33,939 nt of DNA, taken from positions 1 to 33,939 of the forward strand of contig NZ_RQVT01000004.1 of assembly GCF_004010055.1 (NCBI RefSeq), in the 5' to 3' direction. The translations under genes and the position numbers were made by a program. Shown piece by piece: positions 1 through 33,939 of this stretch. Every line of letters begins with the position of its first letter. The first letter of the stretch is position 1. The notes under the pieces are model-generated. The model made no database searches, was not told the origin of the DNA, and saw only the letters and a list, made by a program, of their open reading frames with translations. Source of the DNA: Psychroflexus aestuariivivens. Lineage in GTDB: Bacteria > Bacteroidota > Bacteroidia > Flavobacteriales > Flavobacteriaceae.

Positions 1-34
1 TTGAAATATATAGCGATAAAGAAACACTTGTCCT

Positions 35-59
35 AAAAAAATTCTACTTAATCAGAATT
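35..59 (-). terminator. possible weak terminator of the first gene
   Basis: On the minus strand, 23 bases past the stop codon, a 6-bp stem (AATTCT/AGAATT) with an 8-base loop is followed by a run of seven T. The stem has little G+C, so the call is tentative. Confidence 0.35.
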
Positions 60-81
60 AGGAGATGATCATCTTGTTGAA

Positions 82-900
82 TTATGTTTTTAAATAATTT
101 AGCACTAAAACTAAATCTCCAGAAAAACTTTCGTCTCCATTACTCGGGCTTTCAAATTGAACTTTTTTTAATAGATTTACTAAGGTTTCTTCAAAAATAC
201 TATCTAATTTTAAGTTACCACTTGCTGAATCTATTTTAGAGATTTCATTATTTTTATTATAACTTACTCTTATTTTAATCGTATTCAAACCATCATTCAT
301 CATTGATTTGATTTTATTAGTATTGATAGAATTATAAGTCCCGTCGATTAAATAAGTTTGCATACATTCTACAGTTTCAACTTTTCCGGAGGTAGATCCA
401 CAATGATTTAAAGTTGGTTTTAAATTAGATGTGTTCGATTTATCGTACTGGAAAATCAATCGACTCATTTCGTGCACTGCTACTGGACCATTAATTTTTT
501 TTCTAATTTTCAATGGAACACTGAAGGTTACATCAACTGGTGAATCATCAATAATTCCTGGTTTTTCAATCTTTATTTTGCTAAGATATTTTGCGATATA
601 TTTTTCAGTATTTGTATTATTGGTATTAATTTTTAGAAGTTCAACTTTTTTGTCTTTCGTGATTTTAAAGGTGATGATAAATTTATTTAATCCTGGATTT
701 AGCGTATTTTGAAATGAACTCTTCATTTGGCTTTGCAATGTTTGAGAAACTACTTTCGACAAACAATCTCTTAATTGAATATTATCAGTGAGTGATTCAC
801 AGCCCTTAGCAACAATCATATGTTCATTGACTTTTTTTTCTTGAGAAAATGCTAAACTTGTTAATAAGAAACAGAACGCAAGAACAAATTTCATATTCAT
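82..900 (-). CDS. secreted protein with two tandem TonB-C-like domains
   Basis: Exported protein of about 272 residues. An ATG at 900 (or 894) puts a signal peptide (MKFVLAFCFLLTSLAFSQ) at the very N-terminus; the longer reading from 930 would bury it. The mature part is an internal duplication. Both halves start with a Cys pair (GCESLTDNIQLRDC, and HCGSTSGKVETVEC), then a helical stretch, then a beta-rich segment resembling the C-terminal domain of TonB: L-N-x-F-I-I-T-F-K-I-T-K-D-x-K-V in half one, followed by a second helix and a closing strand such as FSVPLKI. There is no TonB transmembrane anchor or proline-rich linker, so it is probably not an energy transducer but a periplasmic or secreted protein using the same fold. 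The function is unknown. It appears to stand alone, with a terminator-like hairpin on each side. Confidence 0.7.
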   Translation of the reverse strand: MNMKFVLAFCFLLTSLAFSQEKKVNEHMIVAKGCESLTDNIQLRDCLSKVVSQTLQSQMKSSFQNTLNPGLNKFIITFKITKDKKVELLKINTNNTNTEKYIAKYLSKIKIEKPGIIDDSPVDVTFSVPLKIRKKINGPVAVHEMSRLIFQYDKSNTSNLKPTLNHCGSTSGKVETVECMQTYLIDGTYNSINTNKIKSMMNDGLNTIKIRVSYNKNNEISKIDSASGNLKLDSIFEETLVNLLKKVQFESPSNGDESFSGDLVLVLNYLKT

Positions 901-1025
901 AATTTTAATATATAAAGGTTCACCAAGCAAGATACATTTTTTGATTAGATTTTAAATATTTATAGGTTTCATTAGAGTGAATTGAATTCTATAAATTCAA
1001 TTCAAAATTTAAAGATTTAAGCACA

Positions 1026-1055
1026 AAAAAACCTGCTTTTGAAGCAGGTTTTTTT
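1026..1055 (-). terminator. strong rho-independent terminator after the PepSY/DUF4382-like lipoprotein gene
   Basis: The arms AAAACCTGCTT and AAGCAGGTTTT are separated by a 3-base loop and flanked by A and T runs. The hairpin lies just beyond the stop codon at 1079 of the leftward lipoprotein gene, and it would work in both directions. Confidence 0.85.
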
Positions 1056-1078
1056 ATGAGTGATTTTTGAATTACCTT

Positions 1079-2065
1079 TTAATCATCTAGTAAATCAACG
1101 TAATTTTTAATAGCATTTTTAATTTGATTGGCTAGAGCATTATTGCCATCTTCGTCCTCTGGACTAATTTCAATTGTTCCATTACCATTACCATCCGTTG
1201 CACTACTCAAGTCTACCTCACTAATAACTGCATTCAAATCGAAGTTGAAAGTTACCGTGTTGTTATTAGACTCGTCAATGATAAGATTTTGTCCAGCATC
1301 TTCATAGTCAACTTCAAATTCTTCGTCGAAAGTATGGTAAAACTCTAAAGGCGTTCCGTTTATCGTACCAGAAATCAACATTGATTTTTGAAATAAAGGA
1401 CTGTTTGGGTTTGTACTTCTATCCATTTCAAACTCAACTTCTTCGTATTCACCTACTGGAATTTCAACTTCTGTAACAGTGACAGGACCGCCAGCTAAAT
1501 CTAATTCAAAAGGGCCGTTTAAGTCAAATTCATCATCACTTCCATAACTATTATCGTCATCAGAATCATCATCGTCACTGTCATCACAATTGCTATCGTC
1601 CTGTTCCGTAGCATAAACAGTGAAATCTTCACGGAAATAAATCTCTAGTCCACTTTGCAACTCGACTTCATAACGATATGGATCATCTAAATCATCTTCC
1701 AATTCTGCTTTACAAAATGGATCATCTGGATAGTTTTCTTCCAAATAGTCCTGAATTTGAACTGGCAATTCTTCAAAACTTAAATGATCACTATCTTCTG
1801 AATCTGAAGAAGAACTAACCGATCTTCCTGAAGTTTCTGGATATTCAAATTCAATTTTTTTGATATTAATCATAAAGCTTTCAACTTCCAAACTATTTGC
1901 CGATTGTGCTAATCTGCCAGCAGTTTGTGCGTTGGTAGTGGCTAATATTTGCAAATTAGCTTTTGGTTCCAGGTTTTGCCCATTATTATTCACATCGTCA
2001 TCAGAAGAACAAGCAATAAATGCTGTTGTTGCTGTGAGTAAACTTAATGTCTTTAAAATTTTCAT
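1079..2065 (-). CDS. acidic lipoprotein: PepSY-like domain inserted in a DUF4382-like domain
   Basis: Predicted lipoprotein of 328 residues, with signal peptide MKILKTLSLLTATTAFIAC and lipidated Cys19 followed by SSDDD, a common surface-export context in Bacteroidetes lipoproteins. Residues 35-75 and about 180-325 read like the two parts of a DUF4382-type beta-sandwich. Between them, residues 95-152 look like a PepSY-like module (LPVQIQDYLEENYP, then YRYEVELQSGLEIYF). It is followed by an Asp/Ser-rich linker at 155-180, which contains Cys160; Cys118 lies in the PepSY-like part, so a disulfide is possible. I chose the ATG at 2065 because the upstream ATG at 2086 lies only 3 bases past the -10-like element at 2090-2097, giving no room for a leader. 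The shared promoter ties it to the sigma factor and receptor locus. The domain naming is by eye; the exact ligand is unknown. Confidence 0.75.
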   Translation of the reverse strand: MKILKTLSLLTATTAFIACSSDDDVNNNGQNLEPKANLQILATTNAQTAGRLAQSANSLEVESFMINIKKIEFEYPETSGRSVSSSSDSEDSDHLSFEELPVQIQDYLEENYPDDPFCKAELEDDLDDPYRYEVELQSGLEIYFREDFTVYATEQDDSNCDDSDDDDSDDDNSYGSDDEFDLNGPFELDLAGGPVTVTEVEIPVGEYEEVEFEMDRSTNPNSPLFQKSMLISGTINGTPLEFYHTFDEEFEVDYEDAGQNLIIDESNNNTVTFNFDLNAVISEVDLSSATDGNGNGTIEISPEDEDGNNALANQIKNAIKNYVDLLDD

Positions 2066-2089
2066 GATATTATATTTAGGTTTCATTTA

Positions 2090-2118
2090 TAAAACAACTT
2101 AAAATTAACTTACCCTAA
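2090..2118 (-). promoter_or_regulatory. ECF-type promoter, copy 1 (PepSY/DUF4382-like lipoprotein)
   Basis: On the minus strand, TTAGGG (2118-2113), 15 bases, then TTGTTTTA (2097-2090). This is the same sequence and spacing as three other copies at this locus. It starts 24 bases upstream of the chosen ATG. It is probably read by the sigma factor encoded at 3295-3822 (inference from position and repetition). Confidence 0.75.
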
Positions 2119-2161
2119 CTCAAAGGAATTATTTTTTAAAAATTATTTTTATTTTTCTAGG

Positions 2162-3187
2162 TTAAAGCTTTTCAAAAACCAAGTCACTATTTGGTTCATC
2201 AAATAATACTAATTGATCAGAATTTCCAAAGTCTGAAATATCCCAGTCCTCATCGAGATCATCCAGCTCGTCATCGTTAAAAACCAAATCTAGTTTTTGA
2301 ATGCCATCATCAAATTCTACTTCCCAATTTCCTATAAATTCAGCTTGCGTTGCAGTATTTACAACTGAAATACTGTTATCTGAATTGAAAGTAAAAATGA
2401 AATCATCAAACTCTTCAGTATCAATTTCACCTTCATCAACAAAATTGACTATCACAAATTCTCCTTCAGTCAAAAAAGTAATTAAATCAGGTTGTTCCGG
2501 TTCAAATTCGTATAACAAAGGTTCATAGCAGGCGAAATCTAAATTTGTAAAAGCAGACTCTAATTCAGCAAAAGAATTTATACTAAGGTTTAGAGATTCG
2601 AATTCCATTTCCAAAGGAAAATCGAATTCATAAAAAGCGTTGTCAGCTTTTAAATTTTCAATAAAATTAAAGAACTGTGCTTTATTTTGAAGTACGACAC
2701 TTTCGTTAATTTCGTTTGTAGAATTAAAGAAATTTAAGCGTAACGGAAAACTAAAATCTATACAATTGATTTCTGAACTTTCTTTAGCTTCAGCAATTAA
2801 CGCCCCAAATTCTGCTTCATTTTGAATACTAAGTGTTTCATAATTTACCAATGAAACTTCTACTGGAAACTGTAATTCTAAATCTGGTTCAGTTGCATAA
2901 CTATTCAATTCATCAATAAGATTTTGATAATCGGTTTCTGTGGACAATTCAACTATATTTTGATTGTTAATTTCAACCGTAAAAGGAAAAACAATACTCA
3001 TGGCACTGCTACCGTCGATAAAATTGTCGAAAGCTGTAGGATTTTGAGCGGCACGACTCAGCAAATTTGTAATTTCATCGCTGCTAGCCCTGGTTTGCTC
3101 ATCGTCTAATTCTATTTCAAAATCATCGCTTTGACAAGCAACTAAAGTGAAAAATCCTATTAAAAATAAGCAATAAATAGACTTCAT
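2162..3187 (-). CDS. acidic lipoprotein with four internal FP-repeats and a lipocalin-like C-terminus
   Basis: Predicted lipoprotein of 341 residues; the signal peptide ends at LVAC with lipidated Cys18. Four related repeats begin at residues 67, 107, 147 and 190. Each starts F-P-x-x-(V/L/M) on a beta hairpin and ends in a short helix of the type (F/Y)xxLIxxL; examples are FPVEVSLVNYETLSIQ and FPLEMEFESLNLSI. Residues 235-341 form a separate part with alternating strands (FIFTFNSDNSISVV, GNWEVEFDDGIQKLDLVF, then a DLVFEKL ending) that resembles lipocalin-like domains of flavobacterial lipoproteins. The protein is strongly acidic. It is transcribed away from the sigma factor gene from a back-to-back promoter, so it is very probably a member of the same signalling regulon, either as receptor partner or as surface ligand-binding protein. 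I do not know its ligand. Confidence 0.78.
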   Translation of the reverse strand: MKSIYCLFLIGFFTLVACQSDDFEIELDDEQTRASSDEITNLLSRAAQNPTAFDNFIDGSSAMSIVFPFTVEINNQNIVELSTETDYQNLIDELNSYATEPDLELQFPVEVSLVNYETLSIQNEAEFGALIAEAKESSEINCIDFSFPLRLNFFNSTNEINESVVLQNKAQFFNFIENLKADNAFYEFDFPLEMEFESLNLSINSFAELESAFTNLDFACYEPLLYEFEPEQPDLITFLTEGEFVIVNFVDEGEIDTEEFDDFIFTFNSDNSISVVNTATQAEFIGNWEVEFDDGIQKLDLVFNDDELDDLDEDWDISDFGNSDQLVLFDEPNSDLVFEKL

Positions 3188-3217
3188 TTGGTAAAATTAG
3201 TACATTCGTTTCAATAG

Positions 3218-3246
3218 TAAAACAAGTTTGAATAATTTTACCCTAA
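3218..3246 (-). promoter_or_regulatory. ECF-type promoter, copy 2 (FP-repeat lipoprotein)
   Basis: On the minus strand, TTAGGG (3246-3241), 15 bases, TTGTTTTA (3225-3218). It lies 30 bases upstream of the lipoprotein ATG at 3187 and is arranged head to head with copy 3. Only three bases separate the two TTAGGG boxes, which together form the palindrome CCCTAAGTCTTAGGG. Confidence 0.8.
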
Positions 3247-3249
3247 GTC

Positions 3250-3278
3250 TTAGGGCAAACTTTAGTTAAATTGTTTTA
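3250..3278 (+). promoter_or_regulatory. ECF-type promoter, copy 3 (sigma factor gene, autoregulation)
   Basis: TTAGGG (3250-3255), 15 bases, TTGTTTTA (3271-3278). This is the same element and spacing as the other three copies, directly in front of the sigma factor gene, which suggests positive autoregulation. The first in-frame TTG of the open frame is the first three bases of the -10-like box. Confidence 0.8.
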
Positions 3279-3294
3279 CTTAAAACCAAAACTT

Positions 3295-3822
3295 TTGCAA
3301 AAGGACAAAAATTTAATCGATAAGGTCTGCCTAAAGTCAATTTTTGAGCGGATTTATCAGCAGCAATCGACAGAACTTTACCGCCATTTTTATTATAAAT
3401 TTGGACATTCAGTCTGGGCGGAAGAAGTTGTACAGGAAGCATTTATCAAGCTTTGGGAAAAATGCAAGGACGTGCCATTTCTTAAAGCGCGTTCATTTTT
3501 GTTCACCGTTGCCAATAATTTATCCTTAAATAGATATAAGCACCAAAAAGTAGTGCTCAACTATCAAAAAAGTCACACACAAAGCAAAGAGGATCATCAA
3601 ACACCAGAATTTGTTTTGGAAGAAGAAGAATTTAAAGTGAAGTTGCAAAATGCCATTCAGCAACTCACGCCAAAACAACGAAGCGTATTTTTGTTGCATC
3701 GCGTCGAAGGCAAATCTTACAAAGAGATTGCTGAAATGGAACAAATCAGCGTTAAAGCAGTTGAAAAACGAATGCAAAACGCACTGATTTTACTCCGAAA
3801 AGAAATTGAACAATTGAATTAG
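3295..3822 (+). CDS. ECF RNA polymerase sigma factor, FecI-like
   Basis: Sigma-70 family, group IV (ECF), about 175 residues. Region 2 is seen in WAEEVVQEAFIKLWEKC and the following FLFTVANNLSLNRYKHQ stretch. Region 4 is seen in LTPKQRSVFLLHRVEGKSY, then the helix-turn-helix EIAEMEQISVKAVEKRMQNA. It should recruit RNA polymerase to promoters controlled by the FecR protein encoded next. No ATG precedes region 2. The open frame begins at a TTG at 3271, but that codon lies inside the promoter element. I therefore place the start at the TTG at 3295, which leaves a 16-base leader, close to the 18 bases seen in front of fecR. A non-ATG start could keep the level of the factor low. The stop codon TAG overlaps the TTAGGG box of the next promoter. 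Confidence 0.88.
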   Translation: MQKDKNLIDKVCLKSIFERIYQQQSTELYRHFYYKFGHSVWAEEVVQEAFIKLWEKCKDVPFLKARSFLFTVANNLSLNRYKHQKVVLNYQKSHTQSKEDHQTPEFVLEEEEFKVKLQNAIQQLTPKQRSVFLLHRVEGKSYKEIAEMEQISVKAVEKRMQNALILLRKEIEQLN

Positions 3823-3847
3823 GGTAAAACCAATTTGAATTGTTTTA
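3819..3847 (+). promoter_or_regulatory. ECF-type promoter, copy 4 (fecR-receptor operon)
   Basis: TTAGGG (3819-3824), 15 bases, TTGTTTTA (3840-3847), identical in both boxes and in spacing to the other three copies. It begins within the sigma factor stop codon and ends 18 bases before the fecR ATG, so fecR and the receptor can be transcribed separately from the sigma gene. Confidence 0.8.
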
Positions 3848-3865
3848 ATTACAGAACACCGAAAA

Positions 3866-4762
3866 ATGGAAGATAACAATCGATGGGCAAAATGGTTTAA
3901 TAACGAAATTCCAGACGATGCTGTAAAAGGTGAAGCTGATTTTGAAACTTTTGCCAAAATAAAAAAATATTCGTCTCAACTTCAATCCCCTGAATTTGAT
4001 GAGAGAGCTTTATTTCAAAAAATTGAAAATCAAACCTTTTCTAAAACTGAAAAATCTAAATTTTGGGGTCTCAAAATTGCTGCCGTTTTTATAGTACTTA
4101 TCGGAATTGGTGCTTTGGTGATTTTCGCTAATTCTACGACAATTGCCAGCGGAACAGAAGCGATGGTTTTTCAGTTGCCAGACAATTCCGAAGTTCAACT
4201 TTCACCCAATTCTAAAGTTGAATACAATACTTTATTATGGAAATACAATCGTGATATAAAATTGGAAGGCAAAGCTTATTTCGATGTCGCCCACGGAAGA
4301 AATTTCAGTGTTGAAACAAATACAGCTAAGGTTGAAGTTTTGGGAACTCGGTTTGAAGTCGATGCAAGTTCAGAAAAATTTCAAGTCACTTGTTTTGAAG
4401 GTAAAATCCGAGTTACTTCTACTGAAAACAAACAAATTTTGCAAGCAAATCAAAGTCTTTTGCTTAAAAACAGCAAACTGATTTCTAGAGAAAATCTAAA
4501 CCTCTACCCTACTTGGATTTTAAAAAATAAAGCGTTTGAAAAAGCTGATTTTTCTGATATTTTAAAAGAGTTAGAGAAAGTTTATAATGTAAGTTTGTCT
4601 ACCGAAAACCTCAACATCCAAAAGCGCTTTACCGGAGAGTTACCGCTCAATCGACTAGAAGTAGCTTTAAAAATCCTGAGTGAAACTTATGGTTTGAAAA
4701 TTGAAAAACGCAGCGAAAATAGTTTTATTTTTGTTGAATATGCAAAAGCAAATCAATCATAA
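3866..4762 (+). CDS. FecR-type anti-sigma factor
   Basis: Inner-membrane regulator of 298 residues with three parts. A cytoplasmic N-terminal segment (1-67), containing RWAKWFNNEIPDD, should bind the sigma factor. A single transmembrane helix lies at about 68-88 (FWGLKIAAVFIVLIGIGALV). The periplasmic FecR domain spans about 95-190, with the family motifs LPDNSEVQLSPNSKVEYN, LEGKAYFDVAHG and VEVLGTRFEVDA, and is followed at 215-290 by a C-terminal DUF4974/STN-like domain. In this family the periplasmic part receives the signal from the N-terminal domain of the outer-membrane receptor and releases the sigma factor. The receptor gene overlaps the end of this gene by 23 bases, so the two are translated from one message. 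No unusual features are seen. Confidence 0.9.
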   Translation: MEDNNRWAKWFNNEIPDDAVKGEADFETFAKIKKYSSQLQSPEFDERALFQKIENQTFSKTEKSKFWGLKIAAVFIVLIGIGALVIFANSTTIASGTEAMVFQLPDNSEVQLSPNSKVEYNTLLWKYNRDIKLEGKAYFDVAHGRNFSVETNTAKVEVLGTRFEVDASSEKFQVTCFEGKIRVTSTENKQILQANQSLLLKNSKLISRENLNLYPTWILKNKAFEKADFSDILKELEKVYNVSLSTENLNIQKRFTGELPLNRLEVALKILSETYGLKIEKRSENSFIFVEYAKANQS

Positions 4763-7265
4763 AATTCTTTTACTGCTATTTTTTTTGAGCGTGTTTTTTT
4801 CAAGCACAGCTCAAAATCAACAAACATTTGCATTGCTAAATTTACTGGATGAGTTGGAACAAAGACACGATATTCGTTTCAATTATGTCGTTGAAGATTT
4901 ATCGCCTTTGGAATTACCGAAACCTAATCAAATCAATAATCTTGATGCCGTTTTTGACTTCATTTTTAAACACACTCAAGTTGAAATTTCTAAGGTAAAT
5001 GATAATAATTATACGGCGGTTTGGCAGGAATATTCTGCTTGCTTTCAGTTGAAAAACAGTTTGAATTTAGCGGATTTAGCAGCAGTTGCAATTTACAATC
5101 AACAACAATTAATCGGTAAGACGAATTCCGTTGGGAAATTTTTTCTTCGAGATTCTTCAGTTAAAGAATTGACCTTCAAATCCACTGACTTTTTTTCTGA
5201 AAATATTTCAGTTGAAACTGCTTCAACTAGCAATTGTTCGACAATATATTTGTATCCAGAACAAGAGTTGGATGAAGTCATAGTTCAAACTTATTTGACA
5301 CAGGGTATTGACTTGAAAAATGATTTCAGTATTGAATTCACGCCATCAGAATTTGGAGTTTTACCTGGTTTGATTAATGCAGATGTTTTGCACAGTTTAC
5401 AATATGTGCCAGGGATTGTCAACACCGACGAAAGCGTTGCTGAAATCAATGTGCGCGGCGGTACAAATGATCAAAATTTATTGCTTTGGAATGGTGCAAG
5501 ATTGTATCAAGGCAGCCATTTTTTCGGTATGATTTCATCCTTAAATCCTTTTGCGGCTAATCACATTCAGATAAGTAAAAATGGGAGTTCTGCTTTTCAT
5601 AGTGAAGGCGTTTCTTCAGTGATTTCTATTGAGACAAAAGCTGAAGATATTACTAAAAATTCGAATGTCATTCATTCTAACTTTTTAGGAACGGGCGTTG
5701 TGACTTCACAAAAATTGAGCAAGGATAGCAAACTTCAAGTATCTGCCAGAAGATCTTTTACCGATGTTTGGGAGTCTCCAACTTATAAACGCATGCGTAA
5801 CAAAGTTTTTCAAAATACCGAAATTCAGAGTTTGCAAGATCAAAATAGCCAAGCGGTTCGGGTGAATGAAAACTTTTATTTTGCGGATGCATCAGCAAGT
5901 TTTCATCATCAAATCAATGACAAAAATGAAATGAATGTAAATATTTTAGGCATTCAAAATGAATTAGAATTCAATGAAATTTTAGTCAGTTCTGGCGAAG
6001 AAGAACGCAATAATTTGGGGCAAAATAATTTTCTAGGCAGTTTCAATTTTAATAGAAAATGGAATAGCAAACACCAAACCCAAGCTGAAATAAATGCTTC
6101 ATTTTACGAATTAAATGCAGAAAATAAATCTGTTTTTACAGCACAAAATTTACTCCAGAACAATCAGATAATGGATTTGGGTTTTCAATTGAAACATCAA
6201 ATGGAATGGCAAACCCAAAAGGTTTTGACTTTTGGGTATCAATTTCATGAATTAAGTGTTTCCAACGAAAATTTGGTAACTTCTCCAAATGTGCGTGTTT
6301 TTGAAAGAAATGTAATTGGAATTCATGCTTTAATTGTTGAAAATAATTATCAATCTGTGAATCAAAATTTTGATTTTAGGCTGGGTTTGCGTGCGAATTA
6401 TTACTCTGGTTTAGATGAGTTTCAGTTTTCACCGAGATTTAATTTAAGTTGGCGATTATTACCAAAACTTAGGTTTCATATTTTAGCTGAACAAAAATTT
6501 CAAAGTTTAACTCAGGTGATTGATCAGCAACAAGATTTTTTTGGACTTGAAAAAAGACGTTGGAAACTTGCAAACGGAGAAGATTTCCCTTTGCTAAAAA
6601 GTCAGCAGGCTGAAATAGGTTTGCAGTGGAAATATTTGGGTTGGCGATTGCAATCGAGTCTCTTTCATAAATCAGTAAATGGCATCACGTCACAGAGTCA
6701 AGGATTTCAAAATCAGTTGGAATTTTTGCGTCTACAGGGAGATTACAAGATCTCTGGAATCGAATTTTTAATTCAAAAACGCATTCAGGATTTTAGATTT
6801 TGGTTGAATTATGCATTCAGTGAAAATGATTACGAGTTTACAGGTTTCAAACCGTCTGTTTTTCCAAATAATTTTGAAGTAATTCATAGCAGTGCATTCG
6901 GTTTGTCTTATGAAAATAAGGCTCTGAAAGTGGCGCTTGGAGGACGATATATTGCCGGACATCCAACGACATCCATCAATTCGGACAATCCTATTTTGAA
7001 TCCAGAAACCAACCCTAGCATCAATTATAAAGCTCCAAATTTTGCTAATTTACAAGATTATTATCAAGCGAATGCCAGTGTTTCTTATACTTTCAAATGG
7101 CAAAAATTTCAACTGGAAATTGGTATGAGTTTTTTAAATTTATTTGATACAGCCATCGAAACGGATAGATTTTACCGTTTAAGTGAATCGCAAACTGAAG
7201 TAGAACGTATCGAAACTCAAAATTTAGGCTTAACCACCAATGCTTTTTTGACTGTGTTTTTCTAG
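4740..7265 (+). CDS. TonB-dependent outer-membrane receptor/transducer with STN domain
   Basis: Protein of 841 residues. The ATG at 4740 lies inside the end of fecR and gives a clean signal peptide (1-25, ending FFSSTAQ); the frame continues upstream, but that would bury it. Residues 30-95 look like the STN signalling domain (LLDELEQRHDIRFNYV), the part that contacts FecR in transducing receptors. Residues 100-175 form a carboxypeptidase-regulatory-like beta domain. The plug follows at about 178-310 (INADVLHSLQYVPGIV, EINVRGGTNDQNLLLWNGAR), then a beta barrel ending in FLTVFF. It probably imports, or only senses, an unknown ligand and reports it to FecR. No SusD partner is present, which argues against a standard polysaccharide utilisation locus; the two acidic lipoproteins of the regulon may serve as surface partners instead. 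Confidence 0.88.
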   Translation: MQKQINHKILLLLFFLSVFFSSTAQNQQTFALLNLLDELEQRHDIRFNYVVEDLSPLELPKPNQINNLDAVFDFIFKHTQVEISKVNDNNYTAVWQEYSACFQLKNSLNLADLAAVAIYNQQQLIGKTNSVGKFFLRDSSVKELTFKSTDFFSENISVETASTSNCSTIYLYPEQELDEVIVQTYLTQGIDLKNDFSIEFTPSEFGVLPGLINADVLHSLQYVPGIVNTDESVAEINVRGGTNDQNLLLWNGARLYQGSHFFGMISSLNPFAANHIQISKNGSSAFHSEGVSSVISIETKAEDITKNSNVIHSNFLGTGVVTSQKLSKDSKLQVSARRSFTDVWESPTYKRMRNKVFQNTEIQSLQDQNSQAVRVNENFYFADASASFHHQINDKNEMNVNILGIQNELEFNEILVSSGEEERNNLGQNNFLGSFNFNRKWNSKHQTQAEINASFYELNAENKSVFTAQNLLQNNQIMDLGFQLKHQMEWQTQKVLTFGYQFHELSVSNENLVTSPNVRVFERNVIGIHALIVENNYQSVNQNFDFRLGLRANYYSGLDEFQFSPRFNLSWRLLPKLRFHILAEQKFQSLTQVIDQQQDFFGLEKRRWKLANGEDFPLLKSQQAEIGLQWKYLGWRLQSSLFHKSVNGITSQSQGFQNQLEFLRLQGDYKISGIEFLIQKRIQDFRFWLNYAFSENDYEFTGFKPSVFPNNFEVIHSSAFGLSYENKALKVALGGRYIAGHPTTSINSDNPILNPETNPSINYKAPNFANLQDYYQANASVSYTFKWQKFQLEIGMSFLNLFDTAIETDRFYRLSESQTEVERIETQNLGLTTNAFLTVFF

Positions 7266-7300
7266 TTCAAAATCGAAGTGATCAAATTTTATAAATTGTG

Positions 7301-8014
7301 TCATTCAGGTATTTCACCTTTTTTCCAATTCATAATTTGACTTTCAGATCCTGACATAAATTTAAGTTCTTTTGAATCGATTTTATAAATTCCCAGACCC
7401 AAAATTTGAAAGTTATTTTGGTTAAGACTTTTCTTGAAATTCTTATTTTTCAAAGGAATTAAATACCCTAAGACTTTAATTCTATCCTCCTTTTTTACAA
7501 AATCATAATCGATTGATGATAATATCCAAATATAATTATTTCCTACTTTTAATTTTAAATTCGGTGTATTTTCAGTTTCTCTGAATCCCATCACTATTCC
7601 TTCTAAAGCAAATATTTCCCTTGAATTATCTAATACTTCATAAAAGTCTGTCTCGTCCAAATTTGTTGGATAGCTTTTTTGAGTCACTTTAATGCTTTCT
7701 ATTTCGGATTTTATTAACTTATTAACCTTTTCACATTTAGTGTTGAATGTTTGAACAATCGAATTCTTTACTTTCTCTAAAGCGCCATCTTTGACTAAAA
7801 TTTCGTGTTCATCGGCATCTACAATATTGAAGATTTGATTAAATTCCTTGTCATAGCACTTATTGAACTCTGGTTTAATTTCAGAATAAGATTCTAAATC
7901 ATCTCTCATGCAATCACAAATTTTGATAGAGATTTTCTCTGTAATAGATTCAATACTTTGACTGTGAATTGGGATGCTAATTAGCAATAAGATGAATAAA
8001 AATGATTTTATCAT
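7301..8014 (-). CDS. secreted protein of unknown function with a C-terminal OB-like segment
   Basis: About 237 residues. The ATG at 8014 puts the signal peptide MIKSFLFILLLISIPIHSQS at the N-terminus; the longer frame from 8083 would add a 23-residue extension in front of it. The N-terminal half is helical with four Cys: a CxC pair (IKICDCM), FNKCYDKEF and NTKCEKVNK, which suggests disulfides outside the cytoplasm. Residues about 150-205 alternate strands (ALEGIVMGFRETE, LKLKVGNNYIWILSSIDYDF, DRIKVLGYLIPL), a pattern like a small OB-fold. I do not recognise the family. The gene is convergent with the receptor gene, with only 35 bases between the stop codons and no clear terminator. The 276 bases upstream are A+T-rich, with no other coding sequence that I can support. 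Confidence 0.65.
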   Translation of the reverse strand: MIKSFLFILLLISIPIHSQSIESITEKISIKICDCMRDDLESYSEIKPEFNKCYDKEFNQIFNIVDADEHEILVKDGALEKVKNSIVQTFNTKCEKVNKLIKSEIESIKVTQKSYPTNLDETDFYEVLDNSREIFALEGIVMGFRETENTPNLKLKVGNNYIWILSSIDYDFVKKEDRIKVLGYLIPLKNKNFKKSLNQNNFQILGLGIYKIDSKELKFMSGSESQIMNWKKGEIPE

Positions 8015-8290
8015 ATAATTGTGTCCTTTAATTTTTAGATGAATTTGTTTTTGGAAAATCAGCAATTTAAGCATAAATCGCATAAAGATTTATGAATACT
8101 ACAAAAAATAAAATAATATCTTATAGTCAGCAAGAGATGTTGTACAAAGTTAAGTTATTGATCAAAAAAAAATCTCTTGAATAAGCCATCGAGATATTCA
8201 ATATAAAAGATACTTTTAGCTTTATGATTGTGATTGTATTGGTTTTATTTAAAATCGGTTAAAGAAATTCACTTTAACATTCTGATATTG

Positions 8291-9070
8291 CTAGATATCC
8301 ACCTTTCCTAAAATAACATATAATATACCTCCTAAAACAGACAACACAATAAAAAGTACAATAATAATAGCAATAAAAAACAAGGATTTAACAATCATCT
8401 TTTTCCAACTGATATCAAATACTCGTTTCAAAACAAATGCATGATAACCTATTAAAAAAATAAAGGAAAGAAAAGTATAATAATAGGTGAATTTATCAAA
8501 CACTAAACTAAATGGTATGGTTACGTAGGACAAAACCAAAAACTGGGAATACGCATAAGCGTGAATCACTGAATGTTCTGCAAAATTATATTGCTTGTAA
8601 TTATAAAAAACCAGTTTGGAAATTAATGCTAAAAGTGGTATTGTAAGAAATAGCACGATACTGTAGTAGTTTTGCACCTCATTATTAATTGTTTTAGAAA
8701 TTTCTACCTGGTCTATCCCTGATGATTTATTTTCTTCTATGGCAAATGCTTCAAAACTCATTTCGCCTAAGTAGCCATTATTGAGCAAATAAGCGTAAAA
8801 ACCTCCTAATAAACCTGCAATAATCATAAAATTGATTGGTGGTAAATATTTTACACGGTTATTTCTCATGTAGGACTTGATTACCTTTTCAGGATGAAAG
8901 GTCATATCCTTAATGGTGCCTAAAAGTTTAGATTCTAAACTGAAGTATTTTGAAAAAAACTCATTAATTAAACTCTTAATAGTAATCCGCTCGCAGTATA
9001 CCTGATTTCCACAATTAGAGCAGTATTTTTCATTTTTTTGAAGTGGTTGAACACAATTTACACATTCCAT
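8291..9070 (-). CDS. DUF3667-type membrane protein with N-terminal zinc ribbon
   Basis: Inner-membrane protein of 259 residues. The N-terminus carries a zinc-ribbon pattern with Cys at positions 3, 6, 17 and 20 (CVNC, then CSNC). It is followed by the stretch RITIKSLINEFFSKYFSLES and a TIKDMTFHPEKVI motif seen in DUF3667 proteins, and then about five transmembrane helices (near 81-96, 137-155, 175-190, 197-215 and 228-255). The family is common in Bacteroidetes and its role is unknown. The ATG at 9070 begins directly at the zinc ribbon, so the start is secure. No operon partner is seen: the downstream gene starts 276 bases away and paaZ lies upstream behind a terminator. Confidence 0.82.
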   Translation of the reverse strand: MECVNCVQPLQKNEKYCSNCGNQVYCERITIKSLINEFFSKYFSLESKLLGTIKDMTFHPEKVIKSYMRNNRVKYLPPINFMIIAGLLGGFYAYLLNNGYLGEMSFEAFAIEENKSSGIDQVEISKTINNEVQNYYSIVLFLTIPLLALISKLVFYNYKQYNFAEHSVIHAYAYSQFLVLSYVTIPFSLVFDKFTYYYTFLSFIFLIGYHAFVLKRVFDISWKKMIVKSLFFIAIIIVLFIVLSVLGGILYVILGKVDI

Positions 9071-9204
9071 TGGTTAAATATAGTATGGGTTATTTGAAGC
9101 ATACTCAATTCATAGAAAAGAATAATTTTGTGAAATTAACTTAATATTTTTAACAACATCTTTTAATTTATATTTTTTTTTTGCAGTTCATGTTTAGACA
9201 TAAA

Positions 9205-9234
9205 AAAATCCTGAGTGATTCACTCAGGATTTTT
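9205..9234 (-). terminator. strong rho-independent terminator of paaZ
   Basis: A near-perfect hairpin with arms AAAAATCCTGAGTGA and TCACTCAGGATTTTT lies 20 bases past the paaZ stop codon. A and T runs on both sides make it bidirectional. Confidence 0.85.
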
Positions 9235-9253
9235 AAAACTATAAATATCTATC

Positions 9254-11791
9254 TTAAATCAAACCAAACTGTTCAAAGTGATGATTGAAATGTTTGCGAT
9301 TTAGAAGTTTCCAATCAAAAGCATTCAGTTCTCCAAACACTGCATTTTTAGTTATTGCATCTGGATTTTCAACAAAGAACTCTTTGTATTTATCATAAGC
9401 TTCCAGCAATGCTTTTTTAGCGTCTTCTAAACTTTCGTGCTGCAAAGATTCCAATTCGTTTTCCTTCATTAGCGGCATTTTGTAACCTCGTGGCATTTTC
9501 TCGTAATTGTATAAAGTTTCTTGAACTTTATCTAAATATTCATCAGGTGTGGCCACTTTAAAATTTGAAATTTCCCCTGTCGCTATTTTCAAGCTCATTT
9601 CCAGGTGTTCTAACATGTGTTGCGGAGTCATCATTCCCCATTTGGCTTCGTTTTCTTCAGTAAGTGCATTCAATTTACGTTCAATAAAATCTTTGTTGAT
9701 TTCATGGAAAGTTGTTTGCTTTTTCTGCACCATCGTTAAAATAGTGGCAATAGCAACCAAAGCTTCTTTTTCTTCGGCTTCAGTTTCCGGAATGTTTCCT
9801 TCCGTCACATTTGTATCAAACACCTCAACATACCACTTTACAATTCCGCTTGGTAATTCTTTTCCTTTTTGATCACGATCTACTTTTTCTTTACATGTCA
9901 AACGCACGTGGATCGTGTCATTGTGATAAAGTGGTCGCAAAAATCGAATTTCTTCTAATCCATAATTTGCTGCAACTGGACCTTTATTTGGATAAACAAA
10001 TAATCCTGCTGCTGCTGAAATAATGAAATAACCATGAGCAGTTCGTTGTTCGAAAATACTACCTTCAAGTGAAGTAATATCGGTGTGTGCATAAAAATGA
10101 TCCCATGTCAGATTTCCGAAATTGATAATATCTGTATCTGTTAAAGTTCGGTTGTGAGTTTTCAAAGACATTCCTGGCTGAATATCCTCCCAATGGTAAG
10201 CAAAGGGATGCTTTTCGGCTTCTTTATATTTGGCTTTTGCCTGGTAAATTCCTGTAATTTCAGTCAAAGTTGTAGGACTTCCCTGAATGGCACAACGCTG
10301 CATAAAATGTTTAATCCCGCGTTTACCGCCCATTTCTTCACCTCCGCCAGCTCGGCCTGGTCCACCATGAACTAAATTTGGTAATGGCGAGCCGTGACCA
10401 GTACTTTGTTTTGCAGATTCCCTATTTATACTTAAAATTCTACCATGGTGAGAAGCGGCTTGAATTGTATAATCACGTGCAATTTGATCATCGTTTGTAA
10501 AAATTGAACTTACCAAAGAACCTTTTCCTTTTTTGGAAAGTTGAATCGCTTCATTTAAATCTTTATAAGGCATTAAAGTACTTACAGGACCAAAGGCTTC
10601 TGTGACGTGAGCAGCTTCATTTTTGAAAGGTTGATTTTCACGCATTAAAATTGGCTTAATGAACGCGCCTTTTTCAAATTCCGCATTAATAGTTTCCGCT
10701 GCATTGAAATCGCCGTAGACAATTTCAGCTGTTTTTGAAATTTCATTAACAGCATTTTTTACCGCTTCCACTTGCTTTTTGTCGATCAAACTTCCCATAC
10801 GAACTTCCTTCAGTCTTGGGTCGCCTAAAGTAACTTTATCCAAGGCTTTGCCTAAAGCAATTTGCACATCTTCTATTAAATTTTCAGGAACGATAATTCT
10901 ACGAATTGCTGTACATTTTTGACCACATTTCACTGTCATTTCGTTACGAACTTCACGAATAAACAAATCGAATTCTGGAGTTCCTGGAACGGCATCTTCG
11001 CCTAAAATAGAAGCGTTCAATGAATCGGCTTCCATGGTAAATGGCACAGATTCTTCTAACAATCTTGGATGATTTTTTAGCTTTCTTCCTGTGGTAGCTG
11101 AACCTGTAAAAGTGACGATATCTTGCGCAGTTACACTGTCCAGTATATCTTTTTTGGTACCGCTGACCAATTGCAAAGCACCTTCAGGTAAAATTCCTGA
11201 GGCGATGATTTCTTTTACTACCGCTTCAGTTAAATAAGCAGATTGCGGCGCAGGCAAAACGACTGCTGGGACGCCAGCCATCCAGTTGACAGCACATTTT
11301 TCTAACATTCCCCAGACCGGAAAATTGAAAGCATTGATATGCACCGCCACTCCTTCTTTAGGCACCAAGATATGATGCGCCATAAATCGACCACCTCGGG
11401 ATAAATCAATGGGATCGCCTTCGACATCAAAGGGTTGATTCGGGAATAATTTTCTTAATGAAGCATTGGCAAATAAATTACCAAAACCGCCATCGATATC
11501 AAACCAAGAATCCATTTTGGTTGCACCGGTTCGGTAACTTAATTCGTAAAAAGCTTTTTTCTTTTTCTGAAGATAAAACGCCAAAGATTTTAGCATATTT
11601 CCGCGTTCTTGAAACGTCATTTTCCGCAATGTGTCGCCTTTTTCTCTTCCATAAGCCAAGACTTCAGGAATATCGAAACCTTCTACATTGATGGACGTAA
11701 ATTGTTCTCCAGTGACAGAATCAAAAATCGGTTGACCTTCGCCTTTACCGCTTGTCCATTGACCTTGTATATAACTTTGTGTGGTTTGCAT
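9254..11791 (-). CDS. paaZ: PaaZ: aldehyde dehydrogenase + MaoC hydratase, with an extra DUF1569/DinB-like C-terminal domain
   Basis: Bifunctional ring-opening enzyme of the phenylacetyl-CoA pathway. The MaoC-like part hydrolyses oxepin-CoA, and the aldehyde dehydrogenase oxidises the resulting semialdehyde to 3-oxo-5,6-dehydrosuberyl-CoA. The dehydrogenase part is residues 1-515, with general base Glu254 (TMEADS) and nucleophile Cys293 (GQKCTAIRR), matching Glu256 and Cys295 of the E. coli enzyme. The MaoC part is about 530-690, with Asp564 and His569 in TWDHFYAHTD, matching Asp561 and His566. The protein has 845 residues against 681 in E. coli. The extra residues, about 695-845, read as a DUF1569/DinB-like helical domain (WGMMTPQHMLEHLEMSL, then LNRKHFNHHFEQFGL). 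The start codon lies 2 bases after the mazF-like toxin stop, so the gene is probably carried on the toxin-antitoxin transcript. Confidence 0.93.
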   Translation of the reverse strand: MQTTQSYIQGQWTSGKGEGQPIFDSVTGEQFTSINVEGFDIPEVLAYGREKGDTLRKMTFQERGNMLKSLAFYLQKKKKAFYELSYRTGATKMDSWFDIDGGFGNLFANASLRKLFPNQPFDVEGDPIDLSRGGRFMAHHILVPKEGVAVHINAFNFPVWGMLEKCAVNWMAGVPAVVLPAPQSAYLTEAVVKEIIASGILPEGALQLVSGTKKDILDSVTAQDIVTFTGSATTGRKLKNHPRLLEESVPFTMEADSLNASILGEDAVPGTPEFDLFIREVRNEMTVKCGQKCTAIRRIIVPENLIEDVQIALGKALDKVTLGDPRLKEVRMGSLIDKKQVEAVKNAVNEISKTAEIVYGDFNAAETINAEFEKGAFIKPILMRENQPFKNEAAHVTEAFGPVSTLMPYKDLNEAIQLSKKGKGSLVSSIFTNDDQIARDYTIQAASHHGRILSINRESAKQSTGHGSPLPNLVHGGPGRAGGGEEMGGKRGIKHFMQRCAIQGSPTTLTEITGIYQAKAKYKEAEKHPFAYHWEDIQPGMSLKTHNRTLTDTDIINFGNLTWDHFYAHTDITSLEGSIFEQRTAHGYFIISAAAGLFVYPNKGPVAANYGLEEIRFLRPLYHNDTIHVRLTCKEKVDRDQKGKELPSGIVKWYVEVFDTNVTEGNIPETEAEEKEALVAIATILTMVQKKQTTFHEINKDFIERKLNALTEENEAKWGMMTPQHMLEHLEMSLKIATGEISNFKVATPDEYLDKVQETLYNYEKMPRGYKMPLMKENELESLQHESLEDAKKALLEAYDKYKEFFVENPDAITKNAVFGELNAFDWKLLNRKHFNHHFEQFGLI

Positions 11792-11793
11792 AT

Positions 11794-12162
11794 TTAATAT
11801 TTTAAAATGTCGTTTAATGTCTTTTTTAAATGATCCAGGTCTGAAAAAGAAATGTTTCCAAGCTTTTTCTTAAATCGTTCTTTTGATAAAGATCGAACGT
11901 GGAAGACCATAACTTCAGATTTCGCGATCAAACCGTTTGATTCTGTTGGATTCAATATCAAATTCCCTTCAAAATCATGTATTGAAGTAGACAATGGACA
12001 ACCAATCACTACTCCTAAGTTTTTGTTCAAAGTATTACCACTAATCACTACAAGTGGTCGATTTCCACCTTGCTCGCTTCCTTTAATCGGATCAAGATAT
12101 ACTTGCCAAATTTCACCTTGTAAAATGTTTATTGAATTAGTTTTGCACTTCACCTTGTTCAT
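11794..12162 (-). CDS. MazF/PemK-type mRNA-interferase toxin
   Basis: Toxin of a type II toxin-antitoxin pair, 122 residues from the ATG at 12162; the frame also offers a TTG at 12171. The MazF fold is recognised by GEIWQVYLDPIKGSEQGG, then RPLVVISGNTLN, then VIGCPLSTSI. The family cuts single-stranded RNA at short motifs; the conserved Arg of RPLVVIS and the Ser/Thr of PLSTS correspond to residues in or near the usual active site. Its start overlaps the end of the antitoxin gene by 26 bases, typical of coupled toxin-antitoxin translation. Its stop is only 2 bases from the paaZ start codon. The module sits between paaZ and the thiolase and probably arrived there as an insertion (inference). 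Confidence 0.87.
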   Translation of the reverse strand: MNKVKCKTNSINILQGEIWQVYLDPIKGSEQGGNRPLVVISGNTLNKNLGVVIGCPLSTSIHDFEGNLILNPTESNGLIAKSEVMVFHVRSLSKERFKKKLGNISFSDLDHLKKTLNDILKY

Positions 12163-12397
12163 CAAATTCAATTAACATTTTATAATAATCTGCCATGCCT
12201 TCTTCTGCCATAGCCATGATATCCTTGTCTTTTGCAGCACGCTTGTATGATTTTGCATACTTGGCTTTTTGAATTTCATCCAAGAAAAGTTCAAGCGCCT
12301 TTTCAATCAACTTGTTCTTAGGCATTTTTAATTCTTTGGATGTTTTATCCAAGTCTTTTAGCAATTGATCTGGCAAAGAAGATGTGAACGTTGTCAT
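12137..12397 (-). CDS. ribbon-helix-helix antitoxin paired with the MazF-like toxin
   Basis: 86 residues from the ATG at 12397; a TTG at 12415 is also in frame but less likely. The N-terminus is ribbon-helix-helix-like: strand TTFTSSLPDQ, helix LLKDLDKTSKELKM, turn PKNK and helix LIEKALELFLDEI. This should form a DNA-binding dimer that represses its own promoter. The acidic, flexible tail (MAEEGMADYYKMLIEFDEQ) is the usual toxin-binding part. The gene is upstream of and overlaps the toxin, the normal order for MazE/MazF. The promoter should lie in the A+T-rich stretch just above 12400, but I could not identify an operator. Confidence 0.82.
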   Translation of the reverse strand: MTTFTSSLPDQLLKDLDKTSKELKMPKNKLIEKALELFLDEIQKAKYAKSYKRAAKDKDIMAMAEEGMADYYKMLIEFDEQGEVQN

Positions 12398-12471
12398 GAT
12401 TTTATTTTTTTTCAAATATAATAATTATTTACGTATCATATTTATAAAATATAAATATTTATGCTATTTAT

Positions 12472-12522
12472 CTAGCTTACATTCTCAATAACAGCCGCAT
12501 AACCTTGTCCAACTCCTACACA
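12472..12522 (-). pseudogene. 3' remnant of a second, diverged thiolase gene
   Basis: The minus strand encodes CVGVGQGYAAVIENVS and a stop. This is the same ending as the intact thiolase just upstream (CVGVGQGYAAVIERV), including the active-site Cys. Over 45 bases the two copies differ at nine positions. Seven are silent third-position changes, so this copy evolved as a working gene before it was lost and is not a fresh duplication. Similarity begins exactly at the Cys codon, directly after a palindromic element. Confidence 0.75.
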
Positions 12523-12565
12523 TCCCGAATCGCTTTGCTCTCGGGACTTCGTTTCACTCAGCATA
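12523..12565. repeat. REP-like palindromic element between the thiolase and the thiolase remnant
   Basis: A short segment, richer in G+C than its surroundings, contains a TCCCGA...TCGGGA inverted repeat (12523-12528 with 12541-12546) followed by ACTTCGTTTCACTCAGCAT. It begins right after the thiolase stop codon and ends at the remnant. It looks like a dispersed palindromic repeat of the kind found between genes in this phylum, and it may also end thiolase transcription. Only one copy is in this window, so the repeat status is unproven. Confidence 0.45.
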
Positions 12566-13768
12566 CTAAACTCTTTCAATAACTGCGGCATAGCCTTGAC
12601 CAACTCCAACACACATGGTAATTAAAGCATACTTTTTACCGGTGAGTTGTAGTTCTAAAGCGGCAGAATTAGCCAATCTTGCGCCGGTGACGCCAAGCGG
12701 ATGACCAATTGCAATAGCACCACCATTGGGGTTGAGTCGCGGATCGTCATCTTTCAATCCCCAGGCACGAATACAAGCTAAAGATTGTGCAGCAAAAGCT
12801 TCATTCAGTTCAATGATATCCATATCTTCCATCTTTAAACCTGCTTTTTTCAAGGCTTTATTCGATGCTTCAACTGGACCGATTCCCATAATTCGAGGTT
12901 CGACACCAACAACAGCAGAACTTAAAATTTTAGCCATTGGTTTCAAATTATATTTATCGACTGCATTTTGTGAAGCCACAATCGTCGCTGCTGCGCCGTC
13001 ATTCAATCCTGAAGAGTTTCCAGCAGTGACGCTACCATCTTTTCGGAAAGCTGGACGTAATTTACCAAGAATTTCTAACTTGGTTTGTGGTTTAACGAAT
13101 TCATCTTGATCAAAAATTAAATCGTCTTGTTTTCTACGTGGAATACTTACTGCAACAATTTCTTTTGCCAATCGGCCACTTTCCTGAGCTTTGGTTGCTT
13201 TCATTTGGGAATTGTAAGCGAATTGATCTTGATCTTCGCGTGAAATTTTATGAATATCTACCAAATTTTCAGCCGTATCGCCCATACCATCTGTACCGTA
13301 CATTTCGTGCATTTTAGGATTGACAAAACGCCAACCAAAACTCGTATCGTACATTTTGGCGTCGTTACCAAAAGCCGATGAGGGTTTAGCGATAGCATAA
13401 GGTCCACGCGTCATATGTTCTACGCCACCAGCAATAAATAGATCACCGTCTCCAGCTTTAATAGCACGATTGGCATGAATGATAGCCGAAAGTCCACTGC
13501 TACACAATCTATTGACTGTCTCACCAGGAACCGAGTGTGGCAAACCGGCCAAAAGTGAACACATTCTAGCTACATTTCGATTATCTTCTCCAGCTTGATT
13601 AGCGCAACCTAAAATAACATCGTCGTAATCTTCGGTTGGAATATTGGTATTTCTTTTTAGAATTTCTTTGATGACCAAAGCACCTAAATCATCAGCTCTT
13701 ACTGGTGAAAGTGTACCTTTATAATTTCCGATTGGCGTTCGAATTCCATCTATAATATATGCATCCAT
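12566..13768 (-). CDS. paaJ: acetyl-CoA acyltransferase (3-oxoadipyl-CoA-type thiolase)
   Basis: Thiolase of 400 residues, the usual length for PaaJ/PcaF, which cleave 3-oxoadipyl-CoA (and the dehydrosuberyl analogue) into acetyl-CoA and a shortened acyl-CoA. The catalytic residues are visible: nucleophile Cys89 (NRLCSSGLSA), His356 (AIGHPLGVTG) and Cys386 (CVGVGQGYA). The N-terminal IIDGIRTPIGNYKG and NEAFAAQSLA motifs are also present. It lies upstream of the toxin-antitoxin pair and paaZ on the same strand, so a role in phenylacetate breakdown is likely. The sequence alone does not exclude a beta-oxidation or beta-ketoadipate thiolase. The remnant of a related gene follows its stop codon. 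Confidence 0.88.
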   Translation of the reverse strand: MDAYIIDGIRTPIGNYKGTLSPVRADDLGALVIKEILKRNTNIPTEDYDDVILGCANQAGEDNRNVARMCSLLAGLPHSVPGETVNRLCSSGLSAIIHANRAIKAGDGDLFIAGGVEHMTRGPYAIAKPSSAFGNDAKMYDTSFGWRFVNPKMHEMYGTDGMGDTAENLVDIHKISREDQDQFAYNSQMKATKAQESGRLAKEIVAVSIPRRKQDDLIFDQDEFVKPQTKLEILGKLRPAFRKDGSVTAGNSSGLNDGAAATIVASQNAVDKYNLKPMAKILSSAVVGVEPRIMGIGPVEASNKALKKAGLKMEDMDIIELNEAFAAQSLACIRAWGLKDDDPRLNPNGGAIAIGHPLGVTGARLANSAALELQLTGKKYALITMCVGVGQGYAAVIERV

Positions 13769-13909
13769 ATCTGTTGTAATTATTTACTTCAAATATCCAT
13801 AATTTGAACGAAAACTAAAGTCTAAAACTGAAATTTATAGTTTTGAACTTAGAAACAATTGGTTAGAAAAAATGTTTTCAGTTTAAGTCGAATTCAATTT
13901 AACTCAATA

Positions 13910-13934
13910 AAACCTCGATTTAATGTCGAGGTTT
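13910..13934 (-). terminator. terminator after the small putative lipoprotein gene
   Basis: The arms AAACCTCGA and TCGAGGTTT with a 7-base loop lie 23 bases beyond the stop codon at 13957 of the leftward gene. On that strand a short T-rich stretch follows. Confidence 0.65.
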
Positions 13935-13956
13935 AAATAATCATTCTAATTTTGAT

Positions 13957-14517
13957 TTATTTATGCCTTAGATATCTTCTAAAAAGTTTACTGTTATGCA
14001 TCAAAGTTACCTTACGCTTTTGCTGTTTGGTCTCATCATCCCATTCTTGATTGACGATTTTATCATAGTTTTTATCATAAAACGATTGTTCGATTGCAAA
14101 TAATTCTTTTTTGGTAAAATCAGACTCACAAGCTATAAGCAAGTCATAGAATCTTTTGATATTTGGTAAGTTTTGAGATAAATTTTGTTGTTCTTCTAAA
14201 TAATGAATTTGAATTTGCGAATCGGTTGAATCTTCTAGCAATCCTTTTTCAACCAATGTATAAAAAGCAATATTCATTAAGTTTTCGTCTTTGCTCGGCT
14301 TAATTTTTTCTCTGTAAAATTGATGGAAGTCGTTTAAGGAGACATCGTCTGAATTCAGCATTCTAAAGATCTCTTTCCTCAATTTTTCAAAATCATTTTG
14401 AGTGATGTTTCTAAACTCTGTTTTTTCTAGCTCAGATTTTATATCATTATCAATAGTCTTGCTAAAACAAGAAACAGAGGAAAAAACGACAATTGCGAAT
14501 AAAAATAATCGTTTCAT
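13957..14517 (-). CDS. putative lipoprotein of unknown function
   Basis: 186 residues. The N-terminus MKRLFLFAIVVFSSVSCFSK is a signal peptide; Cys17 in SVSC could be a lipobox, though it could also be cleaved as an ordinary signal peptide. The mature part is charged and mostly helical with no recognisable motif; DFEKLRKEIFRML and DDVSLNDFHQFYREKI suggest helical pairs. The C-terminus is very basic (KLFRRYLRHK). It lies between the thiolase and the PaaI-like gene, separated from both by more than 150 bases, and has its own terminator, so it is probably not part of the phenylacetate set. Confidence 0.6.
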   Translation of the reverse strand: MKRLFLFAIVVFSSVSCFSKTIDNDIKSELEKTEFRNITQNDFEKLRKEIFRMLNSDDVSLNDFHQFYREKIKPSKDENLMNIAFYTLVEKGLLEDSTDSQIQIHYLEEQQNLSQNLPNIKRFYDLLIACESDFTKKELFAIEQSFYDKNYDKIVNQEWDDETKQQKRKVTLMHNSKLFRRYLRHK

Positions 14518-14687
14518 AATTTTAGATATTTATAATTAATCTAACCAAAAGTGATTAATACTTATAATAAACTAAAATAATCATTGTTAAAATTTAATAC
14601 TAATCTGAATAATGAACTTATTAGGTTATTTTTTAAAAGAAAAAGTAAAAAAATCTACAGAACATTTGAAACTTAAAAAAACAACTT

Positions 14688-15098
14688 CTAAACCTCCCAT
14701 TCTTTGCTTGTTCGGTAAACCACACCTTTAAACAAGGCCGCCAATTGCTTGTCTTTTTTGATTTCTACGATTTGAAAACCGAGTTTGTTTTTGGTACAGT
14801 CAATTTTGGTTTCTGCAGTAATATAATCGCCCTCCTCCAAAGCTTCTATGTGATTGATGGAAGTTTCAATAGAAACCGCAAACTTACCGTGAGTATTGGC
14901 GGCAAATCCAAAAGCGGTGTCTGCTAGCGAATACGTAATTCCACCGTGGGCTTTTTGCATAGAATTCAACATATCTTGACGAATTTTTAAGCCAAGTTTG
15001 CAATGTCCAAGTTCTACATTCAGAATTTCGATGCCCAACCATGTGCTGAATGGATCCAGAGACAGCATTTTATGTGGAATATTTAGTTTATTAGTCAT
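14688..15098 (-). CDS. paaI: PaaI-like hotdog-fold acyl-CoA thioesterase
   Basis: 136 residues from the ATG at 15098; the in-frame GTG at 15134 would add 12 residues that do not fit the family. The PaaI signature is HGGITYSLADTAFGFAANT with probable catalytic Asp60, and the whole protein has the length of a single hotdog domain. PaaI releases free CoA from hydroxylated phenylacetyl-CoA thioesters and prevents trapping of CoA when the pathway stalls. The nearby paaZ and thiolase support that role, but similar hotdog enzymes act on other acyl-CoAs. It follows the otsAB gene by 71 bases on the same strand and could share its message. Confidence 0.78.
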   Translation of the reverse strand: MTNKLNIPHKMLSLDPFSTWLGIEILNVELGHCKLGLKIRQDMLNSMQKAHGGITYSLADTAFGFAANTHGKFAVSIETSINHIEALEEGDYITAETKIDCTKNKLGFQIVEIKKDKQLAALFKGVVYRTSKEWEV

Positions 15099-15169
15099 GT
15101 TTTCAACTTTATCATTTAAACAACAAATAAACACATTTTTCAGGTCAAAGCCTTATTTTGAAGAAATCA

Positions 15170-17377
15170 TCATTCCAACAATGAGGTCAGAAATATTCTT
15201 ACGGCATCGGTTTTATTCAAGTAATATTTGGCTTTGGTTTTCTTTAAACCGACTTTTATCGTGTGTGACTTTTTAGGCAATTCTTCAAACATAAATTCAT
15301 CCGTCCAATCGTCGCCTAAGGCAAAAATATGATCGTATTCTTTTTGATTCAAAACATGAGAACAAGCGCGTCCTTTATTGACTTTGCTGCTTTTTATTTC
15401 GATTACTTTATTGCCTTTCAACAGCGTTAAATCTGTGTTTGAAATAAAACTCGTCAGTACTGTATTGATTTCAACCACACGTTTTTGCGCCAGTTCAATA
15501 TCAGCATTTCGGTAATGCCAAGCCAAAGAATATTTTTTCTTTTCAACCAAAGTTCCAGGTGTTCGGTCTACAAAAGTTTCTAAAACGGGCAACACATTTT
15601 CCATCCAATCGGTGTTTAAACGTTCTAAAATTTGCCATTCTTTATTTTCGTTTCGGATGGCGACACCGTGATCGGAAATCAGCGTGTAGTTTTTATCGGC
15701 AAACCATGTTCCCAAAGTTTCATTGTCACGACCGCTGATAATTACAATATCAAGATTTGGCTGGGCATCCAAACGGTCTAAAAGTTCAAACAAAGCAGCG
15801 TCTGGCTTGGCGTCTTCTGGCTTCTTTGTGAAATTTACTAAAGTGCCATCATAATCCAAAAACATCAATTTTGAATCTTGACTTTGAATGATTTTTTGAA
15901 AATCTTGAATATGATTGTCGCTAATTTTTTCAGCTTCAATGAAATTAGAAATATTATGAACTTGCTTCAAAGAATTCATAAACTCGCTAGCCCACTTTTC
16001 TACACTATAGCGCGACACACGTTTTTGCAAAGTTTGCATTCGGCTTTTTTGTTCAGCTTTTGGCATTTCCAAAGCTTGTTTGATGGTGTCGGCAATTTCT
16101 TCAAAATTGAAAGGATTGATGAGCAAGGCTTCATTCATTTCTTTGGAAGCGCCCGCCATTTCACTTAGAACTAAGACGCCATCTTCGTTGGTTCTGGTCG
16201 CTACATATTCTTTTGCGACAAGATTCATGCCATCACGCACTGGCGTAATCAAAGCCACATCGCTGGAAGTGTACAAATCGATAAGATTTTCAAATGGCAT
16301 GGTTCGGAAAAAATACCAAATTGGCGTCCAGCTTACGGTTGAAAATTCACCGTTTATTCTTCCAACCAATTCATCGGTTTCACGCTTCAATTTTTGGTAT
16401 TGTGGCACTTGCGAACGCGATGGCACGGCAAGCATAATCAGTCTTATCTTTTCTTGAAATTCTGGATATTTTTTCAGAAAATATTCAAAAGCGCGGATAC
16501 GGTTTGGAATACCTTTGGTATAATCCAATCGATCTATGGACAAAATCATTTTTACATCGCTACTGTATTCTAAATGTTGATCCAATCGCTTTTGAATTTC
16601 AGTTTTTTCGTCTGGCTTTTGTGTATTGTGTTTTAATGCTGCCGACTTAAACTTTTCATAATCAATTCCCATTGGAAATGAATCAACTTTTATAATTCTG
16701 TGATCGTGGGTGATTTTATTGAAACTGACATCCAAGTTCAAAATTCGCTTCACGGAACTTAAAAAATGGCGCTCATAGTCATAAGTATGAAAACCAATTA
16801 AATCTGCGCCTAAGATGCCTTCCAGAATTTCTTTTCGTTTCGGAAACGTTCTAAAAATTTCATATGAAGGAAATGGAATATGGTTGAAAAAACCGATGGA
16901 CAAATTGGGTTTTTCTGCTTTTACCAAAGCTGGCAATAGTAAAAGTTGGTAATCATGGATCCAAATTTTATCACCGTCTTTTGCTTGCTCTAAAACGACT
17001 TTAGCGAATTTTTGATTTACGCGTTCGTAAGATTCCCAGGATTTTTGGTCGAATTCTGTGTATTCTATAAAATAGTGAAATAAAGGCCAAAGGGTTCGAT
17101 TGCTAAACCCGTAATAATACAAATCAACATCTTCTTGAGTTAAACCAACTGCAACACATTGTTCTTCGGAAATGGCAGAATTTACTTTTTTTTCAATTTC
17201 AGGATTCAACTCTTCATCGGTCAAACCTGACCAGCCAATCCAGATTCCATTACTATCTTTGTGAACAGATTTCATTCCGGTGGCAAGTCCACCGACACTG
17301 GGTTTAACTTTGATTTCATTATCATTGCGTTCAATCTGAAGTGGCAATCTGTTGGAGACGATTATTGTTTTATTCAT
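15170..17377 (-). CDS. bifunctional trehalose-6-phosphate synthase/phosphatase (OtsA-OtsB fusion)
   Basis: Cytoplasmic enzyme of 735 residues that should make trehalose from UDP-glucose and glucose-6-phosphate in two steps. Residues 1-480 form the GT20 synthase, with the GGLATGM loop (29-35), WIHDYQLLLLPALV, GFFNHIPFPSYEIFR, SIDRLDYTKGIPNR and PVRDGMNLVAKEYVA. Residues about 500-735 form the HAD-type phosphatase: FLDYDGTLVNF with Asp508 and Asp510, IISGRD, and LGDDWTDEFMF. The fusion order, synthase then phosphatase, is as in plant and yeast enzymes and is common in Bacteroidetes. It is transcribed divergently from the GH15 gene with 82 bases between the start codons, so the two probably share control. 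Trehalose points to a role in osmotic, cold or drying stress. Confidence 0.93.
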   Translation of the reverse strand: MNKTIIVSNRLPLQIERNDNEIKVKPSVGGLATGMKSVHKDSNGIWIGWSGLTDEELNPEIEKKVNSAISEEQCVAVGLTQEDVDLYYYGFSNRTLWPLFHYFIEYTEFDQKSWESYERVNQKFAKVVLEQAKDGDKIWIHDYQLLLLPALVKAEKPNLSIGFFNHIPFPSYEIFRTFPKRKEILEGILGADLIGFHTYDYERHFLSSVKRILNLDVSFNKITHDHRIIKVDSFPMGIDYEKFKSAALKHNTQKPDEKTEIQKRLDQHLEYSSDVKMILSIDRLDYTKGIPNRIRAFEYFLKKYPEFQEKIRLIMLAVPSRSQVPQYQKLKRETDELVGRINGEFSTVSWTPIWYFFRTMPFENLIDLYTSSDVALITPVRDGMNLVAKEYVATRTNEDGVLVLSEMAGASKEMNEALLINPFNFEEIADTIKQALEMPKAEQKSRMQTLQKRVSRYSVEKWASEFMNSLKQVHNISNFIEAEKISDNHIQDFQKIIQSQDSKLMFLDYDGTLVNFTKKPEDAKPDAALFELLDRLDAQPNLDIVIISGRDNETLGTWFADKNYTLISDHGVAIRNENKEWQILERLNTDWMENVLPVLETFVDRTPGTLVEKKKYSLAWHYRNADIELAQKRVVEINTVLTSFISNTDLTLLKGNKVIEIKSSKVNKGRACSHVLNQKEYDHIFALGDDWTDEFMFEELPKKSHTIKVGLKKTKAKYYLNKTDAVRIFLTSLLE

Positions 17378-17459
17378 AAGAAAATTTTGTAGTGTCCAAT
17401 AATTTTGCGTTAATTTAATAAAAAATATAATTTTTAACTTACAAAACGTATTAAATCCT

Positions 17460-19226
17460 ATGAATAATTTGAATTATGGAATTATTGGAAACTGCCGAAC
17501 TGCAGCCTTAGTCTCCGATAAAGGTTCACTAGACTGGTGTTGCTTGCCAGAATTTGACTCAGCCTCTGTTTTTGCTAAACTACTTGATGAAGAAAAGGGT
17601 GGTCATTTTTCTTTTACAGTCGATGATTCTTATCAGATTTCTCAAATTTATATAGAAAACACTTGCGTCTTGAAAACGAGATTTGAAAATCCTGAACATT
17701 GTTTTGAAGTTTTCGATTTTCTGCCACGCTATCAAAAAGAAAATTCTAAATATCACGCACCTCCAGAAATAATTCGGTACATCAAAGTGATTTACGGCAA
17801 ACCCAGCCTAAAAATAGATTATCAACCCAAATTAGAATACGCCATAGGTCATACCGTAAAATATGTGAAAGACAATTTTATAGTGAGTCTAACTGAGGCT
17901 GATAAATTTGACACGCTCTTTTTATACACCAATTTAGACAAAACAAAAGTCGTTGATGCTGAACCTATTCAACTTGAAGATGATGCCTTTTTCCTTTTGA
18001 CTTATAATGAAAAAATAGATTTACCAAACATTTCATCAATCAAGTTAGAGTTTGAACGCACCAAAGTCTATTGGCTGAATTGGACTTTCAAAACGCCTGT
18101 TTTTCAAAAATATAATGACATGATCCTGCGAAGTGCCATGACTTTGAAACTGTTGAGTTACGAAAAAACAGGGGCAATATTGGCGGCTGCAACCACTTCT
18201 CTACCAGAAACCATTGGCGAAGTAAGAAATTGGGATTATCGCTTCTGTTGGATTAGAGATGCGTCTATGGTTGTAAAAGTGGTTTCACAACTTGGTCACG
18301 ACCGCATGGCTAAACGCTATTTGCAGTTCATTATAGATCTAATTCCTGATAAGAATGAAAAACTGCAAATTATGTACGGCATCAATAAAGAGAAAGATTT
18401 GACGGAGAAAACACTATCGCATCTTAGCGGTTATCATAACTCTAAACCTGTGCGTGTTGGCAATGCAGCTTATGAGCAAAAGCAAAACGATATTTATGGC
18501 ATTTTAATGGATGTTATTCATCAAGAATTAGTCAAATATAAATCCGACACAGAAAACAAAGAAGAACTTTGGACAATTACAAAAGGTATTGCTTGGGTGG
18601 TAAGTCGACATTGGGAAGAACCAGACAAAGGCATCTGGGAATTTCGAAACGAAAATCGACATTTCACCTTTTCAAAAGTGCTGTGTTGGGTTGCTATAGA
18701 CCGCGCTATAAAGGTTTCTAAGTTATTTGGAAAAACGTCTAAATTGAAACGTTGGGAAGCTTTGGAAGAAGACATCAGAACAGATATTATGACTAATGCA
18801 TGGAACGAATCGGTCGGTGCTTTCACCCAATCTTATGGTTCCACAGATTTAGATGCTTCTGTGTTGCTCATGGAAACTTATGGGTTTATTGAAGCCAAAA
18901 ATCCAAAATACGTTTCGACTGTCAAAGCAATTGGCAAGCATTTGACCAATGATGGTCTGCTTTATCGTTACAAAAACAAAGATGATTTTGGATTACCGAG
19001 TTCTTCATTCACTATTTGTACGTTTTGGTATATCAACAGTTTGCATAAAATTGGCGAAGAACAATTGGCTGAAGAAAGTTTCGAACAACTTATGAAATAT
19101 AGCAATCATTTGAATTTATTCAGCGAAGATATCGATTTCAAGAGCAAACGTCTTTTAGGGAATTTCCCTCAAGCCTATTCACATTTAGCATTGATTGAAA
19201 CTGCCATCAATCTTTCAAAATCATAA
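17460..19226 (+). CDS. GH15-family glycoside hydrolase (glucoamylase/trehalase-like)
   Basis: 588 residues without a signal peptide, so cytoplasmic. The N-terminal beta-sandwich opens with YGIIGNCRTAALVSDKGSLD, and the (alpha/alpha)6 barrel begins near 215. Family motifs are RNWDYRFCWIRDAS (256-269) and KGIWEFRNENRHFTFSKVLC (390-409), where Glu394 is the probable catalytic acid. In many relatives the catalytic base lies just before the late FxxCxFW motif; here that stretch reads GLPSSSFTICTFWYINSL, with Ser where Glu is often found. GH15 contains glucoamylases and also trehalases. The divergent otsAB gene makes trehalose, or an oligosaccharide linked to it, the most likely substrate. The pirin gene follows after 12 bases, indicating an operon. 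Confidence 0.87.
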   Translation: MNNLNYGIIGNCRTAALVSDKGSLDWCCLPEFDSASVFAKLLDEEKGGHFSFTVDDSYQISQIYIENTCVLKTRFENPEHCFEVFDFLPRYQKENSKYHAPPEIIRYIKVIYGKPSLKIDYQPKLEYAIGHTVKYVKDNFIVSLTEADKFDTLFLYTNLDKTKVVDAEPIQLEDDAFFLLTYNEKIDLPNISSIKLEFERTKVYWLNWTFKTPVFQKYNDMILRSAMTLKLLSYEKTGAILAAATTSLPETIGEVRNWDYRFCWIRDASMVVKVVSQLGHDRMAKRYLQFIIDLIPDKNEKLQIMYGINKEKDLTEKTLSHLSGYHNSKPVRVGNAAYEQKQNDIYGILMDVIHQELVKYKSDTENKEELWTITKGIAWVVSRHWEEPDKGIWEFRNENRHFTFSKVLCWVAIDRAIKVSKLFGKTSKLKRWEALEEDIRTDIMTNAWNESVGAFTQSYGSTDLDASVLLMETYGFIEAKNPKYVSTVKAIGKHLTNDGLLYRYKNKDDFGLPSSSFTICTFWYINSLHKIGEEQLAEESFEQLMKYSNHLNLFSEDIDFKSKRLLGNFPQAYSHLALIETAINLSKS

Positions 19227-19238
19227 CACTAAATTTTT

Positions 19239-20105
19239 ATGTCAAATATTGATCTTATTATCGAAGAAAAAGCCGCTGATATCGGCAATTTTATGGTTGG
19301 GCGATTATTACCATTTCGCCAAAAACGCATGGTTGGTCCATTTATTTTTATCGATCATATGGGACCTGCCGAAATGAATAAAGATGAAAACTTGGATGTA
19401 CCGCCACACCCGCATATTGGTTTATCGACCTTAACATTTCTGTTTGAAGGTCGAATTCACCACAAAGACAGTTTAGGTAATGATATTGAAATTGCTCCTG
19501 GTGCAGTAAATTGGATGACATCGGGAAAGGGAATTGTTCATTCAGAACGCACACCGGAACGTTTCCGAAAACAAGCGAAGCGATTACACGGTTTACAAAT
19601 TTGGGTGGCTTTGCCTAAAGATTTGGAAGACATGTCACCGCAATTTACACATATTGATAAAAATGACATCCCAAGTTGGCAAGACCAAAATGCTGAATTC
19701 AGGCTGATTGCAGGTCACGCATTCGGAAAAAAATCGCCAGTGCCCGTGTTTAGCGATTTGTATTTTATAGAAATCAAATCTAAAAAACGTACACAAATAG
19801 ATATCGGAAAACATTTGTACGGCGAAAGTGCCTTGTATATTTTAGAAGGTCAAATTCACAATGATGGTTATACTTACAAACCCAAACGTATTTTGGTCGC
19901 AAAATCACCTGAACTGTGCCATTTTGAAATGGAAGAAAACACGACAGTTTATATTTTTGGTGGTGAAAAATTTCCTGAAGAACGATTTATTCATTGGAAT
20001 TTTGTTTCCTCTGAAAAGGAAAAAATCGAAGCTGCTAGAACACAATGGAAAAACCAGGAATTCGATAAAATTCCTGGTGAAAATGGCTTTGTGCCATTGC
20101 CTTAA
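19239..20105 (+). CDS. pirin family protein
   Basis: 288 residues, a normal length for this cupin family. The metal ligands match those of human pirin: His57 and His59 (PPHPHIGLST), and His101 with Glu103 (IVHSERTPE). Bacterial pirins are either quercetinase-like dioxygenases or redox-sensing partners of metabolic enzymes; the sequence does not decide. It lies 12 bases after the GH15 gene and is almost certainly cotranscribed with it, but the functional tie to trehalose metabolism is unknown. It is convergent with the next gene, with 40 bases between the stop codons. Confidence 0.9.
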   Translation: MSNIDLIIEEKAADIGNFMVGRLLPFRQKRMVGPFIFIDHMGPAEMNKDENLDVPPHPHIGLSTLTFLFEGRIHHKDSLGNDIEIAPGAVNWMTSGKGIVHSERTPERFRKQAKRLHGLQIWVALPKDLEDMSPQFTHIDKNDIPSWQDQNAEFRLIAGHAFGKKSPVPVFSDLYFIEIKSKKRTQIDIGKHLYGESALYILEGQIHNDGYTYKPKRILVAKSPELCHFEMEENTTVYIFGGEKFPEERFIHWNFVSSEKEKIEAARTQWKNQEFDKIPGENGFVPLP

Positions 20106-20145
20106 TATCATATCTTCTCAGATATAAATAAACTATATTCTATCT

Positions 20146-20817
20146 CTACTCTAGCCGATCTGCACTATTGTTTTCATCGTCAAACAATCGGCCTGTATTA
20201 TCTGGCAATAAATTACCATTTGGGTTTCCATTATTATCTAACATCATCGTGGCCAATTGAAAATCTAGGATTCTTAATGGCTCACCGTTTGGACTCAAAA
20301 ACATATCTCCTGAAATAGCTCTAATACTTGTGTATGAATGCCCGTTACCATCGACTAAATTTTGTTTCACAAAGACTGAGAATCTGGACTCGCCTCCAAT
20401 GGCTTCCTCCCCAACTATTAAAGCTCCGTATCCTTCTCCCGAAGTGCCTGAAGCATTTTCGAACTCTTCAACAAATACATAAGAGCCTTCTTGATCACTA
20501 AATCTGACTTTCCAATTTGGAAACCGTGTACCTGATGTTGCGGCATCATCTGGAACACTCGTTTGCATCATTACTAATTCTGCTAAAAAAGTAGCTTCAA
20601 CATTTGGTGGATTGTCACCAGTATATACATTGAAACCCATATCTTCCATTGCTCTCACAACTTCAGGATTTAAAAAATCATTGATTTCTTGACGTGAAGT
20701 ACTTGTTTCCCCATCATCTTCACTACAGGAAAAGAGTACAAATAACAATACTAAAGAAAAGTATTTAAATGTTATTAAAATTGATTTCTTTGAATTTTTA
20801 ATTGTTTTAGTTTTCAT
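20146..20817 (-). CDS. lipoprotein of unknown function
   Basis: 223 residues. A basic N-terminus and hydrophobic segment end at the lipobox LFSCSEDDGE, so lipidation at Cys31 is likely and the acidic residues after it favour surface export. The mature part has a beta-rich centre (WKVRFSDQEGSYVFVEEF, ESRFSVFVKQNLVDGNG) and a polar, Asn/Asp-rich tail. It resembles other small flavobacterial lipoproteins of no known role. It lies 90 bases downstream of the five-gene envelope operon on the same strand, close enough for some read-through, though it may have its own promoter. Confidence 0.68.
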   Translation of the reverse strand: MKTKTIKNSKKSILITFKYFSLVLLFVLFSCSEDDGETSTSRQEINDFLNPEVVRAMEDMGFNVYTGDNPPNVEATFLAELVMMQTSVPDDAATSGTRFPNWKVRFSDQEGSYVFVEEFENASGTSGEGYGALIVGEEAIGGESRFSVFVKQNLVDGNGHSYTSIRAISGDMFLSPNGEPLRILDFQLATMMLDNNGNPNGNLLPDNTGRLFDDENNSADRLE

Positions 20818-20907
20818 AATAAATAGGTTTTAAATTAAATTTACTTAGACTTTATTTCACTTAAAATAGATTTCAATTTAGAAAATTTACTTGGACACTA
20901 ACAGCTT

Positions 20908-21885
20908 TTACCACCAGCCACCAATATTATATACCGGGTTTTGTGGCTGATTTCGACCATACGTGAGTGCAATTTCTTTCAATGATTGCAATTGATTCAC
21001 GGCGACTTTGGTACGGTCGTCTTGTTGTTTTAATATAAATTTCCACTCACGATTATCTACTTTTTTAATTCTTGAATTGATCTCACGTGATAAACTTTCA
21101 ACCTGAGGATAACAGTCGGAGTTGGGTTCAATTTGGTTGAGATAGCTTGCGGCATCATTGGCTGCCTCAAAATCTAAACCTGCATTCCAAGCGTTTTTGG
21201 CTTTGTTCAGTAAAAGTTTACAATCTCTGTCTATTTTCTTCTGGTACAAAGGCGCAGCCATATCTAATGCTTTATTATAACAATCTTTGGAAATATTTGG
21301 AACAGAAGTCAGAACAAAAATTGCATTTTCAAATTGATTTTGATTGGCTAAAGATTCAGCATCTTTCAGAATGAAATCACATTCATTATTGTAATATTCT
21401 AAAATTCTATTTTTAGCAGTCATCAATAAATTTTGTAAGTTTTTATCACCAGATGAAATTTGTCTCACTGCGGCGATATAAGCTTTAGTTTCATTTCTTC
21501 CAACACCTTTCACATTTATGGCTGTACTGCCAAACTTTTTACCAGTAATTCCATCACCGACGTAAACGGCAACTTCCAAAGTTAATGCGACTTTAGCAGG
21601 AGCACCAGACACTACATATTTGTCCAGTACTGAAATATTTGGTGTAATGATAAATCTGGTGTTGTAGTTTTGGGAATCACCCAAGCCATTTGCTGTCACC
21701 ACTTGAGCAAGTTTACTTTGTAAATTATTTCTTGCGGAAAGCGGCAAGTTTTCTACTTGATCTGAAACATACGGAACAATAGAAATTCTACCTAAATCGT
21801 CTGATTTACCTAAATCGTTTTGAGCTTCGGTTTTACTCAATACTAGGCAGAAAACAATTATGAATATTATTTTTATTTTTTTCAT
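20908..21885 (-). CDS. exported CsgG/LpoB-like protein with Cys-bounded TPR-like repeats
   Basis: 325 residues, fifth gene of the operon. Signal peptide 1-21 (ending SKTEAQ). Residues 30-165 are alpha/beta (GRISIVPYVSDQ, TRFIITPNISVLDKYVV, KVALTLEVAVYVGDG), loosely like CsgG or LpoB-type periplasmic domains. Residues 169-265 hold two helical repeats of TPR type, each opened and closed by Cys: Cys169 to Cys202 and Cys222 to Cys258 (ECDFILKDAESLANQNQFEN; RDCKLLLNKAKNAWNAGLDF). The C-terminus ends in an aromatic-rich NIGGWW. It probably acts in the periplasm or at the outer membrane with the products of the genes before it. Function unknown. It starts 9 bases after the upstream stop codon. Confidence 0.65.
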   Translation of the reverse strand: MKKIKIIFIIVFCLVLSKTEAQNDLGKSDDLGRISIVPYVSDQVENLPLSARNNLQSKLAQVVTANGLGDSQNYNTRFIITPNISVLDKYVVSGAPAKVALTLEVAVYVGDGITGKKFGSTAINVKGVGRNETKAYIAAVRQISSGDKNLQNLLMTAKNRILEYYNNECDFILKDAESLANQNQFENAIFVLTSVPNISKDCYNKALDMAAPLYQKKIDRDCKLLLNKAKNAWNAGLDFEAANDAASYLNQIEPNSDCYPQVESLSREINSRIKKVDNREWKFILKQQDDRTKVAVNQLQSLKEIALTYGRNQPQNPVYNIGGWW

Positions 21886-21894
21886 GATAATTTT

Positions 21895-22863
21895 TTATTT
21901 ACTTCCTAAAAAAATGGTGGCTTCACCCAAACCTCTTGTTGTTATTTTATTTACAATATTGTAAGGTTCTTGACGTAAAAACCTACTAAGTTCACTAGCA
22001 AATCGACGCGTATCCATTGCACGTTGCCTGCCGTTTCTTTCAAAATATAATGGAATACGCACCTGCTCGAATATCAACATATTTTCGGTAGCATCTTTGG
22101 TTGTGAATCTTCCTTTCACTGAATTATCTGCCATCCAATCTTCAATAATGAAACCCAATTCTGTATAGTCTGAACCATATTCGGTTTCTAAATCATTTTC
22201 CCAATCACCCCATCTCATAACGCGAATAGAAACTTCTCGACCATTTTCAAACATGTCATCGAAATGATTTTGCAATGTATTTGCGAAAGGGTCGATGTAA
22301 GATAACACTGCTTCTTCTAAAAGTACTGGTAGTTCCGCTGAAAACGATGGCGCGCCAGTTCCTGCAGCAGTTGCAATTTGTTTGTTAGAGTAAGCATCTA
22401 AACCTTGCAAATTGAAGGTGATTGATTTTTTGGGACCTGTTGTATTGACTGTCCAAGTTAATTGCATAATAATATCTGCTTTGGCTTGATTCAGCAAAGC
22501 ATCCACCGGACTTTCAGCAACTTCAGCTCCTGAAGATTTGGAGCTTCTCATGGCATCCAGCGCACTAGTTGAATTGATACTTTTTATTTCGGATTCTAAA
22601 TTTTTCAAAGGGAAACCACGATCTGCCATCAAACCGTTTAGTTTACTAATGACTAATAATAAATCTGAATTTTGCTGAAAAGCTGCGGTATAATCTGGAA
22701 CAACCTCTGTCATTCCTTGATTTTCGAATTCCATCGTGTAACCATTATTGACACACCAATTATCACTTGGGACAATCATAATTGTCGGTTTTTTGGCTTG
22801 AGCATTTGCACCAAAAGCAAAACCAAGAGCCAATATCATTGTAAACTTTGTTATTAATTTCAT
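21895..22863 (-). CDS. DUF6175-like exported protein
   Basis: 322 residues, fourth gene of the operon. Signal peptide 1-22 (ending GANAQA), then KPTIMIVPSDNWCVNNGYTM, an opening typical of the Bacteroidetes family I associate with DUF6175 (recognised by eye). The middle (KADIIMQLTWTVNTTGPKKS, NLQGLDAYSNKQIATAAGTG) looks like a strand pair of the same general fold as the CsgG/LpoB-like neighbour. The C-terminal half has conserved-looking charged segments (VSIRVMRWGDWENDLETEYG, RRFASELSRFLRQEPYNIV). The role is unknown. Only 2 bases separate it from the lipoprotein gene upstream, showing translational coupling and suggesting a shared complex. Confidence 0.68.
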   Translation of the reverse strand: MKLITKFTMILALGFAFGANAQAKKPTIMIVPSDNWCVNNGYTMEFENQGMTEVVPDYTAAFQQNSDLLLVISKLNGLMADRGFPLKNLESEIKSINSTSALDAMRSSKSSGAEVAESPVDALLNQAKADIIMQLTWTVNTTGPKKSITFNLQGLDAYSNKQIATAAGTGAPSFSAELPVLLEEAVLSYIDPFANTLQNHFDDMFENGREVSIRVMRWGDWENDLETEYGSDYTELGFIIEDWMADNSVKGRFTTKDATENMLIFEQVRIPLYFERNGRQRAMDTRRFASELSRFLRQEPYNIVNKITTRGLGEATIFLGSK

Positions 22864-22865
22864 CT

Positions 22866-23354
22866 TTACTGTATTATGTTATCTTTTTGTAAATGTGATT
22901 TTAGTCCTATCATATCAACCTCTACAACCAGTTCATACGCTGTTTTTCCATCGCTGCTAGGATTAATATTTAGCTTGCGTTCTAACCAGTTTTTTTCTGG
23001 AAAACTGACGTAATTTTGAAAACTGCCATTTTCAGAAAAAAACTGATTGAAGTAATTTTCATAATCTCTTTTAGCATTTGGATTTGCTATTAAAGGTTTC
23101 ATATTACAATCTGCTGATCCATTTCGAAGACCTTTGAATAAAATTTCATCTACAGCTTTAATTCTGGCATTAGTTTCAGCTTCATATTGACTTAAACCAA
23201 TGCCCCAAGTTTTAACAATTTGCGAACCGTTAAAGCCTTTAGCTACACACTCTGTAGAATAATCGTAGTAACCTGAAATGGTCTTTGCTTTTGATTTGCA
23301 AGCCGTCATCAAACCGACGCACGCCAGACTTAATATTATTAATTTAATTTTCAT
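22866..23354 (-). CDS. LPP20-like lipoprotein, paralogue of the next upstream gene
   Basis: 162 residues, third gene of the operon. Lipobox LMTACKSK gives lipidated Cys19. The mature part matches the product of the gene at 23365 along its length: a Cys then GSQIVKTWG, an Ala-rich helix (AETNARIKAVDEILFKG), a second Cys (ADCNMKPL), the YENYFNQFFSENGSFQNYV stretch, and a final strand-helix YELVVEVDMIGLKSHL. The fold, one helix packed on a small sheet, recalls LPP20-type lipoproteins. One paralogue is lipid-anchored and the other soluble, as might be expected of two layers of one assembly. Function unknown. Confidence 0.68.
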   Translation of the reverse strand: MKIKLIILSLACVGLMTACKSKAKTISGYYDYSTECVAKGFNGSQIVKTWGIGLSQYEAETNARIKAVDEILFKGLRNGSADCNMKPLIANPNAKRDYENYFNQFFSENGSFQNYVSFPEKNWLERKLNINPSSDGKTAYELVVEVDMIGLKSHLQKDNIIQ

Positions 23355-23364
23355 AATTTTAGAT

Positions 23365-23916
23365 TTAAAATCCAGATGACAAACCTCTTACAATACCAGC
23401 ATCTTCAAGTTCTTTCCGCAGTAAAGCTTTATTAACAGAGACCACAATTCCAATTTTGTATTCTTTTCTTCTGAATAATCCACTGCCACCAACTTCATAT
23501 CTATCTCCAGCTTTTACGGCACCGTCTGTAGTTAAATTGACAAATTTTTGATATTTGCCACCTTCAGCAAAAAAGGCTTCAAAGTAATCTGCTTTTTCTT
23601 GTTCTAAATTGGAATTTCTTGCTAAAGCCGGTTGACTAACACAACCTCTGTCGCCTTCTGGAATTCCTTTAAAAATCACTCCGTGAATGGCGTTTTTCTT
23701 AGCTTGTTCTATCGCCACATCTTTATTGAAGGAATACGAAAATATTTTAATTAAATAGACGCCATTGCTTCCAACGCCTTCGCACTCTATTTCGTAACGC
23801 CAGTTTTTGGTATCTTCGTCAGCAAGTTTTTTGGCTCTTTTTTGTGCAAAGCTATTAGTTGCGCTAAGTACCATTACTAATAGTATTAAAACTGTCTTTA
23901 GATTGTTTGTTCTCAT
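23365..23916 (-). CDS. LPP20-like exported protein, paralogue of the adjacent lipoprotein
   Basis: 183 residues, second gene of the operon, with signal peptide 1-25 (ending ATNSFAQ) and no lipobox. It aligns with the following lipoprotein: Cys in YEIECEGVGSNGVYLIKIFS, helix VAIEQAKKNAIHGVIFKGIP, Cys in DRGCVSQPAL, then ADYFEAFFAEGGKYQKFV, and the closing YKIGIVVSVNKALLRKEL. This copy has an extra basic loop (GSGLFRRKEYK) before the last strand. The two Cys are shared by both paralogues and could form a disulfide. It lies 10 bases after the 735-residue gene. Function unknown. Confidence 0.66.
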   Translation of the reverse strand: MRTNNLKTVLILLVMVLSATNSFAQKRAKKLADEDTKNWRYEIECEGVGSNGVYLIKIFSYSFNKDVAIEQAKKNAIHGVIFKGIPEGDRGCVSQPALARNSNLEQEKADYFEAFFAEGGKYQKFVNLTTDGAVKAGDRYEVGGSGLFRRKEYKIGIVVSVNKALLRKELEDAGIVRGLSSGF

Positions 23917-23926
23917 TTTTTTGTGT

Positions 23927-26134
23927 TTAATTGATTTGTCTGATTAGCATCCCAGATGCATACTTATTACTATTGCCTTTGAAAAGTGTAAAATCCTCGG
24001 TTTTTTCAGCGTTTTCAGCTTCTTCAGCCATAAAAGTATTGTCCCAAATTTGTTTTTTGTCAACCTTAATTGTACCAATACGCTTGTAAGAAGTTCTGCC
24101 GTCTTCATCTAAAACTTGTTCTAAAACTTCAAATTTGTCACCTTTCTCCAGACCTTCTTTGAGTCCAATTTTAGCTTTAATAGGATCACCGCTTAGTAAT
24201 GGTGTTTTCACTCTAAAATCTTCAAAAGTGCGTTGTAATTTGCTAATGTTTTTGTCAACAGCTCGAATCGTGGCTATTTCTATAAGTTCTTCATTTGTTT
24301 TTGAAGTGAAAATTGTGGATTGCAAGTTGTTTCTAGACACTTCACTACCAACATATTTGAGCTTGAAAAAGTCTGTGGACTCAAATTTTGCTTTTTTGTT
24401 TTCATCAAAATTTGATTCATCAATCCAGAAATCTGAATAAAACTTATTAGCTGTTTCTTCATCCCAAACAAGTTGATACAAGTAAGTTGTTGTTCTTACG
24501 AAATATCCTTTACCTACAACATCTGATGCTGCTTTCCCTAAAGTTGCTACCGTCGCAACTTCCTCACCTCCAGGAACAAAAGAAGCTACAGTTGACACAG
24601 CATTTAAGAAACCACCTCTTTTTTCTGCCTGCTCCTCTTTATTGGTGTATTTGTAATCGTATACTATTACAAAGGTATTTCCTATCAATTCTTCACCAGC
24701 ATCTTGAAGCAAAGCACGACCTCTTTTGCTTTCCATAGCTACTTTCACATTTAAATCTGAAGCATCGTATTGACCACGCTCTGCTACAAGATCCATATTA
24801 AAGTTGCCATTTTCATCTCTATTGAACCATTTAGAAATCAATGATTTTGCTGCATTGTTTGCATTCAAATAATCTTCTATGTGTTGTGTTTGGTCATTTT
24901 CGCCTCCAACACCTGGAATAAGATAAGGTCCAATATTGTGGTTATTAAATTTTTCAGATAATTCAGTATTACCAAAGGCATCCTTTATAGTATTGTAATG
25001 TTCTCGTGATTGGTCATCGACCATAAGTGTATAAAGTGAACTTCGTCTGTATTTCATTCCTGACAATTCATCACGATCTAGTTTTTCAATGTCCGATCGT
25101 TCTCCAGAAGATTCAACTGTTGCGCTAACAAAATTACTTTTAGCTAAATTTTCATCACCTTCTTGTTTTTTTTGTTCTTCAAGAATCAATAGATATTCCT
25201 GCTCTCTCTTATTAAAGTTTGCAAAACTTTCTTCGTCTATTTCAGATAAATCTACATTTTCAAAATCTATAGCGTCTTCGGAAACTGGTGTTGCTGTTGA
25301 TAACATACCAGAAGATGGAATAGAATTTCCTGCTGGAATAGCCGACATATTTCTTGCTATATCATTCATAGAACTAGACATATAAGAATCAATCGGCGCA
25401 TTAAATTCAATTTTAGTCCGCATTTCTGTCATCATTTTGCCAGTTTCTACATTAGTAACCATCATTGTTTTAATCGGAACTTTAATACCATCATATTCGC
25501 CCCAATCTTGGTATTCGATTATGCTTTCACTATTATTATTGATTATGATTTCAGAAATTTTGATCCAGGAATTTTTGTCGAAATGAGAAGTTACCTGTGT
25601 AGCATCATCAACTCTGTAGCTCACTGCAAAAACCTCCATTCCGTTAAGTTTTTTCACACTTACTTCAGCGCTTTCAGGAGGATTCAATTCAGGAAAAAAA
25701 ACAACCGGCTTATCATACAAAGCAAGCATGTTTTCATCGAAATCCATCTTAAAACCAGTGGACAATTCGGTATAGCCAGAGTTCCCTGTGTAGACAGTTT
25801 TAGTTACAGAACCAGCTGACTTTGTCACAGAAGCTAGCTTTCCAGACTTGTCTCTTGCCATAAGCATCACACTATTCATCGTAGTTTCTGTTCCGGAAAA
25901 ATTTGTAGTTGTACTCATGGATTCTTCCTTTACCATTGACTGAATTTGTTTTAATTTCTCTCGACCACCAATAGCTTTAATGTAATTCTCAAATATTTTT
26001 TCTACACTGATCTCAGAACTGTCAATTTCAATTTCAAACACTTCTGAGTTTAATTTAGAAGAATACCGAATATTTTCAGCAAAAGTTGAACTGGCTAGAG
26101 AAATGAACATTAAAAAAGTTACAATTGTTTTCAT
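23927..26134 (-). CDS. large exported protein, LolA-like N-terminal part and unknown C-terminal part
   Basis: 735 residues, first gene of the five-gene operon. Signal peptide 1-19 (ending LASSTFA). Residues 45-250 resemble outer-membrane lipoprotein-sorting (LolA-like) beta domains of Bacteroidetes: the helix NYIKAIGGREKLKQIQSM is followed by many strands (YTGNSGYTELSTGFKMDF, EVFAVSYRVDDATQVTSHF). Residues 290-345 are acidic low-complexity linker. Residues 360-650 form a unique part with a glycine-rich AVSTVASFVPGGEEVATVA segment. Residues 660-730 look like a small barrel (KIGLKEGLEKGDKFEVLEQV, YKRIGTIKVDKKQ). No enzyme motif is visible. It probably binds a hydrophobic molecule in the periplasm and works with the downstream proteins. 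Confidence 0.65.
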   Translation of the reverse strand: MKTIVTFLMFISLASSTFAENIRYSSKLNSEVFEIEIDSSEISVEKIFENYIKAIGGREKLKQIQSMVKEESMSTTTNFSGTETTMNSVMLMARDKSGKLASVTKSAGSVTKTVYTGNSGYTELSTGFKMDFDENMLALYDKPVVFFPELNPPESAEVSVKKLNGMEVFAVSYRVDDATQVTSHFDKNSWIKISEIIINNNSESIIEYQDWGEYDGIKVPIKTMMVTNVETGKMMTEMRTKIEFNAPIDSYMSSSMNDIARNMSAIPAGNSIPSSGMLSTATPVSEDAIDFENVDLSEIDEESFANFNKREQEYLLILEEQKKQEGDENLAKSNFVSATVESSGERSDIEKLDRDELSGMKYRRSSLYTLMVDDQSREHYNTIKDAFGNTELSEKFNNHNIGPYLIPGVGGENDQTQHIEDYLNANNAAKSLISKWFNRDENGNFNMDLVAERGQYDASDLNVKVAMESKRGRALLQDAGEELIGNTFVIVYDYKYTNKEEQAEKRGGFLNAVSTVASFVPGGEEVATVATLGKAASDVVGKGYFVRTTTYLYQLVWDEETANKFYSDFWIDESNFDENKKAKFESTDFFKLKYVGSEVSRNNLQSTIFTSKTNEELIEIATIRAVDKNISKLQRTFEDFRVKTPLLSGDPIKAKIGLKEGLEKGDKFEVLEQVLDEDGRTSYKRIGTIKVDKKQIWDNTFMAEEAENAEKTEDFTLFKGNSNKYASGMLIRQIN

Positions 26135-26469
26135 ATTTCTTTCTTTTATAATTTTAAAAATCTGTTTACTTCATAGCAATATTATTGAAATATTAAACTC
26201 AATTCCATACCCATTCATGGGTAATTTTTATTCACATTTAATTAACTTAATAAAGAACTACCTTTTGAATTTAAATACTTAATTATTTGATTTTTAACAC
26301 ATTAAAAAAATAAAACTATAATTTTTATTTAACATAAACAAGTTTAATTCAGAGTTAAAACTAAAATATTGTTAATAAAATTGACTAAAAACAACAAATC
26401 AAATTGGATAAATTATTGAATTTATTTTTATAATTTAGATTGAATTTAGAACCTGAAATTACAGTCGCT
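26135..26469. other. 335-base divergent intergenic region
   Basis: Very A+T-rich stretch between the start of the envelope operon (leftward) and the YjbR gene (rightward). It must hold both promoters, but I found no convincing match to the Bacteroidetes TTTG/TAnnTTTG boxes. The only clear structure is the palindrome at 26208-26223. No RNA gene or coding sequence is supported. Confidence 0.6.
26208..26223. promoter_or_regulatory. possible operator: perfect inverted repeat
   Basis: TACCCATTCATGGGTA is a 7-base inverted repeat around two central bases. It lies 74 bases upstream of the first gene of the envelope operon, in a region otherwise almost free of G+C. The symmetry fits a dimeric regulator site; with so short a loop it is unlikely to be a terminator. 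Confidence 0.3.
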
Positions 26470-26838
26470 ATGAATATAGAAGAACTTAGAGACTACTGTT
26501 TAGCAAAATCATCAACATCAGAAGGTTTTCCGTTTGGTGAAGATGTTTTGGTGTTTAAAGTCTGCGGAAAAATGTTTGCGCTTATTTCTCTTAAAAAATG
26601 GGAGAACGGCAGCCAAAACATCAATTTGAAATGCGACCCAGATTATGCTATCGAATTAAGAACAGAATATCCGGACGAAGTTTTTCCGGGCTACCATATG
26701 GATAAAAAACATTGGAATACAGTGGTTATCAATGGTTCGAATCTTTCAGAAAAACAAATTAAACACCTCATCAATCATTCTTATGAATTGGTAGTGAGTA
26801 AATTGCCAAAAAAAGATAGAATCCAACTAGAATCTTGA
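26470..26838 (+). CDS. YjbR/MmcQ family protein
   Basis: 122 residues, a normal length for the family. The ATG at 26470 gives the standard opening MNIEELRDYCLAK; the frame extends to a TTG at 26440, but those residues do not fit. Family features are SEGFPFGEDVLVFKVCGKMF, an INLKCDP strand, and GYHMDKKHWNTVVI. The fold is a CyaY-like alpha/beta sandwich; DNA binding has been proposed but the role is unsettled. It precedes the MutS-like gene by 105 bases on the same strand and may share its transcript. Confidence 0.9.
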   Translation: MNIEELRDYCLAKSSTSEGFPFGEDVLVFKVCGKMFALISLKKWENGSQNINLKCDPDYAIELRTEYPDEVFPGYHMDKKHWNTVVINGSNLSEKQIKHLINHSYELVVSKLPKKDRIQLES

Positions 26839-26943
26839 AATTAAATTTATTTTTAGTTGAAATCTTCATTTTTAGAATCTGTGGGTTTGAAAAAAGCTAA
26901 ATCCATTTTTAAGCTTATTTTTGTGACTTAATTTTTACTCAAC

Positions 26944-28716
26944 ATGTCACAAACCAAAACTATATATCAAACCAAAATTCAGGAATTCAAATCTGAGCTG
27001 AAACAAGTCAAGCAACAACTTTTTCTCTCCAGCATGTTGCGTTTATTAGTATTTCTACTTGTTGCTTTTTCGGTGTATCAGTTTTGGTCTTCTACCAGAA
27101 TTGTCATCGGTGCCGTTTTAGCTGGCATCGTTTTATTTATCATTTTGGTCACCAGACACAGCAATATTCAATATAAAAAAGCCAAGCTAAAAGCCCTAAT
27201 TGACCTCAACCAGACGGAGCTCAAAATTCTTGACAGAGAATTTGCCGACCGTCCTACAGGCGAAGTTTACAAAGATTCACTGCATGAATTCAGCCAAGAT
27301 ATCGATATTTTTGGAAAGCATTCTTTTTTCCAATATTTGAATCGGACGTCGCTTCAGGAAGGCGAAACGAATTTAGCAAAAATGTTGACTGCCAACGACA
27401 TCAAACATATTGAAATCAAGCAAAAAGCGATTCAGGATTTGGCAGAACTTGTTGATTTTAGACAGCAATTTTCTGCCGATGCCAAATTGGTGGACACAGA
27501 CACCAAAGCCTCGAGCATTATAGATTGGATTACCAATTACAATTCTTTTGTGCCTAAAATGATGGCTTGGTTTCCAATTGTATTTTCGTTGCTTTCTGTG
27601 TCTGTCATTAGCATTTATTTCTTGAATTATATTTCTGGCGCGCAACTTTTACTTTGGTTTGTTATTGGATTGGTCATCAGTGGTATTTATTTGAAAAAAG
27701 TGAATGTTTTGTCGGGTTATGTGAGCAAAGCCCAAAGTACATTTCAGCAATATTTCAAACTGCTGAATGCCATTGAAAATGCTAATTTTTCATCGGACTT
27801 ATTAAAAACTTATCAAGAGAAAATCAAAACCGAAAATGCAACAGCTAGTCAAACTTTAAAGCAGTTTTCAAAACATATTGACGCTTTGGATCAACGTAAT
27901 AATTTTCTGGTAGGTGTATTTTTGAATGGTTTTATGCTTCGTGATTTGACGCAATCTTTAAAGATTGAAAAATGGATTGCACTTCATGCCGACCAAGTAA
28001 AAAACTGGTTTGAAGTTATCGCCCAAATCGATGCGCTGAATAGTTTAGGGAATTTTGCATTCAATCATAAAAACTACGTGTTTCCTGAAATTCAAGACGG
28101 TAATTTTCTAACCAAAACGCGCGGCGCTGTGCATCCACTCATTGATCCAAAAGATGCAGTCACCAATGATTTCGACATCAAAAATGATGAATTTTTCATC
28201 ATAACTGGCGCCAATATGGCGGGAAAAAGTACATTTCTTAGAACAGTTTCCATACAAATTGTGATGGCGAATGTTGGTCTGCCAGTTTGTGCAAAATCTT
28301 GCGAATACAACCCTATAAAACTAATTACCAGTATGCGAACGGTTGATTCGCTGGCAGATGAAGCCTCATATTTTTTTGCTGAATTGACCAGATTGAAATA
28401 TATCGTGGACAAAATCCAAGATGAGCGTTATTTTATTGTTTTGGATGAAATTTTGAAAGGCACCAATTCTACAGACAAAGCCATTGGTTCACAAAAATTC
28501 GTGGAGCGATTGGTAAAATCTAAATCCGTTGGAATCATCGCCACCCACGATTTGAGTTTGTGCGAGGTTGCTGAATCGATGCCACAAGTGAAAAATTATT
28601 ATTTCGATGCGGAAATTTTGAATGATGAATTGCATTTCGATTATGCTTTAAAACATGGCATTTGTCAAAATATGAACGCTTCTTTCTTATTGAAAAAAAT
28701 GGATATTGTGGAATAG
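26944..28716 (+). CDS. membrane-anchored MutS-like ATPase
   Basis: 590 residues. It has the MutS core and ATPase but not the mismatch-recognition domain. Two transmembrane helices lie near the N-terminus (about 31-47 and 52-70) and two more at about 207-225 and 232-250, so it is held in the inner membrane. The helical lever/core region covers about 260-390. The ATPase has Walker A TGANMAGKSTFLR (421-433), Walker B FIVLDEILKGTNS, and the His-containing IIATHDLSLCE switch. MutS proteins of this kind are widespread in Bacteroidetes and their function is not established; classic post-replication repair is unlikely without the N-terminal clamp domains. The gene ends at a shared convergent terminator. 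Confidence 0.87.
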   Translation: MSQTKTIYQTKIQEFKSELKQVKQQLFLSSMLRLLVFLLVAFSVYQFWSSTRIVIGAVLAGIVLFIILVTRHSNIQYKKAKLKALIDLNQTELKILDREFADRPTGEVYKDSLHEFSQDIDIFGKHSFFQYLNRTSLQEGETNLAKMLTANDIKHIEIKQKAIQDLAELVDFRQQFSADAKLVDTDTKASSIIDWITNYNSFVPKMMAWFPIVFSLLSVSVISIYFLNYISGAQLLLWFVIGLVISGIYLKKVNVLSGYVSKAQSTFQQYFKLLNAIENANFSSDLLKTYQEKIKTENATASQTLKQFSKHIDALDQRNNFLVGVFLNGFMLRDLTQSLKIEKWIALHADQVKNWFEVIAQIDALNSLGNFAFNHKNYVFPEIQDGNFLTKTRGAVHPLIDPKDAVTNDFDIKNDEFFIITGANMAGKSTFLRTVSIQIVMANVGLPVCAKSCEYNPIKLITSMRTVDSLADEASYFFAELTRLKYIVDKIQDERYFIVLDEILKGTNSTDKAIGSQKFVERLVKSKSVGIIATHDLSLCEVAESMPQVKNYYFDAEILNDELHFDYALKHGICQNMNASFLLKKMDIVE

Positions 28717-28737
28717 TCATTAAGTTGAAAAAATTCT

Positions 28738-28756
28738 AAGCCTGTAAGGCTTTTTC
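28738..28756. terminator. bidirectional terminator between the MutS-like and sensor kinase genes
   Basis: AAGCCT, a 3-base loop, AGGCTT, then TTTT on the plus strand; A-rich sequence on the other side serves the opposite direction. It lies between two convergent genes whose stop codons are only 41 bases apart. Confidence 0.7.
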
Positions 28757-28757
28757 A

Positions 28758-29840
28758 TTATATCTCTTCAAACACTTCGGCTTCAGAGATTTCCGGAGTG
28801 TCTTCAGATTTGGTTAGGGTAAACGAAAATTCGCTACCGATGCCATACACGCTGTCTACAAAAATCTTTTCGTCGTGGGCTTCAATGATATGTTTCACGA
28901 TAGACAACCCAAGTCCGGAGCCGCCTTCTTTGCGTGAACCAGTTTTGTCTACGCGGTAGAAACGCTCAAACAATCTCGGTATATTTTCTTTTTCGATGCC
29001 TTCGCCGTTGTCGGTGACACGCAATAGAATTTTTTCTTTTGAAATCTCTTCAATGCTAATTTCCGTTGTGCCGCCTTTTTTACCGTATTTTATAGAATTG
29101 ACTATCAAATTGGTAATAACTTGTTGAATGCGTTCTTTATCACCAGTGACGTAAACTGGCGGATAAGTATCGTCGAAAGTGAGGCTGATGTCCTTTTTGG
29201 CAGATTTCATTTCCAGTAAATCAAACACGCTTTGCACCAAATCTACAATATCGAAAGTTTCAATAAAAAGATTCAAATCGCCAGTTTCTAATTTGGTAAT
29301 CATATCCAAATCTTTGACGATATAAATCAAACGATCGACGCCTTTACTGGCGCGATTCAGGTATTTTTTTCGAACTTTTTTGTCTTTGATGGCGCCGTCC
29401 AATAAAGTTAAAATATAACCTTGAACGGTGAATAATGGCGTTTTCAATTCATGAGAAATATTGCCGATGAAATCTTTTCGATAATTTTCTCTGACTTTTA
29501 AAGTTTCGATTTCTAGTTTTTTGCCACGTGCAAATTTTTCAACTTCTTCGGTCAAAGTTTTGATGTCTGAAGTAATTCGCTGTTTATCTAATGAACTTTT
29601 GTCGAGTATTGACACGCTGTCGTAAATAGATTTCACTCTTTTGTAGATGAAATATTCTATCCGCAACTGAATGATAAAAAACGAAAACACAAAACAGGTT
29701 ATGGCAAAAATAAAAATAGAAGCCAAATTGACTTCTAGTTGAATATATTCATAAATTGTGATGAGTAAAGACAGAAATAAAGTGATATACGTCGACGTAT
29801 GTAATGCAAATTTGTAAGATCGCTTAAATTTCTGACTCAT
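28758..29840 (-). CDS. PhoR-like sensor histidine kinase
   Basis: 360 residues. Two transmembrane helices (about 15-33 and 38-58) with almost no periplasmic loop suggest that it senses something in the membrane or relies on a partner protein. A coiled segment leads to the phospho-acceptor His130 (NISHELKTPLFTVQGYI). The catalytic part has the N box (VITNLIVNSIKYGKKGG), G1 box (DNGEGIEKENIPRLFERFYR) and G2 box (GGSGLGLSIVKHI). It is translated from the same message as the response regulator: the stop and start codons share one base (TAATG), a sign of coupling. PhoR is the best analogy from overall architecture, but the stimulus is not proven. Confidence 0.9.
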   Translation of the reverse strand: MSQKFKRSYKFALHTSTYITLFLSLLITIYEYIQLEVNLASIFIFAITCFVFSFFIIQLRIEYFIYKRVKSIYDSVSILDKSSLDKQRITSDIKTLTEEVEKFARGKKLEIETLKVRENYRKDFIGNISHELKTPLFTVQGYILTLLDGAIKDKKVRKKYLNRASKGVDRLIYIVKDLDMITKLETGDLNLFIETFDIVDLVQSVFDLLEMKSAKKDISLTFDDTYPPVYVTGDKERIQQVITNLIVNSIKYGKKGGTTEISIEEISKEKILLRVTDNGEGIEKENIPRLFERFYRVDKTGSRKEGGSGLGLSIVKHIIEAHDEKIFVDSVYGIGSEFSFTLTKSEDTPEISEAEVFEEI

Positions 29841-30523
29841 TAATTTACAAACTTATAGCCGACGCCTTTTACGGTTTTGAATCTTTTGTCGCCTAGCTTT
29901 TCTCTTAGTTTTCTGATGTGAACATCTATTGTTCGTCCACCCACAACGACTTCATTTCCCCAAACGGTGTTCAAAATATCGTCTCTTTTGAAAACTTTAT
30001 TGGGTTCTGAAGTGAGCAAAGATAGCAATTCAAATTCTTTTCTCGGCAAAGTCAGTTCTTGACCGTTATTGATTATTTTGTATTCATCACGGTTGATGAT
30101 AATGCCTCCAACTTCGTAGATGTTTTTGTTTTCTTTTTCAGATTTGAATCTGCGTAACAAAGCTTTTACCTTACTCATCAAAACTTTCGGTCTTACAGGT
30201 TTGGTAATGTAGTCGTCTGCACCTGCGTCGAATCCAGCGACTTGAGAATAATCTTCGCCTCTGGCGGTAAGAAATGTGATGACGGTATCTTCTAAACCTT
30301 CTGTTTTTCGGATTTGCTCACAGGCTTCTATGCCGTCCATTTCGGGCATCATGACATCTAGAATAATGAGGTTTGGTTTTTTCTTTTTGGCTTTTTTAAC
30401 GGCTTCAACACCGTTTTCTGCAGTATGAACTTTGTAACCTTCGTTGTTCAGATTATAACTTAGGATTTCCAAGATATCTGGATCATCGTCAACAACAAGA
30501 ATGGTAATTTCTGATTTTTTCAT
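29840..30523 (-). CDS. PhoB/OmpR-family response regulator
   Basis: 227 residues from the ATG at 30523; the TTG at 30529 is less likely. The receiver domain (about 1-120) has the acid pocket VVDDDPDILEI, phospho-acceptor Asp56 (LIILDVMMPEMDG), switch Thr in TFLTARGED and Lys in DDYITKPVRP. The C-terminal winged helix (about 130-225) shows LPRKEFELLSLLTSEPNKVF, the recognition helix GRTIDVHIRKLREKLG and the final KTVKGVGYKFV. It is the first gene of a two-gene operon with the kinase. A TAACTTTG box lies in its upstream region. By analogy it may govern phosphate starvation genes; targets could include the TonB receptor located just upstream. Confidence 0.92.
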   Translation of the reverse strand: MKKSEITILVVDDDPDILEILSYNLNNEGYKVHTAENGVEAVKKAKKKKPNLIILDVMMPEMDGIEACEQIRKTEGLEDTVITFLTARGEDYSQVAGFDAGADDYITKPVRPKVLMSKVKALLRRFKSEKENKNIYEVGGIIINRDEYKIINNGQELTLPRKEFELLSLLTSEPNKVFKRDDILNTVWGNEVVVGGRTIDVHIRKLREKLGDKRFKTVKGVGYKFVN

Positions 30524-30545
30524 TTTCAAAATGTTTGCTTAATGA

Positions 30546-30581
30546 CAAAGTTAAGCAATTGAATATTAGCTGAAAGTTAAG
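30546..30581 (-). promoter_or_regulatory. candidate promoter and direct repeat in front of the response regulator
   Basis: On the minus strand TAACTTTG (30553-30546) fits the Bacteroidetes -7 box TAnnTTTG. CTTAACTTT occurs twice, starting at 30581 and 30555 and thus 26 bases apart, and the upstream copy overlaps the place expected for the -33 box. The repeat could be a site for autoregulation. The evidence is by eye only. Confidence 0.35.
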
Positions 30582-30599
30582 AATAATGCTTGACATAAA

Positions 30600-30627
30600 A
30601 AAGCTGCCTTCGTGAAAAGGCAGCTTG
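30600..30627 (-). terminator. terminator of the large TonB receptor gene
   Basis: The arms AAGCTGCCTT and AAGGCAGCTT with a 6-base loop are followed on the minus strand by a T run. The hairpin lies 30 bases past the receptor stop codon and separates the receptor from the two-component genes. Confidence 0.85.
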
Positions 30628-30656
30628 AAAAAATTATTTCTACAAAAAAAATCAAA

Positions 30657-33491
30657 TTAGAATTTATAGGAGTATCCTAAAGAAAATGCCTGGCCAGGAT
30701 CTCTTCTAGAATAAATTCTGGATTCGGCCTGAAAAGAATTATAATTCGTTTCAATCACATCGTTTAAGATATTACTGAAACCAAAGTTGATGGAAGAATT
30801 CTTGTTTTCGCCAAAAGCTTTTGACAATCTAAAACTCATATTATGGAAAGGTTGAGTGTAAGCATCAGGTACATTTCTAATCCCTACAACTTCCAAGGTT
30901 TCGCCTTGAACATTATAGAATAAACCACCTTGCCATCCTTTTTCAGGATCATCATAATTAAGACCTACATTAATTAGATAAGGGGATTGACCTTGCAAAT
31001 CTCTTTCATCGTCGATAACCTGACCTTCTCTTGCTGCTAGTTGTCTAGATTCGAATTCTTGTTCTGACATTTCAACAACTGATTCAATGAATGAAATATT
31101 TGTATTCACACTAAATTTGGACAAGCTTTCTGCAATAAAACCAAAATTCTTTCTAACTTCAAATTCTAATCCATATACATCTGCTGAGTTTACATTTTGT
31201 GGTTGCAAATTGTTAGGCGCTTCTGGAAAAGCAACTAATTCTATAGGATCCTTGAAACTTTTATAAAACGCACTAACGGCAAACATTTGACCATTTTCTA
31301 AGTACTTTTCATATCTAAAATCGATATTATTGATGTAAGTTGGCTGAACATCAATATTTCCAATAAATGTAATATCACTTAGCGGATCAAAAATTTGCGC
31401 AATGGAAGCCTCTTTGAAAGACGGTCTTGCTGTTGTTCTGTAATAAGAACCTCTAAGATTAGTTTCGTCATTCAAAGCATAAATTAGGTTAGCTGAAGGA
31501 AATAAATCTGCTTTATCTAAAATTTGTTCATCTTCTAGATCCAAAGTCCCTTGGTTATTTTCACCGGTATAGTTCAGTTGATAATTTTCAAAGCGCAACC
31601 CTATAATACTTTTGAAATTGTCTGTGATATTGAATTCTTCTGAAACAAATGCAGCCGCAACTCTAGAGTTGGACTTGAAATTGTTAGCTGGCTCAAAATT
31701 ACCTTGAATATAAGAGCCGCTGTTAGTTTCGCTTCTCCAGATATTCTCGTCTAGCAAAAGTTTATCTGGGTCACCATTGATTGGAGTTTGGCTTGAACCT
31801 TTAATCAAAACATTATAGTTATTGATTCTAAATTCTCTTTCCTTAAAAGTATAAGCTGTTCCAAATTTAAAATTAGCTTTTCTTCCAAAAAGTTGGTGTT
31901 TTTTGGAAGCATCTGCTTTTCCGGCTAAATTGATTTCTTCTAAATTACGCCATAGTCTCTGTGGTGCACCAGCAGTGCTTGGTCTAATTGAAAATTGGTT
32001 TTCCCCAATAACTTCGAATGGAGTGACACGAACATCTTTATCATATATTCTTGAAAAACTTGGAGAAAGTGCCCATTCTATCTCCCATGAAGCATCTTCA
32101 TTGGTATGACTACCATTCAAATTTAAATTAGTAATAGACTTTTCTGTATATTCCAAGTTATCTCGAACCACTTCAATATCATCTTGAATAAATGTAAACG
32201 TTCTGAATTTACCAGCTCTAGAAATTCCATTTTGTAAGTGCAAAACATTAAAGCGATATTTGGATTGGTCAGTTTTGTATGAAATTCCTGCCAGACCACT
32301 AAGAAGTACAGAGTTTATTCCTACGTCACCATTTTGAGTTCGGTTTGGTCTTAGTTCTGTCTCAGCTAAATCTATAGGTTTGAAAAAGAAGTTTTGTTCT
32401 AAATCTTCAAAATATTCAGTATTATTTCTGTAAGATATGTTTGCTAAGTAACCTAGTTTATTGTTATTTTCTCCAACATTATAATTATTTCCAGCAGAAA
32501 AACTGAAATTAAAATCATTTTTACTTGTTGTGCGGTCTGCAGCAAGTTTTTTATCAAACTCTCTAGTAATATCAGTAACGCTAACACCGTTATCATTTAG
32601 TCCATCACCGACTGGCGATGGAATATCTAAATCTTCGTCAATTGGCAAATCTCTATCGCCATTATCAAAACCTAAAAAGTCTGTTGGATTAGAAGCGCCT
32701 TCTAAATAATCTGAATTGAAGTGCATTTTTGTATTATAAGAAGTTCCAACACTAAAACTATAAGTCTCACTTGAAGGAAAATCTTTGGTTACAATATCAA
32801 CAACACCTCCTGTAAAATCGGCCGGCATATCAGCAGTTGCTGTTTTGGACACAATTATATTTTCAATAATACTAGAAGGGATAACATCCATTTGTAAAGT
32901 ATTTCGGTCAGGATCTAAGCCTGGAATATCAATTCCGTTGAGTATCGATTTCGTATACCTGTCTCCAAGCCCTCTTACAAAAACGTATTTACCGCCCTGA
33001 ACAGAAACACCTGGAATACTTTTCACAGCTGAAGCGACAGTACTGGCACCTGTTCTTTTAATTCCTTCTAAAGACATTCCATCAGTAACTTTAACTGATT
33101 TTTTCTGAAGATTCAATACTGATGCTTCCGTGTTTCTTCTTGCAGTGGTTGTAATCAAAACTTCATCTAAGCTACTTGAAGAGGCATTCAAAGTTACATT
33201 TAATCTGGTAACTTCATTTGCTTTAACTACTACCTCAGTAATTTCTTTAGATTCATAGCCTACAAATGAAAATTTAACGCGGTAGGTTCCCGGTGAAATT
33301 TTGATACTATACTCCCCATCAAAATCTGTAGTACTACCTTTGTCTGTATCTTGAACTATCACATTTGCAAAAGGCAAAACATCATCCAATTCACCATCCA
33401 ACACCTTACCTTCTAATGTGCCATTTTGTGAAAAAGCTAATGTTGATATAAAACTGAATGCTAAAAAAACTAATTTAGAAAAATGATTCAT
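30657..33491 (-). CDS. TonB-dependent outer-membrane receptor
   Basis: 944 residues. Signal peptide 1-22 (ending STLAFSQ). Residues 25-110 form a carboxypeptidase-regulatory-like domain (GTLEGKVLDGELDDVLPFAN, then DFDGEYSIKISPGTY). The plug follows at about 115-240 (GASTVASAVKSIPGVSVQGG, VFVRGLGDRYTKSILNGIDI, GGVVDIVTKDFPSSETYSF), then a long beta barrel ending AFSLGYSYKF. The RGLGDRYT plug motif is shared by a large Bacteroidetes receptor group. No STN domain is present, so unlike the receptor at 4740 it does not signal through FecR. It has no SusD neighbour. It lies between the PhoB/PhoR pair and another exported protein gene; control by the two-component pair and uptake of a phosphorus source is a reasonable but unproven idea. 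Confidence 0.9.
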   Translation of the reverse strand: MNHFSKLVFLAFSFISTLAFSQNGTLEGKVLDGELDDVLPFANVIVQDTDKGSTTDFDGEYSIKISPGTYRVKFSFVGYESKEITEVVVKANEVTRLNVTLNASSSSLDEVLITTTARRNTEASVLNLQKKSVKVTDGMSLEGIKRTGASTVASAVKSIPGVSVQGGKYVFVRGLGDRYTKSILNGIDIPGLDPDRNTLQMDVIPSSIIENIIVSKTATADMPADFTGGVVDIVTKDFPSSETYSFSVGTSYNTKMHFNSDYLEGASNPTDFLGFDNGDRDLPIDEDLDIPSPVGDGLNDNGVSVTDITREFDKKLAADRTTSKNDFNFSFSAGNNYNVGENNNKLGYLANISYRNNTEYFEDLEQNFFFKPIDLAETELRPNRTQNGDVGINSVLLSGLAGISYKTDQSKYRFNVLHLQNGISRAGKFRTFTFIQDDIEVVRDNLEYTEKSITNLNLNGSHTNEDASWEIEWALSPSFSRIYDKDVRVTPFEVIGENQFSIRPSTAGAPQRLWRNLEEINLAGKADASKKHQLFGRKANFKFGTAYTFKEREFRINNYNVLIKGSSQTPINGDPDKLLLDENIWRSETNSGSYIQGNFEPANNFKSNSRVAAAFVSEEFNITDNFKSIIGLRFENYQLNYTGENNQGTLDLEDEQILDKADLFPSANLIYALNDETNLRGSYYRTTARPSFKEASIAQIFDPLSDITFIGNIDVQPTYINNIDFRYEKYLENGQMFAVSAFYKSFKDPIELVAFPEAPNNLQPQNVNSADVYGLEFEVRKNFGFIAESLSKFSVNTNISFIESVVEMSEQEFESRQLAAREGQVIDDERDLQGQSPYLINVGLNYDDPEKGWQGGLFYNVQGETLEVVGIRNVPDAYTQPFHNMSFRLSKAFGENKNSSINFGFSNILNDVIETNYNSFQAESRIYSRRDPGQAFSLGYSYKF

Positions 33492-33514
33492 AAAGTCTAT
33501 TACTTTAAAATTAT

Positions 33515-33551
33515 AAGTATTGCCCGACCTGATTTAGATCGAGCAATACTT
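33515..33551 (-). terminator. terminator-like hairpin between the partial gene and the TonB receptor gene
   Basis: AAGTATTGCCCGA and TCGAGCAATACTT pair with a single mismatch around a 10-base loop, between the stop codon at 33588 and the receptor start at 33491. No long T run follows, so it may be only a partial terminator or attenuator. Confidence 0.5.
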
Positions 33552-33587
33552 TGAAAATTGTATATTGTATGTTGTGTTTTGATTTAA

Positions 33588-33939
33588 TTAAAATCCTAAA
33601 CCTGATGCTGCTTGAGCTACCCATGTCCAAGAAAAACTTCCTAGGTTAGCACCAACCGTTGCATCGTTTGTACTTGAAATTTCTGATACAAAACCACCAT
33701 TCCCAACAGCATCTGCTTGGAAAGATGTTTGACCAGATGAATCTGTAAACAAAGTTGCTATATCTGAAACACCTGCTGGTGGAACAATCTCTAAGTTAGA
33801 AAATGTAAGGTCACCATTATTATAGTTATCTGCTACACCTTGGTTATCTTGAAGCGTAAAGTCAGAAGTTTCCAACCCACCTACTAAAAGAATATTGTTA
33901 TTATTTCCCATTGCACTTGAACGGAATTGAGCAAATTCT
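33588..33939 (-). CDS. C-terminal part of a probable envelope protein (truncated by the window edge)
   Basis: The last 117 residues are visible. The frame runs open past an internal ATG at 33911 to the window end, so the true start lies outside. The segment is rich in Asn, Ser, Gly and Ala and contains no Cys (NNNNILLVGGLETSDFTLQD, LFTDSSGQTSFQADAVG), and it ends SFSWTWVAQAASGLGF. This looks like the beta-rich end of a large secreted or surface protein. It is upstream of the TonB receptor on the same strand and may be its partner, but a hairpin lies between them. The family cannot be decided from the fragment. Confidence 0.6.
   Translation of the reverse strand, partial: EFAQFRSSAMGNNNNILLVGGLETSDFTLQDNQGVADNYNNGDLTFSNLEIVPPAGVSDIATLFTDSSGQTSFQADAVGNGGFVSEISSTNDATVGANLGSFSWTWVAQAASGLGF

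Follow-up and report, generated by a model that had tools for sequence, protein, structure and literature searches.

A recurrent promoter-like element at a FecI-FecR-receptor-type locus of Psychroflexus aestuariivivens and at related sigma factor loci

In the ferric citrate signalling system of Escherichia coli (FecI-FecR-FecA), an ECF sigma factor is combined with a FecR protein and a TonB receptor, and a sigma-directed promoter precedes the receptor unit (PMC9249621). The E. coli fecIR genes are described as Fur-regulated and not autoregulated (PMC9249621). The same three-part logic is found within the phylum considered here, in the ECF sigma, anti-sigma and SusC systems of Bacteroides (PMC3878776). 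Genomes of Bacteroidota may encode many ECF sigma factors, with 50 in Bacteroides thetaiotaomicron (PMC12596196), and the prediction of their promoters was termed challenging in a comparative study (PMC3878776). A non-canonical -30/-10 promoter of B. thetaiotaomicron, PM2, has been attributed to the ECF sigma factors SigW-1 and SigH-1 (PMC12596196, PMC7366714); the motif search for SigW-1 reported in one of these studies was not significant (PMC12596196).

We analysed a 33,939-nucleotide stretch of P. aestuariivivens DNA (the window, always meant at its full length), in which a locus resembles both systems in its parts. A lipoprotein gene (LP2) on the minus strand is followed on the plus strand by genes for an ECF sigma factor, a FecR protein and a TonB receptor, and a further lipoprotein gene (LP1) completes the locus (Table 1). 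Four copies of one bipartite element accompany these genes and are very probably the target promoters of the encoded sigma factor in a cell-surface signalling system of the FecI-FecR-FecA kind.

Table 1. Genes and predicted promoter copies of the locus (positions in the window)
Feature	Position	Strand	Remarks
LP1 lipoprotein	1079..2065	-	PepSY-like and DUF4382-like stretches, Asp-rich segment
Predicted promoter copy 1, upstream of LP1	2090..2118	-	ATG 2065 lies 24 bases downstream
LP2 lipoprotein	2162..3187	-	repeated stretches, by eye
Predicted promoter copy 2, upstream of LP2	3218..3246	-	LP2 ATG 3187; back to back with copy 3
Predicted promoter copy 3, upstream of sigma gene	3250..3278	+	may serve positive autoregulation, found chiefly in this clade
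ECF sigma factor, TIGR02985-like	3295..3822	+	predicted start TTG 3295
Predicted promoter copy 4, upstream of fecR-receptor	3819..3847	+	FecR ATG 3866
FecR-type anti-sigma regulator (FecR and FecR_C)	3866..4762	+	PF04773 and PF16344 over cut-off
TonB-dependent receptor with plug	4740..7265	+	PF07715 29.5 bits, cut-off 23.9

The sigma factor matched PF04542 and PF08281 (regions 2 and 4) over cut-off. Its best model was TIGR02985 (Bacteroidetes sigma-70 family 1) with 122.7 bits, just below the NCBIfam cut-off of 126.4, and the protein is therefore termed TIGR02985-like only. The longest sigma reading frame opens at TTG 3271, inside promoter copy 3; alignment with orthologs points to the start near the later TTG that is given in Table 1. 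The FecR protein matched PDB entry 4m0n, a putative anti-sigma factor (E 2.6e-14). The receptor barrel had no Pfam match, and the receptor had no PDB sequence match at E 0.01. In a scan of receptor N-terminal domains, that of the window was without a match, and among nine members five matched FecR_C and one STN. We take the FecR_C fold to be STN-like. Judging from its relatives, the window receptor may carry a signalling-like N-terminal domain.

The two lipoproteins were harder to place. LP1 gave sub-threshold Pfam matches to PF11396 (E 5e-5) and PF14321 (E 4.5e-4). Among PDB sequences it had a weak match to 3due, a periplasmic protein (E 9e-5), and a weaker one to 3db7 (E 0.015), whose name, putative calcium-regulated, is only a hint of a calcium role. 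ATG 2065 is the more likely start of LP1, as the upstream ATG 2086 is too near the -10 box. For LP2, neither Pfam at E 0.1 nor the PDB sequences at E 1 gave a match. Single-sequence structure models of LP2 and LP1 were unusable (mean pLDDT 40.8 and 36.6, respectively). Elsewhere in the window we noted a trehalose-6-phosphate synthase/phosphatase fusion gene and, in divergent orientation, a GH15 gene whose product has a trehalase-like N-terminus (15170-19226), a 735-residue protein that matched nothing in Pfam at E 0.001 (23927-26134) and a 590-residue MutS-like protein that matched MutS domain V only (26944-28716).

A sequence-only reading of this DNA had reported four copies of the element with identical boxes and equal spacing, and no others in the window. 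All four were recovered as exact matches to TTAGGG-N15-TTGTTTTA, compared with none in 100 dinucleotide shuffles of the window, and the total stayed at four when up to three mismatches were allowed. The mean of the shuffles at that tolerance was 8.8, an excess of chance over observed matches that may itself be due to chance. In the genome that holds the window (3,105,059 bases in 64 contigs), the four copies were the only exact ones, and two further sites were one mismatch away. With up to two mismatches, 74 sites were found versus 92 for the reversed pattern, so the looser matches are at chance level. A refined pattern, KTAGGGTA-N14-TGTTNTA, returned only the four copies of the window at up to one mismatch (reversed control, two).

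The spacers had been described as unrelated. They do differ, but all four open with [TC]AA directly after TTAGGG, which makes the -35 element longer than six bases. In relatives, sites of the GGG type mostly have T at position 7, A at position 8 and A at position 20. As we write it, the element consists of a -35 box (T/G)TAGGGTA and a -10 box NTGTTNTA; the spacer that separates the six-base box from the eight-base box is fixed at 15 bases. Copies 2 and 3 point away from each other, their -35 ends 3 bp apart, and the sigma stop codon (TAG, 3820-3822) falls within copy 4.

Conservation was assessed over 124 sigma loci: the window, 35 loci of the same genus and 88 of other genera. The latter were drawn from the top of the relatives list, as a rule one per genome, and are no random sample. 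Sigma relatives were present in all 27 same-genus genomes. Seventeen loci form one clade with the window (55-64% identity) and 18 form a second, paralogous clade (42-50%). FecR and receptor genes lie downstream of sigma in 35/35 same-genus loci, LP2 is divergent from sigma in 17/17 loci of the first clade (window aside) and in 17/18 of the second, and LP1 was found, on either strand, in 13/17 window-clade loci.

In the window clade, the TAGGG element stands upstream of LP1 and LP2, as a rule also of sigma and in many loci of FecR; it points to the gene and lies 14-34 bases ahead of most start codons. Loci of the second clade mostly spell it GTAGGA and have it upstream of LP2 and FecR, but not of sigma. 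By the start-codon criterion, the counts for the first clade without the window were 13/13 for in-locus LP1, 16/17 for LP2, 14/17 for sigma, 10/17 for FecR and 0/17 for the receptor. The corresponding counts for the second clade were 15/17 (LP2), 0/18 (sigma), 16/18 (FecR) and 0/18 (receptor). FecR was without its own 15-spaced copy in seven of the 17 window-clade loci; sigma has one in six of these, and in the seventh (L048) a site is upstream of an inserted gene whose end lies immediately ahead of sigma.

Across the set, NTAGGN-N15-NTGTNNNA was found on the FecR side in 103 loci, on the LP2 side in 107 and on the sigma side in 13, these being the window and 12 loci of its clade. Sites of all three kinds were missing from three of the 124 loci (L048, L181, L192). 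The 88 other-genus loci held 162 template matches versus eight in reversed sequence. Another count, 176 versus 11, covers only the first 3.8 kb per stretch and mostly misses the sigma region in the 35 same-genus loci; for the 88, the figures of 162 and eight are the appropriate ones. When spacer lengths from 8 to 23 were scanned, 137 matches had 15 bases and at most four had any other length. At one flavobacterial locus whose sigma factor is 43% identical (L009, Flavobacteriales), CTAGGGTAAA lies ahead of FecR with no good -10 box at the standard spacing. Sigma relatives at E <= 1e-25 occurred in 208/299 genomes and 173/236 genera sampled.

The locus had also been seen as an autoregulated, closed switch. 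Autoregulation fits the window and its clade: with the last fixed A dropped, a sigma-side site within 230 bases was present in 16/18 window-clade loci, but in 0/18 loci of the second clade and 0/88 elsewhere, that is, in none of the remaining 106 loci. An exception lies outside the set, at a locus of another genus (L233, genome G193) with a site 63 bases ahead of the sigma match. At L228 and L234, the gene behind the site is DUF3575-like and lies upstream of sigma. The term closed suits this genome, but unlinked genes carry the element in relatives.

Back-to-back sites on the LP2 side and the plus strand, with 1-7 bp between the -35 ends, were found at 15/18 window-clade loci. At this distance two polymerases probably cannot bind at once, and polymerases may compete at the divergent pair. 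The plus-strand member at L048 and L051 precedes not sigma itself, but an inserted gene for a 519-residue protein. This secreted-looking protein is encoded between LP2 and sigma (L048:4532-6091 and L051:2823-4382, oriented coordinates).

We then compared same-genus genomes with and without this sigma factor. The strict pattern KTAGGGTA-N14-TGTTNTA gave 35 sites in 18/27 genomes versus four sites in the reversed control; a strict search for the GGA type was weaker (18 sites in 11/27 genomes versus six reversed). Strict sites of the GGG type occurred in 17/18 genomes with this sigma and in 1/9 without it (Fisher p 3.5e-5, uncorrected for relatedness); among the nine, G017, G021 and G023 are less than 90% complete, and G017 only 52%. 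The sole sigma-bearing genome without a strict site, G024, has LP1 elsewhere with a near-strict site. G005 and G016 each have a single strict site, placed upstream of an LP1 that lies outside the sigma locus analysed, and the single strict site of G009 is likewise away from its sigma locus. The motif lies 32-34 bases ahead of LP1 in G005, G016 and G024. Overall, it was present at LP1 in 17/17 same-genus genomes with both this sigma and LP1 and in 1/3 with LP1 alone (p 0.016).

Persistence of the element in relatives that lack the sigma factor would speak against the proposed link, and it was seen once. Strict sites were absent from eight of the nine genomes without this sigma. The ninth, G018, keeps the motif ahead of LP1. 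Between the stretches it shares with G011 it has only 73 bases, in place of some 6 kb that hold LP2, sigma, FecR and receptor in G011, which we read as a recent loss of the sigma block. G004 and G022 possess LP1 but lack this sigma gene, and the motif was not found at their LP1. Nine strict same-genus sites lie off sigma loci, three of them ahead of LP1; the other six are ahead of other genes or of none, and one is inside an ORF. At L082, L091 and L098 (G009, G026 and G013), related ORFs of 173 residues start 112-115 bases after a strict site, and an inverted repeat of the ACGGTTT type stands between site and ORF, perhaps a conserved leader; the L082 site is also inside an ORF.

In the wider family, GTAGGGTA-N14-TGTTNTA yielded 212 sites in 103 of the 299 genomes, versus 14 for the reversed pattern. 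Among 30 of the site loci, targets other than LP2 and FecR included a DUF4382 lipoprotein (L229), a pair of DGYYD-repeat lipoproteins (L224, L245), a CxxCH protein (L246) and, next to sigma, proteins of DUF3575-like type (L228, L234; Pfam applied to L228); several of the 30 loci had no downstream gene within the limits applied. L224 and L245 are away from any sigma match. Their products have, by eye, twin-arginine-like signal sequences, many DGYYDD repeats and, after the repeats, a domain resembling the LP2 C-terminus. LP1-like genes of other genera, whose similarity to LP1 is largely to its C-terminal half, carried the motif in 10/24 cases and lacked it in 14/24 (two of these without a readable start). 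Where such genes are unlinked, their spelling agreed with that of the sigma locus of their own genome in 5/5 genomes that could be compared.

The -35 box occurs in two spellings, GTAGGGTA and GTAGGA, and the split follows the sigma clade. Its sixth base was G in 129 sites, A in 96 and T in one. After one locus with a sigma reading of fewer than 110 residues was dropped, the 123 aligned loci comprised 68 with GGG only, 47 with GGA only, five mixed and three unlabelled, the last two groups (8/123) being left out of the helix counts. The paralogous clade contains two exceptions, L059 (GGG only) and L060 (mixed). The column of the whole sigma protein that best separated the spellings was residue 169 in the region 4.2 helix, which is Tyr in 47/47 GGA loci and in 4/68 GGG loci. 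Residue 161 ranked second and residue 150 third, and residues 49, 53 and 85, outside region 4, were close behind. Residues 161 and 169 presumably correspond to positions that contact the -35 element in E. coli sigma-E structures.

When region 4.2 was left out of tree building, a single change sufficed for Tyr169, compared with five for the spelling, only two of the five being forced by supported branches. An independent-pairs test of helix against box had too few independent switches to inform. The difference in spelling appears to be essentially one evolutionary split. The association of helix and box is consistent but unreplicated, and it may only reflect descent, as it comes near to a single clade split and residues 49, 53 and 85 separate the spellings nearly as well.

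A bipartite conserved element close to start codons would also suit an operator through which a separate transcription factor co-regulates the locus, with no sigma promoter involved. We consider this improbable: the element is directional and non-palindromic with a fixed 15-base spacing, its -10-like TGTTNTA box sits at a promoter-like distance from starts, and its -35 spelling tracks the sigma clade. Slightly less credible still is that TTAGGG is an activator site and the -10-side box a variant of the housekeeping -7 box, of the TAnnTTGY kind in SM5 of Flavobacterium psychrophilum, a flavobacterium (PMC9723704). That consensus fits two of the four window copies and misfits the other two, the T and A of its TA occur across relatives at 0.62-0.71 and 0.36-0.45, and the linkage to an ECF sigma gene would be left unexplained. 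Recent functionless duplication, which the identity of both boxes in the window might suggest, can practically be dismissed, as the spacers differ and the element is kept at the same genes in other genera.

The remaining reading, a promoter read by the encoded sigma factor, was likewise put forward from the sequence of the window. It is supported by the recurrence of the element at orthologous and paralogous sigma loci, the exact 15-base spacing, the gene-directed placement, the presence at LP1 genes that lie elsewhere and the lack of a copy at LP1 in two of the three LP1-bearing genomes without this sigma. Conservation, spacing, direction and linkage to sigma were observed directly. We infer that the sigma factor reads the element, that FecR restrains sigma and that the receptor signals.

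In such a system, the sigma factor would be held at the inner membrane by FecR until an outside ligand binds and the receptor N-terminal domain touches FecR. The freed sigma factor would then bring RNA polymerase to the four promoters and yield more sigma, FecR-receptor, LP1 and LP2. In the window clade, the sigma gene also has a copy to itself, in most loci back to back with the LP2 copy, and this would add positive feedback. At nearly all other loci examined, the element is confined to the FecR-receptor unit and the LP2 side.

A wider proposal is offered tentatively and is less likely than not to hold. One promoter code, with GTAGGGTA or GTAGGA as its -35 spelling (then N15, NTGTTNTA) depending on the region 4.2 helix, might run through much of the family and mark FecI-FecR-receptor regulons that include unlinked acidic surface lipoproteins (DUF4382-like and DGYYD-repeat). 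The window-clade pair might then work as a switch, based on competition and perhaps bistable, that chooses between feedback and the output of lipoproteins.

If the promoter can be read in this way, regulons could be predicted across the family. Surface lipoproteins would be linked to a little-studied signalling system, and the two spellings would provide natural classes of specificity in which to test how the -35 box is recognised. The motif was not found in the portions of the literature covered by our search, and the published ECF classification may already list it. Among described promoters, PM2 may be of a similar type, the comparison covering its TGTT close to -10 and the distance of roughly 20 bases to its second, upstream box (PMC12596196, PMC7366714). 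SM6 of F. psychrophilum is likewise a flavobacterial promoter assigned to an ECF sigma factor (PMC9723704), but it differs in its CGT -10 box and in the presence of T9SS genes among its targets (PMC9723704). Unlike the Bacteroides SusC systems, the locus gave no SusD-like match in the seven proteins scanned around it. Unlike E. coli Fec, it has a promoter-like copy between sigma and fecR, a site of the sigma gene's own, and LP1 and LP2 as predicted additional targets.
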